Below are positions 1-64,000 of a stretch of DNA of 64,000 bases, piece by piece. The DNA comes from Bacteroidota bacterium (lineage in GTDB: Bacteria > Bacteroidota > Bacteroidia > Bacteroidales > Prolixibacteraceae). Made by a program: the position numbers and the translations under genes. The notes beneath the pieces are model-generated. The model was not told where the DNA came from, did no database searches, and worked only from the letters and a program-made list of their open reading frames with translations. Location of the stretch: NCBI GenBank assembly GCA_023251455.1, contig JAHEYT010000030.1:1-64000 (forward strand). The letters are read 5' to 3'. Position 1 is the first letter of the stretch. Every line of letters starts with the position of its first letter.

Positions 1-249
1 ATGGGTCTGGCCGAAATCAGGATTATTGACCGCGAACCGCACAAAACCGTCAAGATAAGCAGCAGTGGCAGTATGCCGGTTAGTATTGTTTTCTGGATTC
101 AGCTGCTACCTGTTTCTGTCTACGAAACCAAACTTCGCCTTACCTTGGATGCTGATATGAGCATGATGATCAAAATGATGGTCAGCAAAAAGCTGGAAGA
201 AGGAATTAACCGACTGGCAGACGTGTTGGCTGCATTGCCATACAAGTAG
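1..249 (+). CDS. SRPBCC-like protein, C-terminal part
   Basis: Reading frame open from the first base of the window to a TAG at 247-249; the first codon is ATG but the gene probably begins upstream. The visible 82 residues resemble the end of an SRPBCC/START-type lipid-binding fold: a beta strand ending in LRLTLDADM and a long C-terminal helix (KKLEEGINRLADVLAAL). No catalytic residues are visible and none are expected for this fold. It converges on birA across a shared terminator-like hairpin. The family call is by general resemblance only. Confidence 0.5.
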   Translation: MGLAEIRIIDREPHKTVKISSSGSMPVSIVFWIQLLPVSVYETKLRLTLDADMSMMIKMMVSKKLEEGINRLADVLAALPYK

Positions 250-281
250 AAGCCATTAGAAAATAGTCATTGGTCATTAGA

Positions 282-304
282 AAAGAGGAAAAATTCCCTC
301 TTTA
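282..304. terminator. hairpin between convergent genes
   Basis: Stem AAAGAGG (282-288) pairs with CCTCTTT (297-303), flanked by A and T runs on both sides, so it could stop transcription from both the SRPBCC-like gene and birA. Confidence 0.5.
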
Positions 305-330
305 TAAGTTCTTTTTTCCTTTTCAAATGA

Positions 331-1086
331 CTATTGACTGTCCTTAAGAAATTCGACTTCCTTAAAATGAAATCCATCAATAGTGCCATCAGTTTTACGA
401 ATCAGCAACTGCCCAATCTCATTCACTCCGATGATTTCGCCTACAAAAAGTTCATCTTCAGCCTTAAAATAATGGTTTTCGTTTAAACGGTAAAGTACGG
501 AGATAAATTCCTGATCAATTGCTTCTTCTTGCCCATCGCGCAAAAGGGCATAATACCAGTTTATTCCGGATAAGATTTCAGACAAGATTACTTCGCAATC
601 GTAGTGCTGATTTGTCAGTAGCTGCAAAGACACCGGATTAGGCGCATCACTGTAAAAGATTGTCTGATTTACGTTCAAACCAATACCTACTACCGAGCTT
701 TTCAATAATCCGCTCATAATTGAGTTTTCAATCAGAATACCTCCCAGCTTCTGATTTCCAGCATAAATATCATTTGGCCATTTAATTTTCAATGAATCAA
801 CATACTTATTCAGAGCCCTATAAATACCTAACGAGACCACTTTTGATAGCATAAACTGTCGCCGTATCTCCAAAAAATCAGGGTATAAAACAATTGAAAA
901 GAGCAGGTTCTTACCCGGTTCACTTTCCCATACATTTTTCTGCTGGCCGCGACCAGCCGTTTGTTCGTATGCCAAAAAGACAGTACCTTCAGACAACACA
1001 ATTTCTCGCATTTGGCGGTTGGCATAGTTGTTGGTAGAGTCGGTCGCATCTAAGCGTACAATTAAATTTCCAATGATTTGATCCAT
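331..1086 (-). CDS. birA: Biotin--[acetyl-CoA-carboxylase] ligase
   Basis: Activates biotin with ATP to biotinyl-AMP and transfers it to a lysine of carboxylase carrier proteins in the cytoplasm. The 251-residue protein starts directly with the catalytic domain and has no N-terminal helix-turn-helix, so it is the monofunctional form that does not repress biotin genes. The biotinyl-AMP loop GRGQ lies near residues 45-48, the conserved KWPND at 102-106 and GGILIE follows. The small C-terminal SH3-like domain (about 200-251) is present. It is divergent from rsfS. Confidence 0.95.
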   Translation of the reverse strand: MDQIIGNLIVRLDATDSTNNYANRQMREIVLSEGTVFLAYEQTAGRGQQKNVWESEPGKNLLFSIVLYPDFLEIRRQFMLSKVVSLGIYRALNKYVDSLKIKWPNDIYAGNQKLGGILIENSIMSGLLKSSVVGIGLNVNQTIFYSDAPNPVSLQLLTNQHYDCEVILSEILSGINWYYALLRDGQEEAIDQEFISVLYRLNENHYFKAEDELFVGEIIGVNEIGQLLIRKTDGTIDGFHFKEVEFLKDSQ

Positions 1087-1170
1087 GCTGCTGAGTTAAA
1101 TTTGCATTTCCATTTTTATGCAGGAAATTCGTCGTACAAGTTTAATCACTTATATATAAGGTAAAAAATT

Positions 1171-1178
1171 TATCTTTG
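1171..1178 (+). promoter_or_regulatory. -7 element of the rsfS promoter
   Basis: TATCTTTG matches the Bacteroidota -7 consensus TAnnTTTG and sits 18 bases before the rsfS ATG. A second match, TAAATTTG, lies at 1097-1104. The -33 box is not clear. Confidence 0.5.
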
Positions 1179-1196
1179 TAGTTCTAATAAAATTTT

Positions 1197-1574
1197 ATGA
1201 ACAAAAGCGTTAAAGAAACTGAAACTGAACAATTGTTGAAGGCCATTGTTGAAGGGATTCAAAGGAAAAAAGGACAGGAAATCGTCAAAATTGACTTAAC
1301 AAAAATTAATCATACCGAATGTAAATATTTTATCATTTGTCATGGAAACTCGGTCACACACGTTGATGCCATAGCCCATTCTGTTGAAGATACCGTTGAA
1401 GAGCTAATGAATGAAAGTGCCTGGCACAAAGACGGATATCGGAATTCAATCTGGATTTTACTCGATTACGCCGAAATTATGGTACACGTTTTTCAAAAAG
1501 AGTCCAGAAATTTTTACGACCTTGAAAACTTATGGGCCGATGCACATATCGAATTAATTAAAGAAGAAAACTAA
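1197..1574 (+). CDS. rsfS: Ribosome silencing factor RsfS
   Basis: RsfS (DUF143/Iojap family) binds ribosomal protein uL14 on the large subunit and blocks subunit joining when nutrients are short. At 125 residues it has the usual family length, with the fold's core visible as KIDLTKINHTECKYFIIC, then NSVTHVDAIAHSVE, and the C-terminal signature WILLDYAEIMVHVF followed by RNFYDLENLW. It is first in a probable operon with ftsH, which begins 6 bases after its stop codon. This pairing is common in Bacteroidota. Confidence 0.95.
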   Translation: MNKSVKETETEQLLKAIVEGIQRKKGQEIVKIDLTKINHTECKYFIICHGNSVTHVDAIAHSVEDTVEELMNESAWHKDGYRNSIWILLDYAEIMVHVFQKESRNFYDLENLWADAHIELIKEEN

Positions 1575-1580
1575 TATAAA

Positions 1581-3620
1581 ATGGGAAACAATAATAAAAA
1601 CAAGGAAAAGCTGAATATCGGGAATATGGGATCGGGAAGTAAAGTCCCCAAATTTAATCCCTATTGGATATACGGAGTGGTAATTATCGCTTTTCTGGCC
1701 ATCCAGTGGTTTACTTTGGGCGGAGGTCCGGTTGAAACAAACTGGAACGAAGTAAAAACAACCATGCTGGCAAACAACGATATTAAGAAAATCATCGTTG
1801 TAAATGAAAAAGAGGCTCAGGTTTACCTAAAAGAAAGCAGCTACGACAAATATGCCGCCAAACTAAATAATGGATTTACGGCTCCAACCAAAACAGGGCC
1901 TCATTATTTCTTCGAAATTGGTCCTCCTGAAGCATTTGCCAATAACTTAAAAGAAGCTCAGGCCAATGTAACCGAAGAAAATAAGATCAATATTGAATAC
2001 AAAACTGTTCACAACTATCTGGGCGAATTGCTAAACTGGATTCTTCCGTTTGCAATCATCATCTTAATTTGGTGGTGGATTTTCAAACGAATGAGTAAAG
2101 GATCAGGTGGCGGTGGAGCCGGAAATATTTTCAATGTCGGAAAATCGCAAGCCAAAGTCTTTGATAAAGATTCGAGGGTTACAAATACATTTAAAGATGT
2201 AGCCGGTTTGGCCGAAGCAAAACAGGAAGTGGAAGAAATTGTAGATTTCCTGAAAAGCCCGACCAAATTCACCAAGCTGGGTGGAAAAATCCCCAAAGGA
2301 GCTCTTTTGGTAGGCCCTCCCGGAACCGGAAAAACATTGCTGGCTAAGGCTGTAGCCGGAGAAGCAAACGTTCCATTCTTCTCGATGTCGGGATCCGATT
2401 TTGTTGAGATGTTTGTCGGAGTCGGCGCTTCACGTGTTCGCGATTTATTTAAACAGGCCAAAGAAAAATCACCATGTATTGTGTTTATCGATGAGATTGA
2501 TGCGATTGGACGTGCCAGAGGCAAGAACCCAAACATGGGATCGAACGATGAACGCGAAAATACTTTGAATCAGCTTTTAACCGAAATGGATGGTTTTGAC
2601 ACCAATTCAGGAGTAATTATATTGGCAGCTACTAACCGTGCCGACATTCTTGACAAAGCATTAATGCGTGCCGGCCGCTTCGACCGTCAGATACATGTTG
2701 AATTACCTGACTTGAATGAGCGCTTGGAGATTTTCATGGTTCACCTGAGACCAATCAAACTTTCACCGGAAGTTGATCCAGCTTTTCTGGCTAAACAAAC
2801 TCCGGGATTCTCTGGTGCCGACATTGCAAACGTGTGTAACGAATCTGCTCTGATTGCAGCCCGACACAACAAGGAATTAGTCGACAAACAAGACTTTCTT
2901 GATGCTGTAGACCGTATAATTGGTGGTCTGGAAAAGAAGAATAAAATTATATCGGTAGATGAAAAGCGCAGGATTGCTTATCACGAAGCCGGACATGCAA
3001 CCATAAGCTGGTTACTCGAACATGCACATCCACTGGTTAAAGTAACCATTGTTCCGCGCGGAAAAGCACTGGGCGCTGCATGGTATCTTCCTGAAGAACG
3101 CTCAATTACAACCAAAGATCAGCTTCTCGACGAAATGTGTTCTGCTTTGGGTGGCCGTGCTGCCGAGCAAATTTCATTTAACAGCATCTCTTCAGGCGCA
3201 CAAAACGACCTCGAAAAAGTAACCAAGCAATCGTACGCCATGGTTAGCATTTTTGGAATGAGCGAGAAAGTTGGGAACGTTAGCTTTTACGACTCATCAG
3301 GCCAGAACGAATACGGATTCACCAAACCTTACAGCGAAAAAACTGCAGAACTGATTGATTCTGAATCAAAACTCTTAATTGAGACGCAATACGTCAGAGC
3401 CTTGGAAGTTTTGACCGCGAATAAAGAAGGTCATGAAAAATTAGCTGAGTTACTTTTGGAAAAAGAGGTGATATTCAGCGAAGATCTTGAAAACGTATTT
3501 GGAAAACGGAAATGGGGAAAACCATTGATGGTTGCTGAAGTAAAAAAAGAAATAGCTGCCGGATTGCTTGAAAACAATGAAGCACCAACTGAATCCGAAA
3601 CGACATCAGCATCAGCATAA
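1581..3620 (+). CDS. ftsH: ATP-dependent zinc metalloprotease FtsH
   Basis: Membrane-bound AAA+ protease that extracts and degrades misassembled membrane proteins and short-lived regulators. Two membrane segments (about 28-45 and 150-168) flank a periplasmic domain. The AAA module has Walker A GPPGTGKT at 245-252, Walker B VFIDEID at 301-307 and the second region of homology with RAGRFDR near 363-369. The zinc site HEAGH is at 468-472, with Asp543 the likely third ligand. The 679-residue length is normal. A 32-residue hydrophilic N-terminal extension rich in Asn, Lys and Gly precedes the first membrane segment. Its stop codon overlaps the next ATG by one base, so translation is probably coupled. 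Confidence 0.97.
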
Positions 3621-4255
3621 TGGACTCAGCAAGAAATAATATTTTGGCCCGTTTGAAGGCCGCTCAGGACAAAAGAGGTGAAATTGGGGAGAATATCCCC
3701 GATTTCACCTCTCCTATTTACCATCCGCTTAATGAATCGTTAAGTCAGGAATTCAAAACAAACCTGGAGATGATTGGTGGACAAGTGATTCTGATTAAAT
3801 CAAAATCAGAAATTGCTGATCAGATCAAACAGATATGTGAAGAAAAAAAACTGAATAGAATTTTCTGTGCCGATCCCAACCTTCAGGAAATACTGAAGGA
3901 AAATATCGATATTGATTCAGATGAAAACTCTTTTTTAGGATTAAATATCGGGTTAACAGGCTGCGAATTTCTGGTTGCTCACCTTGGTTCCGTGCTCATA
4001 AGTTCGGCACAAATCTCCGGACGAAGGCTTAATGTTTTTCCGGAAACGCACATTGTGGTGGCCGACCAATCGCAACTGACAGATTATTTAGACCAGGCTC
4101 TCGAAAAATTGCAAAACAAATACAAAAATGAATTACCTTCGTTAATAAGCAACATTACCGGACCTAGCCGCACTGCCGACATCGAAAAGACTTTGGTGAT
4201 GGGGATGCATGGTCCGAAGTCGCTGGTTGTTATTATTTCCGAAGAACCGCTTTAA
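3620..4255 (+). CDS. LUD domain protein (LutC/YkgG family)
   Basis: A 211-residue protein of the LUD fold, named after the lactate-utilisation subunits LutB and LutC. Family marks are the central GLTGCEFLVAHLGSV block (about 113-127), ETHIVVADQSQLTDYL, and the C-terminal GPSRTADIEKTLVMGMHGP (about 180-198). LutC works with iron-sulfur partners LutA and LutB, but neither is present here, so a role in lactate oxidation is not supported. It is translationally coupled to ftsH (TAATG overlap), and this ftsH-LUD pairing recurs in Bacteroidota. The function here is unknown. Confidence 0.85.
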   Translation: MDSARNNILARLKAAQDKRGEIGENIPDFTSPIYHPLNESLSQEFKTNLEMIGGQVILIKSKSEIADQIKQICEEKKLNRIFCADPNLQEILKENIDIDSDENSFLGLNIGLTGCEFLVAHLGSVLISSAQISGRRLNVFPETHIVVADQSQLTDYLDQALEKLQNKYKNELPSLISNITGPSRTADIEKTLVMGMHGPKSLVVIISEEPL

Positions 4256-4266
4256 TATTTGCAATT

Positions 4267-4473
4267 ATGGAAAAAGATTGGGTTTGTGTTTTCCGCACAG
4301 AACAAGGATTTCAGGCCGAAATAGCCCGTGATATTCTTGAAAACGAAGAAATCGATTGCGTTGTCCTCAACGAACACGACTCAGTAATTCCATCTATTGG
4401 CGAACTTGAAGTGTGGGTTCACGAGGATTTTGAGGTAACTGCAACTGAACTTTTAAAAGATTTAATCCTTTGA
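4267..4473 (+). CDS. DUF2007 family small protein
   Basis: A 68-residue protein resembling DUF2007, often labelled a putative signal-transducing protein. The pattern seen is WVCVFRTEQGFQAEIARDILENEEID followed by a strand and LEVWVHEDF, giving a small ferredoxin-like alpha/beta fold. No cysteine cluster or catalytic residue is apparent. It sits between the LUD gene (11-base gap) and cdsA, whose start codon overlaps its stop by four bases, so all belong to one transcript. Confidence 0.8.
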   Translation: MEKDWVCVFRTEQGFQAEIARDILENEEIDCVVLNEHDSVIPSIGELEVWVHEDFEVTATELLKDLIL

Positions 4474-5294
4474 AGAAATTAATTACGCGAACGATTACCG
4501 GAATCGTTCTTGTTTTGGTCATGCTAACTGCCATACTAGCCAGCCAGTATAGTTTTGCACTTCTGTTTTTAGTTATCTTATCGGTAAGTATCAGCGAATT
4601 CATCAATCTTTACAAGCAATCAGACGTTCAACCAAATAAGTTTTTTGCTTATTCAGTTTCCATCATTCTTTTTGCAGTTTCATTCCTGATAGCCAAAGGC
4701 AACATCGAATTCAAATATTTTTTCGTATTACTGCCATTCTTCCTGATGATTATGGCCGCCGAGCTCTACCGTAAAAAAGAAAAACCGGCCGAAAACATAG
4801 CTGTTACCATTTTCAGTATCATTTACCTTGCAATTCCCCTGTCGCTCATAAACTTTCTGGTATTTCCAGATATAATGGGAGGAAACACTTATACTCCGAA
4901 AATACTGATTGCCATATTTGCGCTTATCTGGATCCATGATTCAGGAGCATATCTGGTTGGCGTATCCATAGGAAAGAACCGTCTGTTCGAGCGTATTTCG
5001 CCAAAAAAATCGTGGGAAGGCGCCATTGGTGGAACTCTTATTGCCATTTTTGCCTCCTATTTCATTTGCAATTATATTCCTGAAATCAAATTAATCCATT
5101 GGATTGCGATCAGCATTTTAACCGTAGTTTCGTCGACTTATGGTGATTTAACCGAATCAATGTTTAAACGTTATTTTGGGATAAAAGACAGCGGAAACAT
5201 CCTGCCCGGACACGGTGGAGTACTCGATCGGTTCGATTCTTTATTCTTTGCAGTCCCGGTAGTTCTGGCATATATAAAACTATTCGTCGAATAA
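4470..5294 (+). CDS. cdsA: Phosphatidate cytidylyltransferase
   Basis: Makes CDP-diacylglycerol from phosphatidate and CTP in the inner membrane, the precursor used by PssA encoded at 14229. The 274 residues contain about eight membrane segments. The family signature is at the C-terminus: KKSWEGAIGGT, then GDLTESMFKR and KDSGNILPGHGGVLDRFDS, with the acidic residues that bind divalent metal and CTP. The start is a TTG at 4470 overlapping the preceding stop codon. A strong terminator follows. Confidence 0.96.
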   Translation: MKKLITRTITGIVLVLVMLTAILASQYSFALLFLVILSVSISEFINLYKQSDVQPNKFFAYSVSIILFAVSFLIAKGNIEFKYFFVLLPFFLMIMAAELYRKKEKPAENIAVTIFSIIYLAIPLSLINFLVFPDIMGGNTYTPKILIAIFALIWIHDSGAYLVGVSIGKNRLFERISPKKSWEGAIGGTLIAIFASYFICNYIPEIKLIHWIAISILTVVSSTYGDLTESMFKRYFGIKDSGNILPGHGGVLDRFDSLFFAVPVVLAYIKLFVE

Positions 5295-5300
5295 AATACA

Positions 5301-5333
5301 AAAGGCTGAACCCAAACGTGAACAGCCTTTTTT
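5301..5333 (+). terminator. Rho-independent terminator after cdsA
   Basis: Stem AAAGGCTG (5301-5308) with CAGCCTTT (5323-5330), then a T run. It closes the rsfS-to-cdsA transcript and may also serve gdhA, which converges on it. Confidence 0.8.
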
Positions 5334-5354
5334 GATTATGGGGTTTGCGAAAGA

Positions 5355-6734
<1,380 letters not shown>

Positions 6735-6859
6735 TTAAGGTTTTCTTCTTTCTTACTGCCTATTGAAAGGCCATTCATCATTTGAAGCCTAAAAATAATA
6801 TCCAGAACTGAGGGTACAGCCGACGCAGACTGCATTTACGTGTTTTACGTACGGAAAGA

Positions 6860-6898
6860 AGTTCGGAGTGAATCAAAGTTCGGAGTGCCTAAAGTTTA
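6860..6898. repeat. short direct repeat, TTCGGAGTG family
   Basis: AGTTCGGAGTG occurs twice about 17 bases apart in the 232-base gap between gdhA and the LuxR-type regulator. Related sequence recurs at 22917-22998 between nuoI and nuoJ, so this is a dispersed intergenic motif rather than part of a gene. Confidence 0.45.
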
Positions 6899-6939
6899 TC
6901 AGAATCATTAACATTAAGAATCCCGGATTTTGAGATTCC

Positions 6940-7593
6940 TTAAATTTCGATGATGTTGTTTTTGATGGCGAATTTGACCATATCAACCGTGCTTTTCAGG
7001 TTGAGCTTCTGCATAATATGGTTTTTGTGCGATTCAACGGTTCGGACACTGATAAAAAAGCGGTCGGCAATTTCCTGGTTGGTATGACTTTCACCCCAAA
7101 GCTTGAGGATTTCAACCTGGCGTGAGCTTAAATTGGCAATATCAGCATTCTGGTTCAATTCATCGGCTTTCAAGCTCGAAATATAGCGGTTCAAAAGCAG
7201 GTGCGTGATCGATTTGCTGTAATAATCGTGACCGTTTCTCAGCGTATAAACAGCTTCGAGCAAACTATTTCGGTCTGAGTCTTTCCCGAGAAATCCTTTG
7301 GCGCCGGCCTTAATGGTCTTTAGCACAATTTCTTCACTGTCGATAACTGAAATAATGAGAATTTTCAGTTTCGGATTGCTAATATTCAACTGCACGATCA
7401 GGTTGAGATTACGGACCGATATGTCGTGCATGTTTAAGATCAGCACATGAACCTGCATTGACTTCAGCTTTTCAGTCAGGATATTTCGGTCATCGCAGTT
7501 CAGCACAACCCTGAAATCGGAGATGCCCGACAACATTCCGGAAATACCTTCCAAAACCAGTTTGTGTTCATCAAATAATGCAATATCAATCAT
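6940..7593 (-). CDS. LuxR/NarL-type regulator with altered receiver
   Basis: A 217-residue protein with an N-terminal receiver-like domain (about 1-118) and a C-terminal LuxR helix-turn-helix (about 152-215: LSSRQVEILKLWGESHTNQEIADRF, then VRTVESHKNHIMQKL). The acidic pocket is kept as FDEH, but the strand that normally ends in the phosphoacceptor Asp reads VLILNMHD, with Asn in that place. Phosphorylation of the usual kind is therefore doubtful. The ATG at 7591-7593 is preferred over an upstream TTG. The gene follows the giant ATP-grasp protein by about 60 bases on the same strand. Confidence 0.85.
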   Translation of the reverse strand: MIDIALFDEHKLVLEGISGMLSGISDFRVVLNCDDRNILTEKLKSMQVHVLILNMHDISVRNLNLIVQLNISNPKLKILIISVIDSEEIVLKTIKAGAKGFLGKDSDRNSLLEAVYTLRNGHDYYSKSITHLLLNRYISSLKADELNQNADIANLSSRQVEILKLWGESHTNQEIADRFFISVRTVESHKNHIMQKLNLKSTVDMVKFAIKNNIIEI

Positions 7594-7611
7594 TCCGGAA
7601 ATGTTTAAGGC

Positions 7612-7619
7612 CAAAATTA
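7612..7619 (-). promoter_or_regulatory. possible -7 element for the LuxR-type gene
   Basis: On the minus strand TAATTTTG fits TAnnTTTG about 18 bases before the ATG. No clear -33 box, so the gene may also be read through from the giant upstream gene. Confidence 0.3.
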
Positions 7620-7653
7620 AACCTAATTCTATTCATTAATTGGATTTTCACCC

Positions 7654-10600
7654 TCATTCGTGCGTAATTATTGCCGAAGTTTTCATCCGGCCATCCATCA
7701 GAATTGTAAGTGGTTTCTCGAACCTGATGTGCTTAAAATAATTTGTTTCGTGAATTACCTTCTGTTTGTCCAGCATTTCCCATTTCACAAAATCGGTTAG
7801 CGATGAATGCAGAACCGAAAAATAACCAATATTCATTGAGGTTACATTGTGAAAGAAATGCGACCCGAGCGACGAATCCAGCGGATAATTATCGAGACTC
7901 ACTTCCACAATTACTTTCGCATTCGAAATTTGCGACCAATTTACCGGAATGCCTACAAACCGGTCGCGGCTTCCCCAACGCCCCGGCCCAATTAACACAT
8001 ATTGCCTGTTGTTCTTGATCATCAGGCTATTCAGGCTCTCAATCTCGGCAGCCATTTCAAGCGTTTTGAGTTTACTAAATCTAGCAGGGTCGACATAAAT
8101 AACATCCCGAATATCTTTGATTTCTCCATTTCCCAGACTCGACCTTGTAAACAATGCCATCTTCGACTTATCCATCTGGTCGATCACAATATTCTGCATA
8201 ATTTGATTGCCAATCAGTGGTTTAATCTGAAGCAGGTAAAACGTAGGCAAACCGTTTTTCGAGCGATCAAGATCAACAGCGTATTCTATTTCAACCGGCG
8301 AGCCAAATGCTTCCTTTACCGTATTCAGCAAAACACTGATTGTTTCGGCCAAAGGAATATAATTGTATTGCAGAATGTCGGCAAAGTTGACGATGCGTGG
8401 TCCATAAATGCTCAGGCCAGGTTCAATGCGATCGTTATTCGGATTGTAAACCGAAACACAATGATCCAAAGTTCCATGCTTTTCAGCCTCACGAATATCT
8501 AACAATTGGAGCGCTGCCAGTTCACCATGTTCCAGAAAATCAAAATCCCGGTCGCGGCAATCGAGCGCATAAAACTGTACCTGGGAGCTGTTCAGTAAAT
8601 CTTTAATGCTGTGAATCGTAACTTTGGGATATTTGGGCGAAAAGCGGAACGATTTCCAGCCATCGACTACATAGGTTCCCAAACCCACTGCAGCAACGGC
8701 AAAACCCTCATCAGGCTTCATATTAGCCACCGGATAATAATTGTATGACTGTGCAACCCCGCTGATGTGCGGATAATAATAATCGCCGTATTGGTTTCCA
8801 ACAAGTTCCTGCAACACTACAGCCATCTTTTCTTCTTCCACTTTGTGATGAATGATTGAAAAATAATTTCGTGCTTTTTCAGAAAAAGTGGAGGCAAAAA
8901 CCAGTTTAATTGCTGTTGAAATCCGTTCGAGAATCAGCTTTTTATTTGTGGCATGATTGGGAATGATATAAGTATCAAAAACTCCGGCGAATGGCTGTGT
9001 TATTGAATCTTCCGAAGAACTTGACGACCTTACTGCAATGGGTTTTTCGATCTGGGAAACAAAAACCCTCAATTTTTTAAGGAGCGAAATAGACAAATGA
9101 GCATCAACAAACAGACGCCTCAATTCGGCGTACGAAATATCGGGGTCGATGATTTTATCGAAAAGCTTGTTTTTGGCAATGAAATGCTGAAATTCATTCG
9201 AACCAATAATGACTGTTATGGGCGCCAAAATATTGATTTTATTGGCTAAAGTCGGGAATTCCAAGTTGTAAATCAGTGTGTTGATGAACGCCAGTCCACG
9301 TCCTTTTCCACCCAGCGAACCTCCGGAAAAGGATACAATATTCTTTTCGTCAAGTGTCGATGTTTCATCAAAGTTCAGAATTTTTCCTTTTTTCTTTTCC
9401 TCCCGATAGTGTTTGATGCTATCTAAAAAGAATTGCCGCATTTCATCCATACTTTTGAATGTATTGGCTGCAACCGGATTGAGTGTTTTGGCAAGTTGAA
9501 TTTCACCACGCGACATCAGCCACAACGATAGCTGGTTTTCAGAAGCATGAAGATACAACGATTCGTCGGGGACTTCCTGAAGCAAGGTTTCGAACTCGCG
9601 TAACGACTTGGCCACACCAATTTTATTGCCTTCTTTATCCCTGAAAACAAAATTTCCGAAACCCAGATAACTGACCAGATAATGCCGTAAATCATTCAGC
9701 AAAGTCTCCGAATTTTTGTTGATGAATGCAACTTCAAGTTCGCGTGCTACCTTTTCATTCCGATTCTCGGATGATTGTAAAATAATCGGGATCTTGGAAA
9801 TGTGTGATTTGACGTATTTAATGAAATTTACCCCAGCATGTTTATCCATCTTTCCGCCGCGGTCGAACTCGACATCCGAAATCACACAAAGCAAAAAATC
9901 TTTGTATTTATTGAAAATAGCGATGGCTTCTTCGTAATTACGGGCCAACAGAATTTTGGGTCTCGAACGCATTTTCGAGATTTTGTCCAATTCGTTTTTC
10001 TCCACTTCAGGCAACAGCTGTTGTACCTGGCTAAAAACAATATCGTACAAAAACTGGAGGTATTTCGAATAATAAAGCGGCGAATCTTCGATCAGCAAAA
10101 TAACACGAACCAGACCAATTTTGGTATCGTTCTCCACATTCACTTTGTCTTCGGTCGATTTTACAATGGCAAACAGGATAAGCGAATCACCGTTCCAGAC
10201 AAACAGTTTATCGACCGAACGGATGGTTGGAACCAGTTCTTCAAAATATTTGATGTCACTTTTTTTGTTCAGGAGCAGATAAATGGGCAGCGACTCGTTT
10301 TTTGCACGTATCTGTTCGCTCAAAATTACGGGCGCTTCACGATCCATTCCAGCCATCAAAATAACCAAATCAAAATGCGTGGTTTCCAGCAAATTGAGCG
10401 CTTCTTCGGCTGACGAAACCCCAGTGATTCGCGGAACCGAAAAAAGGCTGTACTGGTAGGCTTCGCCCATAAATTTCTCGAAAAATGAGTCTTCGCTTTC
10501 GAGGGTAAACGCGTCGTACAAAGTAGCCACAAACAAGATGTGCTTGATCTTGTACTTCATCATGTCGAGATAAATGTACTTATCGATCGACTGCTGATTA

Positions 10601-12369
10601 AAATACAACTGGAGGGGCTTTTTGCTTTTGGCCAGCGAATTCCGGAATTCGTCGGAATAGTGAATAACCTGCACGGGCACACCTTTTCGGTGGATGATTT
10701 CGCGGCCTTTGAAATTATTCAAATAACCACTGATCAAACGGGCAATATTAATCAGCAAATTACGCTCCTCATGCAGGAAAGGCCCTTCGTCTTCCTTCGG
10801 GAATTGTTTGAGGTAGAAGATTTCAATGGTACCCTTTTTATTGTCGATGGTCACAAAATTTTCGGTCTGAACCCAATCGGTTTCAGTAAAATTCAGGCTC
10901 GTGTACGATTTCCCCTCAAACTTAATGCGCGAAACTGTGTACTTCGGATATTGCCACGACTTGGGAAGAATGGAGCAAATTTCCATCATTGTTTCATCAA
11001 CCGATTTTCCTTCGTCGATGATCTGCGTGGTTTGATTGATGGCCTTTAGTTCTTTTAGGCGTTCAGTATTTTCGTGATGCAACTTATTAAACACATCGCG
11101 AGAGGCCGAACCGGCAATCAGATTCGAAAGATTGACCAGCAGATTACGCTCTTCTTTCAGAAAAGGACCTTCATCAGCCTCCGGAAATTGCTTCAGGTAA
11201 AAAATTTCGATTGTTCCCTTTTTTAGGTCAGGAGCTTCAAATCCCTGCACCATTTTCCAGTTTGTTTCGATGAAATTGGAACTCACAAAAACATTTTTAC
11301 CATAACTGATTCGGGCAACAGTATATTCAGGATATTGCCATGATTCGGGCAAAATGGAACAAATTTTGGGGAGCGATTCTTCCAGCGGACTGCCGGTCTG
11401 CAAGATTTCGCTTGTCCGGTTGATTCCCCTCAATTCCTTCAACCGTTCTGTATTTCTGATCAGGAGTTCTTCCAATGCTTTTTTTGATGCAGTTCCCGAA
11501 ATCAAAGCGGCAAGGTTATCAATCAGATTGCGTTCTTCAATTAAAAAAGGGCCTTCGCCAGCCTTCGGAAATTCGTTCAGGTAATAAATTTCAATTGAAC
11601 CTTTTGATGAATCGGGAGTTCCAAATGTTTGCTGCAATTTCCATGGTGTTTCCCTGAAACCCACACTGGTAAAGTTTTTGTCGCCATAGTTAATTCGCAC
11701 TACGGTTTGCACCGGAAACTGCATGGCTTCTGGTAAAAAAGAACATATTTCCTGTAACAACTCGTCGAGTGAAGTGCTTTTCTTCAGAATTTCGGTTGTG
11801 CGGTTGATGCTTTTCAGTTCTTTTTGACGTTCGCCGATATCGATGGTTAGCTTTTCGAGCTGTATTTTTGAAATGAGGCCAACAAGCAAAGGCACAATAA
11901 TTTTTAAAGTCAATTCAGCTTCTTCAATTAGCGCTCCTGAAAAATGGATGTTCTCCGGATGCGACAGAAACAGTTCGACCAATCCTTTTTTGCCATCGGG
12001 CAATTGAAAATCGTGTTTTACCACAATGGATGTTTCCTGAAACAGATGGCTTCGGAATAGTTGTCCTTTGAATGAAATACTTGCAAAAACCGAATTTTCA
12101 GCAACCGAATTCCGGGTAATGGCATCACAAAACTGCAGCAACGAGTTATCCAGATCTTTCCCTTGATCCAGAATTTCAATTATTTCGAATATCAAATCTT
12201 TTTGCAGAAACAATTCTGAGTATGCAGAACTTCTATTTTTCTTCATAATTCCCAATTTAACACGAGCTTCAGAACCAAACGGCCAAACTTTCGGAAGCTT
12301 CTTCGAAATTAGTACATAATTGGTTCTGATGTTACTGAGCGGCGGAAAATCATCGGAAGTAAAATACAA
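7654..12369 (-). CDS. Giant GAF-repeat/receiver/PEP-synthase ATP-grasp protein
   Basis: Up to 1571 residues. Residues 50-180 form a divergent first unit, then three closely similar units of about 128 residues follow (180-307, 308-435, 436-553). Each has a helical ERLKELxxINxT start, an ICSxLPExxQ block and a GTIEIFYL...EGPFLxEERNL end, as in GAF-like sensor domains. A receiver-like stretch (608-740) lacks its Asp (VILMAGMD). A second (755-900) keeps the set: Glu761/Asp762, Asp832, Ser866 and Lys885. The rest is the ATP-grasp domain of PEP synthase (GGSLGGKGRG near 1016, AVRSSSSSEDS near 1112, LLQIKPL), then a tail with GPGRWGSRDRF. The phosphohistidine and PEP/pyruvate-binding domains are absent, so it cannot be a complete PEP synthase. 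The start is unclear: TTG at 12369, or ATG at 12246, just before the first unit. Confidence 0.8.
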   Translation of the reverse strand: MYFTSDDFPPLSNIRTNYVLISKKLPKVWPFGSEARVKLGIMKKNRSSAYSELFLQKDLIFEIIEILDQGKDLDNSLLQFCDAITRNSVAENSVFASISFKGQLFRSHLFQETSIVVKHDFQLPDGKKGLVELFLSHPENIHFSGALIEEAELTLKIIVPLLVGLISKIQLEKLTIDIGERQKELKSINRTTEILKKSTSLDELLQEICSFLPEAMQFPVQTVVRINYGDKNFTSVGFRETPWKLQQTFGTPDSSKGSIEIYYLNEFPKAGEGPFLIEERNLIDNLAALISGTASKKALEELLIRNTERLKELRGINRTSEILQTGSPLEESLPKICSILPESWQYPEYTVARISYGKNVFVSSNFIETNWKMVQGFEAPDLKKGTIEIFYLKQFPEADEGPFLKEERNLLVNLSNLIAGSASRDVFNKLHHENTERLKELKAINQTTQIIDEGKSVDETMMEICSILPKSWQYPKYTVSRIKFEGKSYTSLNFTETDWVQTENFVTIDNKKGTIEIFYLKQFPKEDEGPFLHEERNLLINIARLISGYLNNFKGREIIHRKGVPVQVIHYSDEFRNSLAKSKKPLQLYFNQQSIDKYIYLDMMKYKIKHILFVATLYDAFTLESEDSFFEKFMGEAYQYSLFSVPRITGVSSAEEALNLLETTHFDLVILMAGMDREAPVILSEQIRAKNESLPIYLLLNKKSDIKYFEELVPTIRSVDKLFVWNGDSLILFAIVKSTEDKVNVENDTKIGLVRVILLIEDSPLYYSKYLQFLYDIVFSQVQQLLPEVEKNELDKISKMRSRPKILLARNYEEAIAIFNKYKDFLLCVISDVEFDRGGKMDKHAGVNFIKYVKSHISKIPIILQSSENRNEKVARELEVAFINKNSETLLNDLRHYLVSYLGFGNFVFRDKEGNKIGVAKSLREFETLLQEVPDESLYLHASENQLSLWLMSRGEIQLAKTLNPVAANTFKSMDEMRQFFLDSIKHYREEKKKGKILNFDETSTLDEKNIVSFSGGSLGGKGRGLAFINTLIYNLEFPTLANKINILAPITVIIGSNEFQHFIAKNKLFDKIIDPDISYAELRRLFVDAHLSISLLKKLRVFVSQIEKPIAVRSSSSSEDSITQPFAGVFDTYIIPNHATNKKLILERISTAIKLVFASTFSEKARNYFSIIHHKVEEEKMAVVLQELVGNQYGDYYYPHISGVAQSYNYYPVANMKPDEGFAVAAVGLGTYVVDGWKSFRFSPKYPKVTIHSIKDLLNSSQVQFYALDCRDRDFDFLEHGELAALQLLDIREAEKHGTLDHCVSVYNPNNDRIEPGLSIYGPRIVNFADILQYNYIPLAETISVLLNTVKEAFGSPVEIEYAVDLDRSKNGLPTFYLLQIKPLIGNQIMQNIVIDQMDKSKMALFTRSSLGNGEIKDIRDVIYVDPARFSKLKTLEMAAEIESLNSLMIKNNRQYVLIGPGRWGSRDRFVGIPVNWSQISNAKVIVEVSLDNYPLDSSLGSHFFHNVTSMNIGYFSVLHSSLTDFVKWEMLDKQKVIHETNYFKHIRFEKPLTILMDGRMKTSAIITHE

Positions 12370-12423
12370 TAATGCGTTTACACGGCCACTTTCCGCCTTC
12401 AGTTGTGAAATTTACTATGCTGC

Positions 12424-13233
12424 TTAAACGGGGGTATCTACTCTGTTCAAAACATGGGATTCGGAGTGTTTACATCCAAATCGCTTCACCATTTCCTCGA
12501 AACTGGTGTAATAGGCATTAAAATTATAGCCATCGACACACAGTGCGCGGGTATTTCCACAAATACTAACCCTATAAATTCCATGCAGTCCTTTTTGTGT
12601 CTTTTCGTTCAAGCAAAGCATGGACTGAGCTTCGGTGCCAGTCGCGGTGCAAACAGTTAAGGTCTCGCGAATTGTTTTTGCTGAACCAATTGCAAAAACC
12701 TGGTCATACTTTTGGACTCTCAAGGTTTGCTCCAACACTTGCGAAGTGCGTCGTGGGTTCCTTTCGGTATTGATAAAATAGTCAGACAAATTTCGGATTT
12801 CGTTTTCCAGAATCTGATCATCCCCGCTCGTTCCAGTCAACAGGCAGGTAATTAGGTTTCCTGCAGCCCGAAGTGCAGCTAAAACCGGATAAATCGAAAT
12901 CATACTTTCCTGATTGACAACACATAAAACAGCACCAAACTTCTCTATGTGAAACGGTTGACCAAATGGTCCTTCCATCTCAATCTGAATACCCGAAAGA
13001 CATGGATTTACCAACGCTGTCAACGTTTCAGGAATTGAAGAGGCAAACACTGTCAGTGTTTCACGGCTTGAATCTGTTTTTACGACCGGCAAAGTAATTG
13101 CTGCACCATCTGGCAAAACTCTCAGAATAATATACTGACCTGGCTTAGGGGTAATAAATGTTCCGGAAGGTTTGATTTCCAGCTTATATAAATTCTCGGA
13201 AATGGTTTTTCTGGTTATAATTTTGCTGATCAT
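12424..13233 (-). CDS. NfnA/PyrK-like reductase fold lacking cofactor motifs
   Basis: A 269-residue protein aligning over its length with the FAD/NAD-binding subunit of ferredoxin-NADP reductase NfnA and dihydroorotate dehydrogenase PyrK. The order is kept: beta barrel with PGQYIILRVLPDG (35-47), nucleotide domain (from about 100), and a C-terminal cluster region. The FAD signature RxPLT reads AAITLPV. The glycine-rich nucleotide loop before IYPVLAAL reads VVNQESMIS. The iron-sulfur motif DGTGMCGxCRV reads TQKGLHGIYRV, leaving only the last cysteine (LCVDG). It is therefore probably not a redox enzyme. It lies just upstream of the giant ATP-grasp gene (its stop and that gene's TTG start are 54 bases apart), likely co-transcribed. 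Confidence 0.8.
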   Translation of the reverse strand: MISKIITRKTISENLYKLEIKPSGTFITPKPGQYIILRVLPDGAAITLPVVKTDSSRETLTVFASSIPETLTALVNPCLSGIQIEMEGPFGQPFHIEKFGAVLCVVNQESMISIYPVLAALRAAGNLITCLLTGTSGDDQILENEIRNLSDYFINTERNPRRTSQVLEQTLRVQKYDQVFAIGSAKTIRETLTVCTATGTEAQSMLCLNEKTQKGLHGIYRVSICGNTRALCVDGYNFNAYYTSFEEMVKRFGCKHSESHVLNRVDTPV

Positions 13234-13572
13234 TTTTGCAGGTTTGAATGAAAGCCGGAAGATAGATTTAATCAGTCTGACAAAAAAAATCGCTGTTCTA
13301 ATTCAGTAAATCGCTTAAGTAAAAAGCGGAACCGCTCCGTCCCTATTCGCTAATTCAATTCTGAAAAACAAAATTTACATCAAAATGCTGAAGAAAAAAA
13401 TCGTTACTTTTTCTGTAAAAACAATCATTCAAATGACAGAAATCAACAACGACATAACCAGCCTGTTTCCCAATAAACATAGGCCTTTTAGAATTTACTT
13501 GACTTTAAATCATGATTATTTACAAAAAGCACAATTATTTGCTATTTTTGAGGCCAAAATCTAAGACTTAAT
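13234..13572. other. intergenic region before psd
   Basis: 339 AT-rich bases separating the divergent NfnA-like gene and psd. It should hold promoters for both. Apart from the -7 match at 13543-13550 I see no gene, long repeat or RNA. Confidence 0.6.
13543..13550 (+). promoter_or_regulatory. -7 element of the psd promoter
   Basis: TATTTTTG matches TAnnTTTG and ends 22 bases before the psd ATG. The upstream -33 box is weak. Confidence 0.4.
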
Positions 13573-14226
13573 ATGAAGTTTCATAAAGCCGGCAAACGAA
13601 CAATCAGTTATTTCACTGCAATTTTTGCAGTCCTCATCCTTTTATTGTATTTATTCGTTTCTGACAATATCATCCGTTTGGTTATAGGAGGCTCCTATGC
13701 AGTTGTTTATTTTCTGGTCATCCAGTTCTTCAGATACCCTCAACGCACTATCGTTCCGAATGAAAATGTAATTATATCGCCAGCCGACGGAAAAATCTGT
13801 GAAATCAAAGAAACTTTTGAATCCGAACACCTGAAAACCAAATGTCTTCAGGTTTCCATTTTCATGTCGCCCACCAACGTGCATATTAACTGGATTCCTG
13901 TTCCGGGACAGGTAACTTACATGAAACACAAGGATGGCGAATTTTATGCAGCGTTTAAAGACAAATCGGCTGAAGAAAATGAGCGCACAACAACTGCAGT
14001 TAAATTAAAAGATGGACGCGAAATAGTAATGAAACAAATAGCCGGAGCAATGGCCCGCCGAATCATCAATTACGTTGAAGTTGGCGATACGGTTAACCAG
14101 AAAACAGAACTGGGTTTCATCCGCTTTGGCTCACGCGTTGACTTGTATTTGCCACTTGGAACCAAGTTGAATGTAAAACTTAAAGACAAGGTAAAAGGCT
14201 CACAAACCATCATTGGTGAACTTTAA
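13573..14226 (+). CDS. psd: Phosphatidylserine decarboxylase proenzyme
   Basis: Converts phosphatidylserine to phosphatidylethanolamine at the membrane. The 217-residue proenzyme belongs to the short class. Two N-terminal membrane segments (about 13-52) precede the catalytic domain with SPADGKICEI and FMSPTNVHINWIPVPG. Self-cleavage at FGS near Gly186-Ser187 would yield the pyruvoyl group on the small alpha chain (187-217). The next gene, pssA, begins 2 bases after its stop, so substrate-forming and substrate-using enzymes are co-expressed. Confidence 0.95.
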   Translation: MKFHKAGKRTISYFTAIFAVLILLLYLFVSDNIIRLVIGGSYAVVYFLVIQFFRYPQRTIVPNENVIISPADGKICEIKETFESEHLKTKCLQVSIFMSPTNVHINWIPVPGQVTYMKHKDGEFYAAFKDKSAEENERTTTAVKLKDGREIVMKQIAGAMARRIINYVEVGDTVNQKTELGFIRFGSRVDLYLPLGTKLNVKLKDKVKGSQTIIGEL

Positions 14227-14228
14227 TT

Positions 14229-14981
14229 ATGAGCCGCACCAACACTATATTTTTCTGGGTACCCAATGCCATCACTGCCATGAATCTGGTTTGTGGTAGC
14301 ATGTCGGTTTTCTTTGCTGTCGACGGCCAACTGGGCTGGGCCGCAGTATTTATTTTTGCAGCTGCAATTTTCGATTTTCTCGACGGTTTTGCAGCCCGTT
14401 TACTTAAAGCTTATTCCGCCATTGGTAAAGAACTCGATTCGCTGGCCGATATGGTCTCATTTGGACTGGCGCCTGCTGCAATCGTTTTTACCATGCTCGA
14501 ACTTACTTTGTTTGGAAAGAATCAAGCTATTCAGGAAATTGAAGCCAACTGGAGCCAATGGATTACGCTCGTCACCAGCTTGGTTATTCCGGTTGCCGGA
14601 GCTTTCCGCCTTGCCAAATTTAATACCGACGACCGACAGAGCGAACAATTTCTGGGAATGCCCATACCGGCCAATGCCATCTTTTTTGCATCGCTCGCGC
14701 TCATTCTCGAACTGGGAACTAACGCAGCCATTGTTCCGGTTATACTGAACAAATACACCTTACTTTCAGCCATATTTACCAGTTCATTCCTGATGGTTTC
14801 CGAATTGCCCATGTTCAACCTGAAATTCAAAAACCTGAAACTGAAAGAAAATGCCCTTCGTTTTCTTTTCCTCGGAATTACATTATTGATGTTGGTCTTC
14901 CTTCAGATGTACGCATTGCCACTGATTATTATCTGGTATGTATTACTCTCCGGAATAAGCCATTTGACCGGGATGAAATAA
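14229..14981 (+). CDS. pssA: CDP-diacylglycerol--serine O-phosphatidyltransferase
   Basis: Makes phosphatidylserine from CDP-diacylglycerol and serine; its product is the substrate of the adjacent Psd. The CDP-alcohol phosphotransferase motif is complete: Asp49, Asp52-Gly53, Ala56-Arg57, Gly66, Asp70 and Asp74. The 250 residues carry about eight membrane segments. A terminator hairpin follows at once, so psd-pssA forms a compact two-gene operon. Confidence 0.95.
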   Translation: MSRTNTIFFWVPNAITAMNLVCGSMSVFFAVDGQLGWAAVFIFAAAIFDFLDGFAARLLKAYSAIGKELDSLADMVSFGLAPAAIVFTMLELTLFGKNQAIQEIEANWSQWITLVTSLVIPVAGAFRLAKFNTDDRQSEQFLGMPIPANAIFFASLALILELGTNAAIVPVILNKYTLLSAIFTSSFLMVSELPMFNLKFKNLKLKENALRFLFLGITLLMLVFLQMYALPLIIIWYVLLSGISHLTGMK

Positions 14982-15010
14982 AACTCACAAACGATATTTA
15001 TATCCTGTAA

Positions 15011-15045
15011 GAAAGAGTGTTACATTTTCGTGACACTCTTTCTTT
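15011..15045 (+). terminator. terminator after pssA
   Basis: Perfect ten-base stem GAAAGAGTGT (15011-15020) with ACACTCTTTC (15033-15042), loop of 12, then TTT. Confidence 0.75.
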
Positions 15046-15127
15046 GCTTAAAATGTCATATTTTTAGTTCCTGAAGTGATTGAACTTTACAAAGAATTGA
15101 CGTTCGTTTAATAAGCGTATTTCAGAC

Positions 15128-15159
15128 ACGTTAAGATTTTAACGTAAACGTTAAGATTT
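15128..15159 (+). promoter_or_regulatory. palindrome and direct repeat upstream of nuoA
   Basis: ACGTTAAGATTT occurs at 15128 and again at 15148, 20 bases apart. Between them lies the perfect palindrome TTAACGTAAACGTTAA (15139-15154). It sits about 120 bases before nuoA, in the 293-base gap after pssA that must hold the nuo promoter. A regulator site is plausible; no known regulator is assigned. Confidence 0.4.
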
Positions 15160-15274
15160 AGATATTATTCGACCCAACCCTCCGTCACACTTCGATTTTA
15201 CCAGAATATATTTTCTAGTTTTACGAACAAATCGATCAAATAATCGTTTATCTGTTCACATTAAACATTTAAAA

Positions 15275-15637
15275 ATGCCTCAAGATTATATACCTATATT
15301 GATTCAATCGCTTGTTGTTCTGGGTTTTGTAATTACCACTATGGTGGCAACTCATTTCTTGGGACCTAAACGTTCATCGAAGGCCAAACTAGAGAATTTC
15401 GAATGCGGAATCGAAGGTATGGGAAACGCCCGCAGTCCGTTTTCAGTAAAATATTTCCTGATCGCTATACTCTTTGTTCTCTTTGATGTTGAAGTTATTT
15501 TCATGTACCCATGGGCTGTAAACTTCAAAGAATTAGGCAAAGACGGTTTCCTCGAAATGGTATTATTCATGATACTTGTATTGGCCGGTTTTATATATAT
15601 TCTGATGAAAGGTGCTTTTAAGTGGGATAAAAATTAA
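15275..15637 (+). CDS. nuoA: NADH-quinone oxidoreductase subunit A
   Basis: Small membrane subunit at the junction between the arms of complex I. The 120 residues hold three membrane segments and the family marks FECGIEGMGNARSPFSVKYFLIAILFVLFDVEVIFMYPWA, here split by its conserved loop near residues 43-85. It is first of fourteen nuo genes in canonical order. Confidence 0.96.
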   Translation: MPQDYIPILIQSLVVLGFVITTMVATHFLGPKRSSKAKLENFECGIEGMGNARSPFSVKYFLIAILFVLFDVEVIFMYPWAVNFKELGKDGFLEMVLFMILVLAGFIYILMKGAFKWDKN

Positions 15638-15657
15638 TCAGGGAAGGAAACAGTATC

Positions 15658-16215
15658 ATGTCAGATAAACAAATCATTACGCCAACTGTGGCAGAAATGC
15701 CCGAAGGAATTTCCGGAAACGGATATTTTGCAACCTCGCTTGATAAAGCGGTAGGCCTGGCACGTAAAAATTCGCTGTGGCCCCTACCCTTTGCAACCTC
15801 ATGTTGTGGTATCGAATTTATGGCCACCATGGCATCAACTTACGATTTAGCCCGGTTTGGTTCCGAACGGTTAAGTTTTTCGCCACGCCAAAGCGATTTG
15901 CTGATGGTGATGGGAACCGTGGCAAAAAAGATGGGTCCCGTCCTTCGTGAAGTTTACATCCAAATGGCCGAGCCTAAATGGGTTATCGCTGTTGGTGCAT
16001 GCGCTTCGAGTGGCGGTGTATTCGACACATACAGTGTTTTGCAGGGGATTGACCGCATTATTCCGGTTGATGTTTATGTACCTGGTTGTCCGCCTCGTCC
16101 CGAACAAATCATCGATGGCATCCTGAAAATTCAGGAATTGGTTGGCAACGAATCGCTGCGCCGAAGAAATTCGGAAGCCTATAACGATTTAATGGGAAAA
16201 TACAACATGGAATAA
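15658..16215 (+). CDS. nuoB: NADH-quinone oxidoreductase subunit B
   Basis: Carries the terminal cluster N2, which passes electrons to quinone. All four cluster ligands are present: the tandem Cys49-Cys50 (TSCCGIEF), Cys115 (GACASSGG) and Cys144 (GCPPRPE). The 185-residue length is normal. It starts 20 bases after nuoA. A 181-base gap to nuoC follows, long for this operon. Confidence 0.96.
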   Translation: MSDKQIITPTVAEMPEGISGNGYFATSLDKAVGLARKNSLWPLPFATSCCGIEFMATMASTYDLARFGSERLSFSPRQSDLLMVMGTVAKKMGPVLREVYIQMAEPKWVIAVGACASSGGVFDTYSVLQGIDRIIPVDVYVPGCPPRPEQIIDGILKIQELVGNESLRRRNSEAYNDLMGKYNME

Positions 16216-16274
16216 GCTTTCCGGAGCAGTTATTTCATCAGTAAATAAATTGTTTTAATTGTCTGATGGAACTC

Positions 16275-16324
16275 ACATGTTGTTGTCAATTATTTCATTG
16301 GTATTTATGCTGCAAACAACATGT
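16275..16324 (+). repeat. inverted repeat between nuoB and nuoC
   Basis: ACATGTTGTT (16275-16284) is perfectly complementary to AACAACATGT (16315-16324), with a 30-base loop. There is no T run, so an RNA processing or stability element is more likely than a terminator. Function unknown. Confidence 0.35.
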
Positions 16325-16396
16325 TCGTTTCATTGAAATTGATTAAGTTCATCGATAAAATATTCAGGATATCCTGAAACATTAAAAACCAAATTT

Positions 16397-16906
16397 GTGT
16401 ATCCGATCAACCCCGACAGAGACCAGTTAGTTGTTAGTAAATTGAGCAATCGTTTCGGTAATGCCATTGAATCGCATGAAACATTGAGCGATATGCTTTG
16501 TATCACAGTCAAAAAAGAATTCATTCAAAGTATTTTGCTATTTCTTCGCGACGATCAGGAACTTCAGTATAACTTTCTAACCACCTTATGCGGAATGCAT
16601 TACCCTGAAAATAAACAACTAGGGGTAGTTTATCACGTGCATAGCTTTGTCAACAACCACCGTATCAGGATAAAAACGGTCACCGAACTGAGTAACCCTA
16701 AAATACCGACAATAACCACAATTTGGCCAGCGGCCAATTGGATGGAACGTGAAACGTACGATTTTTATGGGATACAGTTTGAAGGGCATCCAAATCTGAA
16801 ACGCATTTTGAACATGGATGAGATGACTGATTTTCCGATGCGGAAAGAGTTTCCGCTCGAAGATCAAACCCGGGAAGATAAGGATGACAGCATGTTTGGA
16901 CGTTAA
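16397..16906 (+). CDS. nuoC: NADH-quinone oxidoreductase subunit C
   Basis: Peripheral-arm subunit without cofactors. The 169 residues contain the 30-kDa subunit signature: WMERETYDFYGIQFEGHPNLKRIL near 114-137, followed by MRKEFPLED. NuoC is separate from NuoD, unlike the fused form of enterobacteria. The frame has no ATG before residue 34. GTG at 16397 is the most reasonable start, and the frame is open back to a stop at 16340, so the true start could be a few codons earlier at a non-standard codon. Confidence 0.9.
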   Translation: MYPINPDRDQLVVSKLSNRFGNAIESHETLSDMLCITVKKEFIQSILLFLRDDQELQYNFLTTLCGMHYPENKQLGVVYHVHSFVNNHRIRIKTVTELSNPKIPTITTIWPAANWMERETYDFYGIQFEGHPNLKRILNMDEMTDFPMRKEFPLEDQTREDKDDSMFGR

Positions 16907-16950
16907 TAATAAAAATGTTACGGGTTTCAGGTTACGAGTTTTCAATCAAA

Positions 16951-16992
16951 ACTTGAAACTTGAAACTTGAAACTTGAAACTTGAAACTTGAA
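16951..16992 (+). repeat. six tandem copies of ACTTGAA
   Basis: Six perfect seven-base units end one base before the nuoD ATG at 16994. Each unit contains a TTG, and one at 16988 is in frame with nuoD. Copy number could change by slippage and alter the ribosome-binding region. Confidence 0.85.
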
Positions 16993-16993
16993 T

Positions 16994-18229
16994 ATGGCAC
17001 AAAAATTCAATACAGGTTATTGGGCAAAAGATATCGTAACATCCGAGGAGCCGAAGGAATACAACATTTTGAATGTCGGACCAACGCATCCGGCAACACA
17101 TGGTGTCTTCCAGAATGTGATGCTCATGGATGGCGAATTTATTGTCAGTACCGAACAAACCATCGGATATATTCACCGCGCATTTGAGAAAATAGCCGAA
17201 CGCCGTCCCTTTTACCAGATTACACCGCTCACCGACCGGATGAATTATTGCTCGTCACCCCTGAACAACATGGGTTGGCACATGACCGTCGAAAAATTAC
17301 TCGGGATTGAAACGCCAAAACGCGTTGATTACCTTCGGATTATTGTGATGGAACTGGCCCGTATTGCCGACCACCTGGTTTGCAACACGGTTATTGGTGT
17401 TGATAGCGGTGCACTGACCGGATTTACTTATTTGTTTCAGGACCGCGAATTCATTTATGAAATTTATGAAGAAATTTGTGGTTCGAGATTGACCACCAAC
17501 ATGGGACGAATCGGTGGATTCGAACGTAATTTCAGTGCCAAGGCATGGGATAAAATACGTTACTTTCTGAAATCGTATCCGGCACATCTTCAGGAATTTG
17601 AAAACCTGCTGGCCCGCAACCGTATTTTTATGGATCGCACCATCAATGTCGGATCATTTTCAGCCGAACGGGCGCTTGCATACGGATTTACCGGTCCAAA
17701 CCTTCGTGCCTGCGGGATCGATTACGATGTTAGGGTGATGAATCCTTATTGCTCCTATGAAGAATTCGACTTCATCGTACCAATCGGACAAAGTGGAGAT
17801 ACTTACGACCGGTTTATGGTGCGTCAGGAAGAAATGAAACAAAGTTTACTCATCATTGAACAGGCAATTGCCAAACTCGATAAAATGGAAGACAAGGAAA
17901 CATATTTTGCTGCTGATCCGCGATTTGTGCTTCCTCCAAAAGAAAAAGTGTACAATAATATGGAAGCGTTGATCTGGCATTTCAAAATTGTGATGGGCGA
18001 AACCGATATTCCAGCGGGAGAAGTTTACCATTCGATTGAAGCGGCCAACGGTGAACTTGGGTTTTACCTGGTAAGCGATGGAGGACGCACTCCTTCCCGA
18101 TTGCATTTCCGTAGGCCTTGTTTTATTTATTATCAGGCTTATCCTGAAATGGTAACCGGAAACATGTTGTCGGATGCAGTTATCACGCTAAGTTCGATGA
18201 ATGTGATTGCCGGAGAACTGGATGCATAG
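16994..18229 (+). CDS. nuoD: NADH-quinone oxidoreductase subunit D
   Basis: Forms the quinone-reduction site together with NuoB. The 411 residues show NVGPTHPATHGVFQNVMLMDGE (about 26-47, loop lining the quinone pocket), GYIHRAFEKIAERRPF, and the hydrogenase-like large-subunit fold ending in VITLSSMNVIAGELDA. The ATG at 16994 is preferred over an in-frame TTG two codons upstream inside the heptamer repeat. Homologous to the large subunit of NiFe hydrogenases but without the metal-binding cysteines, as expected for NuoD. Confidence 0.96.
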   Translation: MAQKFNTGYWAKDIVTSEEPKEYNILNVGPTHPATHGVFQNVMLMDGEFIVSTEQTIGYIHRAFEKIAERRPFYQITPLTDRMNYCSSPLNNMGWHMTVEKLLGIETPKRVDYLRIIVMELARIADHLVCNTVIGVDSGALTGFTYLFQDREFIYEIYEEICGSRLTTNMGRIGGFERNFSAKAWDKIRYFLKSYPAHLQEFENLLARNRIFMDRTINVGSFSAERALAYGFTGPNLRACGIDYDVRVMNPYCSYEEFDFIVPIGQSGDTYDRFMVRQEEMKQSLLIIEQAIAKLDKMEDKETYFAADPRFVLPPKEKVYNNMEALIWHFKIVMGETDIPAGEVYHSIEAANGELGFYLVSDGGRTPSRLHFRRPCFIYYQAYPEMVTGNMLSDAVITLSSMNVIAGELDA

Positions 18230-18275
18230 AGCATGGGGCAAAGGGCTTGGAGCACGGATTCAGAAGAAATAAATA

Positions 18276-18427
18276 GCTCCAGAGGAGCAAAATATTTGTA
18301 GAAAAAGTGAAATAGAGACAAAATCGTCCGCAGGAAAGCGATGAAAAAAGCAAGGTAATTCTTTCGGACGAAATAAAAATAACCGTTATAAATGCGAATA
18401 TCCTTTGCCGTCTGCTTTAGCTGACGG
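18276..18427. repeat. group of short palindromes between nuoD and nuoE
   Basis: The 219-base gap holds three inverted repeats: GCTC/GAGC (18276-18288), TCGTCCG with CGGACGA (18324-18330 and 18365-18371) and CCGTC/GACGG around CTTTAG (18408-18427). The group looks like a dispersed REP-type element inserted in the operon. It could act on transcript stability between nuoD and nuoE. Confidence 0.45.
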
Positions 18428-18448
18428 ACATTGACAAATTAAATATAA

Positions 18449-18982
18449 ATGCAGAACACAAAAAATACAATCGAATTCAGCAGCGAAACGCTTGAACTGG
18501 TGAACAAGATCATCCGGCGTTATCCGCAAGGGAGGCAAAAATCGGCTTTATTGCCGGTGTTGCACATTGCCCAATCGGAAAACAGTGGGTGGCTCAGTTC
18601 CGAAGTGATGGATTATGTAGCATCTCTGCTCGAAATTCAACCCATAGAAGTGTACGAAGTCGCTTCGTTTTATAGCATGTTCAACCTTCAACCGGTTGGT
18701 AACTGCGTGATTGAAGTTTGCCAAACCGGCCCTTGCTGGCTGAAAGGTTCAGAAGAATTGCTGGCTCATTTTGAAAATAAACTGGGAATTAAACCCGGTG
18801 AAACCACTGCCGACGGACGGTTCACCATTAAAACCGTTGAATGTCTTGCAGCTTGCGGAAATGCGCCGGTTATTCAGGTTGGAACCGAGTACCACGAAAA
18901 TATAACCAACGAAAAAGCTGACGAGTTGCTGAGCAAATGGACGACAGAGAATAAATGTTCACACACTAATCCGTATCTGTAA
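18449..18982 (+). CDS. nuoE: NADH-quinone oxidoreductase subunit E
   Basis: Thioredoxin-like 2Fe-2S subunit of the NADH-oxidising module. The four ligands are Cys91 and Cys96 (CQTGPC) and Cys132 and Cys136 (CLAAC). The helical N-terminal part (about 10-75) includes ALLPVLHIAQ and VYEVASFYSMF. At 177 residues it has the usual length. Followed after 2 bases by nuoF, its direct partner. Confidence 0.96.
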   Translation: MQNTKNTIEFSSETLELVNKIIRRYPQGRQKSALLPVLHIAQSENSGWLSSEVMDYVASLLEIQPIEVYEVASFYSMFNLQPVGNCVIEVCQTGPCWLKGSEELLAHFENKLGIKPGETTADGRFTIKTVECLAACGNAPVIQVGTEYHENITNEKADELLSKWTTENKCSHTNPYL

Positions 18983-18984
18983 CC

Positions 18985-20292
18985 ATGGCGCAGCAAATAT
19001 TACTCGAAAATATAGAGATTCCCGGGCTGGCCAGTTTCGATGTTTACCGCAAATTGGGCGGATATTCGTCGGTTGAAAAAGCGCTGAAGAATTTTACTCC
19101 TGATGAAGTTACCGCAGAAGTAAAAAAATCGGGCTTGCGTGGCCGTGGAGGTGCCGGATTTCCGGCAGGAATGAAATGGGGTTTCATCGATAAAAGCACA
19201 AACAATCCACGCTACTTCGTTTGCAATTTCGATGAAAGCGAACCCGGAACTTTTAAAGACCGGCACATTGGCCAATTGAACCCGCATCAACTGATTGAGG
19301 GAATGATTTTGGGTTCGTATGCATTGAGAGCCCGAACTTCGTACATTTACATTCGTGGCGAACTTTTTTACGTGCTGCGAATCATCGAAAAAGCGATCGA
19401 AGAAGCGTATGCAAATGGCTTGCTTGGCGAAAATATTTTAGGCAGCGGCTATTCGCTTGATCTGTATTGTCAGCCAGGCGGAGGCGCTTACATCTGCGGA
19501 GAAGAAACCGCGCTGATTGAATCGCTCGAAGGTAAACGCGGCAATCCACGCATCAAACCGCCATTTCCGGCCATAGTTGGTTTATACGATTGCCCAACGG
19601 TAGTCAACAATGTTGAAACCATTGCAGCACTCCCATGGATTATTAATAATGGAGCCGATGCTTATGCAGCTATTGGCGTTGGAAACAGTAAAGGGACCAA
19701 ATTGATCTCGGCCTGTGGACACATCAACAAACCAGGCATTTACGAGATTGAACTCGGGCTTCCGGTGGAAGAATTTATTTACAGCGACCAGTATTGCGGT
19801 GGAATCCGAAACGGTAATAAACTGAAAGCAGTAGTCGCCGGAGGTTCGTCCGTACCAATTCTTCCAGCTGATCTGATTTTAAAAACGGCCAAAGGCGAAC
19901 CTCGCCTGATGAGCTACGAATCGCTGGCTGAAGGAGGTTTCGAGACCGGAACCATGCTCGGATCGGGCGGATTTATTGTGATGGACGACACCACCTGCAT
20001 CGTGAAGAACCTTTTGACCTTTGCACGGTTCTACCATCATGAATCGTGCGGACAATGCAGCCCTTGCCGCGAAGGTACCGGCTGGATGGAAAAAATATTG
20101 CAACGAATCGAAGATGGCCGCGGCACGATGAAAGACATCGATTTGCTTGTCAACATCTCGAAACATATAGAAGGAAATACGATTTGTCCGTTGGGCGATG
20201 CAGCTGCATGGCCCGTTGCGAGCGCAGTCCGTCATTTTCGTCAGGAATTTGAAGATCACGTAAAACTCCAGAAATGTCCCTTATCAAAGTAA
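18985..20292 (+). CDS. nuoF: NADH-quinone oxidoreductase subunit F
   Basis: Oxidises NADH on FMN and passes electrons to cluster N3. Motifs: RGRGGAGFPAGMKW (NADH loop, about 52-65), NFDESEPGTFKDRH, the FMN-site GGGAYICGEETALIESLEG (about 166-184), and the 4Fe-4S motif CGQCSPCREGTGW near 353-365 with a final CPLGD. The 435-residue length is normal. The gene overlaps nuoG by 19 bases. Confidence 0.97.
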   Translation: MAQQILLENIEIPGLASFDVYRKLGGYSSVEKALKNFTPDEVTAEVKKSGLRGRGGAGFPAGMKWGFIDKSTNNPRYFVCNFDESEPGTFKDRHIGQLNPHQLIEGMILGSYALRARTSYIYIRGELFYVLRIIEKAIEEAYANGLLGENILGSGYSLDLYCQPGGGAYICGEETALIESLEGKRGNPRIKPPFPAIVGLYDCPTVVNNVETIAALPWIINNGADAYAAIGVGNSKGTKLISACGHINKPGIYEIELGLPVEEFIYSDQYCGGIRNGNKLKAVVAGGSSVPILPADLILKTAKGEPRLMSYESLAEGGFETGTMLGSGGFIVMDDTTCIVKNLLTFARFYHHESCGQCSPCREGTGWMEKILQRIEDGRGTMKDIDLLVNISKHIEGNTICPLGDAAAWPVASAVRHFRQEFEDHVKLQKCPLSK

Positions 20293-21227
20293 CGATAGAC
20301 AATATTGAGGTTGAAGTAGAACCCGGAACAACCATCCTGAACGCGGCCCGAAAAATCGGAGGCAGCGTGGTTCCGCCAACCATGTGTTACTATTCCAAGC
20401 TGGAAGGTAGCGGCGGAAAATGCCGTTCGTGCCTGGTTAAGGTGGCGCAAGGTTCGGCCAAAGACCCACGCCCCATGCCGAAACTAGTGGCTTCGTGCCG
20501 CACAACGGTTATGGATGGAATGGTGGTTCAAAACATTACTTCTCCGGAAGTGATGGAAAACCGCAAGGCAATTACCGAATTTCTGCTGCTCAACCACCCG
20601 CTCGATTGCCCAGTTTGTGATCAGGCTGGCGAATGTGACCTTCAGAATTTATCGTACGAACACGGATTGGTGGATACTGAAACCATTGAAGAACGCCGGA
20701 CTTTTGCCCCGATTGATATTGGAGATAAAATTAAACTGCACATGAACCGGTGCATCCTTTGCTACCGCTGTGTGATGGTTGCCGATCAATTGACGGATCA
20801 ACGCGTACATGGAGTTCTGGGCAGAGGTGATCATTGCGAAATCGGCACTTATATTACCAAAGCTGTTGACAACGATTTCTCAGGAAACATGATTGATGTT
20901 TGCCCGGTTGGAGCGTTAACCGACCAGACATTCAGGTTTAAAAGCCGTGTGTGGTTTACCAAACCTTTCGATGCGCATCGTGACTGCCCAAAATGCAGCG
21001 GAAAAGTAGTTTTGTGGAAAAAGGGTGATGAAATCCTTCGGGTGACCGGACGAAAAGACCAATTTGGCGAACTGGATGAGTTCATTTGTAACGATTGTAG
21101 GTTCGAACACAAAGAAAATACGGACTGGACGGTTGAAGGCCCGAGAAAAATTGAACGGCATTCGGTCATTTCTCAAAATCATTACGAGAAGTTATCAAAA
21201 CCTGAAGTTCAGGACGGAATAGAGTAA
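20274..21227 (+). CDS. nuoG: NADH-quinone oxidoreductase subunit G, short form
   Basis: Electron-wire subunit of the peripheral arm. Only the N-terminal part of the family is present in 317 residues: a 2Fe-2S ferredoxin domain (Cys38, 50, 53, 75), the His-Cys 4Fe-4S site (His108, Cys112, 115, 121), paired 4Fe-4S motifs (MNRCILCYRC and DVCPVGAL), and a start of the molybdopterin-type cluster region (DCPKC to FICNDC). The large C-terminal molybdopterin-like domain is missing. This short form is usual in Bacteroidota and not a truncation, since the frame ends cleanly and nuoH follows. Confidence 0.93.
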   Translation: MSLIKVTIDNIEVEVEPGTTILNAARKIGGSVVPPTMCYYSKLEGSGGKCRSCLVKVAQGSAKDPRPMPKLVASCRTTVMDGMVVQNITSPEVMENRKAITEFLLLNHPLDCPVCDQAGECDLQNLSYEHGLVDTETIEERRTFAPIDIGDKIKLHMNRCILCYRCVMVADQLTDQRVHGVLGRGDHCEIGTYITKAVDNDFSGNMIDVCPVGALTDQTFRFKSRVWFTKPFDAHRDCPKCSGKVVLWKKGDEILRVTGRKDQFGELDEFICNDCRFEHKENTDWTVEGPRKIERHSVISQNHYEKLSKPEVQDGIE

Positions 21228-21251
21228 AGACTAGTTTAAAAATATAAAAAA

Positions 21252-21281
21252 AGGTATCTTGTAAGCACACCACAAATACCT
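21252..21281 (+). promoter_or_regulatory. hairpin between nuoG and nuoH
   Basis: AGGTAT-C-TTGT can pair with ACAA-ATACCT, a ten-pair stem with one bulge in the 71-base gap. No T run follows, so attenuation or RNA processing is possible; this is a prediction from sequence only. Confidence 0.35.
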
Positions 21282-21298
21282 GAAAGTTAATTACAACT

Positions 21299-22330
21299 AT
21301 GGATTGGACGTTATATATTTATAAAACCATTTTTCTGGTCATCATATTTCTGGTTACGCTTGTGGTAGCCATGTACTCGACATATGGGGAACGGAAAGTT
21401 GCGGCATTTATGCAGGATCGTCGTGGCCCAAACCGCGCTGGCCCATTCGGTCTTTTGCAACCATTGGCCGACGGGGTCAAAATGTTCATGAAAGAAGAAA
21501 TCATACCCACAACCGCCAATAAAAAGCTGTTTATTTTAGGGCCTTCAATCGCAATGACTACAGCCATGCTTACTGGAGTTGTCATTCCCTGGGGTGGAAC
21601 TTTAACCATTGGCGGCCAAGAGTTTTCGATGCAGATTGCCGATCTGAACATCGGTATTCTGTATGTTTTTGCCATGGTTTCCATTGGAGTTTACGGTATC
21701 ATGATCGGCGGCTGGGCATCGAATAATAAATATGCACTGCTGGGCTCAATTCGCGCGGCATCGCAGATGATCAGCTACGAAATTGCCATGGGATTGTCGA
21801 TTATTGCGCTCATCCTGACCACCGGTTCGCTAAGCCTTCACGATATTGTACAGCAGCAACATGGCTTTCACTGGAACATTTTTTACCAGCCACTCGGATT
21901 CCTGATCTTCATTATTTGTGCTTTTGCAGAAACAAACCGGGCGCCGTTCGACCTTCCGGAGTGTGAAACCGAACTGATTGGCGGCTACCACACCGAATAC
22001 AGCTCGATGAAGCTGGGATTCTACCTGTTTGCTGAGTACATTAACATGTTTATATCGTCAGCGGTAATTGCGACTTTGTATTTTGGCGGCTACAACATGC
22101 CATTTATCGATCAGTTAGGCTTATCGCCAAACCTGGTCACTTTGCTGGGGTCCCTGTTTTTCTTCCTGAAAATAATCTTCCTGATCTTCGTGTTTATGTG
22201 GATCAGGTGGACCTTACCACGATTCAGGTACGACCAGCTGATGAATCTGGGCTGGAAAAAACTGATGCCATTGGCTATTTTCAATATTATGGCTACCGGT
22301 GCGTACTATTATTTCACCGAATTCATTTAA
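21299..22330 (+). CDS. nuoH: NADH-quinone oxidoreductase subunit H
   Basis: Membrane subunit next to the quinone chamber, coupling electron transfer to proton movement. The 343 residues have about eight to nine membrane segments. Family marks: ERKVAAFMQDRRGPNRAGPFGLLQPLADGVKMF (about 31-63, cytoplasmic loop), SYEIAMGL, and AFAETNRAPFDLPECETELIGGYHTEY, with the conserved acidic residues lining the quinone path. Confidence 0.97.
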   Translation: MDWTLYIYKTIFLVIIFLVTLVVAMYSTYGERKVAAFMQDRRGPNRAGPFGLLQPLADGVKMFMKEEIIPTTANKKLFILGPSIAMTTAMLTGVVIPWGGTLTIGGQEFSMQIADLNIGILYVFAMVSIGVYGIMIGGWASNNKYALLGSIRAASQMISYEIAMGLSIIALILTTGSLSLHDIVQQQHGFHWNIFYQPLGFLIFIICAFAETNRAPFDLPECETELIGGYHTEYSSMKLGFYLFAEYINMFISSAVIATLYFGGYNMPFIDQLGLSPNLVTLLGSLFFFLKIIFLIFVFMWIRWTLPRFRYDQLMNLGWKKLMPLAIFNIMATGAYYYFTEFI

Positions 22331-22341
22331 TCCGAGACGCC

Positions 22342-22917
22342 ATGCAAGCATTGACAAACAGATCCAAAATGGTTTCAAACAAGAAGATGACCTTCATGGA
22401 AAGGATTTATCTTCCGGCCATTTTTAAAGGGATGGCAATTACTTTAAAACATTTCTTCAGAAAAAAAGTAACTATAAATTATCCTGAACAAACCCGCGAA
22501 TTCAGCAAGGTTTACCGTGGGAAACATGTTTTGAAACGCGACGAAGAAGGACGTGAACGATGCACGGCCTGTGGTTTGTGCGCTGTTGCCTGTCCGGCTG
22601 AAGCAATTACGATGATTGCAGCCGAGCGCAAACCGGGAGAAGAACATTTGTACCGCGAAGAAAAATATGCTGAAGTATACGAAATCAACATGTTGCGCTG
22701 CATTTTTTGTGGCGATTGCGAAGAAGCCTGCCCGAAGGAAGCTATTTTCCTGACCGATCGCATCGTTGAATCGGAATATGAGCGACTTCCATTTATTTAT
22801 GGGAAAAGTCTTTTGGTTGAACCGCTTGACCCAAATTTACGGATTGACATTTCGGACAGACAAACTGAAAGTGTATTGAAATTCAAGCAGAACAAACGTT
22901 TTGCGCACAACAAATAA
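22342..22917 (+). CDS. nuoI: NADH-quinone oxidoreductase subunit I
   Basis: Ferredoxin-like subunit carrying clusters N6a and N6b. Two complete 4Fe-4S motifs are visible: Cys74, 77, 80 and 84, and Cys120, 123, 126 and 130. The ATG at 22342, 12 bases after nuoH, gives 191 residues and is preferred to a longer reading frame that begins inside nuoH. An amphipathic N-terminal helix (about 20-40) would anchor it to the membrane arm. Confidence 0.95.
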   Translation: MQALTNRSKMVSNKKMTFMERIYLPAIFKGMAITLKHFFRKKVTINYPEQTREFSKVYRGKHVLKRDEEGRERCTACGLCAVACPAEAITMIAAERKPGEEHLYREEKYAEVYEINMLRCIFCGDCEEACPKEAIFLTDRIVESEYERLPFIYGKSLLVEPLDPNLRIDISDRQTESVLKFKQNKRFAHNK

Positions 22918-22998
22918 AAAGTTCGAAGTGACTAAAGTTCGGAATTCGGAGTTAAAACTCCAGACACTCCGAATCATAAGCACTCTAGGCACTTATTA
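22917..22998. repeat. TTCGGAGTG-type intergenic repeat
   Basis: Imperfect copies of the motif seen at 6860-6898 (AGTTCGGA, CTAAAGTTCGG, and the inverse ACTCCGAA) fill the gap between nuoI and nuoJ. GGAGT and ACTCC form short stems. It does not encode protein. Confidence 0.45.
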
Positions 22999-23012
22999 AT
23001 AAAAGTATAAAA

Positions 23013-23516
23013 ATGACATTTCTATTTTACCTGCTTTCTGCAATCATGATCATCAGCGGATTGTTTGTCGTATTCTCCGACAGTCCGATTAACAGTGTGC
23101 TTTCGCTGATTGCGTGCTTTATAGCTATGGCGGGTCATTACATTTTGCTGAATGCACAATTTTTAGCTGTCGTTCACCTCATCGTTTACACAGGCGCCAT
23201 TATGGTTCTGTTCCTGTTTGTGATTATGCTCCTGAATTTGAACAAAGCTACAGTTCGCCATAAAACCTCAGCAACCCGAATAGCTGCTGTTGTTGCCGGA
23301 GGAGTTTTCTTTCTGGTAATGGTTGCAGCAACACGCCATACTTTGGAAATACATCCACGCTACGCGTTTACGAGCCAAATCGGATTGGTTTCTGAAGTTG
23401 GAAAAACACTGTTTCACGAATTCCTTTTACCCTTTGAAGTATCATCGGTTTTGTTTATTTCAGCCATGATAGGCGCAGTCATGTTCGGAAAAAAAGACGA
23501 AACTCATAACGTATAA
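23013..23516 (+). CDS. nuoJ: NADH-quinone oxidoreductase subunit J
   Basis: Membrane subunit of the proton-pumping arm. The 167 residues contain five membrane segments, with the conserved third one near VHLIVYTGAIMVLFLFVIMLLNL (about 57-75), whose pi-bulge rearranges in catalysis. Starts 95 bases after nuoI across a repeat region; nuoK follows after 2 bases. Confidence 0.95.
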   Translation: MTFLFYLLSAIMIISGLFVVFSDSPINSVLSLIACFIAMAGHYILLNAQFLAVVHLIVYTGAIMVLFLFVIMLLNLNKATVRHKTSATRIAAVVAGGVFFLVMVAATRHTLEIHPRYAFTSQIGLVSEVGKTLFHEFLLPFEVSSVLFISAMIGAVMFGKKDETHNV

Positions 23517-23518
23517 CT

Positions 23519-23848
23519 ATGCAAGACATTTCTTCTGCTATACAACTTATCCCGTTAGAGCATTACGTTTTATTGTGCGTAACACTTTTCAGCATTGGTC
23601 TGCTTGGGGTTTTGTTCAGGCGTAATACCATCATCATTTTAATGTGTATCGAACTCATGTTCAACTCAGTGAATTTATTAGTTGCCGCCTTTTCAGCTTA
23701 TCACTCCGATCCTGCCGGACAGGTGTTCGTTTTCTTTATCATGATTGTTGCCGCTGCTGAAGTTGCTGTCGGGCTGTCAATTCTGGTGATGATGAAACGA
23801 AACGTGGATTCCGTAGATATTAACCTTTTGAACCGTTTGAAATGGTAG
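23519..23848 (+). CDS. nuoK: NADH-quinone oxidoreductase subunit K
   Basis: Three-helix membrane subunit homologous to MrpC of Na+/H+ antiporters. The 109 residues include the conserved glutamates in CIELMFNSVNL and in AAAEVAVGLSILV, which form part of the central polar axis. Its end overlaps nuoL by 7 bases. Confidence 0.96.
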   Translation: MQDISSAIQLIPLEHYVLLCVTLFSIGLLGVLFRRNTIIILMCIELMFNSVNLLVAAFSAYHSDPAGQVFVFFIMIVAAAEVAVGLSILVMMKRNVDSVDINLLNRLKW

Positions 23849-25743
23849 GACAGATTCCAAATATAAACCTCACAGTACTTGTTCCTGCCCTGCCACTATT
23901 GGGTTTCCTGATTACTGGACTGGGATACAAACGTTTAAAACACAATCAAGCCGGAATAATTGCCAGCGTAATGGTTGGTTTATCATTCCTGATTTCGGTT
24001 GCGCTATTTTTCATACTCCGGAATTCAGGACAGAATGCAGCAACAGTAACCCTTTTCAACTGGATTGCCATCGGGAACATGAATATTCCTTTCGCATTCC
24101 TGATTGATCATTTGTCGCTAACTATGATGCTGATTGTTACCGGCGTTGGAACGCTCATTCATATTTATTCCATTGGTTATATGCATGGCGACGATCGTGT
24201 CAATTCGTTTTTCGCACAAATGAACCTTTTTACATTCAGCATGTTGCTTTTGGTTATGGGTGCCAATTATCTGGTTCTGTTTATTGGCTGGGAAGGTGTT
24301 GGACTCTGCTCCTATTTGCTGATTGGCTTCTGGTTTAAAAACCCGGCATACAATTATGCTGCCCGCAAAGCATTCGTAATGAACCGCATCGGTGACCTCG
24401 GATTTATTCTGGGAATCATCCTGCTTTTCTTCACCTTTAAATCAGTTTCTTTTTCTGAAATATTTACACAAGCCGCGGTCATGCAGGCTGGAGCTCCGGT
24501 AATCACGCTGATTACGCTACTGCTTTTAGTTGGAGCAGTTGGCAAAAGCGCCCAGATACCGCTTTACACTTGGCTGCCCGATGCAATGGCTGGCCCGACA
24601 CCGGTTTCAGCACTGATACATGCAGCAACGATGGTAACCGCCGGAATTTATATGATTGCCCGTTCGAGCATCCTGTATAATCTGGCTCCAATCACGCGCG
24701 ATGTCATTATTGTGGTGGGTATGGCAACCGCCATTTTTGCCGCGATCATCGGACTAAGGCAAAACGACATCAAGAAAGTACTTGCATATTCTACCGTTTC
24801 ACAATTGGGCTACATGTTTCTCGCTCTAGGTCTTGGAGCCTACTCCACCGGAGTTTTTCATGTAACCACTCACGCGTTTTTCAAGGCGTTGTTGTTCCTT
24901 GGGGCAGGAAGCGTGATTCATGCCATGGGCGGTGAACAGGACATCCGAAAAATGGGCGGACTCCGAAAAAAATTGCCAATAACCTACCTCACATTTTTGG
25001 CGGCTACGTTTGCCATCAGCGGAATTCCGCCATTCTCGGGCTTCTTTAGCAAAGACATGATATTGACAAAAGCTTTCGAGCACAACATCGTTTTGTATGT
25101 TTTGGCACTTGGCACTGCTTTAATCACCTGTTTTTATATGTTCAGGCTGTTGTATTTGGTGTTCTTTGGCGAAAACCGTTCGGCAGAATCACATCCACAC
25201 GAATCACCAAAAGTGATGACCGTTCCGTTGATGGTTTTAAGCGTACTTTCGGTCTTTGGCGGTTTCCTGAATATCCCCGCGCTTTTCGGTGGAAACCTAA
25301 GTTTCAGTGCCTATCTGGACAGTGCCGTAGTTTCAAAAACTTCCGAAGAAATAAGCCACACCACCGAAATCGGGATGATTCTTCTTTCCGGAGCACTTTT
25401 AGCAGTGATTATTTATTGGGCTTACCAGACTTTTGTCAAAAAAGCTAAAATCCCATCTGGGGACGAAGTAAAACTGACTCCGATACAACTAATAATTACC
25501 AACAAATTTTATATTGACGAGTTTTACCGCGCAGCATTCGAAAAGCCTTTCGGCAATCTCTCTAATTTCCTTTTCAAAAAAATTGAAACCATTATTCTTG
25601 GTCCCGCAGTTGAGGGAGTTGGAATGTTTACTTCAATGGTGGGCGACCTAACCCGGAAATTGCAACGTGGAAACATGAGTTTTTACTTTTTTGCCATGGT
25701 TGCCGGAATTCTTTTGTTTGTTGTATTCATCCTGACAATCTGA
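23842..25743 (+). CDS. nuoL: NADH-quinone oxidoreductase subunit L
   Basis: Distal antiporter-like subunit with the long lateral helix. The 633 residues give about 16 membrane segments. Core marks: FIGWEGVGLCSYLLIGFW (Glu of the pump site), KSAQIPLYTWLPDAMAGPTPVSALIHAATMVTAG, KVLAYSTVSQLGYMF, and the C-terminal NKFYIDEFY preceding the last helices. Start overlaps the nuoK end by 7 bases. Confidence 0.97.
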   Translation: MVGQIPNINLTVLVPALPLLGFLITGLGYKRLKHNQAGIIASVMVGLSFLISVALFFILRNSGQNAATVTLFNWIAIGNMNIPFAFLIDHLSLTMMLIVTGVGTLIHIYSIGYMHGDDRVNSFFAQMNLFTFSMLLLVMGANYLVLFIGWEGVGLCSYLLIGFWFKNPAYNYAARKAFVMNRIGDLGFILGIILLFFTFKSVSFSEIFTQAAVMQAGAPVITLITLLLLVGAVGKSAQIPLYTWLPDAMAGPTPVSALIHAATMVTAGIYMIARSSILYNLAPITRDVIIVVGMATAIFAAIIGLRQNDIKKVLAYSTVSQLGYMFLALGLGAYSTGVFHVTTHAFFKALLFLGAGSVIHAMGGEQDIRKMGGLRKKLPITYLTFLAATFAISGIPPFSGFFSKDMILTKAFEHNIVLYVLALGTALITCFYMFRLLYLVFFGENRSAESHPHESPKVMTVPLMVLSVLSVFGGFLNIPALFGGNLSFSAYLDSAVVSKTSEEISHTTEIGMILLSGALLAVIIYWAYQTFVKKAKIPSGDEVKLTPIQLIITNKFYIDEFYRAAFEKPFGNLSNFLFKKIETIILGPAVEGVGMFTSMVGDLTRKLQRGNMSFYFFAMVAGILLFVVFILTI

Positions 25744-25747
25744 TCCT

Positions 25748-27181
25748 ATGACACTACTAATTATACTTTTAATCCCACTTTTGACTGGTCTGCTCCTACC
25801 GTTTTTCAGGAAAACCGAAACGGTGAGAATCATCGCACTGATTTCTACGCTGGTCAATTTACTCGTGACATTGACGCTGCTAACTACTGTTCCGTCAATT
25901 AATTATTCCGCTGAATGGATCAATTATATGGGAATTCAGTTTTCGTTAGGATACGACGGCATCAGCATGGTTATGCTTTTGCTCACTAATTTACTGTTTC
26001 CGTTTATCATTATGGCTGGGTTCGGGCGTACCCAAAAAAATGTCCCGATGCTGAATTGTCTGATTTTGTGCGCACAGACAGCATTAATCGGAGTTTTTCT
26101 GGCTCAGAATGCTTTCCTGTTCTACGTTTTTTGGGAACTGGCACTCATTCCGGTTTACTTCATCCTTTTAGTTTGGGGTGGTGACGACCGAAAGGCAATC
26201 ACCTTGAAGTTCTTCATTTATACCCTGGCCGGAAGTTTATTCCTGTTATTCGGAATCATTTATCTTTATCAACTAACGCCCGGCACACATACAACCGATT
26301 TTTCGGCATTTAATCAATTACAAATTCCGGCAGGAACTCAAAACTGGCTGTTTTGGATACTTTTCATCGCTTTTGCCATTAAAATGCCTGTGTTTCCTTT
26401 TCATACCTGGCAACCGCCAACCTACAAAATGGCTTCGACACAAGGCGTAATGATTTTGGCAGGGGTGATGACGAAAATGGGTATTTACGGCGCTTTGCGT
26501 TTCCTTTTTCCGGTTGTGCCACTCGGAGTTCTTTACTGGCAGAATCTGGTAATTATCCTAAGCTTGGTTGGTGTAATTTATGCTTCAGTTATTGCCTACA
26601 AACATACAAACCTGAAAACGATGATTGCTTATTCGTCGATGGCTCATATTTCACTGATGTCCGCCGCCATGTTTGTGTTAAATGCATATGCTTTTCAAGG
26701 GCTTGTTTTCCAGGTTCTCAGTCATGGAGTTACCATTGTAGCACTCTTTTACGTGGCCTGCCTGGTTAAAGAACAAACCGGAACAACTGAAATGCCCCAG
26801 TTGGGCGGATTGAAAATAAAAGCTCCAAATATGGCCATTCTGTTCCTGGTTATTCTTTTAGGTTCAATCGCACTTCCGCTAACAGCTGGGTTTGTGGGAG
26901 AATTCCTGATGATAACCGGGCTGTATCAGCAATCCGTTTGGTTTGCACTATTTGGCGGTCTCACTATGATACTGGGCGCCATATATATGCTATATGCCTA
27001 CCAACGCGTGATGTTGGGCGACAAAAAAACTGCGTTTTCAAAAGCAAAAGATGTTAGTGCTTTGGATTATTGGATTCTGGTTCCGCTGATTGTAGTAATT
27101 CTCGGACTTGGAATTTACCCGCAACCCATATTTGATTTGTTGAAACCCGTTGCCGAAGTCTTTTCGGGCATGGCACATTAA
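25748..27181 (+). CDS. nuoM: NADH-quinone oxidoreductase subunit M
   Basis: Second antiporter-like proton-pumping subunit. The 477 residues give about 14 membrane segments, with FYVFWELALIPVYFILLVWGG (pump-site Glu), KMPVFPFHTWQPPTYKMASTQG and MIAYSSMAHISLM. It begins 4 bases after the nuoL stop codon. Confidence 0.96.
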   Translation: MTLLIILLIPLLTGLLLPFFRKTETVRIIALISTLVNLLVTLTLLTTVPSINYSAEWINYMGIQFSLGYDGISMVMLLLTNLLFPFIIMAGFGRTQKNVPMLNCLILCAQTALIGVFLAQNAFLFYVFWELALIPVYFILLVWGGDDRKAITLKFFIYTLAGSLFLLFGIIYLYQLTPGTHTTDFSAFNQLQIPAGTQNWLFWILFIAFAIKMPVFPFHTWQPPTYKMASTQGVMILAGVMTKMGIYGALRFLFPVVPLGVLYWQNLVIILSLVGVIYASVIAYKHTNLKTMIAYSSMAHISLMSAAMFVLNAYAFQGLVFQVLSHGVTIVALFYVACLVKEQTGTTEMPQLGGLKIKAPNMAILFLVILLGSIALPLTAGFVGEFLMITGLYQQSVWFALFGGLTMILGAIYMLYAYQRVMLGDKKTAFSKAKDVSALDYWILVPLIVVILGLGIYPQPIFDLLKPVAEVFSGMAH

Positions 27182-27246
27182 CCCGATTTGCATATCTGAT
27201 TTTTTAAATTGTAAATCGTACATTTTTTAATAGTAAATATTTACTG

Positions 27247-28620
27247 ATGAGTGCATTAATTTTTACGATAGTTCTTGGAATAATAGTTTTGTATCTGGGA
27301 TTCACCAAAAACAAAGCCATTTTGTCGCCTGTTGCTGTTGCCGGGCTAGGTGTTTCGCTTATACTTTCAATTAAAGACTGGGGGCTCGGATCGCGGTATT
27401 TTCATGATATGATTTTGCTCGACAATTTTTCGATTGCCTTCAACATCTCCATGATTATCATTACCATACTAATTTTTCTGTTTGGGATTGACTATTACGA
27501 AACCATGGAATTTCACGTTGCAGAACATTATGCGCTCATGCTATTTGCCCTCGCAGGAGCCTTTCTGATGACCTCATTTTCAAACCTGATCATGCTTTTT
27601 CTGGGTATCGAAATTTTATCCATTCCATTGTATGTACTCGCCGGAGGGAAAAAATATTCCTACCGGTCAAACGAGGCATCATTTAAATATTTTATGCTCG
27701 GCTCCTTTGCCACGGCTATTTTTCTCTTCGGAATTGCCTTAGTTTATGGAGCATCGGCTACATTTTATCTGCCTGAAATCAAAACGTATATTGCCCAATT
27801 CAACGGCCATTTGCCTCCGATGTTAATGGTAGGTTTACTTTTCATCCTGATTGGAGTAGCTTTTAAAGTTGCTGCAGCACCATTTCATTTCTGGAGTCCT
27901 GATGTATATGAAGGCGCTCCTACCCTGGTTACTGCGTTTATGGCAACGGTGGTAAAAACCGCTGGCTTTGCTGCTTTTTACCGCTTACTTGGCATGGGAT
28001 TATTGCCACTCCCAATTCAGCTCGAAAAAGCGCTTTGGGTGATGACCTGGCTAACTTTATTGATTGGGAACCTGGGCGCGTTAAAGCAAACTAATTTCAA
28101 GCGACTGTTGGCCTATTCTTCCATTTCGCATAGCGGGTTTATCATGCTGGCCATGCTTTCGCAGCATAATTCATCAGCTTCAGTTATCCTGTATTATACA
28201 TTTGTATATTCGCTGGCAACTGTGCCGCTCTTCATCATTTTCATCCTGATGAAACGGGCATCGGATGGGCATGAAGATTTGATTATCTTCCGTGGATTGT
28301 ACAAGGAAAAGCCATGGATTGCTGTACTTGCAATTGTTCTGCTGATGTCCTTGGCAGGAATTCCGCCAACTTCAGGATTTATGGCAAAGTATCAGGTATT
28401 TGTGTTGTCCATCAGTCAGGGAATTTTGTGGACTTCCATTTTCGCCATTGTCATGGCTATCATTGGAGTATATTATTATTTCTTCGTGATTCGCGAAATC
28501 TTTACCGATCGCGAACAACCCAATCGCTTAATCATTAGCAAAATAAATGGAGCGCTAATTGTTGTTTGCAGCATTGCGGTATTGGCTATGGGGATTTTTA
28601 TGTGGAGATTGCCGATTTAG
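27247..28620 (+). CDS. nuoN: NADH-quinone oxidoreductase subunit N
   Basis: Third antiporter-like subunit and last gene of the operon. The 457 residues give about 14 membrane segments. Marks: FLGIEILSIPLYVLAG (Glu), AAPFHFWSPDVYEGAPTLVTAFMATVVK and LLAYSSISHSGFIML. With it, all fourteen subunits are present. NuoE, NuoF and NuoG are included, so NADH should be the electron donor. Confidence 0.96.
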   Translation: MSALIFTIVLGIIVLYLGFTKNKAILSPVAVAGLGVSLILSIKDWGLGSRYFHDMILLDNFSIAFNISMIIITILIFLFGIDYYETMEFHVAEHYALMLFALAGAFLMTSFSNLIMLFLGIEILSIPLYVLAGGKKYSYRSNEASFKYFMLGSFATAIFLFGIALVYGASATFYLPEIKTYIAQFNGHLPPMLMVGLLFILIGVAFKVAAAPFHFWSPDVYEGAPTLVTAFMATVVKTAGFAAFYRLLGMGLLPLPIQLEKALWVMTWLTLLIGNLGALKQTNFKRLLAYSSISHSGFIMLAMLSQHNSSASVILYYTFVYSLATVPLFIIFILMKRASDGHEDLIIFRGLYKEKPWIAVLAIVLLMSLAGIPPTSGFMAKYQVFVLSISQGILWTSIFAIVMAIIGVYYYFFVIREIFTDREQPNRLIISKINGALIVVCSIAVLAMGIFMWRLPI

Positions 28621-28737
28621 AGAAAAAAGACAATTGGCGTGGAAATGAGTTATGAAAGTATCTTCAAACGACTGATGGCTTAACCTTTATCAAAAGATAT
28701 CAATTGGGTTCAATACTTTTTTTGAATTATCGCAATA

Positions 28738-28775
28738 AAAAAACCTCCAAAGCTTGACACCTTGAAGGTTTAATA
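28738..28775 (-). terminator. terminator of the Spy-like gene
   Basis: On the minus strand AAACCTTCAAG pairs with CTTTGGAGGTTT (wobble allowed) and is followed by a run of seven T. It lies 28 bases after the stop codon of the gene at 28803 and may also limit readthrough from nuoN. Confidence 0.65.
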
Positions 28776-28802
28776 CTAATCATATATCGAACTAACCTAA
28801 CT

Positions 28803-29180
28803 TTATTGTCCCTGCATCCGTTTAGCGCGCTCTTCTGCTTGTTTTTTGCGATAGGCATCCAATTTAACGCCTTGTTCCGGAGTCAAAACAGCTTTTAAAA
28901 GCTTATCGGTTTCTGCCTGCATTTGGGTGCGAAGTTCCATCATTTTTTCACGATCAAAAGTACCTTCATCACGCATTTTGGTAAATTCCTCTGTCTGTTT
29001 TTTCTGAGCTTCAGTCACAATTGGTGTTACTTTTTCAACCTGATCTTTTGATAAACCCAATTCTGTAGTCAGTCGGTCAAGTTCACGTTGAAGTCTGGCA
29101 GCCGGATCGCCGCCTGGTTGAGCAAAACTTGAACCAATTGCAAAAAGTGCAACGAAAACAACCAATACTAATCTTTTCAT
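28803..29180 (-). CDS. Spy/LTXXQ-like periplasmic protein
   Basis: A 125-residue exported protein: signal peptide 1-20 (MKRLVLVVFVALFAIGSSFA, cut before Gln21), then an all-helical, charged mature part. The segments LSKDQVEKVTPIVTEAQKK and LTPEQGVKLDAYRKKQAEERAKRMQ resemble the paired LTxxQ motifs of Spy and CpxP, periplasmic chaperone or stress-sensing proteins. The family call is by pattern only. It has its own terminator and lies between the ends of the nuo and cyd operons. Confidence 0.7.
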   Translation of the reverse strand: MKRLVLVVFVALFAIGSSFAQPGGDPAARLQRELDRLTTELGLSKDQVEKVTPIVTEAQKKQTEEFTKMRDEGTFDREKMMELRTQMQAETDKLLKAVLTPEQGVKLDAYRKKQAEERAKRMQGQ

Positions 29181-29275
29181 AATTTCTGGTTTAAAATTCT
29201 CAATTTTGACTATTTAAGAATCAATTAGTTTAATCAGCTCATCATATTCTTTCGCAAAAATTAATCAGTATTAAA

Positions 29276-29312
29276 GCAAAACGAATCCGACCTTGTGAAA
29301 AGACCGGATCCG
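29276..29312 (-). terminator. terminator of the cyd operon
   Basis: On the minus strand CGGATCCGGTC pairs with GGTCGGATTCG (three G-U pairs), followed by TTTT. It lies 67 bases beyond the 45-codon gene at 29380, which places that small gene inside the cyd transcript. Confidence 0.55.
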
Positions 29313-29379
29313 TTGTTCAGGAAGGTGCCGAAGTTTTAACTTCTAATGTAGACTAGGATTAAAAATCGCATCACACTTA

Positions 29380-29517
29380 TTATTTCTCCGGATTTGCCTT
29401 TTTGACAGGCTTCTCCAAGATCGGTTCGTATTTCTTAATGGTATATTTTACCAGTTGATAACTGATGATGACCAACACCGGCCAGCTTAAAAACCACAAG
29501 ATTGAATTCCAATACAT
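29380..29517 (-). CDS. cydX: CydX-like small subunit of cytochrome bd
   Basis: A 45-codon frame with ATG at 29517 and TAA at 29380, 78 bases after the cydB stop codon on the same strand. The product begins MYWNSILWFLSWPVLVIIS, a single membrane helix with a Trp-rich start, then a basic, hydrophilic tail (VKYTIKKYEP to PEK). CydX and CydS subunits are small single-helix proteins encoded just after cydB that stabilise the haem groups of CydA. Position, size and topology fit; sequence identity to known CydX was not checked. The terminator at 29276-29312 encloses it in the operon. Confidence 0.7.
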   Translation of the reverse strand: MYWNSILWFLSWPVLVIISYQLVKYTIKKYEPILEKPVKKANPEK

Positions 29518-29595
29518 ATTCACAAATTATTAATGATGAATTATAAATTATAAATGAAACACCTATTTGCAAAAGCAACCATTAACAATTAATCA

Positions 29596-30726
29596 TTAAT
29601 AAACATGGTGCTCCTGTTCCAGCTCTTCGGTGCTGATTGGCTTGTTGTTCATCGATTTCCAGGCATACCAGATGTAGCCCAGCACAAACGGAACAAACAA
29701 CGAAACATAGCTCATGGCAACCAGTGTAAACCGGCTCGACGAAGCGTTCTCGATGGTCAGCGAAGACTGCAAATCGAAGATGGAAGGATAGAAACTGGTA
29801 TGATTAAAGGCGGACAAAATAAGTAATGCCCATACTGTTAAAACTGTTCCTCCACCAGCAAACCAGATTCCTTTGGTGCCGCCCTTCAGGAGTGTTGAGC
29901 CGATTCCCCACAACACACCAACAACGCCTGCCAGAAACATCAGTGTATTTAACGGAATAGCCAGCAAGTTGTGAAGGTATTTGTACGATTCAACGGCAAT
30001 AACTCCGGAAGCCGGGTTGTAGGCAAACCCATCTTTAAAAAGCAGAGCAATTACGAAATACAGGAAGAATACCAGAAACGGAACAGCATTGTATAACAAT
30101 TGCTTTTTTGAGCGTTCGTAAATCGCTTCATTGTTGATTGAGTTCATGAAATAAAGCAGTCCCAATAAGCGTGAGAGGAACAACACAGCCAATCCAAGCG
30201 CCAGATTGTGAAAAGTCAGTACAGCTTCCAACCCACGGAATTCAGTTCCCCAAGTGACGTGTTTCATGTCGTCGAGCGAAAACATGGCCCCGTTAAAGAA
30301 GGTTCCAACAGCCGTACCAACCAACAGTGGACCGAGTAATCCATTGATAAAAAGGAAAATTTCGTAAGTTCTGGCGCCTAAAAAGTTGGCTGGTTTCTTC
30401 CTGAATTCGAACGAAACAGCTTGAATGACAAACGAGATCAGGATGGCAAACCAAACCCAGTAAGCGCCACCGAAAGAGGTGGCGTAAAACAACGGAAATG
30501 AAGCAAAAAATGCTCCGCCGAATGTAACCAGCGTGGTAAAAGTAAATTCCCATTTCCGGCCTAAAGTATTCACCAAAAGTGTTTTTTCTGCTTCGTTTTT
30601 AGCAATGCTGAAAAACAAGGTTTCCCCGCCCTGAACGAACATCAGGAATACCAATAAAGCGCCCAGCAGCGAAACAATCAGCCACCAGTATTGCTGTAAT
30701 GTGATTAGTGATAGTGATTCAAACAT
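29596..30726 (-). CDS. cydB: Cytochrome bd quinol oxidase subunit II
   Basis: Membrane partner of CydA. The 376 residues show about nine membrane segments, beginning TLQQYWWLIVSLLGALLVFLMFVQGGETL (about 9-36) and including GLLGPLLVGTAVGTFFNG (about 129-146). The length matches the family. It overlaps cydA by 8 bases, so translation is coupled. No haem ligands are expected in this subunit. Confidence 0.94.
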   Translation of the reverse strand: MFESLSLITLQQYWWLIVSLLGALLVFLMFVQGGETLFFSIAKNEAEKTLLVNTLGRKWEFTFTTLVTFGGAFFASFPLFYATSFGGAYWVWFAILISFVIQAVSFEFRKKPANFLGARTYEIFLFINGLLGPLLVGTAVGTFFNGAMFSLDDMKHVTWGTEFRGLEAVLTFHNLALGLAVLFLSRLLGLLYFMNSINNEAIYERSKKQLLYNAVPFLVFFLYFVIALLFKDGFAYNPASGVIAVESYKYLHNLLAIPLNTLMFLAGVVGVLWGIGSTLLKGGTKGIWFAGGGTVLTVWALLILSAFNHTSFYPSIFDLQSSLTIENASSSRFTLVAMSYVSLFVPFVLGYIWYAWKSMNNKPISTEELEQEHHVY

Positions 30727-32296
30727 GATTTGGTTCTCCTTCTGATTTAGGTCCGATTTTAATCTGACGCGATAGAATTTTTATTTCGGCAATAAGCAGC
30801 GTGGTGAAAATGATGGCAAAAAGCCAGAATGTAACCTGAACAGCTCCAACACTGATTTTCGTAACAGCAGCCATCGTTGGCATCAAATCCTGAATAACCC
30901 AAGGTTGACGGCCAACTTCGGCCAACACCCAACCGGCCTGACTGGCGATATAGGCCAACGGAATGGTCCAGATGGCAATCCGCAAAAAGGTCTTCTTCTT
31001 ATGAATTTTCCCTTTCAGGGTAAAATATAATGCGAACAGGAAAAAGAAGATGAAGTACATGCCCAGAACCACCATGATGTGAAAACTGTAAAACGATAAA
31101 GCAACACTCGGGATCAGCGTATGGGGATCGGCAATGTAACCGTAGCCAAAATATTTGAAATTATTTTTCTGAAAATCAGGACTCATAATCTCGGTTTTCA
31201 ATGAATCTGCCAAAGCAGTTTGTCCCGATTTTTTGGCATCCTTAAAAGCTTTTAGTTTTTCGATGGCTAACTTGCCGCGGGTCATTTTTTCGGCTGCCGA
31301 CATCACCCCATACTTCTCGTTTCCGTTGATCAGATCGTTAATTCCCGGAACAAAAGCATTCCAATTCAAAAAAGCCATGTACGACAAAATATTTGGAATC
31401 TCGATCTTCACCGCAAAGTCTTTCAGATTCTCGTTACCGGGATCAGTTGAATTTTGTGAAAACAATCCAAGGGCAACTAAACCCGCACCTTCGCTGCCAT
31501 TGTACAGTCCTTCGAAGGCTGCAAACTTCATGGGTTGATGGTGAGCTATCTCACGGGCAGAACTGTCTCCGGTCATCACGGTATAAATGGATGCCATAAA
31601 TCCAAAAATAGCTGCAACAACAATACTTTTCCGGGCAAAAACGATATCGCGGCCCTTTAGGATATACCAGGCCGAAACGCCGATGACAAAAATGGATGCC
31701 AGCACAAAGCTCGACGAAGTGGTGTGCAGGAATTTGTGAACAGCCATTGGCGAAAACAGGACTTCCCAAAAGTTGGTCATTTCCATACGGGCAGTTTCAG
31801 GATTAAAAACCATTCCGACCGGTTTCTGCATCCAGCCATTGGCAACCAGAATCCACAAGGCCGAAAGGTTTGCCCCGATGGCCGTCAGCCAGGTCGCGGT
31901 TAAGTGGAAGCCTTTGCTCACCTTGTTCCATCCGAAAAACATGATGGCGATGAAAGTAGATTCCATGAAAAAGGCCAGAATGCCTTCGATGGCCAGCGGC
32001 GCACCAAAAATGTCGCCCACAAACCACGAATAATTCGACCAGTTGGTGCCAAACTCGAATTCGAGAATGATACCGGTGGCCACACCAATGGCAAAATTAA
32101 TTCCGAACAGGGTCATCCAGAATTTGGTAATGCGTTTCCATTCCGGATTTCCGGTCTTCACATACAGGGTTTCCATAATGGCGATAATAATACCCAGACC
32201 AAGTGTCAAAGGCACAAAAATCCAGTGATACAGGGCGGTAAGCGCAAACTGCGCCCTCGACCAATCGACTAAAGATGCATCAATTCCTTCAAGCAT
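30719..32296 (-). CDS. cydA: Cytochrome bd quinol oxidase subunit I
   Basis: Haem-bearing subunit that oxidises quinol and reduces oxygen to water with high affinity and without pumping protons. In 525 residues the N-terminal LYHWIFVPLTLG supplies His24 (haem b595 ligand type), FLHTTSSSFV supplies His191 (b558 ligand type), and GAPLAIEGILAFFMEST has the conserved Glu104 and Glu112. GRQPWVIQDLMPT lies near the C-terminus. A long quinol loop (about 235-390) separates the two halves and is of the short-to-medium kind. Confidence 0.96.
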   Translation of the reverse strand: MLEGIDASLVDWSRAQFALTALYHWIFVPLTLGLGIIIAIMETLYVKTGNPEWKRITKFWMTLFGINFAIGVATGIILEFEFGTNWSNYSWFVGDIFGAPLAIEGILAFFMESTFIAIMFFGWNKVSKGFHLTATWLTAIGANLSALWILVANGWMQKPVGMVFNPETARMEMTNFWEVLFSPMAVHKFLHTTSSSFVLASIFVIGVSAWYILKGRDIVFARKSIVVAAIFGFMASIYTVMTGDSSAREIAHHQPMKFAAFEGLYNGSEGAGLVALGLFSQNSTDPGNENLKDFAVKIEIPNILSYMAFLNWNAFVPGINDLINGNEKYGVMSAAEKMTRGKLAIEKLKAFKDAKKSGQTALADSLKTEIMSPDFQKNNFKYFGYGYIADPHTLIPSVALSFYSFHIMVVLGMYFIFFFLFALYFTLKGKIHKKKTFLRIAIWTIPLAYIASQAGWVLAEVGRQPWVIQDLMPTMAAVTKISVGAVQVTFWLFAIIFTTLLIAEIKILSRQIKIGPKSEGEPNHV

Positions 32297-32305
32297 AGCG
32301 TTGAT

Positions 32306-32524
32306 TTATTTGTTGATATTGGTTAAATTTTCAAGCACATGATTGCCCCGATCAGCGTCATTGTTAAAATTGGTCTTCAGGAAATTCGGGAAAAAGAAGA
32401 TTTTCAGGATAATGAACATGACAAAAAGCTTAATCAGAATGACCAGCCAAACCTGTTTCCCCCAGCGGGGAAGGTTAGAAAACCCATCATAGTAAAACCG
32501 GAAGATCTGTTTAAAGACATTCAT
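32306..32524 (-). CDS. DUF4492 protein preceding cydA
   Basis: A 72-residue protein from the ATG at 32524 (an upstream in-frame start would add 11 residues not typical of the family). It has FKQIFRFYYDGFSNLPRWGKQVW, one membrane helix (VILIKLFVMFIILKIFFFPNFL) and a short polar tail. DUF4492 genes are found directly upstream of cydA in Bacteroidota and some Campylobacterota, suggesting a part in cytochrome bd assembly. Function is inferred from context. Confidence 0.85.
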   Translation of the reverse strand: MNVFKQIFRFYYDGFSNLPRWGKQVWLVILIKLFVMFIILKIFFFPNFLKTNFNNDADRGNHVLENLTNINK

Positions 32525-32777
32525 AATTGTAGCGATTTTTGGCGAAACAGTTGACACCTAAAGTTAAATTGAATTTTCAGGTTTCAGGCGTTTTGTGTTC
32601 AAAATTCACATCAATTAAATTGATTGTTGATAGATTCCGCCGAAGAGCTTTGATATTAAGGGCGATCAAAGGCAATGCATTAACATTATTTGTTTTTCAT
32701 TGTTGTATTAACATTCAAAGATGATTGAAAATCACAGGATAAATCAACTGAATGAGTAACAATTTAGACTAAACGCC

Positions 32778-34277
32778 ATGGACGAAAGCCGCAAATCACC
32801 CATTGAGTTGACGAAAAAGGAATTTCGCGAAATCGGATATCAATTAATTAACGATATTTCTGACTTCCTCGACACCATTGATAAAAAGCCTGTTACAAAC
32901 GGTAAAAGTCCGGCACAAATGCAAAAAATATTGGGCAATTCATCCTTGCCCGAAAATGGTATGCCAGCGGCTGAATTAATGTCGAAAACAACCGATTTGC
33001 TTATCGGCAATTCCTTATTCAACGGACATCCCAAATTCTTTGGTTACATCACTTCTTCCGCAACGCCAATCGGGGCGCTGGCCGATTTGTTGGCCGCTGC
33101 CGTCAACCCCAATGTTGGGGCGCATATTTTAAGTCCCATGGCAACCGAAATTGAAAGGCAAACAATCAAATGGCTTGCTGAATTTATTGGTGTTTCGCCA
33201 AACTATGGTGGCATCTTGGTCAGTGGAGGTAATATGGCAAATTTTACCGCTTTTTTAGCTGCCCGAACGGCAAAAGCGCCTAAAAGCATTAAGGAAGACG
33301 GCATTTCAAACTCAGCCAAACTGACTGTTTATTGTTCCAAAGCTACGCATACCTGGATTGAAAAAGCTGTCGTATTATTTGGATTGGGTACCAAATCTAT
33401 TCGCTGGATCGCAACTGACCGCTCCAACAAAATGGACAACGCCGCTTTGGAAAAAACAATTCAGGATGACTTGAAAAATGGGTGCAAGCCCATCATGGTA
33501 ATTGGCGCCGCCGGAGACGTAAGCACCGGAGCGGTTGATGACATGAAAGGCATTTCAGCTATTTGCAAAAAATATGACTTGTGGTTTCATGTTGATGGCG
33601 CCTATGGTATCCCTGCCATTATTATTCCGGAACAAAAAAGCCTGTTCGACGGTATCCGGGAAGCAGATTCAATTGCCATGGATCCGCATAAATGGCTGTA
33701 TAGCCCGTTGGAAGCCGGATGTACTTTGGTAAAGAACCCACAGCATTTAATCGACACATTCAGTTCGCATCCGGTGTATTACCACTTCGACAGTACCGAC
33801 GAGGAGCCTGCGCAAAACTATTACGAATACGGGCTTCAAAACTCACGTGGTTTCAGGGCTTTAAAAGTTTGGCTTGCATTACAGCAAGTGGGCCGGAGTG
33901 GCTATGAAAAAATGATTGGCGAAGATATTGAACTGTCCGGATTGTTATTTGACCTTGCAAAAAAACACCCGGAACTGGAAGCTGTTTCGCAAAATTTAAG
34001 TATTGCGACATTCAGGTACATTCCTGAAAATTATAAAAATGATACTGAAGGGAAGGATGAATATCTCGATCGGTTGAATGAAGAACTATTGAATGAATTG
34101 CAGCATGGCGGGGAAGTTTTTCTATCAAATGCCGTTGTCGGTGAAAAGTATTGTTTAAGGGCCTGCATTGTAAATTTCAGGACTTCGAAAAAAGATATTC
34201 GCGAAATTGTTGAAATAATAGTCAGGGTGGGGAGAAAAGTACATTCAAAACTTTGTTTCGGGAATAACGCCATGTAG
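32778..34277 (+). CDS. PLP-dependent group II amino-acid decarboxylase
   Basis: A 499-residue cytoplasmic enzyme of the aspartate-aminotransferase fold in the glutamate/aromatic amino-acid decarboxylase group. The PLP lysine is Lys305 in MDPHKWLYSP, and the HVDGAYG block (about 275-281) supplies the ring-stacking and pyridine-binding residues. FGYITSSATPIGALADLLAAAVNPN near the N-terminus forms substrate-site contacts. Substrate cannot be told from sequence alone; aromatic amino acids or glutamate are options. It is divergent from the cyd operon across 253 bases. Confidence 0.9.
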   Translation: MDESRKSPIELTKKEFREIGYQLINDISDFLDTIDKKPVTNGKSPAQMQKILGNSSLPENGMPAAELMSKTTDLLIGNSLFNGHPKFFGYITSSATPIGALADLLAAAVNPNVGAHILSPMATEIERQTIKWLAEFIGVSPNYGGILVSGGNMANFTAFLAARTAKAPKSIKEDGISNSAKLTVYCSKATHTWIEKAVVLFGLGTKSIRWIATDRSNKMDNAALEKTIQDDLKNGCKPIMVIGAAGDVSTGAVDDMKGISAICKKYDLWFHVDGAYGIPAIIIPEQKSLFDGIREADSIAMDPHKWLYSPLEAGCTLVKNPQHLIDTFSSHPVYYHFDSTDEEPAQNYYEYGLQNSRGFRALKVWLALQQVGRSGYEKMIGEDIELSGLLFDLAKKHPELEAVSQNLSIATFRYIPENYKNDTEGKDEYLDRLNEELLNELQHGGEVFLSNAVVGEKYCLRACIVNFRTSKKDIREIVEIIVRVGRKVHSKLCFGNNAM

Positions 34278-34349
34278 GTTTGTTTCTTCGTCCTGTTCAT
34301 TTTCCAGATGCCCTGTGGGTGTTTTTGGCCTCACTGTTGCTAATTTGCA

Positions 34350-34370
34350 CCGTCCTGTTGAACAGGACGG
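34350..34370. repeat. perfect 21-base palindrome
   Basis: CCGTCCTGTT (34350-34359), one G, then AACAGGACGG (34361-34370). It directly precedes the 21-base tandem array. No T run follows. Confidence 0.7.
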
Positions 34371-34377
34371 CCAGAAA

Positions 34378-34526
34378 CTTAACTCGTGCGGCGAAAAAAC
34401 CTACTCGTGTGGCCAGAACTTGAACTCGTGCGCCATATCCTTAACTCGTCTGGCCAAATCTTTAACTCGGACGCCCAAATTCTTAACTCGTTCGCAATAC
34501 TTTTAACTCTTGCGGCTATTTCCTAA
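34378..34526 (+). repeat. seven degenerate 20-21 base tandem units
   Basis: The core TTAACTCG (variants CTACTCG, TGAACTCG, TTAACTCT) recurs with ACTC at 34382, 34403, 34424, 34444, 34465, 34486 and 34506: spacings 21, 21, 20, 21, 21, 20. Between cores each unit has a G/C-rich part like GCGGCCA followed by AAA or ATC. Units have diverged, so the array is old. Confidence 0.8.
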
Positions 34527-34691
34527 ATCCGGAAAACAAAAAACTCTTTTATGTCCCCTATTTGCAATGAAGGGAAAGTTCATTTAATACCGCCCATAAC
34601 GAATAAAAATTTCTTCGCTTTTTTTCGTTTCTTGCATGAACATTTTCGGGTTCTAATCCTTATTTACGTCGATCAACTGCCAGCCTGTGCT

Positions 34692-37088
34692 ATGAGCGAA
34701 GAATTAAAATGTATTCATTGTGGAAATTCGTGCGGAAAATCTCCAGTCATTTTTGAGGGAAACCCGTTCTGCTGCTCAGGCTGCTCCACTGTTTACCAGA
34801 TTCTGAATACCAATCAGCTCAAACAATATTACCAGATTGAGCCCATGCAGGGCATCCGGATCGAGGACGAAAAAAAACCCGCAAACGAAACTTATGCTTT
34901 TCTCGATCTCGAAAAGTTCCAATCCAAAATCCTTACTTTTTCTGAAGGCGGCATTTCAAAAGTCAGCTTTTTTATTCCTGAAATCCATTGCGCATCGTGC
35001 ATTTGGTTGTTGGAAAATCTGCACAGCCTGAATCAGGGTATCATTCAATCGGTCGTTAATTTTCCGAAGAAAGAAATCAACATCACCTTCCGCGAAAGCG
35101 AAATTTCACTCCGGAAACTGGTCGAATTGTTGGTGAGCATCCATTACATTCCTGAAATCAGTCAGCACAGCATCGACAAACCCTCCACTGATCATTCGGA
35201 CAAAAAACTGTTCATCAAAATAGGTATTGCCGCATTCAGTTTCATGAATGCCATGATCTATCATTTCCCGCAATACTTGCCGGGGCACGAGTTTCTGGAA
35301 GCCGATATCCGCCGGATGTTTGGCTGGTTGAGCGTTGCACTGGCAATTCCGGCACTAACATACAGCGCCAGCGACTATTTCCTGACGGCATACAAAAGCC
35401 TGAAAAAAGGGATCATCAGCATCGATTTGCCCATTGCGTTGGGATTGGTTATGCTTTTCATTCAAAGTTTGGTCGAAATCATTACCGGAAAAGGTATTGG
35501 CTACATCGATTCGCTCACCGGACTGGTCTTTTTTATGCTGATTGGCCGCTGGTATCAAGGGAAAACCTACCAAGCACTTTCGTTTGAACGCGATTATAAA
35601 ACCTATTTTCCGCTGGCAGTAACGCTAATTACCAAAACAGGCAATCAAACCATTGCTCTGGAAGATTTAAAATCGGGCGACCGTATTCTGGTTCGGAATC
35701 AGGAGATCGTACCTGCCGATTCGATCCTGAAAAGCGAAATGGCCAACATCGATTACAGTTTCGTAACAGGCGAGTCGATGCCGGTAGCCAAAACAGCCGG
35801 TGATTTTGTGTTTGCCGGTGGTAGGCAGATTGGGAAAGCCATTGAACTGACTATCGAAAAAGAAGTTCAGCAAAGCTACCTCACCCAGCTTTGGAACCAG
35901 ACCGAAAATCCGTTTACTGCCGACAATAAATTAAAAACAATTGTGAACCGGGTAAGTCAGTATTTTACCATTGTTGTGGTACTGATTGCCATTATTTCGG
36001 GCATTTTCTGGTATTTTAACCAGCCTGAAATTGCGCTTTTTGCCTTTACTTCGGTGCTTATTATTGCCTGTCCCTGCGCGTTGGCATTAACTGTTCCTTT
36101 CACGTTCGGAAGTACCATGCGGCAGTTTGGCCGAAAAGGCTTTTACCTGAAAAACACAGCAGTGATCGAGAATCTGTACAAAGTTGATACGGTGGTTTTC
36201 GACAAAACAGGCACCATTACCAATGCACAGTTGTCCGATATCCGATTTGTCGGGAAAGAACTCAGTCAGGAAAAACTCCTGATGATCAAATCGCTGGCAT
36301 TCCATTCATCGCATCCGCTAAGCAAAACAATTTTCAACTTCATTCAGACAAGCGAGTTACTTCAAGTGAGCGACTTTCAGGAGATTCCTTCACTTGGTAT
36401 CTCCGGAAAAATAGATGGAGTCAAAATAAATATGGGTTCGAAATTTTTCGTTAGCGGAGATAAAGAAGAAAACAAAAACCTTAAAACTGAAGTCTGGGTT
36501 TACATTCAGGATTCGGTTGCAGGCTATTTCCAGCTTGAAAACGAATATCGCCCAGGCTTGGGTGAGTTGATACAAAACCTCCGAAAAACACACAAACTTC
36601 ATCTGTTAACTGGTGATAATGATGCTGAAAAGACCAATCTGGTTCGCTTTTTCGGAACAGAAAAAAATCTTCATTTCAACCAAACACCAACTGACAAGTT
36701 GAATTACATCCGGAATTTACAGCAGAGAGGTAAAAAGGTTTTAATGATCGGGGACGGACTAAATGATGCCGGAGCGTTGAATGAAAGTAATGTGGGCATT
36801 GTGGTGGCCGATAATGTGTTCAACTTTTCGCCAGCCTGCGATGCCATTCTTCAATCGGATAAGTTTGCCAACCTCGATAAATACATGCGTTTCACCCATC
36901 GGAGCATCAAAATTGTTTATGCAGGCTTCCTGATTTCTTTTCTGTACAACCTGGTGGGTTTATCGTTCGCCGTTCAGGGAACACTTACTCCGATTGTAGC
37001 TGCGATACTGATGCCAATAAGTTCGGTATCAGTGGTGGTCTTTGCGAGTTTTTCAGTAAGTTTATCAGCGAAAGTGTTAAAATTTTAA
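34692..37088 (+). CDS. ccoI: Copper-type P1B ATPase, CcoI-like
   Basis: Transports copper for assembly of cbb3 oxidase. From ATG 34692 it has 798 residues: an N-terminal cysteine-rich metal-binding domain (Cys7, Cys10, Cys14, then FCCSGC at 26-31), a heavy-metal domain with Cys100-Ala-Ser-Cys103, the membrane metal site Cys460-Pro-Cys462, the phosphorylated Asp504 in DKTGT and the hinge GDGLND. The frame is open further upstream (to 34551), but that part looks unrelated and the cysteine domain normally begins the protein. It is followed by ccoS and ccoNO. Confidence 0.92.
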   Translation: MSEELKCIHCGNSCGKSPVIFEGNPFCCSGCSTVYQILNTNQLKQYYQIEPMQGIRIEDEKKPANETYAFLDLEKFQSKILTFSEGGISKVSFFIPEIHCASCIWLLENLHSLNQGIIQSVVNFPKKEINITFRESEISLRKLVELLVSIHYIPEISQHSIDKPSTDHSDKKLFIKIGIAAFSFMNAMIYHFPQYLPGHEFLEADIRRMFGWLSVALAIPALTYSASDYFLTAYKSLKKGIISIDLPIALGLVMLFIQSLVEIITGKGIGYIDSLTGLVFFMLIGRWYQGKTYQALSFERDYKTYFPLAVTLITKTGNQTIALEDLKSGDRILVRNQEIVPADSILKSEMANIDYSFVTGESMPVAKTAGDFVFAGGRQIGKAIELTIEKEVQQSYLTQLWNQTENPFTADNKLKTIVNRVSQYFTIVVVLIAIISGIFWYFNQPEIALFAFTSVLIIACPCALALTVPFTFGSTMRQFGRKGFYLKNTAVIENLYKVDTVVFDKTGTITNAQLSDIRFVGKELSQEKLLMIKSLAFHSSHPLSKTIFNFIQTSELLQVSDFQEIPSLGISGKIDGVKINMGSKFFVSGDKEENKNLKTEVWVYIQDSVAGYFQLENEYRPGLGELIQNLRKTHKLHLLTGDNDAEKTNLVRFFGTEKNLHFNQTPTDKLNYIRNLQQRGKKVLMIGDGLNDAGALNESNVGIVVADNVFNFSPACDAILQSDKFANLDKYMRFTHRSIKIVYAGFLISFLYNLVGLSFAVQGTLTPIVAAILMPISSVSVVVFASFSVSLSAKVLKF

Positions 37089-37098
37089 TGAGATAGAT

Positions 37099-37293
37099 AT
37101 GTCGGTAGTTTTCGTTTTGGTTTTTGTGGCAATCATCATGGCCGGTGCATTTTTAATCGCCTTCATTTGGTCGGTCAAAAATGGACAGTACGAAGACACA
37201 TATACCCCATCCGTCAGGATATTGTTTGACGATCCGCCGGTGAAAGAGGCAGAGGAAATCGAAAAAGGGAAAAAGGAAAACAACAAACCGTAA
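37099..37293 (+). CDS. ccoS: cbb3 oxidase assembly protein CcoS
   Basis: A 64-residue protein with one N-terminal membrane helix (about 3-25), then FIWSVKNGQYEDTYTPSVRILFDD, the CcoS signature. CcoS is needed for haem and copper insertion into CcoN. It begins 10 bases after ccoI. Confidence 0.93.
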   Translation: MSVVFVLVFVAIIMAGAFLIAFIWSVKNGQYEDTYTPSVRILFDDPPVKEAEEIEKGKKENNKP

Positions 37294-37299
37294 ATTGTT

Positions 37300-37327
37300 G
37301 TAGAGACGCACTATAGTGCGTCTCTAC
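37300..37327. repeat. perfect 28-base palindrome, REP-like
   Basis: GTAGAGACGCACTA (37300-37313) is followed directly by its complement TAGTGCGTCTCTAC (37314-37327). It lies between ccoS and ccoNO. Palindromes with GTAGAGACGCA ends are dispersed in many bacterial genomes. Confidence 0.85.
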
Positions 37328-37362
37328 CCAAAATTGAAAGAAATATAACTAAACACATCAAT

Positions 37363-39504
37363 ATGGAATTACAGAAGTTTTCGTACGACAACCGCATGAC
37401 CCGGAATTTTGCGATTGCAACCATAGTCTGGGGAGTAGTCGGCCTGTTGGCAGGATTGCTGATTGCCCTTCAGATTTATATTCCTGCAATGAATTTCGGA
37501 TTGGAGTTTACCACATTCGGGCGAACCAGGCCGGTTCACACCAATGCGGTAATTTTTGCCTTCGTTGGAAATGCCATCTTTACAGCGGTGTATTATTCGT
37601 TGCAACGGCTTTTAAAGACCCGGATTTACAGCGAAATGCTCAGTAAAATTCATTTCTGGGGATGGCAATCGATTATTGTTGCGGCAGCAGTTACTTTACT
37701 TGCAGGTTTTACAACCGGTAAAGAATACGCTGAGCTGGAATGGCCGATTGACATTGCAATTACCTTAGTTTGGGTAGTATTTGGATGGAACATGTTTGGA
37801 ACTATTCTGCAACGCCGAACCAGCCACATCTACGTTTCCATCTGGTTTTATATTGCCACCTGGGTAACAGTAGCCGTTCTGCACATCTTCAACTCGCTAG
37901 CCGTGCCTGTAAGTTTCCTGAAAAGTTATACCCTTTACGCCGGAATTCAGGATGCGTTGGTACAATGGTGGTACGGACACAATGCGGTGGCTTTCTTCCT
38001 GACCACTCCATTCCTGGGTTTAATGTATTATTTTGTGCCAAAGATTTCCGGACGTCCGGTTTATTCATACAAACTTTCAATCGTTCACTTCTGGTCGCTC
38101 ATCTTCCTTTATATCTGGGCAGGTCCGCACCATTTATTATACAGTTCGCTTCCCGACTGGCTTCAGGCTTTGGGAACCACATTCTCAGTCATGCTTATTG
38201 CTCCAAGCTGGGGTGGTATGATTAACGGATTACTCACACTTCGTGGTGCATGGGATAAAGTACGCCGCGATCCTATTCTAAAAATGTTTGTGGTTGGTAT
38301 CACAGCCTACGGAATGTCAACTTTTGAAGGACCATTGCTGTCGTTCAAAACCGTGAATGCGATTAGCCACTTTACCGATTGGACCATCGGTCATGTTCAC
38401 ATCGGCGCACTGGGCTGGAACGGAATGCTTACTTTTGGTATGATTTACTGGTTGGTTCCACGACTTTACAACACCCAGCTTTATTCGACTAAACTGGCCA
38501 ATATCCATTTCTGGCTGGCTACATTAGCTATCGTATTCTATGCCGTTCCACTATACATCGGCGGAATTACACAGGCGTTAATGTGGAAACAATTTACTCC
38601 GGATGGATTCCTGATGTATCCAAATTTTCTGGAAACAGTTACTCAATTGATTCCAATGTACACCATCAGGGCATTCGGTGGAGCAATATACGTGACGGGC
38701 TTCCTGATTCTGGTTTTCAACATTGTAAAAACAATACAGGCAGGTTCGTTTGTAGCTGAAGAAGAAGCACAGGTACCAGCTCTGCATACTGAATCAGAAA
38801 TGAAGACTCAGTCGGAGACATGGCACCGGTTTCTAGAACGCAAACCAATCCGATTCCTGATTTTTGCTACCATTGCCATTTTGATCGGCGGAGTTGTTGA
38901 AGTGATTCCGACTTACCTCATTAAATCAAATATACCTACTATTTCAAGCGTAAAACCATACACTCCGCTCGAATTACAGGGAAGAGACATTTATGTGAAA
39001 GAAGGTTGTTACAACTGCCACTCGCAAATGGTCAGGCCATTCAGGTCGGAAACCGAACGATACGGTGAATATTCCAAAGCTGGCGAATCGGTTTACGACC
39101 ATCCGTTCCAGTTTGGATCGAAACGAACCGGACCCGATTTGGCGCGCGAAGGTGTAAAAACAGGCAAAATTTATAAACCAAACGCCTGGCACTACAACCA
39201 TTTTATCGATCCGCAAAAGATGAACGAAGCTTCCATCATGCCCAAATACCCGTGGTTAGCCAAAAAGGAAATCGATATTCAATCGACTCCCGGAAAAATC
39301 AGGGCACTGAAATTGCTGGGAGTTCCTTATCCTGACAATTACGAACAGCAGGCGATTGTGGATTTAAAAGCTCAGGCCGACAGTATTGCCAAAGACCTTA
39401 AGGCAAATGGGATTGAAACCGACAGCAACCGTGAAATCATTGCACTGATTGCTTACATGCAGCGATTGGGTGTTGATATCTCGAATAAACCAGTAAAGAA
39501 ATAG
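37363..39504 (+). CDS. ccoNO: cbb3-type cytochrome c oxidase, fused subunits I and II
   Basis: A 713-residue fusion. Residues 1 to about 480 are CcoN, the catalytic haem-copper subunit with about 12 membrane segments (YGHNAVAFFLTTPFLGLMYY and HVHIGALGWNGMLTFGM contain haem and copper ligands). Residues about 500-713 are CcoO, a membrane-anchored monohaem cytochrome c with its motif CYNCH at 549-553 (haem axial Met is in the later part). It oxidises cytochrome c and reduces oxygen with high affinity, pumping protons. Fused CcoNO is common in Bacteroidota. Confidence 0.96.
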   Translation: MELQKFSYDNRMTRNFAIATIVWGVVGLLAGLLIALQIYIPAMNFGLEFTTFGRTRPVHTNAVIFAFVGNAIFTAVYYSLQRLLKTRIYSEMLSKIHFWGWQSIIVAAAVTLLAGFTTGKEYAELEWPIDIAITLVWVVFGWNMFGTILQRRTSHIYVSIWFYIATWVTVAVLHIFNSLAVPVSFLKSYTLYAGIQDALVQWWYGHNAVAFFLTTPFLGLMYYFVPKISGRPVYSYKLSIVHFWSLIFLYIWAGPHHLLYSSLPDWLQALGTTFSVMLIAPSWGGMINGLLTLRGAWDKVRRDPILKMFVVGITAYGMSTFEGPLLSFKTVNAISHFTDWTIGHVHIGALGWNGMLTFGMIYWLVPRLYNTQLYSTKLANIHFWLATLAIVFYAVPLYIGGITQALMWKQFTPDGFLMYPNFLETVTQLIPMYTIRAFGGAIYVTGFLILVFNIVKTIQAGSFVAEEEAQVPALHTESEMKTQSETWHRFLERKPIRFLIFATIAILIGGVVEVIPTYLIKSNIPTISSVKPYTPLELQGRDIYVKEGCYNCHSQMVRPFRSETERYGEYSKAGESVYDHPFQFGSKRTGPDLAREGVKTGKIYKPNAWHYNHFIDPQKMNEASIMPKYPWLAKKEIDIQSTPGKIRALKLLGVPYPDNYEQQAIVDLKAQADSIAKDLKANGIETDSNREIIALIAYMQRLGVDISNKPVKK

Positions 39505-39506
39505 CT

Positions 39507-39695
39507 ATGATTAGGGAAACCATCAGCAGTATACTGAATGTAGAAATATATGCCATTATTGGCTTTTTCATCTTCTTCACCTTCTTCATTTTTGTTTCCA
39601 TTCAGGCATTCCGAATGAAAAAAGACGAAGTTGAGCAAATAAGCAACATGCCGCTGGAAGACTCGGTGGATGGCAAACAGCATGGAGCCAAATGA
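39507..39695 (+). CDS. ccoQ: CcoQ-like small oxidase subunit
   Basis: A 62-residue protein with one membrane helix (EIYAIIGFFIFFTFFIFVSIQAF, about 12-34) and an acidic tail, starting 2 bases after ccoNO. Size, topology and position match CcoQ (FixQ), which stabilises the oxidase. Sequence conservation in this family is low, so position carries most of the weight. Confidence 0.8.
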   Translation: MIRETISSILNVEIYAIIGFFIFFTFFIFVSIQAFRMKKDEVEQISNMPLEDSVDGKQHGAK

Positions 39696-39823
39696 CTATT
39701 TATTCTTAACAAACGGAATGAGTCATTAGAAAAGGAGCTTTTAAACAATTTTCTAATGACTACTGATTTTTTCCAATGACTATTGACTAATGACAATTTA
39801 CAATTCAATCAAAATACTGAACT

Positions 39824-40447
39824 ATGCATACCAATGACGACGATAAATTGAAGGACCCACACAAACATCAGGAAGTTGATGACGTAACTCAAATTAAATA
39901 TTTCGGTGGGCACGAAGAATACGACGGCATTAAAGAGCTTGATAATCCGTTGCCACCCTGGTTAAAATACATTTTTTACATTACCATCATCATCTCATTC
40001 TCGTACCTGATGTTGCTGGTTGTTTTTAAAGACGACAGCATCATTCAGAAAAAGGAATATTCGAAAGAAATGGCTGCCGCACGAGCCAAAACAGAGGTTG
40101 CTGTAAAAGAAGAAGCCGTTAAGTCGGCAGCGGCGCCAATGTCGCAGGAGCAGATTCTTGCCGCCGGGAAAGTTACCTTCGACAAAATATGTAACGTTTG
40201 TCACGGAAAGTTTGGCGAAGGTTTGGTTGGGCCAAATTTTGCAGATGACTACTGGATTCATGGCGGAACTCCGGAAGAGCTAAAAAAGATAGTTGTTGAT
40301 GGTGTAATCGAAAAAGGAATGCTTTCGTATAAAAGTCAGCTAAACAACAAACAAATTGATCAGGTAGTTGCTTACATCCTGAGTTTACAGGGAACTAATC
40401 CACCAAATCAGAAAGCTCCGCAGGGAGTGAAGGTGGCTAAGAAATAA
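39824..40447 (+). CDS. ccoP: cbb3 oxidase cytochrome c subunit CcoP
   Basis: Membrane-anchored cytochrome c that delivers electrons to CcoO and CcoN. The N-terminal part has the CcoP signature YDGIKELDNPLPPWLKYIFYITIIISF (about 26-52), including the anchor helix. One haem-binding motif, CNVCH, is at 123-127, with the following GLVGPNFAD and a later GMLSYKSQL supplying the methionine. Typical proteobacterial CcoP has two haem motifs; only one is present in 207 residues. An intergenic stretch with TCATTAG-type repeats precedes it. Confidence 0.92.
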   Translation: MHTNDDDKLKDPHKHQEVDDVTQIKYFGGHEEYDGIKELDNPLPPWLKYIFYITIIISFSYLMLLVVFKDDSIIQKKEYSKEMAAARAKTEVAVKEEAVKSAAAPMSQEQILAAGKVTFDKICNVCHGKFGEGLVGPNFADDYWIHGGTPEELKKIVVDGVIEKGMLSYKSQLNNKQIDQVVAYILSLQGTNPPNQKAPQGVKVAKK

Positions 40448-40483
40448 GAATTAGATCTGAATCCATTTTAAAACATCGACATC

Positions 40484-40792
40484 ATGAAAAAAGCTCTTTT
40501 CATCGCTTTAGCAGCTCTGGCAATGGTTGCATGTAATTCGCCGCAGAAGTCTGCTGATAAGGCACAGGCATCAGCCGTTATGGTCGAGGCCAATCTGAAA
40601 GTTGAAGGAATGCATTGCGACGATTGCGAAGCTTCCATAGCAAAAGGAGTAAACGAACTGGCCGGAATAGACAGCATCAGCGCCAACCATGAAGACTCAA
40701 CCGCGTTTGTGCGCTTCGATTCAAATAAAACCAGCATGAAAGACATCTCGAAAGCCATTGAAGGTCGCGGATTTGTTGTGGCATCGAAATAG
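40484..40792 (+). CDS. Lipoprotein with heavy-metal-associated domain
   Basis: A 102-residue exported lipoprotein: signal peptide with lipobox ending at Cys17 (LAMVAC), a spacer, then one HMA domain (about 35-100) with the metal motif GMHCDDC (Cys45 and Cys48). HMA domains bind Cu(I). Here it would be anchored on the outer side of the membrane, the side where copper is inserted into oxidases. It begins 37 bases after ccoP, and a terminator follows, so it probably belongs to the cco operon. A copper-supply role is inferred. Confidence 0.85.
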   Translation: MKKALFIALAALAMVACNSPQKSADKAQASAVMVEANLKVEGMHCDDCEASIAKGVNELAGIDSISANHEDSTAFVRFDSNKTSMKDISKAIEGRGFVVASK

Positions 40793-40830
40793 TTTTCAGT
40801 TGACAGTCACAGTAGACTGATCAAAAATAA

Positions 40831-40875
40831 AGCGGCTGAATGATGGATAAAACTCCGGAGCTCAGCCGCTTTTTA
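40831..40875 (+). terminator. terminator of the cco operon
   Basis: AGCGGCTGA (40831-40839) with TCAGCCGCT (40862-40870), then TTTTTA. The loop is 22 bases. Confidence 0.7.
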
Positions 40876-41077
40876 TTAGGTAAAATTTTGGATTCAGCAT
40901 AAAATTACAATTGAATAGTTGATTCAATATTACAAGTGAATTTAGATGCGCTAAAACATATAACTATTTAACAACTAATATCTTCTTCATACGTTCTTTT
41001 CATAAACAGAAACAAATATTAATTGTCCTTAACACATTTAAACATCCATCATATTTACACATCTAATATTTTCAACC

Positions 41078-41653
41078 ATGAAAAAACTACTGTTCTTAAC
41101 TGGCGACTTTACCGAAGATTATGAAACCATGGTACCGTTTCAAATGCTCGAAATGGTTGGGTACGAAGTTCATGCTGTTTGTCCCGACAAAAAGAAGGGC
41201 GACACAATTAAAACTGCCATCCACGATTTTGAAGGTGATCAAACTTACTCCGAAAAACCAGGGCATAATTTTGCCCTGAACTACAGTTTCGACGACGTTG
41301 ACGTAACCAATTACAGTGGATTGGTTATTGCCGGTGGCAGGGCGCCCGAATACCTGCGGTTAAACAAGAAAGTCATCGAAATCGTGAAGTACTTCTTTGA
41401 AAAAAACTTACCCGTTGCCGCCATTTGTCATGGAATCCAGATTCTGACTGCAGCAGATGTGGTGCGCGGAAGAAAACTAACCGCTTATCCTGCTGTTGGA
41501 CCTGAAGTAACCCTTGCCGGAGGAGAATTCCAGTCAATCCCGGTGAATGGAGCTTATGTCGATGGCAATCTGGTCACTTCGCCGGCATGGCCCGCCCACC
41601 CCAGTTTTATTCGCGAATTCCTGAAGGTGATGGGCGCCAAAATTCAGATATAA
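41078..41653 (+). CDS. DJ-1/PfpI family protein
   Basis: A 191-residue cytoplasmic protein of the class-I glutamine-amidotransferase-like fold. The nucleophile elbow AAICHG places Cys117 with His118, and Glu13/Asp14 near the N-terminus can supply the acidic partner. Family members act as deglycases, chaperones or peptidases; the sequence does not decide between them. It is a single-gene unit with terminators on both sides. The gene is preceded by 285 AT-rich bases without any other visible feature. Confidence 0.85.
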
Positions 41654-41674
41654 AAGCTGAATTAATAATTTAAT

Positions 41675-41719
41675 CAAAGCGGCTGAATAAATACCAAAAT
41701 CCTTTCTTCAGCCGCTTTG
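41675..41719 (+). terminator. hairpin after the DJ-1/PfpI gene
   Basis: CAAAGCGGCTGAA (41675-41687) with TTCAGCCGCTTTG (41707-41719), a perfect 13-base stem. Its core is the same as the terminator at 40831. The T run after it is weak. Confidence 0.6.
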
Positions 41720-41797
41720 ATCATTTACCTCCGAAACTTTCCCACTACCCGATTGTTTTAACTTCGCTATTGAAATACACTAAAAATTTCTCAAATC

Positions 41798-42820
41798 ATG
41801 AAATACAACGAACTTGGAAAAACGGGAGTTTTGGTTTCGGAACTTTGTTTGGGCGCCATGACATTTGGTGGAAAAGGTTACTGGCAAGCCATTGGTCAGG
41901 TACCTCAAGATGAGGTGAATCAAATCATTAAAACCTCATTAGATAGTGGCATTAATTTCATCGACACAGCCAATGCTTATTCTGAGGGACTCTCGGAAAT
42001 TATGCTGGGCAAGGCGTTGAAAACCTTGGGAGTAAACCGTCCTGAAGTATTTATTGCTACCAAATTGAGAATACGGATGGGACCGGGAGCCAATCAGGTT
42101 GGACTTTCGCGCCTGCACATTATGGACTCGGTGAACGACAGCCTGCAGCGGATGAACCTGTCGCATATAGATCTGCTGTACATTCATGGTGTCGATCCGA
42201 TTACTCCGCTTGAAGAAACCATGCGCGGACTGGAAGATGTGGTTCGTTCGGGCAAAGTGCGATACCTGGGCATCAGCAATCACCCGGCGTGGAAGGTGAT
42301 GAAGGCGAACGATTATGCCGACAAAATGGGCTGGACGAAATTTGTGGCATCGCAGAACTACTATACCATTGCCAGTCGCGACATTGAACGAGAAATTGTA
42401 CCGATGGCGCTGAGCGAAGGAATAGGAATTATGCCATGGAGTCCGTTAGCGGGTGGCTTTCTCTCCGGAAAATACACTCGAAATAATCAAGTGGCTGGCA
42501 ACAGTCGCCGCGATGCGTTCGACTTCCCTCCCATCAACAAAGAAAAAGCGTACTACATTATTGATGTAATGGCTGAAATTGGCCAAAGACAAGGCGTTTC
42601 GGTAGCTACTGTGGCCTTGAACTGGGTGACAAAACAACCGGGAGTTTGCAGTACCATTATTGGCGCAAAAACACTGGAACAACTGAAGGATAACATTTCA
42701 GCAGTTGATCTGAAACTCACTCCGGAAGATTTGCAACAACTCAATGAAGTTAGCGCTTTAACACCCGAATATCCGGGCTGGATGGTCACCCGCCAGATAC
42801 AAGGAAGATGGCCGGGATAG
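41798..42820 (+). CDS. Aldo/keto reductase
   Basis: A 340-residue NAD(P)H-dependent oxidoreductase of the (beta/alpha)8 AKR fold. Catalytic residues: Asp56 and Tyr61 in NFIDTANAYSEG, the lysine in ATKLRI near 86, and the His in LLYIHGVDP near 124. The cofactor end includes GIMPWSPLAGGFLSGKY and GAKTLEQLKDN. It lies alone between two terminators, so context does not reveal the substrate. Confidence 0.9.
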   Translation: MKYNELGKTGVLVSELCLGAMTFGGKGYWQAIGQVPQDEVNQIIKTSLDSGINFIDTANAYSEGLSEIMLGKALKTLGVNRPEVFIATKLRIRMGPGANQVGLSRLHIMDSVNDSLQRMNLSHIDLLYIHGVDPITPLEETMRGLEDVVRSGKVRYLGISNHPAWKVMKANDYADKMGWTKFVASQNYYTIASRDIEREIVPMALSEGIGIMPWSPLAGGFLSGKYTRNNQVAGNSRRDAFDFPPINKEKAYYIIDVMAEIGQRQGVSVATVALNWVTKQPGVCSTIIGAKTLEQLKDNISAVDLKLTPEDLQQLNEVSALTPEYPGWMVTRQIQGRWPG

Positions 42821-42872
42821 GATTGAATAACCCTTTTCACCGTGAAAGATATTTGGTCAAAGAAAAAAGTAA

Positions 42873-42905
42873 AAAGGTTGTCATTTAACAGGGACAACCT
42901 TTTTG
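42873..42905 (+). terminator. terminator after the aldo/keto reductase
   Basis: AGGTTGTC (42875-42882) with GACAACCT (42893-42900), preceded by A and followed by TTTTT; usable from both strands and so also by the AhpD-like gene. Confidence 0.75.
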
Positions 42906-42984
42906 CTTTCATAGTAGCTGGAAAATCATTCAAAGATTAATTTATCTCCTTTTATCTGTATCGAAAAACAGCCTTCAGTATAAA

Positions 42985-43389
42985 TTAAAATTCGTGTGCT
43001 TCCATCATTTGTGCATGACGAATATGCTCACATGATTCATCAATTTCGGCTTTAAATAATTCAAAGTCCATCTGGAGACCATTGATGTAGGTACTCCAAC
43101 CGGCGCTTGATTTGGCAAAATGAATGGCGTCCTCAATTTCGGCATCGGTGGCACCATGGAGTTTGGCAATTTCAGTGTGATAATAAGAGCAGTAACGGCA
43201 TTTCATGATTGCGGCCACAGCCACTCCGATGAGTTCACGATACTTGTTTGGAATCGCAGTTTCCTCAACCTGAACTTTTTTAAAGAGCTGCCATTCTTCT
43301 TCAATAGAAGAATCGGGCAGCGCCTTGAACATCGTTGGAACTAAGCCCATCATCTGTTCAATTTCCCGATAAACTTCTTCACGTCTCAT
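42985..43389 (-). CDS. AhpD/carboxymuconolactone decarboxylase-like protein
   Basis: A 134-residue all-helical protein. The AhpD motif is complete: Cys64-Arg-Tyr-Cys67 and His71, following VAVAAIMK. In AhpD such pairs relay electrons in peroxide reduction; other family members are decarboxylases or lack known function. The sequence supports a thiol-redox role, but no partner peroxiredoxin lies nearby. The gene is divergent from a 440-base gap holding no other gene. Confidence 0.85.
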   Translation of the reverse strand: MRREEVYREIEQMMGLVPTMFKALPDSSIEEEWQLFKKVQVEETAIPNKYRELIGVAVAAIMKCRYCSYYHTEIAKLHGATDAEIEDAIHFAKSSAGWSTYINGLQMDFELFKAEIDESCEHIRHAQMMEAHEF

Positions 43390-43833
43390 GACTTCATGTT
43401 TTAAAAGTTAATAAATATTGAGAAAATGAGTATTTTGAGAAACACCTGGATATCAGGGAGGTTCACCTGTTACGGTTACGAAAGCAAACAATTAGCAAAT
43501 ATTAACATTCATCAATAATAGATTTTGAAACCATCTGGGCTACTGGTAAGCTATTCAGAATATCCGGATTACCTTCCCCTCCAAATAAAATAAGGATGAC
43601 CTCTGCCATCCTTTTCCAACTAACTAAACCTATTTCTATGAAAAAAAACTAAACTTCTATTTTTATTGCTCTGTACAAATGTACGGCGGAATTTTGTTAA
43701 CGTGTTTCAATCAACGTTAAGAAAAATTAAAACTATAACTTGTAAAATATTGTTTTACAGCTCACATAAGATTAAAAGGCCGTCATCCAAACAAATGGAG
43801 ACGGCCTTTGAAATATATAATCTCGTTTAGTTT
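43390..43833. other. intergenic region with a possible SusC-type remnant
   Basis: 444 bases. It contains a hairpin followed by T (AAGGATG 43592-43598 with CATCCTT 43607-43613), then ATG AAA AAA AAC TAA at 43638. One extra A in the run of eight would open 27 codons beginning MKKKLNFYFY and hydrophobic later, resembling the start of a TonB-dependent receptor. TTAACGT/ACGTTAA half-sites follow at 43697 and 43714. Confidence 0.4.
43774..43809 (-). terminator. terminator of gltD
   Basis: AAAGGCCGTC pairs with GACGGCCTTT (43775-43784 and 43800-43809); on the minus strand it is followed by TTTT. It lies 25 bases beyond the gltD stop. Confidence 0.8.
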
Positions 43834-45330
43834 CTATTCTTCCGGGCAAAGGAATTCGTCGACATTAGCCGCAGCAATTTTACCTGCTTCGATGGCACGA
43901 ACGACCAAACTGGCACCGGCTTCAACGTCGCCACAGGCAAATATTTTTTCGTTCGAAGTTTGCTTCTTAGCGTTCACTTTTACGTTTCCACGTCCGTCGT
44001 AATCAATTCCAAGCGCGTCGAGCAATCCGTTGTGAACAGGCTGTGTAAAACCCATCGACAACAACACCAAATCAACATCTACGATCTCTAATGATCCGAT
44101 TTTTTCAGTCATCACCCAACGTCCGGCTTCATCTTTTGTCCACTCAACTTCGACCAAAACCACTTGTTTGATGGTACCATTATCGCCAATAAACCGTTGA
44201 GTCGATAAACTCCAGCGACGTTCACAACCTTCGAGATGCGAACTTGATGTGCGAAGCGTATTGGGCCAGTATGGCCATGGATTGTTATCGGCACGTTCAG
44301 TAGCTGGTTTAGGCAGAATTTCAATCTGCATGACACTTCTGGCTTTCTGGCGGATCGATGTACCCACACAGTCGGACCCAGTGTCTCCACCACCAATAAC
44401 CAATACCTTTTTATCTTTTGCCAGAATGCTGATTTCTTCAGGAATAACTTCTCCGGCAATGCGTTTATTCGATTGGCTCAGGAAATCCATCGCAAAATGG
44501 ACACCTTTCAACTCGCGGCCTTCAACCGGCAAATCGCGTGGTTGTTCAGCACCATTGGCTAAAACAACGGCATCAAACTGTTCCAGTAATTCGTCACAGG
44601 TAATGTCAACACCAACATTAACATTGGGTTTGAAATTAATGCCTTCATCAAGGAAAATTTCCAGACGACGGTCGATTACAGTTTTGCTCAATTTAAAATC
44701 AGGAATACCAAAACGAAGCAAACCTCCAATCGCGCTGTTCTTTTCGAAAACAGTCACCTCATGTCCGGCCTGATTGAGCAAATCGGCAGCCGACAGACCT
44801 GCAGGACCTGAACCGACAACAGCTACTTTTTTTCCTGTGCGAACTTCAGGAATACGTGGCTGAACAAATCCTAAATTGAAGGCATGTTCAACAGTCGACG
44901 CTTCGTTTTCGCGAATGGTAACCGCTTCGTTGTGAATGGCCAACACACACGATTTTTCGCATGGAGCCGGGCAAACACGTCCGGTAAACTCCGGAAAGCT
45001 ATTAGTCGAGTGCAAAATATCGTAAGCGCCTTTCCAATTTCCTTTGTACACCAGATCCTGCCATTCCGGAATTTTACTTCCTACCGGGCAGCCCCAATGG
45101 CAGAACGGAACTCCGCAATCCATGCAGCGCGCAGCCTGATCAATACGGTCTTTGTCGTCGAGCGTTTGCTCCACTTCACCATAATCGTAAATTCTGTCGT
45201 TCAGCGGACGGTAACCAGCATCTTTCCGTCCTATTGTCATGAAACCTTTTGGATTTCCCATGGTGTTTGTATTTTTATTTTGATCATCTGGTCTCCCGAA
45301 GATTAGCTTTTCAAAGTCAATTGTTGTCAT
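43834..45330 (-). CDS. gltD: Glutamate synthase small subunit
   Basis: Supplies electrons from NADPH to GltB. The 498 residues start with two 4Fe-4S motifs (Cys69, 72, 77 and 81 in CMDCGVPFCHWGC, and a second set with CPAPCEKSC near 117-125), then an FAD-binding GSGPAGLSAADLLNQAG (about 172) and an NADPH-binding GGGDTGSDCVG (about 313). The length is normal. It is downstream of gltB on the same strand after a 123-base gap, so both are probably transcribed together. It resembles NfnB, but gltB adjacency fixes its role. Confidence 0.96.
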   Translation of the reverse strand: MTTIDFEKLIFGRPDDQNKNTNTMGNPKGFMTIGRKDAGYRPLNDRIYDYGEVEQTLDDKDRIDQAARCMDCGVPFCHWGCPVGSKIPEWQDLVYKGNWKGAYDILHSTNSFPEFTGRVCPAPCEKSCVLAIHNEAVTIRENEASTVEHAFNLGFVQPRIPEVRTGKKVAVVGSGPAGLSAADLLNQAGHEVTVFEKNSAIGGLLRFGIPDFKLSKTVIDRRLEIFLDEGINFKPNVNVGVDITCDELLEQFDAVVLANGAEQPRDLPVEGRELKGVHFAMDFLSQSNKRIAGEVIPEEISILAKDKKVLVIGGGDTGSDCVGTSIRQKARSVMQIEILPKPATERADNNPWPYWPNTLRTSSSHLEGCERRWSLSTQRFIGDNGTIKQVVLVEVEWTKDEAGRWVMTEKIGSLEIVDVDLVLLSMGFTQPVHNGLLDALGIDYDGRGNVKVNAKKQTSNEKIFACGDVEAGASLVVRAIEAGKIAAANVDEFLCPEE

Positions 45331-45453
45331 TTTTTGTCATTAGGTCATTTTTTGTTTTCCAACAATTATATGACTATCAATGACCATTTAATGACTTCAG
45401 GAAAAAAATCAGATACTCTTATTATTTTTTAAATTCCTTATTACTTCTCTTTT

Positions 45454-48400
45454 TTATTCGTGCCTTGTTGGATTGTCTTCGCTTAACTGAAGTTTTGCAA
45501 CCAGTTCGCGCAACTTGATTTCTTCCAGCACTTTCTTATACTCGAACGGAATAACCTTCACAAATTTAGGCAGGTATTCGTCCCAGTTGGTCAGAATCTT
45601 AGCGGCCATTGTACTTTGTGTGTACAACAGGTGTTTGTTAATCATATCCTGTAATTCAACAATATCGGCTTTGTCTTCAACCGGCCCGAGTTCGACCAGA
45701 CCTTTGTTGCAGAAATATTCAAAATTTCCTTCAGTGTCGAGAACATAAGCAATACCACCGCTCATCCCTGCCGCGAAGTTACGTCCGGTAGTTCCCAGAA
45801 CAACCACACGCCCGCCTGTCATGTATTCGCAGCAATGGTCGCCGCTACCTTCAATAACCGCTTTGGCTCCTGAATTACGCACACAGAAACGTTCACCGGC
45901 TACACCGCGAATGAAAGCTTCTCCGGAAGTTGCCCCGTAGAATGAGGTATTTCCGACGATGATATTTTCTTCAGGATTAAAGGTTGAACCAACCGGTGGA
46001 ACCACGATGATGCGGCCTCCGGAAAGACCTTTTCCGATATAGTCATTCGAATCGCCTTCCAAACGGAAACTCAATCCTTTTACCAGGAATGCGCCAAAAC
46101 TCTGTCCAGCAGTTCCGGTAAAATTGGCCATGATGGTGTTGTTTGGTAAACCTTCCTCGCCGTAACGACGCGAAATTTCTCCGGATAACATGGCGCCAAC
46201 AGTACGGTCGACATTGGTTATAGTATGAGCCAACCAAACTTTTTCCTTGCTCTTGATGGCTTTGTTGGCGTCGCGAATCAGGGTATGGTCCATGTGTTCC
46301 TCAACCGATTTGATGTTCGGGAACGTGTTCCGGATATCGTGTTTTTTTGCTTCTTCAGGCATATGGATGATGCGCGAGAAGTCCATTTTTTTCATTTTCC
46401 AGTTGCCAACTTCGTGATTTTGCTCCAACAAATCGGCACGACCAACAATTTCGTCGAATGTAGTGAAGCCCATTTCAGCCAGAATTTCGCGAACTTCCAT
46501 CGCAATAAAGCGGAAGAAATTAATGGCATATTCTGAACGTCCGATAAATCGTTTGCGTAAAGTTTCGTCCTGAGTGGCAATACCTGCCGGACAAGTATTG
46601 AGGTGACATTTCCTCATCATGATACAACCCAATGTAATCAATGCTGAAGTTGAGAAACCGAATTCCTCGCCACCCAAACATCCCATGATTACTACATCGC
46701 GACCGGTTTTTAACTGTCCGTCGACCTGAAGTTTTACACGACCACGAAGGTTGTTCATCACCAAAGTCTGCTGGGTTTCGGCAATACCCAATTCGGCAGG
46801 CAAACCTGCAAATTTGATGGAGCTGGCAGGACTTGCACCTGTACCACCTTCGCAACCTGCAATAATAATCAGGTCGGAGAATGCTTTGGCTACACCGGCA
46901 GCAATAGTACCTACCCCATTTTCGGCAACCAGTTTCACTGAAACTTTAGCGCGTGGGTTGGTTACTTTCAAGTCGTAAATCAACTGCGCCAAATCCTCGA
47001 TCGAATAAATATCGTGGTGAGGGGGTGGCGAAATCAGGGTGATACCTGGCGTTGAATTACGCAGTTTTGCAATTATATTATTGATTTTGAACCCTGGTAA
47101 CTGACCACCTTCTCCAGGTTTAGCTCCCTGGGCAATTTTAATCTGTAATTCGTCAGCGTTAATCAGGTAATTATTGGTTACCCCAAAACGACCCGATGCT
47201 ACCTGTTTAATGGCGCTCCGTTTGTTGGTACCAAAACGTTCAGCATCTTCCCCACCCTCGCCGGTATTGCTTCTTCCGCCGATGGAATTCATGGCTATGG
47301 CAAGCGCTTCGTGTGCTTCCTTGCTGATCGAGCCGTACGACATCGCACCGGTTACGAAACGTTTCATGATACTTTCAACCGGTTCAACAAGCGAAATATC
47401 GATTGGATTACGTTTGTAGTTGAGGCAACCACGAATAAATGTTGGTTTGGCATTGTCGGAATTTACCTTTTGGCTGAATTCCTTGAACACGCTGTAATCG
47501 TTGGTGCGGGTAGCCCACTGCAACAAACCTACCGTTTCAGGATTCCATGCGTGATGTTCACCATATTTACGGTAATGGTAAGTTCCGGCAGTTTCGAAAC
47601 GGTCGTTGATCAGGTGTTTCTTCTTTCCAAAAGCTTCTTTGTGGAACAACAACGATTCCTGACAAATTTCTTCAAGGCCAATTCCGCTGAATTTAGAAGC
47701 AGTTCCGGTGAAATATTTGGTAATGATCTCATCTGAAACACCCAATGATTCGAACAACTGACAACCATGATAACTGCGGAGGGTTGAAATTCCCATTTTC
47801 GACAGGATTTTCAACAAACCTTTATTGATGGATTTAATGTAGTTGTAGCGGGCTTTTGAATAATCCATATTAATCTCACCGCTCTTCACCATGTCGTTGA
47901 TGGCAGCAAAGGCCAAATATGGATTTACAGAACTTGCTCCGTAACCAAACAACAAGGCAAAATGTGAAATCTCGCGGGCTTCGGCAGTTTCAACAATGAT
48001 ACCGATCTGCATCCTCTTTTGAGTCTGAATCAGGTGGTGATGAACTGCAGCAACTGCCAATAATGATGGAATTGGAGCATACTCGGCCGAAACCTGACGG
48101 TCGGACAAAATGATGAAATTCTTTTGGTCGTCAACGGCCTGTTCTGCCAGTTTCAGCAAACCGTCGAATGCTTTTTTGAATCCTTCAACACCATCTTTCA
48201 CCGGAAAGACCATTGGAATGGTAGTATGCGAGAATTGTTCGTGTTTAAAGTCCTTAATTTTTCCAAGGTCGGTATTGGTTATAATCGGATCGTCGAACTT
48301 AATCAATTTTGCGTGTACCGGAGATTCGTCCAATATATTGGTGTGCAGTGAACCGATGTAATTGGTCAGCGACATCACCAATCCTTCGCGAATTGAGTCG

Positions 48401-49977
48401 ATTGGCGGGTTGGTTACCTGAGCAAACACCTGACGGAAATAATTAAAGAAACGCTGTGGTTGTTCCGAGAAACAAGCCAGCGGTGTATCGTTACCCATCG
48501 AGCTGGTTGGTTCGTCACCAGTTACAGCCATTGGTTTCAGGATCATTTCCATATCTTCTTTCGAATAGCCAAACACTTTCGAATAAGTTGAGAACTGATC
48601 GCCCATGGATGAAGAAACACGCTGTTTTACTTCAATATCTTCCATCTGTAAACGGTTTTCTTTCAACCAGTTTCCATAAGGATTGCGCGAACTCAACTGA
48701 GCTTTTACTTCTTTATCCGGAATAATAATTCCCAGCTTGGTATCAACCAACAGGATTTTACCGGGGCGCAAACGGCCTTTTTCTTTAATATCTTCAGCAG
48801 CAAAAGTCTGAACACCAACCTCAGAACCCATCACAATCATATCATTTTTGGTGATGATGTATCTGGAAGGTCGTAATCCATTACGGTCGAGTGTTCCGCC
48901 AATGTAACGTCCATCGGAGAATACCATCGAAGCCGGGCCATCCCACGGTTCCATAATGGTAGAGTGATATTCGTAGAATGCCTTCAAACTATCCGGAATC
49001 GGATTTTTCTCGTTGAACGATTCCGGAATCATCATACACAGCACGTGAGGCACTGAGCGACCAGTCTGGTGAAGGAATTCAAGTGTATTGTCAAATGAAG
49101 CTGAATCGGATTTATTGGGTTCAATAACCGGGAATAGCTTTGGGAGATCTTCACCAAAAATTTCAGATTTTAGGAGCGATTCGCGGGCCGACATCCACAT
49201 GCGATTGCCTTTTACCGTGTTGATTTCGCCATTGTGGGCAATCATGCGGAATGGCTGAGCCAAATCCCAGGTTGGAAATGTATTGGTACTGAAACGCGAA
49301 TGAACCAATGCGATGGCACTGGTAAATTTCGGATGCGAAAGATCTTTAAAATATTCTCTCAGCTGTCCGGAAGTAAGCATTCCCTTGTAAATTATCGTTT
49401 TGGTCGACAAACTTGGAACATAAAAAGCTTGACGGAATTTCAGTTTGGAATCCCTGATTTCCTTTTCGGCCTGTTTACGTGCCAGATATAATTTCTGCTC
49501 AAAAACGTCCTGCTCAAAATCAGCTTTCACAAAAATCTGACGAATATAAGGTTCAGTTAACTTGGCAATTTCCCCGGGGGCTGAACTATCAACCGCCACA
49601 TCGCGGTACTCAATTAAGGTAAGTCCTTCGTGAGTGATATATTTGGTTAGAATATCCTGACAAACAGCCGCTTCTTTTTTATCCTGAGGAAAAAAGATCA
49701 AGCCTGTACCAAACTTACCCGAAGCAGGAATATCCACCTTCAACACTTCCTTGATATATTGATCAGGTATCTGCATTAAAATACCGGCACCGTCACCAGT
49801 TTTGTTATCGGCACTGGTAGCACCACGGTGTTCCATATTTTCAAGAACCTCTAATCCTCTCTCGATAATGTCGTGCGTTTTTTGGCCTTTGATGTTAGCC
49901 ACAAAACCGATTCCGCAATTATCGTGCTCATTGGCTGGATCGTACAACCCCTGCGCTTTTGGCAATCCTAAATTCAT
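45454..49977 (-). CDS. gltB: Glutamate synthase large subunit
   Basis: Transfers the amide nitrogen of glutamine to 2-oxoglutarate, giving two glutamates. Of 1507 residues, about 1-20 form a propeptide; Cys21 (DNCGIGF) becomes the N-terminal nucleophile of the glutaminase domain. The central and FMN domains follow, with GEGGQLPGFK and GGTGASPASSIKFAG. The 3Fe-4S cysteines are in GCIMMRKCHLNTCPAG. A C-terminal beta-helix domain ends the protein. Works with GltD. Confidence 0.97.
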   Translation of the reverse strand: MNLGLPKAQGLYDPANEHDNCGIGFVANIKGQKTHDIIERGLEVLENMEHRGATSADNKTGDGAGILMQIPDQYIKEVLKVDIPASGKFGTGLIFFPQDKKEAAVCQDILTKYITHEGLTLIEYRDVAVDSSAPGEIAKLTEPYIRQIFVKADFEQDVFEQKLYLARKQAEKEIRDSKLKFRQAFYVPSLSTKTIIYKGMLTSGQLREYFKDLSHPKFTSAIALVHSRFSTNTFPTWDLAQPFRMIAHNGEINTVKGNRMWMSARESLLKSEIFGEDLPKLFPVIEPNKSDSASFDNTLEFLHQTGRSVPHVLCMMIPESFNEKNPIPDSLKAFYEYHSTIMEPWDGPASMVFSDGRYIGGTLDRNGLRPSRYIITKNDMIVMGSEVGVQTFAAEDIKEKGRLRPGKILLVDTKLGIIIPDKEVKAQLSSRNPYGNWLKENRLQMEDIEVKQRVSSSMGDQFSTYSKVFGYSKEDMEMILKPMAVTGDEPTSSMGNDTPLACFSEQPQRFFNYFRQVFAQVTNPPIDSIREGLVMSLTNYIGSLHTNILDESPVHAKLIKFDDPIITNTDLGKIKDFKHEQFSHTTIPMVFPVKDGVEGFKKAFDGLLKLAEQAVDDQKNFIILSDRQVSAEYAPIPSLLAVAAVHHHLIQTQKRMQIGIIVETAEAREISHFALLFGYGASSVNPYLAFAAINDMVKSGEINMDYSKARYNYIKSINKGLLKILSKMGISTLRSYHGCQLFESLGVSDEIITKYFTGTASKFSGIGLEEICQESLLFHKEAFGKKKHLINDRFETAGTYHYRKYGEHHAWNPETVGLLQWATRTNDYSVFKEFSQKVNSDNAKPTFIRGCLNYKRNPIDISLVEPVESIMKRFVTGAMSYGSISKEAHEALAIAMNSIGGRSNTGEGGEDAERFGTNKRSAIKQVASGRFGVTNNYLINADELQIKIAQGAKPGEGGQLPGFKINNIIAKLRNSTPGITLISPPPHHDIYSIEDLAQLIYDLKVTNPRAKVSVKLVAENGVGTIAAGVAKAFSDLIIIAGCEGGTGASPASSIKFAGLPAELGIAETQQTLVMNNLRGRVKLQVDGQLKTGRDVVIMGCLGGEEFGFSTSALITLGCIMMRKCHLNTCPAGIATQDETLRKRFIGRSEYAINFFRFIAMEVREILAEMGFTTFDEIVGRADLLEQNHEVGNWKMKKMDFSRIIHMPEEAKKHDIRNTFPNIKSVEEHMDHTLIRDANKAIKSKEKVWLAHTITNVDRTVGAMLSGEISRRYGEEGLPNNTIMANFTGTAGQSFGAFLVKGLSFRLEGDSNDYIGKGLSGGRIIVVPPVGSTFNPEENIIVGNTSFYGATSGEAFIRGVAGERFCVRNSGAKAVIEGSGDHCCEYMTGGRVVVLGTTGRNFAAGMSGGIAYVLDTEGNFEYFCNKGLVELGPVEDKADIVELQDMINKHLLYTQSTMAAKILTNWDEYLPKFVKVIPFEYKKVLEEIKLRELVAKLQLSEDNPTRHE

Positions 49978-50501
49978 CTGTATCTATTTTATTTTTTTTC
50001 ATGATGGAACTTGTCTACTAGATTTGCATTCCAGTGTCCCGAGAACCCGGGATAGCATGTTTCATCACCTTTATTTTCTATTTTCCCGATTTTCAAATAT
50101 TGAGACCAACTAGATCGATCATTAATCATTCTGAACGATTCTATCTGTTAAAATCTAAAATCTATAAGTAAATCATTCATTTTTCTTACAAACTGAAAGC
50201 AAAAATAGCATTTTTTATAGGAAATTCAAATCAGAGAATTAAGTAGAAAGCAATCAAAACACTTAATAGAAGATAGATTTGCATTCAAAATTCACAATAA
50301 AATACAGCTATTCAATGACTTAAAGAATATAAAAGCAGATCAATACTCAACTCTATAAGTTCCAAAAATAACGATTAATTAACAAATCCTGACAAACTGC
50401 TTGAATTTGATTCAAATAGTTTACAAATTGATCAAACCCAATTACCCAATGTTTGATCAGCTACAATAAGGTTATTTAAATAAACTTTCTGCCCGGAAAA
50501 A
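49978..50501. other. gltB leader and intergenic region
   Basis: 524 AT-rich bases between argH and gltB, both on the minus strand. The promoter at 50200-50230 suggests a gltB leader of about 220 bases. A small hairpin TCCCG/CGGGA lies at 50037-50052 inside that leader. No other gene or repeat is seen. Confidence 0.5.
50200..50230 (-). promoter_or_regulatory. candidate gltB promoter
   Basis: On the minus strand a TTTG box (50227-50230) precedes TATTTTTG (50200-50207) by 19 bases, matching the -33/-7 layout of Bacteroidota promoters. Confidence 0.5.
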
Positions 50502-51839
50502 CTAAACCGGACTCAACAATTGTCCGTATGCCGCTTCTATTTGCTCAAACTCATATCCTTCAACTACAGCAAGCATTTTTTCAGCAATCTCATCCAGACA
50601 TAGATTACCAACACTTCCGGCATGAGAATGGTTCACTTCACGGGTAGGTTCATAAGTTCCGGCATTGATTTGACCACCAACCTGTTTATAAGCGTCGCGG
50701 AAAGGTACGCCTTGCATCACCAGCTTATTGACATCCTCAACGCTGTAAACGTATTTATACCGGTCGTCGGCCATAAGGTTCGTATTCACCGTCATATTAT
50801 CGATGGCAAAACCGGCAATACTGATACAATCAGACAATTCCTGAAATGCAGGAATAAAGACTTCTTTCAATATCTGTAAGTCGCGGAAATAACCGCTGGG
50901 CAGGTTATTTGTCATCAGGCTGATTTGATATGGGATAGCCTGAATTTTATTGCAATGTGAACGAACCAGCTCAAAAACATCGGGATTTTTTTTGTGAGGC
51001 ATAATGCTCGAACCGGTAGTCAGTTCATCAGGAAGTGACACGAACCCAAAATTCTGACTCATGAACAAACACACGTCAAAAGCAAACTTCGAGATGGTTG
51101 CTGCTATTGATGCCAGTGCAAACGAAACGGTTTTCTCCATCTTTCCACGACCCATCTGAGCATAAATCACATTGTAATTCATAGAATCGAATCCCAACAG
51201 ATTGGTTGTCATTTGCCGGTCGAGCGGAAATGAAGAGCCATAACCAGCGGCAGAACCCAACGGATTTTGGTTTGTAATCTGATAGGCTGCTTTTAACAAA
51301 ACCAAATCATCGACCAGGCTTTCTGCATAAGCGCTGAACCACAAGCCAAACGACGATGGCATCGCCACCTGCAAATGCGTGTAGCCAGGCATCAGGTGAT
51401 CGCGGTTCATGATGGCTTTTGTAAGTAATTTGTCAAACAATTCGCAAACTGCCTCAACCAGCTTCTGAATTTCGGAACGTGTAAAAAGCTTCAAATCCAA
51501 CAAAACCTGATCGTTACGCGAACGCCCGCTGTGGATTTTTTTGCCTGTGTCGCCCAATTTACGGGTCAGCATCAACTCCACCTGTGAGTGAACATCTTCC
51601 ACGCCTTCTTCAATTATGAAATCGCCTTTTTCGATGAACTGGTAAATATTTACCAGTTCGGACTGAAGTTCGACAAACTCCGCTTTCGTAAGTAAATTTA
51701 TGGTTGTCAACATCTTGGCATGAGCAATCGAGCCCAAAACATCAAATTTAGCCAGATACAAATCCATCTCACGGTCTTTACCCACCGTAAAATTTTCAAT
51801 CAGCGAATTAACCGAAGTTCCTTTATCCCAGAGTTTCAT
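50502..51839 (-). CDS. argH: Argininosuccinate lyase
   Basis: Splits argininosuccinate into arginine and fumarate, the last step of arginine synthesis. The 445 residues have the fumarase-superfamily signature GSSIMPHKKNPD, with the serine loop that supplies the catalytic base, as well as HSGRSRNDQ and TSSLMPGYTHLQ-type elements (here MPGYTHLQVAMPSS). The length is close to typical. No other arg gene is present in the window. A match to the -7 box is 23 bases upstream. Confidence 0.96.
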   Translation of the reverse strand: MKLWDKGTSVNSLIENFTVGKDREMDLYLAKFDVLGSIAHAKMLTTINLLTKAEFVELQSELVNIYQFIEKGDFIIEEGVEDVHSQVELMLTRKLGDTGKKIHSGRSRNDQVLLDLKLFTRSEIQKLVEAVCELFDKLLTKAIMNRDHLMPGYTHLQVAMPSSFGLWFSAYAESLVDDLVLLKAAYQITNQNPLGSAAGYGSSFPLDRQMTTNLLGFDSMNYNVIYAQMGRGKMEKTVSFALASIAATISKFAFDVCLFMSQNFGFVSLPDELTTGSSIMPHKKNPDVFELVRSHCNKIQAIPYQISLMTNNLPSGYFRDLQILKEVFIPAFQELSDCISIAGFAIDNMTVNTNLMADDRYKYVYSVEDVNKLVMQGVPFRDAYKQVGGQINAGTYEPTREVNHSHAGSVGNLCLDEIAEKMLAVVEGYEFEQIEAAYGQLLSPV

Positions 51840-51862
51840 AATGCGTTTGTTGTTTGAAGCTC

Positions 51863-51870
51863 CAAAGATA
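51863..51870 (-). promoter_or_regulatory. -7 element of the argH promoter
   Basis: Minus strand TATCTTTG, identical to the rsfS -7 box, 23 bases before the argH ATG. Confidence 0.45.
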
Positions 51871-52164
51871 AATCAAAATAAGGGTTTATACATTTCATGT
51901 GGATTTTTATTCCAGACACCCCTGTTTATTAATATAGGTTTGATTTTAGGCAGTATCATACACAAATGAACCTTTTGAGATGTGAAAAAATGACATTTAC
52001 ATTCTACATCTCTGTCAAATTGTCGATCAAAAAACGATATAATGTCACATATACATCTGATTAATATTGATTTAACATGCATTTATTTACACCAAATCGC
52101 CTTGGCATTTTATTTGAAAATCGACTTTTGAAAAAATTAAATTCATTGTTTAACTAAAAAGAAT

Positions 52165-52169
52165 GGAGG
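52165..52169 (+). promoter_or_regulatory. strong ribosome binding site for hsp20
   Basis: GGAGG, 8 bases before the ATG at 52178. Purine-rich sites this strong are uncommon in Bacteroidota. Confidence 0.6.
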
Positions 52170-52177
52170 ATTAAACT

Positions 52178-52615
52178 ATGGCACTCATGAAATTTTCAGA
52201 TCAATTTCCGTCCATGTTCAACCGTTTTTTTGAAAACGATTTATTTGATTGGTCGACGAGAAATTTTTCAAACACGAACACGACTCTTCCTTCAGTAAAC
52301 ATTAAGGAGGATGTGAATGGTTTTGAAGTTGACATGGCCGCACCTGGTTTTGAAAAGAATGATTTCAAAATCGAATTACTCAACAATTTACTCACCATTT
52401 CGTCGGAGAAAAAGGTTGAAAATGAGACCAAAGAGGATCAGCAATTTACTCGCCAGGAATTTAGCTATCAGTCATTCAGCCGTTCTTTTACATTGCCAAA
52501 TACCGTTGAGGGAGAAAAAATAATGGCAAAGTATGAGAATGGGATATTGAGAGTGGTTATTCCCAAAAAAGAGGAAGCTAAACCAAAGCCTGTCAAGCAA
52601 ATTGAAATTCATTAA
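52178..52615 (+). CDS. Small heat-shock protein (Hsp20), copy 1
   Basis: An ATP-independent holdase that binds unfolding proteins in the cytoplasm. The 145 residues comprise a variable N-terminal part (1-40), the alpha-crystallin domain (about 41-130) with VDMAAPGFEKNDFKIELLNNLLTISSEKK, and a C-terminal IxI-like tail (VIPKKEE to IEIH). The first of two hsp20 genes 75 bases apart. It has its own terminator. Confidence 0.93.
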   Translation: MALMKFSDQFPSMFNRFFENDLFDWSTRNFSNTNTTLPSVNIKEDVNGFEVDMAAPGFEKNDFKIELLNNLLTISSEKKVENETKEDQQFTRQEFSYQSFSRSFTLPNTVEGEKIMAKYENGILRVVIPKKEEAKPKPVKQIEIH

Positions 52616-52621
52616 GACTGA

Positions 52622-52655
52622 TTTAGACGGCTTGTTAAAAGCCGTCTAAATTTTT
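52622..52655 (+). terminator. terminator after hsp20 copy 1
   Basis: TTTAGACGGCT (52622-52632) with AGCCGTCTAAA (52640-52650), loop of 7, then TTTTT. Confidence 0.8.
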
Positions 52656-52689
52656 AAAAAGATTTGTTTAATCTTTAAAAACGAACAAA

Positions 52690-53127
52690 ATGAAACTCTT
52701 TAAATGGAATGCGAATTTAAAACCAAAATTTCCGGCCACAATTGAAAAATTTCTGGGCAAAAAAATTACAGATAAAGCGTCTGATGGCGAAGAAGTTTCA
52801 ACAGTTCCGTCAGTGAATATTTCGAATGCCAACAAAGCATTCGAAGTTAATATCGCATTACCAGGTTTGGATAAAAGTGATGTTAAAGTTGAAATTAAAG
52901 ACAATTGCCTGATCATTTCTTCGGAAAAACAATACGACAAAGAAGACCGGAATAAAGAATGGATACGAAAAGAATACGGCTATGCTTCATTTCAAAGAAT
53001 GTTTCAGTTACCTGAAAGTGCAGACCATGAGCAGGTTCAGGCAGAAATGAAAAATGGCATACTATCGGTAAAAATTGCAAAAAAGACTGATTATCTTGAA
53101 AATAAAAAACTAATTGCTATTGAATAA
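52690..53127 (+). CDS. Small heat-shock protein (Hsp20), copy 2
   Basis: The second 145-residue Hsp20. The alpha-crystallin domain (about 45-135) has VNIALPGLDKSDVKVEIKDNCLIISSEKQ. The N-terminal 40 residues differ from copy 1 and start MKLFKWNANLKPKFPATIEKF. Two different N-termini suggest mixed oligomers or distinct clients. A lipoprotein gene follows after 34 bases. Confidence 0.92.
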   Translation: MKLFKWNANLKPKFPATIEKFLGKKITDKASDGEEVSTVPSVNISNANKAFEVNIALPGLDKSDVKVEIKDNCLIISSEKQYDKEDRNKEWIRKEYGYASFQRMFQLPESADHEQVQAEMKNGILSVKIAKKTDYLENKKLIAIE

Positions 53128-53161
53128 ATAACTATTTGTTTAATCCATAAAGCTAACGACC

Positions 53162-53641
53162 ATGAAACGCATAGGTTATATTGTCCTTGCATTTTTACTA
53201 AGTCTGAGTAGCTGCAACGGACAATCGGTAAAAGGGAAAAAAGATACTTCGGCTAAAAATGCCCCCAAAACAGATATCAAGGTAAACAAGGAGTATGATG
53301 AAAACGGCAATCTGATCAGGTACGATTCCATTTATTCATCTTATTATTCCAATATTTTGAACGATTCGGTTTTAGGAGACAGCATCTTTAATAATTTCAA
53401 AAGCCAATTCAACCAAAAGTATCTGTTCTCGCAAAAACCTTATTTTAATGATTTCTTTTTTCAGGATTCATTGTTGAAATATGATTTTTACAAAAATGAT
53501 TTCTTTTCGAATCGGTTTAAAAACAATATGCAGCGGATGGATAAGCTTTTTCTGGAAATGGATTCTATGAAGAACCTTTTTTATAAGAAGCAGTTCCAAA
53601 ATCCAACTGACAAAAATACAGTTCCAAAGAATAGCAAGTGA
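53162..53641 (+). CDS. Uncharacterised lipoprotein
   Basis: A 159-residue protein with a lipoprotein signal peptide (lipobox LSSC, Cys18). The mature part is rich in Asn, Asp, Tyr and Phe: an N-terminal Lys-rich stretch, YDENGNLIRYDS, then many F/Y-D-S repeats (NDSVLGDSIF, FFFQDSLLKYDFYKNDFF). No family recognised. It lies downstream of two hsp20 genes and a terminator follows it, so it may be co-expressed with stress genes. The role is unknown. Confidence 0.75.
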   Translation: MKRIGYIVLAFLLSLSSCNGQSVKGKKDTSAKNAPKTDIKVNKEYDENGNLIRYDSIYSSYYSNILNDSVLGDSIFNNFKSQFNQKYLFSQKPYFNDFFFQDSLLKYDFYKNDFFSNRFKNNMQRMDKLFLEMDSMKNLFYKKQFQNPTDKNTVPKNSK

Positions 53642-53735
53642 TTGGCTTAAATTCAGGAAATGGAAAGCTAAACCAATGCCTGCAAGAAACGTAAAAATCA
53701 GAAATTGGTAGGCTGGAAAATTTGATCGTGGACAG

Positions 53736-53768
53736 GAAAGGGAAGCTGCCAAAGATTCCCTTTCTTTT
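53736..53768 (+). terminator. terminator after the lipoprotein gene
   Basis: GAAAGGGAA (53736-53744) with TTCCCTTTC (53756-53764), then TTTT. It separates the hsp20 unit from the cbpA unit. Confidence 0.75.
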
Positions 53769-53803
53769 AAAATAAAGTGTTTTTTCATAGATCTTAAAAA
53801 ATT

Positions 53804-54739
53804 ATGGAATACACAGATTATTACCAAATACTTGGAGTTGACAAAAAGGCTTCGCAGGAAGAAATCAAAAAGGCGTACCGGAAACTGGCTAAGAAATATC
53901 ACCCGGATAAAAATCCAGGAAACAAAGAAGCCGAAAATAAATTCAAACAAATCAACGAAGCCAACGAAGTACTTTGCGACCCCGAAAAGCGCAAAAAATA
54001 CGATCAACTGGGCGCAAACTGGGATCGTTTTGGACAAGAAGGACCCTATTCAGGAGGCAATCCTTTTGGAGGGTTTGGTAATCAGTCTGGGCAAGCTTTT
54101 TTCAGTGGCGATCTCAATGATTTGTTTGGCAGTGGTTCAGGCAGTTCCGGATTTTCTGTTTTTTTTGAGACATTCTTTGGCCGGGGAGAACGATCAGGTC
54201 GTTTCGGGAAAGGACCGGGTAGTGGCAGATTAAAGGGTCAGGATTTTGAAACCGAAATGGAAATTACCCTGGAGGAAGCATATCGCGGCACCAGCAGAAT
54301 CATACAACTGGAACAGGAAAAAATACGTATCACAACAAAACCAGGCGCTTACGACGGACAAGTTTTGCGTATAAAAGGGAAAGGCGGAAAAGGAAACAAC
54401 AACAATAATGGCGATTTATTGGTGAAGATTAAAGTTACACCTCATCATATATTCGAAAGAAATGGCCATGATCTGAAAATTATCAAGCATATTAATTTGT
54501 TTGATGCTGTGTTAGGTGGACATGTAATTATCAATACCCTGGATGGAAAGATAAAGATGAATATTCCGCCAAGTGCTCAAAACAACAAAACATTGCGAAT
54601 CAAGGGAAAAGGAATGCCAGTTTACGGGAACACTGGCCAGTTTGGTGATTTACTGGTTCAGTTACAAATTGATATTCCTGAAAATCTCACACCCATTCAA
54701 AAAAACTTGTTTGAACAACTCAAGAAAAGCTTTAACTAA
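53804..54739 (+). CDS. cbpA: DnaJ-family co-chaperone, CbpA-type
   Basis: A 311-residue J-domain protein that stimulates DnaK ATPase and hands over clients. J domain 1-70 with His33-Pro34-Asp35; a Gly/Phe/Ser-rich linker (about 75-145); then the two C-terminal beta-barrel domains (about 150-305: [19 protein letters not shown] and [29 protein letters not shown]). The zinc-finger region of true DnaJ is absent, as in CbpA. No cbpM-like inhibitor gene follows in recognisable form; the next gene at 54758 is unrelated by eye. Confidence 0.93.
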
Positions 54740-54757
54740 TCACGAATTTTTGTCACC

Positions 54758-55111
54758 ATGAATTACCTTTCAAAATATTCAGTCAGCACAATTGAAGGTA
54801 TAGACTTCTTCATTGAGGCAGTTCATGACAGCGAATTAAAATATTGCTGTAACGATTTGCGCAATGCCGGGATTGAAACCGACACTGAGATCGGGTTGGT
54901 TATCATGCGAGGTATTCACTCTGTCAACCAGGCCGGATTATCACCACAACACCACTTCAAACATGTTTTTTCAACAGATATTGAAACGGGTGAAATTGTG
55001 CACGATTGGAGAATGAGTAAAACTGGCTTTTTGCTGGCTTTGATGAGTGCAACAGATAATAATCCGTTGCTCAATAAAATTAAAATTGAAATCGTAAAAC
55101 AAATCAAATAA
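54758..55111 (+). CDS. Unknown 117-residue protein after cbpA
   Basis: Not recognised. The 117 residues have a mixed alpha/beta look: VSTIEGIDFFIEAVHDSELKYCCNDLRN, then IETDTEIGLVIMRGIHSVNQAGLSPQHHFKHVF, then GEIVHDWRMSKTGFLLALMSATDNNPLLNKIKIEIVKQIK. No signal peptide, membrane segment or metal-binding pattern beyond a CC pair. It starts 19 bases after cbpA and probably shares its transcript, so a link to protein quality control is likely. It does not resemble CbpM. Confidence 0.7.
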   Translation: MNYLSKYSVSTIEGIDFFIEAVHDSELKYCCNDLRNAGIETDTEIGLVIMRGIHSVNQAGLSPQHHFKHVFSTDIETGEIVHDWRMSKTGFLLALMSATDNNPLLNKIKIEIVKQIK

Positions 55112-55191
55112 CGATTAAACACACATTGAAAATCTACCAATTAATTGCTTGCAACTAATGTAGATGCCTGTAAATAGATAGTATTCAGGAT

Positions 55192-55893
55192 TTAAATTTC
55201 GGAAGTCCCTGGATGATTTGTTTCAAACTTTATTTCATTTATTTTACTGTTACCGTAATTTACGACGATTCTGGAAGCGTGATAATGAGCAATAAATTTA
55301 TTTCTTTTGATTAAACTATCGATTAATTCGTCGAGTAGATCAAGTTTACCTTTCAGTTCATTGATTTGATCTGAAAGACTGAAAACTATAGGCCTTTCAA
55401 TAGTTTTCACTTTGGAATGGGCTCTATGCTGTTCGTTATAAACCTCAATTAAGTGCCGAATGGGACCTAGTTGTTTTACTTTAATGTTGTAAGGAGCTAA
55501 AAAATAATGCATCCATTCAGCTCTGCTAAGAATCGTATTGCAGCAGCGTATTATTTCTTTTTCACTGCCATGGTCAAGCGCATCTTCAAAAATAGTTGTA
55601 AGATTCAAGATAACTTCATCATTTTTGCTGCGAGCATAGATGTACATTCTTCGGCAAATTTTAACCGCAGCCCGAATGATCGCATCGAGATCCTCATTTT
55701 CTGATTGAGGATAACGAAGAGGCTCGAGACGTGAATTAATATTCAGATTTCCAAGAATCAGGTTAAAATCACGTTCAATTGCATTGACTTGCTTTACAAT
55801 CACAGGTTCTTTAACCCAGAAAGACGTGTTTTTCTTCAGGTTATCCAAAACGGAGTGAACCATGTTCAGAAAATTTTCTTCAGAATGTTTCAT
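55192..55893 (-). CDS. Unknown helical 233-residue protein
   Basis: Not recognised. The 233 residues are mostly predicted helix with many Lys, Glu, Arg and His, and no signal peptide or membrane segment. Visible pieces: AIIRAAVKICRRMYIYARSK, DQINELKGKLDLLDELIDSLIKRNKFIAHYHASRIVVNYG. The last stretch and its charge suggest a coiled coil, and the protein could be a cytoplasmic regulator or structural protein. It faces the cbpA-linked gene from the other strand. Confidence 0.65.
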   Translation of the reverse strand: MKHSEENFLNMVHSVLDNLKKNTSFWVKEPVIVKQVNAIERDFNLILGNLNINSRLEPLRYPQSENEDLDAIIRAAVKICRRMYIYARSKNDEVILNLTTIFEDALDHGSEKEIIRCCNTILSRAEWMHYFLAPYNIKVKQLGPIRHLIEVYNEQHRAHSKVKTIERPIVFSLSDQINELKGKLDLLDELIDSLIKRNKFIAHYHASRIVVNYGNSKINEIKFETNHPGTSEI

Positions 55894-56269
55894 TTTTCAA
55901 TAATTAATTTTTCAACTCCTTTAGCACATAAAAAAAAACAAACTTGTCTCTTTATCCGAACAGTAAAAAAATTAACCACCACAATGGCATTTGAATCACA
56001 ATACAATTTACAAAAAATGCCAACCATTTAAAAGACATTTGAATGAAACTTTCAAGAAAATCTTTTGTGGGATTCTTAGAAACGGTTTAAAAATTTGCCA
56101 AAGAAAATATTTTAAAAGTGAACAATTTCTTGTTCTATTTCAGCAAATACTCCAATTAATTTAAGCTGATTTTCAGCAGAATATACTTTGCCCAAACAAA
56201 ACGAAATACAAAAACAAAAAAAAAAACCGTCCTCCTCAAAAGAACGGTTTCCTTATTTTATTTAGAAAC
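55894..56269. other. intergenic region before the exported reductase
   Basis: 376 AT-rich bases between two minus-strand genes. The terminator at 56224-56250 ends the aldo/keto reductase gene at 56270. I see no other gene or repeat. Confidence 0.55.
56224..56250 (-). terminator. terminator of the exported aldo/keto reductase
   Basis: On the minus strand AAACCGT pairs with ACGGTTT, followed by a run of more than ten T. Confidence 0.75.
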
Positions 56270-57742
56270 TTAAGCTAATTGAGCAACAGCCCTTCCACCA
56301 CTCTGATCGACCGCAACGACCTCAACTTTATCGCCTGATTTGATTGAAGCTTCATAGGCAAATGGTTTACTTTTCAGAATTTGGGGTTTATGCCTGACCT
56401 CACCTACTTTTTTGCCGTTGACCAAAATTTCATAAGTAGTCACAGCTGTATCACCTGCAAATGCAGTATCCCAGACAATTTTGTTTCCGTCTTTCCGGAG
56501 GTTTTCGGCAGCGGTTAAACCCACCTTGTCAATCTGAAAGTAATTGGATTTCGGTTTTATCAGAGTAGCCTGTTCTTCAATTCGTTTCCGTTCATTTTCG
56601 GGCATTCCATTTGGTTTTATTTGAGCAGAATAAAAGTTTTGAATCAACTGGCATTTCATTGGATCATCATCAATCTGGCCGATTCCGATGATCAAGGTGT
56701 GAATTCCAGGAGTGGAAAGTGAATATTCAATCAATGGACGGCTTGGCAATTCGGGAGTACCAACTTTCCGGAATACATCATTAGGATCGCGCGACCAGCG
56801 AGGGTCTTTGTGGTACAAAGCCGCATCGGCAAATACTTTCATGGCAATAATACCCATGCCCTTGGCTGCCGCAACGGGTATCACATTGTGCTGCATATTG
56901 TATTTGGTTTTGTCGTTGGCATTGATGGCAATCAGCATTCCTTCCAGGATTCCGTATTCGTCGCGCTGAATCATATCGACCATCGCCGGAGGATTGGCAT
57001 GACCTGAAAATCCGATGTGACGAACAAGCTTCTCATTTTTTGGATTCATACCTGTCAGGTTAGTACCGTCGCGAAAATCGCGCAGTGCCACCAAAGCGCC
57101 AAAATTTCCCTTGGGATCGAGCGGTGTTTCCAGCCCTTCGTAAAGCACATCAACTTCTTCAGCATTGTTCAAGGTATGGATTAGAATCATATCGAGATAA
57201 GCACCTTCAGGATAGTCACCTTTGTTGTCTCCAAACATCTGGGTGAGCGAACGTTTTAAGTCGTCAACCGCACATTTTACATCCGGCATTCCGTTCGACC
57301 AGTTATTGACATTTTTTCGTTCGGGCCATCCCGGTTTTCCCCATCGCATGCAGGTTTTACTGGTCAGCCAGATGGATTTCCGCAATTTTTCGTCGTAGTT
57401 TGGCTCTCCCGGAATCAGATTAAGTATCCTGAAAGCTTTGTTGTAAATCAGCTGGCTTCCGGCGTAAAGATTTGAGGTATCGAAATAATTCACTCCCAGT
57501 TTGAACGCTTTGAGAATGATTGGCACAGGATCAACATCAGCGGGTGTCCATTGCAGCGAAGCCTGACCGCCCAATCCAAGTGTAGTTACCTCAAAATCGA
57601 AGTTGCCAAATTTGCGTTTCATGGGTGACGGCATTTTTTCAGGAGTATTACCAAACGACAACATGGAAACTCCCGCAGTTGTGACAGCCGAAACTTTGAT
57701 GAAATTTCGACGCGATAATGGATAGTGTTTTGATGTGCTCAT
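56270..57742 (-). CDS. Tat-exported aldo/keto reductase with C-terminal FN3-like domain
   Basis: A 490-residue protein from the ATG at 57742; the frame runs on to 57802 but the Tat signal fits this start. The Tat motif SRRNFIKVS (10-18) precedes a hydrophobic stretch. The AKR barrel (about 45-400) has NYFDTSNLYAGS (Asp and Tyr), a lysine in LTSKTC, and LDMILIHTLN. The last ~80 residues form a fibronectin-type III-like domain (WDTAFAGDTAVTTYEILVNGKKVGEV). AKR enzymes are normally cytoplasmic, so periplasmic export with cofactor is notable. Substrate unknown. Confidence 0.8.
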   Translation of the reverse strand: MSTSKHYPLSRRNFIKVSAVTTAGVSMLSFGNTPEKMPSPMKRKFGNFDFEVTTLGLGGQASLQWTPADVDPVPIILKAFKLGVNYFDTSNLYAGSQLIYNKAFRILNLIPGEPNYDEKLRKSIWLTSKTCMRWGKPGWPERKNVNNWSNGMPDVKCAVDDLKRSLTQMFGDNKGDYPEGAYLDMILIHTLNNAEEVDVLYEGLETPLDPKGNFGALVALRDFRDGTNLTGMNPKNEKLVRHIGFSGHANPPAMVDMIQRDEYGILEGMLIAINANDKTKYNMQHNVIPVAAAKGMGIIAMKVFADAALYHKDPRWSRDPNDVFRKVGTPELPSRPLIEYSLSTPGIHTLIIGIGQIDDDPMKCQLIQNFYSAQIKPNGMPENERKRIEEQATLIKPKSNYFQIDKVGLTAAENLRKDGNKIVWDTAFAGDTAVTTYEILVNGKKVGEVRHKPQILKSKPFAYEASIKSGDKVEVVAVDQSGGRAVAQLA

Positions 57743-57894
57743 GATGTCAGGTTTAATTTGGTTAAAATTAAGGAATATCCGGATAAAGACAATGAATAAC
57801 ACACTCAGTTTTTAAAAGTTCAGGACAATTAATCACCCCATTTTGAACAAAATGCGTCCTTATTGTTTTTATAACCAACTAAATATTCGAAACT

Positions 57895-58320
57895 ATGGAA
57901 ACAGGCAAAACAATTATTACAGTTGAAACAACGGTTAACGCCCCGGTACTTCAGGTTTGGAAATCATGGACTTCTCCGGAACACATTATTCATTGGAACA
58001 ATGCATCAGACGACTGGCATACACCTCGGGCAGAAAATGATTTTAGGGTAGGCGGAAGTTTTCTGTCGCGAATGGAAGCCAAAGACGGCAGGTTCGGTTT
58101 CGACTTTGCAGGAGCTTACAACGAAATAAAAACCCACGAACTAATTATATACACCCTTTTTGATGGACGTAAAGTGCATATCAATTTTGAAACTGCCGGA
58201 AACGCAACAACAATTATAGAAAGCTTTGAAGCTGAAAATGAGAATTCGGCCGAATTACAAAAATTCGGTTGGCAATCTATCCTGAATAATTTTAAACGTT
58301 ACGTGGAGGCAAAGAGCTAA
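57895..58320 (+). CDS. AHSA1/SRPBCC-domain protein
   Basis: A 141-residue cytoplasmic protein of the START-like SRPBCC fold: VETTVNAPVLQVWKSWTSPEHIIHWNNASDDWHTP at the start and a terminal helix LQKFGWQSILNNFKRYVEA. Such proteins bind hydrophobic ligands or Hsp90, in the AHSA1 group. It faces the M64 peptidase gene with the stop codons 15 bases apart. Ligand unknown. Confidence 0.85.
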   Translation: METGKTIITVETTVNAPVLQVWKSWTSPEHIIHWNNASDDWHTPRAENDFRVGGSFLSRMEAKDGRFGFDFAGAYNEIKTHELIIYTLFDGRKVHINFETAGNATTIIESFEAENENSAELQKFGWQSILNNFKRYVEAKS

Positions 58321-58335
58321 CCACTCAAATCCAAT

Positions 58336-59607
58336 TTATTTACAGTTGAAATCGATCATTTCCTGAATGGCTTTGCTGCAAACCGGGCAAAAAACATCGA
58401 TAGTGTGTAGGTTGTTCATCAGGCAATTTACCCATGGCCGGTAAACACCTTTTGATACATATCCGCCGCCTTCGTAAACACCCAGTATCTCTGCTTTTCG
58501 CTCTTTTTCCGGAGTTGGAATCGCAGTTCCTTCAGGCAACATATTTTTCCATTTTTTATCAAAATCAACCAAGGTCGTCAGGTTGGGCTCCCAGGGTTCC
58601 ACATCAGTCGGATAAAATTCAGAATATTCAACTCCGCCAACATATTCGTCGCCCAAACCAGCAAACAAATGGCCAAACTCATGAATATAGATCTTTCCGG
58701 ACTCGTCGGGATGATGTGCTGCACTTATTCCGTAGAAATTATATACGGCGCCACCTCCATATTTATCGGTATTCGCCAAAATATAAATGTAATCGTAAGG
58801 AGCATTTCCCGCCACATCGCGCACACCCTGAAAATCTTTAATCATCAGGTAACGTTCGGAGTCGAATGTATAGTAGGAACCATTCATCCTGGTTTTATTC
58901 CAGATATTTGTACCCGGAATATCCGGACCTGATTCGTCAGAGGCAGCCCATACTCCTCGAACATTAAACTTGTCTTTGTTTTGCGAATAAGGGGCATACG
59001 AAAAAAATTCATCCGCAAACTTCTTGCAATCGGCCTTAAACAGTTCTTGCTGATCTTCTGTATATCCTTCGGGTAACAAAACGATATCTACTTTTTTGTT
59101 TGAATTTCCTGAATGAACAACATCAAAAACCGGAAGTTTCTCATGTTCATTTTTAATGAAATAGCTCTTTGGATCAACCTGGTATTCAAATTTTTTCTCG
59201 AATTCGCCCTTCTTATTTCGGCTGACTATTGATACCAGCACTTTTTCGTGGGGAAAAGGCAAAATGACTGATTCCGGATAACAGCAATCGGTTGTTTTAG
59301 CTTCGGCAGTAGTTTGCCACTCGTCGAATAGCGTGCAATATCCTCTTGAATAAATCAGTTCGTTGGTATCAGTAGTTCGCACCTCAACAAAATGAGTTCC
59401 GTACCCCTTGGAGTCAATTAGGTTTGTTTCTGAGCCGGCCCAATAAGGCTCTTTGATCAGTTCATCAAAGAAATATTTTTCGGTTTCAGCATTACCACAA
59501 TGGTAATAATCGAGCCGCAAAGTCTGATCATCAAAATACTTATTGAACTGGGCTTCCGATTTTTGAACCAGAAAAATCGTAAAAAATAGCAGGAAAAAAT
59601 ATTTCAT
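58336..59607 (-). CDS. M64-family metallopeptidase
   Basis: A 423-residue secreted peptidase of the IgA-peptidase M64 family. Signal peptide 1-19 (ending SEA). N-terminal beta-sandwich part (about 25-150), then the catalytic domain with His309-Glu310-Phe-Gly-His313 and a Asp320-Glu321 pair that give the HExxH zinc site. A C-terminal cysteine pair (CPVC) is near residue 408. M64 peptidases are found in gut Bacteroidales; the substrate here is not known. Confidence 0.88.
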   Translation of the reverse strand: MKYFFLLFFTIFLVQKSEAQFNKYFDDQTLRLDYYHCGNAETEKYFFDELIKEPYWAGSETNLIDSKGYGTHFVEVRTTDTNELIYSRGYCTLFDEWQTTAEAKTTDCCYPESVILPFPHEKVLVSIVSRNKKGEFEKKFEYQVDPKSYFIKNEHEKLPVFDVVHSGNSNKKVDIVLLPEGYTEDQQELFKADCKKFADEFFSYAPYSQNKDKFNVRGVWAASDESGPDIPGTNIWNKTRMNGSYYTFDSERYLMIKDFQGVRDVAGNAPYDYIYILANTDKYGGGAVYNFYGISAAHHPDESGKIYIHEFGHLFAGLGDEYVGGVEYSEFYPTDVEPWEPNLTTLVDFDKKWKNMLPEGTAIPTPEKERKAEILGVYEGGGYVSKGVYRPWVNCLMNNLHTIDVFCPVCSKAIQEMIDFNCK

Positions 59608-59685
59608 CTGGCAATAGTTTGTAGGGTTTAACGTTAGGACAATCCTGAATTATTTAGACAATAACTTGCCCCTCATCCGCAAAAT

Positions 59686-59716
59686 CAAATATAGCAGAAT
59701 AAAACTCACAGCCCAA
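59686..59716 (-). promoter_or_regulatory. candidate promoter of the M64 peptidase gene
   Basis: On the minus strand TTG (59714-59716) precedes TATATTTG (59686-59693) by 20 bases, matching the -33/-7 layout. Confidence 0.4.
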
Positions 59717-59789
59717 TGAGATGGAGCATAGTTATCACTTTATTCCCTTTTGTTCTGACTAATCAGACATTAATTCAGAATTCAAATGA

Positions 59790-59797
59790 TAACTTTG
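59790..59797 (+). promoter_or_regulatory. -7 element upstream of the gene at 59802
   Basis: TAACTTTG lies 4 bases before the ATG, so the transcript would have almost no leader. Confidence 0.35.
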
Positions 59798-59801
59798 AAA
59801 C

Positions 59802-60197
59802 ATGCTTTATTTAATCATTGTCCTCATAGTAATAACAGTAATATTTGCCGCTTTAAAACTAAAGAAGGGCAAACCTGAAGAAGCAACTTTACCGGAACCT
59901 CAGGAAGAGCCGCGCCAAGTTGCTTCTGATTGTTGCGGTGCGCACGAAATTTGCGAATTTGATGAATCAACTTTTAACGAAGAAATAATTGTTTATTTCA
60001 ACGACGAAGAATTGGACGAATTGAGAAACATTCGGGAAGATGAGCTTACCGCCGCGCAGATTGATGATTTGCGCGAGGTGCTTTATACCATGCAAACCAA
60101 CGAAATAAACAGATGGATCGTCAGTCTGGGTCGCAGACATATTCATTTACCTGAAATTTTGAAGCAGGAAGCCCGTCAATTAATGATGAGACAATAG
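59802..60197 (+). CDS. Membrane-anchored small protein with Cys-rich motif
   Basis: A 131-residue protein with one N-terminal membrane helix (about 2-19), a Lys/Glu/Pro-rich linker, the motif SDCCGAHEICEF (about 42-53), and a helical acidic part ending in RQLMMRQ. Homologues are common in Bacteroidota and are sometimes labelled phospholipase, for which I see no catalytic site. The CC...C pattern could bind metal or form a disulfide. Function unknown. Confidence 0.75.
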   Translation: MLYLIIVLIVITVIFAALKLKKGKPEEATLPEPQEEPRQVASDCCGAHEICEFDESTFNEEIIVYFNDEELDELRNIREDELTAAQIDDLREVLYTMQTNEINRWIVSLGRRHIHLPEILKQEARQLMMRQ

Positions 60198-60334
60198 TTG
60201 TCATTAACTAGTCGCATAGTCAGTTAAACCGAACATACCTAATTTTTAATTCACATTTTACTTCTGTCTCGGGAGTCCGTTTTCGCTATTTTACATTCCT
60301 TCAGTTATTCATTCTTCAATCATCGATTTTTTAT

Positions 60335-60342
60335 TAATTTTG
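60335..60342 (+). promoter_or_regulatory. -7 element of the hybrid sensor gene
   Basis: TAATTTTG, 41 bases before the GTG start at 60384. Confidence 0.4.
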
Positions 60343-60383
60343 AAACCCTCTCATTGATTTACTAATTTGCAAGATCTGAAAAA

Positions 60384-63300
60384 GTGATAAAAATCCTGAA
60401 ACTCATTGTCTTCATCGGAATTGCTTTGCTTTCTATGCAAACACAGGCAATCGGGCCCTATAAACCTCAACTCGCCAATCCGGTTCTTGAGCCTTGGCGA
60501 TGGACCGATTTCCCGGAATACGACACCATTCAGATTTCGTGCATAGCCAGAGGACATGACAAAGGAATGTGGATGGGAATTGACAACAAAGCTATTTATT
60601 ACGACGGATACAAAACCGTCCAGTTTATTCCTGACAGCACAACCGTTCATTCACTGGTTTTCGAAAAAGACAATAACCTGCTGGCTGCCACAACCAACGG
60701 GATTTTCAGGTATAAAGAAGGCGAATTCAGAAAAATACTGAATTTAAGTTTTAGTGCTCAGCGAAATTTTATTACCGACCTAAATGGCGACATCTGGATT
60801 GGCTGCGAATTCGGGTTACTTAAGATTACAACTAAAACCATTTTTTGCCTCAATCCTGAAGGGTATTTTGAAATAGACGCTAACGGATTGGTTCTGAATA
60901 CACTCATATTTGAAAAGGCCAACGATTACCGGATCAACTCGATCAGTGAAATCAAATTTCCGGTTTACAATCTCACCATCAACCGGGCACAAAGAATCTG
61001 GATGGCAATTGATTTACCTGATAAAAACATAGCATCCATTGATATTTCCGGATTTCCAAAAAACTCGCCAGCATGGAAATTTACTAAAACTCCAGGACTT
61101 TACTATTGGGATATTTCAGGAATTTGCGAACATGAAAATTCGGTTTGGGTTACCACCGGAAATGCCAATATTATGCTCTTGCAATATCTGATTTCCGAAG
61201 AAAAATGGAAAAGCATTGATTTAAAATCGTTTGGAGGCGATAATGTTCAAACTTCAGCGCTGGAAACTTCCGATGGAAATCTTTGGATCGGTGGGCACAG
61301 CAAACTTTATACTTTAACCTCATCCGGATGGAAAGTTTATCAGTATCCTGAAGTGGCGCTTCCGCTTTCGTACATTGAGATTTATGCCGATAAACAGGAT
61401 AATATTTTTTTGTATGGAAGCAACGGAAGCTTGATGAAACTTGATCTTTCGTCAAAATCATTCGGTACATTTCTGGGCTTAAATTTCAATTGCAACAGTC
61501 CTGACGGAAAATATTGGTTTACTACCAACACTGGTGAAGTTGTTTTTTGTGATCCGTCGATGCAGCATTTTCAAAAATATTCGGCAACTGATGGTTTGAT
61601 GGATATGGCCATGAGCTTGCACTATTCAAAAAACAGCGGGTTATGGGTAGCCGGAAGTCACAACGGAAAGGCTGCTGTTGCCCGATTTGAGCATGAGCGT
61701 TGGGCGTTGACTACCTTTCCTGATCTCTACCTCGGAATTGCATACAACGGCATTTGCGAGTTGGGCGATACGGCAGTTGCATTTCCGGTAAATGGCGTAC
61801 TTGAACTGGACAATACCAACTTTAAGGGAGGATTTGTTGCTTTCAACTACAAACGGTCGGCGTGGCAAAAATACGCAAGCGACAAAGTACCTCAAAGGAT
61901 TCCATCCATCGGGCAAACTTCAAATGGTAATCTTTGGTTTTCAGGAAATAGTGTGATCATGTTCGACGGCAAAAAAAACCATTCAATTGAACTTCCTGCC
62001 AAGTCTCTCAGCTGGACCGACGACATCGAAGTTACACCGTCAGATCATATTATTGCTGCCCAGGGGGGCACAGGCTTGTTTTATAACGATGGTAAAAAAT
62101 GGACAAGATTTACCACCCTCAACGGTCTGGCAAGCAATATGGTAACCAACCTTTTTGTAGAAAACGACACATCGATATATATTGCATCTGATAAGGGAAT
62201 CACATTTTTCGACGGGAAACAATTTATCCCGCAAATCATTCATCCCGACCTGAACATTCAGCGGGAACGTGGCTTTCTGAACAAATCAGACGATGGCACA
62301 CTGTGGATTAACCAGGCCACCCGCGAATGGTACTTATACGATTTCAAAAATACAGATGAAAGTCCAACTGTGTTTAAAACAACTTTCTACCGCAAGGAAA
62401 ATAACCCACCAAAAACAAACATTTCATTCTCCGACCGCGAAATTTCGTCTTCCGGAAATGTAATTATCACTTACAATGGGATTGATTTCTGGAATCAGAC
62501 ACCATCGGATAAGATTCAGTTTTCATATCGGCTGAATAATGGAGCATGGTCGCCTTTTTCTGAAGAAAAATCAAGCGTTTTTCTGGATTTAGATGCAGGT
62601 GATTATTTCATTAATGTTCGTTCGCGTGATTTCGACAACAACATAGAACCAAATGCGGCACAAATTTCGTTTAAGATTTTACCTCCAGTCTATTTTCGAA
62701 TCTGGTTTATCCTTACGATTCTTACTTTCCTCGGAATTATTGTTTGGCTGCTCATCCGTTTGTATGCACGAAACAGGCAGATTCACGAATTAGATCAGCT
62801 AAAACTTCGGCTTTTCACCGACATTTCGCACGAACTAAAAACTCCGCTTACACTTATTTCGCTGCCACTCCAGAAGTTATTAGACAAAGCCAAAAGAAAG
62901 AATGACAACATCGATAGTCTCGAGTTGATATATACAAACGTTCAGCGCCTCAACAACCTGGTAAATCAGGTAGTCGATTTTAGGCGACTGGAAGCTGGTA
63001 AAATTCAGCTTGAACTGAGTCCGGGCGACCTCATTTTGCAACTCCGGAATATATCAGGCTATTACACTCCGTTGGCTCACGAGAAAAATATCAGGTTTGA
63101 ATTTACCTGCAATGTTCAGGAAGTTTGGGCAAAATACGATGCCGACAAACTCGAAAAAATAGTGGTCAATCTGCTTTCAAATGCCTTCAAGTATACTCCT
63201 GAAAATGAAAAAGTGGAGTTAATCGTCCAGGTTGATCCGCCAAACGACAAGCTGCAGTTGTGGGTAAACGATTCAGGACCTGGCATTCCCGAAGAAATGC

Positions 63301-64000
63301 AGCAAAACATTTTCGACCGTTTTTATCGTTTGCGAAGTGAAAAATTCAACCGTATTCCGGGCAGCGGCATCGGGTTATCGCTTGTAAAAGAACTCATTAA
63401 CCTTCACCAGGGATCGATTGAAGTGATAAGCGATGGAATACACGGCACCAGTTTTTACGTAATTTTACCATTGGTTCAGGCCGAAAAGGTAACCGAACAA
63501 ACCATCAAACCCAAAGCTGACATCGACCTGGCTCAATTAAATTGGGGAGAAAAAGCATCAGTATTGCTGATTGAAGACGAAGAACTTATGCTTCGTTTTG
63601 TTGCTGACGAACTGAAAAATTATTTCAGGGTAAAAGGCGTTGGCACGGTCGAAAAAGCTTACGAATTGCTCAATACAGAGATGTTTGACCTGATAATTTC
63701 GGACGTGATGCTGCCCGGAATAACAGGTATGGATTTTTGCAAAAGGCTGAAATCTGATCCGGCAACCAGCCACTTACCAGTTATTTTGCTCACGGCACGC
63801 GATTCGGAAGAAGATATTGTGGAAGGACTGAGTACTGGGGCCGACGATTACATTACCAAGCCATTCAAAATGAATGAACTGATTGCGCGATGCTTCAATC
63901 TGATTGAAAACCGCCGTCGCATGAAAGACCGGTTTGCCGATCAGGAAGAGATTGAAGTGAACACTTTTGCCCAGAATCCCGCTGACCTTGAATTTCTGAA
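60384..64000 (+). CDS. Hybrid two-component sensor/regulator, 3' end beyond window
   Basis: The frame opens with GTG at 60384 and is still open at the window end (1205 codons visible). Signal peptide 1-22, then a periplasmic beta-propeller part (about 30-660) with many WIG/LWI repeats, a Y_Y_Y domain (about 690-765) and a membrane helix (771-795). His816 in DISHELKTPLT is the phosphorylated histidine; the ATP domain (about 905-1030) has DSGPGIPEEM and GSGIGLSLVKEL. A receiver follows (1057-1170; Asp1107, TAR, Lys in TKPF). An AraC-type DNA-binding end is expected outside the window. This is the HTCS class that usually senses glycan breakdown products. Confidence 0.92.
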   Translation, partial: MIKILKLIVFIGIALLSMQTQAIGPYKPQLANPVLEPWRWTDFPEYDTIQISCIARGHDKGMWMGIDNKAIYYDGYKTVQFIPDSTTVHSLVFEKDNNLLAATTNGIFRYKEGEFRKILNLSFSAQRNFITDLNGDIWIGCEFGLLKITTKTIFCLNPEGYFEIDANGLVLNTLIFEKANDYRINSISEIKFPVYNLTINRAQRIWMAIDLPDKNIASIDISGFPKNSPAWKFTKTPGLYYWDISGICEHENSVWVTTGNANIMLLQYLISEEKWKSIDLKSFGGDNVQTSALETSDGNLWIGGHSKLYTLTSSGWKVYQYPEVALPLSYIEIYADKQDNIFLYGSNGSLMKLDLSSKSFGTFLGLNFNCNSPDGKYWFTTNTGEVVFCDPSMQHFQKYSATDGLMDMAMSLHYSKNSGLWVAGSHNGKAAVARFEHERWALTTFPDLYLGIAYNGICELGDTAVAFPVNGVLELDNTNFKGGFVAFNYKRSAWQKYASDKVPQRIPSIGQTSNGNLWFSGNSVIMFDGKKNHSIELPAKSLSWTDDIEVTPSDHIIAAQGGTGLFYNDGKKWTRFTTLNGLASNMVTNLFVENDTSIYIASDKGITFFDGKQFIPQIIHPDLNIQRERGFLNKSDDGTLWINQATREWYLYDFKNTDESPTVFKTTFYRKENNPPKTNISFSDREISSSGNVIITYNGIDFWNQTPSDKIQFSYRLNNGAWSPFSEEKSSVFLDLDAGDYFINVRSRDFDNNIEPNAAQISFKILPPVYFRIWFILTILTFLGIIVWLLIRLYARNRQIHELDQLKLRLFTDISHELKTPLTLISLPLQKLLDKAKRKNDNIDSLELIYTNVQRLNNLVNQVVDFRRLEAGKIQLELSPGDLILQLRNISGYYTPLAHEKNIRFEFTCNVQEVWAKYDADKLEKIVVNLLSNAFKYTPENEKVELIVQVDPPNDKLQLWVNDSGPGIPEEMQQNIFDRFYRLRSEKFNRIPGSGIGLSLVKELINLHQGSIEVISDGIHGTSFYVILPLVQAEKVTEQTIKPKADIDLAQLNWGEKASVLLIEDEELMLRFVADELKNYFRVKGVGTVEKAYELLNTEMFDLIISDVMLPGITGMDFCKRLKSDPATSHLPVILLTARDSEEDIVEGLSTGADDYITKPFKMNELIARCFNLIENRRRMKDRFADQEEIEVNTFAQNPADLEFL

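Follow-up and report, generated by a model that had tools for sequence, protein, structure and literature searches.

ATP-grasp proteins with sensor and receiver domains encoded beside glutamate dehydrogenase: a candidate control system of nitrogen metabolism

A protein family of at least 583 loci, predicted to be under signal control and encoded beside glutamate dehydrogenase (GDH) in several phyla, is described here as a specific and testable candidate regulator. In many anaerobes GDH is a main route by which ammonium enters carbon metabolism. We know of no dedicated GDH regulator in Bacteroidota, and none was found in the open-licence PMC literature (titles and beginnings of abstracts). The adjacency to GDH genes across phyla, and in one archaeon, suggests an undescribed system controlling nitrogen-carbon metabolism. 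The family also demonstrates that ATP-grasp domains of the PEP synthase type occur in a signalling context with a new domain in place of the phosphohistidine domain.

We tentatively read the protein from which the analysis started, the query, as an ATP-grasp regulator gated by two-component signalling and acting at the GDH/2-oxoglutarate node, and give this reading as a whole slightly less than an even chance. A functional link of the family to the GDH node is very probable and signal gating of the query protein is probable. Direct covalent action on GDH or on a partner is doubtful.

Results

Architecture of the query protein

The window, i.e. the whole stretch of 64,000 nucleotides that was analysed (contig JAHEYT010000030.1 of a Bacteroidota bacterium), carries the query gene on its minus strand at 7654..12369; all features given below lie on the same strand. 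The open reading frame has 1571 codons counted from a TTG. Since the alignments of most long relatives begin at aa 18-59, translation may in fact start at Met42 (ATG, about 12246). From the N terminus on, the protein has four sensor-like units, two receivers (1 and 2), a helical stretch that resembles DUF5752, a PPDK_N ATP-grasp and a C-terminal domain.

This architecture is confirmed as real. Chance is excluded by genes of the same genus (78-89% identity to the query over the aligned part), by the core common to several phyla in the genome-wide scan, and by structure matches. A predicted model of aa 600-1565 (mean pLDDT 85.5, pTM 0.70), compared with the PDB by Foldseek, matched rifampin phosphotransferase with E 7e-13 and the receiver pair of PleD with E ~5e-8. 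Residue counts refer to 92 full-length cores, namely the query and 91 from scan loci, partial cores having been dropped. After a 70% identity cut, 65 of these 92 rows remain in the structure alignment (A4), and a further alignment (A5) has 85 rows, including three divergent neighbours added by hand.

Sensor units, receivers and linker

The sensor units of the query (n=4) represent a defined module of about 120-125 residues. Unit 1 (aa 54-174, 11848..12210) is divergent, only 25% identical to unit 4, while unit 2 (aa 178-298, 11476..11838) and unit 3 (aa 305-425, 11095..11457) share 53% and 58% of residues with it. Unit 4 itself (aa 429-549, 10723..11085) is the one to which single-unit relatives align. 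A first-pass annotation of this DNA had described four sensor-like units; all four are indeed there and units 2-4 are alike, with unit 1 as the odd one. The GAF profile search that it had proposed supports GAF identity weakly, as Pfam GAF (PF01590) is matched by one of 46 units (E 0.0027; the unit alignment, A6, comprises 46 of 56 unit references). The best PDB profile match, 4g3v (E 0.0043), is aligned at the N-terminal (first) helix only. From these weak matches we therefore speak of a sensor module, GAF-like at best.

Receiver 1 (aa ~610-730, 10180..10542) is a pseudo-receiver. At the place which motif spacing marks as that of phospho-Asp, the query has Met; Met occurs there in 83/92 cores and Asp in 0/92. 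Receiver 2 (aa ~754-900, 9670..10110) combines the receiver fold with an acidic pair (E761, conserved in 92/92, and D762, in 84/92), phospho-Asp (D832, 90/92), Ser/Thr (S866, 92/92) and Lys (K885, 91/92). Both exceptions at D832 occur in tandem pairs of Cloacimonadota, in the second gene each time. The earlier description of two receivers, one devoid of Asp and one with the full set, is thus confirmed over 92 cores. Pfam finds Response_reg in the query in two stretches with E 7.5e-7 and 29.7 bits, just under the cut-off of 30.2, and with 35.7 bits in a relative, L137.

The helical linker behind the receivers (aa ~905-1000, 9370..9657), in which H941 and W950 are invariant in 92/92, resembles DUF5752: against a Pfam cut-off of 23 bits the query scores 17.4, L124 30.1, L110 18.0 and L137 16.4.

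One candidate cognate kinase was found. It is encoded at the Cloacimonadota locus L120, where genes for a histidine kinase and an NtrC-type regulator come after a core pair and gdhA, and this kinase bears the same sensor unit as the family. The module is also present in six other scanned proteins, multi-PAS by Pfam, with histidine-kinase domains in four of them.

ATP-grasp and C-terminal domain

The PPDK_N ATP-grasp (aa 1018-1387, 8209..9318) is matched in Pfam with E 2.2e-36 and 126 bits (cut-off 27). Seven residues (K1022, R1114, E1120, D1121, E1360, E1362, Q1381) show no variation in the 92 cores. They presumably bind ATP, as such residues do in PPDK and PEP synthase; the alignment to 5hv6 fits this role in the case of R1114, E1120 and D1121. 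As these residues and the phosphorylation site of receiver 2 are conserved, the query is most naturally read as a putative ATP-using protein under signal control, which supports the signal-gated ATP-binding or phosphotransfer protein proposed in the first-pass annotation.

That annotation had also stated that only the ATP-grasp part of PEP synthase is present, and missed a near-invariant domain of about 180 residues which follows (aa 1388-1571, 7657..8208). This C-terminal domain is marked by GPGRWG and HFF motifs and has no credible Pfam match. All 92 cores share G1461, G1463, R1464, W1465, G1466, E1489, H1504, F1505, F1506 and N1508; Pro of the GPGRWG motif varies. The three divergent neighbours included in A5 retain His1504 and do not retain N1508.

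Searches for relatives of the domain were negative. Pfam finds nothing in the query's domain and a chance-level match in one of 17 members (ToxS, E 0.036), and a PDB profile search with the domain alignment reached a best E of 0.51. The domain's own predicted model is confident (pLDDT 90.5, pTM 0.89); compared with the PDB, it gave a best E of 0.2 and TM-scores of at most 0.3 among the 50 matches listed. Nor was the domain found without the ATP-grasp in loci L053-L132. As no relative was recognised, its chemistry is a guess.

By sequence position, the domain sits where PEP synthase has its phosphohistidine domain. It is not recognisably a phosphohistidine domain and takes its place. In Pfam the query protein has no match to PF00391 (phosphohistidine) or to the PEP barrel at E up to 10, and it ends after the domain of ~180 residues, a PEP-binding barrel being absent. 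A hidden phosphohistidine domain was rejected, with no Pfam match at E<=10, none in 17 C-terminal domains and no fold match. PEP synthase identity was rejected too, as the ATP-grasp part alone matches those models. The earlier statements that the ATP-grasp lacks its phosphohistidine partner and that the protein is not a PEP synthase are therefore borne out.

The missing domain might be supplied in trans, by a separate phosphohistidine protein accepting the phosphate in a split PEP-synthase-like phosphorelay, as the first-pass annotation suggested. The logic of PEP synthase speaks for it, and so does the PPDK-like DVU0246 of D. vulgaris, annotated with a mobile domain, which adjoins the CheY-like DVU0247 (PMC4001038, in the part of the text available). 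However, such an acceptor is not indicated in the query's own genome, where the one PF00391 match lies in a 909-codon frame. This frame bears PPDK_N as well and is therefore apparently an ordinary protein of the PPDK/PEP synthase type. The few neighbour proteins scanned with Pfam gave no PF00391 match either, and we consider a phosphorelay of this kind very improbable.

Family forms and phylogeny

Homologs at E<=1e-10 were present in 57 of 61 genomes (own genome included) and the genome-wide scan returned at least 583 relatives, by which the possibility of a lone odd fusion was rejected. The best-scoring 80 of the at least 583 relatives were kept, so that this set is skewed to near relatives. 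It spans Bacteroidota, Riflebacteria, Spirochaetota, Acidobacteriota, Cloacimonadota, Neomarinimicrobiota, Eisenbacteria, Planctomycetota, Ignavibacteriota, Thermoplasmatota and others, many of them MAGs with names as recorded.

Most family members have few sensor units or none. Among 133 full cores (counted after removal of three duplicate loci, L024-L026), 66 have no unit, 37 have one, six have two, nine have three and 15 have four, i.e. 103/133 have 0 or 1. A tree of the ATP-grasp and C-terminal part, in which L001 is additionally swapped for the query, was built by FastTree without bootstrap, and 42 of its 130 inner branches are drawn open. On this tree the unit label needs 2 changes vs a shuffled mean of 44.7, suggesting that the GAF-like unit was gained about once, in Bacteroidota. 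Expansion to 3-4 units took place in the lineage of the query.

Other shapes exist as well. One consists of the ATP-grasp and C-terminal domain alone (~580 aa). Another, of ~1060 aa, comprises a GAF-like unit, ATP-grasp, C-terminal domain and an NTP_transf_2 nucleotidyltransferase in both of two proteins scanned with Pfam; in a third protein of this length, the GAF-like unit, ATP-grasp and C-terminal domain were detected by HMM. Long and short forms are often adjacent in tandem.

Linkage to glutamate dehydrogenase

Since the scan loci lean to near relatives, a phylum sample of 99 evenly drawn genomes was taken. The family occurs in 17 of them, the query's own genome among them; three (G069, G111 and G130) bear only a divergent form of ~1030-1070 codons. 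In 16 of these 17 genomes (15/16 without the own genome) a member has GDH (PF00208) no more than 5 kb away, whereas 0.24 would be expected from random placement, a yardstick only, because operon structure and shared ancestry are ignored in it. By members, 26/33 lie within 5 kb of GDH and 7/33 do not. In the one exceptional genome, G074, GDH is 47 kb away.

The same yardstick was applied to 23 distant genomes, corresponding to 23 of the 26 loci L107-L132 (L111, L127 and L129, from Bacteroidota, were left out). GDH is found within 5 kb in 10 of them vs 0.31 expected; these ten belong to Acidobacteriota, Cloacimonadota, Eisenbacteria, Ignavibacteriota, UASB270 and, in one case, to a Thermoplasmatota archaeon. 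Among the 13 others, two have no GDH match at all and several members are on short contigs; true separations were seen in G161 (288 kb) and G169 (9.3 kb). Spirochaetota loci L108 and L118 adjoin phenylalanyl-tRNA synthetase genes, and a short paralog in the query's own genome has no GDH on its contig.

The linked GDHs are diverse. Their E values against PF00208 range from ~1e-95 to ~1e-56, and owing to this wide range a single conserved docking site on GDH is not obvious. The best GDH model is NADP-specific PRK09414 at the query locus and an archaeal GdhA model at L112. At L137, one same-strand run contains two GDH genes followed by genes for REC-REC-ATP-grasp-C-terminal domain, ATP-grasp-C-terminal domain and GAF-like unit-ATP-grasp-C-terminal domain-nucleotidyltransferase proteins.

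One might argue that the linkage is incidental, an old operon having spread with a protein that acts elsewhere, and the 13 of 23 distant genomes without a close GDH would agree with it. But the linkage is met repeatedly with GDHs that differ in their best-matching model, gene order and orientation vary, and it is seen in several phyla with family forms of 580, 1000 and 1060 aa. Such recurrence with varied GDHs, orders and members is poorly explained by inheritance of a single operon, making incidental linkage highly improbable.

The linkage to GDH, which is the strongest functional clue, had been missed in the first-pass annotation.

Other neighbouring genes

At the query locus, four genes follow each other on the same strand: a degenerate NfnA-like (FAD/NAD ferredoxin reductase-like) protein gene (12424..13233), conserved in the genus, the query gene, a LuxR/NarL-type regulator gene with degenerate receiver (6940..7614) and gdhA for an NADP-type GDH (5355..6707), the latter two being conserved neighbours. 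In loci L004-L032 (n=29), taken with flanks of ~1.5 kb, tblastn detected the LuxR gene 19 times, gdhA 14 times and the gene of the NfnA-like protein 12 times.

A broader count covered 83 loci (80 scan loci minus one with uncalled core, plus the query and three near ones) and took in genes lying between core genes and the first two genes beyond each end of the core block, with names checked on ten representatives. gdhA was near in 31 loci, korB in 15, korA in 13, the LuxR regulator in 12 and NfnA in 6. GDH, KOR, Nfn or NuoEF were present in 45/83 loci; the 38/83 with none are partly due to poor gene calls. Because of greedy ORF choice, genes in GC-rich loci are missed in this count: at L110 the core and its GDH neighbour were lost, and the GDH was found at 1.4 kb when counted by distance.

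Both degenerate neighbours were inspected. Phospho-Asp of the LuxR neighbour, read by eye, is missing in 10/12 aligned sequences, query locus included, which means that this regulator may be driven by protein contact. The NfnA-like protein has lost two cysteines of the iron-sulfur motif and the GGGxG motif; five aligned relatives keep them. This suggests that in the query's lineage both proteins are binding partners rather than enzymes.

These features can also be read so that the ATP-grasp is a mere ATP/AMP energy sensor, controlling GDH or the LuxR-type partner by binding, without phosphotransfer. The query has no phosphohistidine domain, the adjacent regulator has no phospho-Asp in 10/12 and the NfnA-like protein encoded upstream is degenerate as an enzyme, as this explanation would have it. 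Retention of the ATP-grasp positions across phyla, however, exceeds what a mere sensor would seem to require, and the LuxR regulator is near only 12/83 loci. We regard a pure energy sensor as quite unlikely.

Some neighbourhoods hold 2-oxoacid:ferredoxin oxidoreductase or NfnAB and, together with GDH, give the named neighbours an often metabolic character. The protein might accordingly be a metabolic enzyme itself, a receiver-controlled ATP-grasp dikinase or ligase phosphorylating or conjugating glutamate, 2-oxoglutarate or a relative, with the C-terminal domain as acceptor site. ATP-grasp folds frequently make acyl-phosphates, all counted ATP-grasp positions are invariant in 92/92, and the C-terminal domain is conserved like an active site. 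On the other hand, paralogs standing side by side, some without receivers, and the fusion to sensors look more like control, and the fold search with the C-terminal domain suggests no substrate. The enzyme is unlikely in our opinion, if somewhat less so than the energy sensor.

Discussion

Returning to a gated regulator of the GDH node, we propose the following course of events. The tandem sensor units would take small-molecule or redox input, and Asp832 of receiver 2, judging from its conserved site, would be phosphorylated. Receiver 1 may act as an interface pseudo-receiver, by analogy with PleD. Sensor input and the phosphate on Asp832 would then switch the ATP-grasp, which probably binds ATP through its conserved residues and might pass phosphate on to a residue that the C-terminal domain either presents or binds. 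His1504 would be the leading candidate acceptor; from its invariance and position, a phospho-intermediate at this residue is conceivable, yet improbable. The outcome would be altered GDH activity or altered flux among glutamate, 2-oxoglutarate and reduced ferredoxin.

Besides its fusion to family members, a nucleotidyltransferase is encoded near a member at L089, and both arrangements recall, to our mind, the GlnD/GlnE type of nitrogen control. In its widest form our proposal would be an undescribed nitrogen control of bacteria and some archaea, in which receiver- and GAF-like-gated ATP-grasps with a new phospho-acceptor or catalytic domain covalently control GDH or 2-oxoglutarate/ferredoxin partners, and in which a nucleotidyltransferase branch of some lineages is analogous to GlnD/GlnE control of glutamine synthetase. 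This wide form is possible but rather unlikely. We class the query among response regulators whose output is enzymatic, with a fair chance that it represents a new control system.

Reversible inactivation of Bacteroides GDH has reportedly been published, and was not found in the open-licence PMC literature, as far as titles and beginnings of abstracts tell. Nothing on a GDH link or on the C-terminal domain of this family was found in the accessible parts of that literature. Bacteroides thetaiotaomicron BT_1970-1973 was considered as a gdhA cassette enclosing genes of this family and dropped, as BT1971 is called a catalase in the available text of PMC12596196 and PMC4595636.

Comparison with known systems

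PEP synthase and PPDK share the PPDK_N ATP-grasp with the query. Their swivelling phosphohistidine domain and PEP barrel are missing in it, and a different domain stands after the ATP-grasp. Rifampin phosphotransferase (5hv1), the top structure match of the query (E 7e-13), shares the ATP-grasp fold. Only the ATP-grasp part of its NCBIfam and PDB models matches, though; its set of ATP-grasp, antibiotic-binding and His domains is not found in the query, whose N terminus consists of signalling domains.

With PleD (2wb4, 1w25) the query shares the REC-REC tandem (E ~5e-8). PleD has one pseudo-receiver, a phosphorylated first receiver and GGDEF as output. In the query, by contrast, it is the second receiver that keeps Asp, and the output is the ATP-grasp with the C-terminal domain.

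Enzyme I of PTS-Ntr, PtsP, has His and PEP domains, missing in the query, and is not known to have a receiver. Like the query, it joins a sensor domain to phosphotransfer of the PEP-utiliser type in nitrogen control (PMC4848567, as far as the available text goes).

The Desulfovibrio cluster DVU0245-DVU0251 encodes, alongside a PPDK-like protein, a receiver, a histidine kinase and a phosphatase, and its mutants resist nitrate (Korte et al. 2014, PMC4001038, from the portion available). A PPDK-like protein encoded together with a receiver is common to this cluster and the query. Unlike in the query, these are separate genes, DVU0246 carries a PEP-utilizer mobile domain, and no GDH link is noted in the accessible part; the comparison is by annotation. 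Due to this mobile domain DVU0246 falls, by annotation, outside the query family.

The closest description is that of REC-PPDK response regulators, a combination called 'Bacteroides-like' that has also been recorded in three Heimdallarchaeota (Galperin et al. 2018, PMC5847659). The available part of that text is silent on a C-terminal domain, a GDH link, sensor units and a mechanism. Compared by description, these proteins and the query both unite a receiver and a PPDK-type domain in one protein, to which the query adds four sensor units and a pseudo-receiver.

Genes flanking the long gene

A degenerate NfnA-like protein is encoded upstream of the long gene (window 12424-13233, minus strand). 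In an alignment it has lost two iron-sulfur-motif cysteines and the GGGxG motif, whereas five relatives retain both motifs, and no NfnB gene adjoins it among the labelled neighbours. The NfnA-like gene keeps its place upstream of the long gene across the genus, where it is much less conserved than the glutamate dehydrogenase (GDH) gene gdhA (36-69% versus at least 88%). Another neighbour encodes a LuxR/NarL-type regulator with a receiver (window 6940-7614, minus strand). Reading the alignment by eye, we found Asn in this receiver where the phospho-Asp is expected; of 12 aligned sequences, counting that of the window, only two have Asp at this site.

Relatives with and without glutamate dehydrogenase

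In the same genome, a short paralog (contig C84, 35091-38033) shares 47% identity with the window protein over residues 587-1568, and its contig contains no GDH match. At other loci GDH recurs. Gene runs with GDH and family proteins of about 1060 aa, composed of GAF-like unit, ATP-grasp and C-terminal domain, were identified at L137 (1805-13171), L138 and L139; both of the two such proteins scanned also carry a nucleotidyltransferase domain. L137 and L139 additionally encode a protein of about 580 aa (ATP-grasp and C-terminal domain), and the L139 run includes an NtrC-type regulator. At L089, the interval between the long core gene and the short one (8196-9915) encodes a protein joining a GAF-like unit to a nucleotidyltransferase, together with a metallophosphoesterase, and a gdhA gene flanks this arrangement on either side.

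Some members are divergent or irregular. The N-terminal part preceding ATP-grasp in an 899 aa relative (L112, 9722-12418) looks KaiC/RecA-like by eye; PPDK_N was the sole Pfam match in this protein. The L109 core gene (6581-9569) is divided between two reading frames, and its match is interrupted by one TGA and one TAA, which points to either a disrupted copy or a misassembly. The L070 contig, filed under an alphaproteobacterial MAG, has a core nesting among Bacteroidales sequences in the tree and is probably misbinned or transferred.

A Cloacimonadota cassette (L120, 5649-16107) has the order core, core, gdhA, histidine kinase, NtrC-type regulator. Its second core is devoid of the receiver Asp, and its histidine kinase bears the GAF-like unit; the cassette offers a candidate cognate kinase pair.
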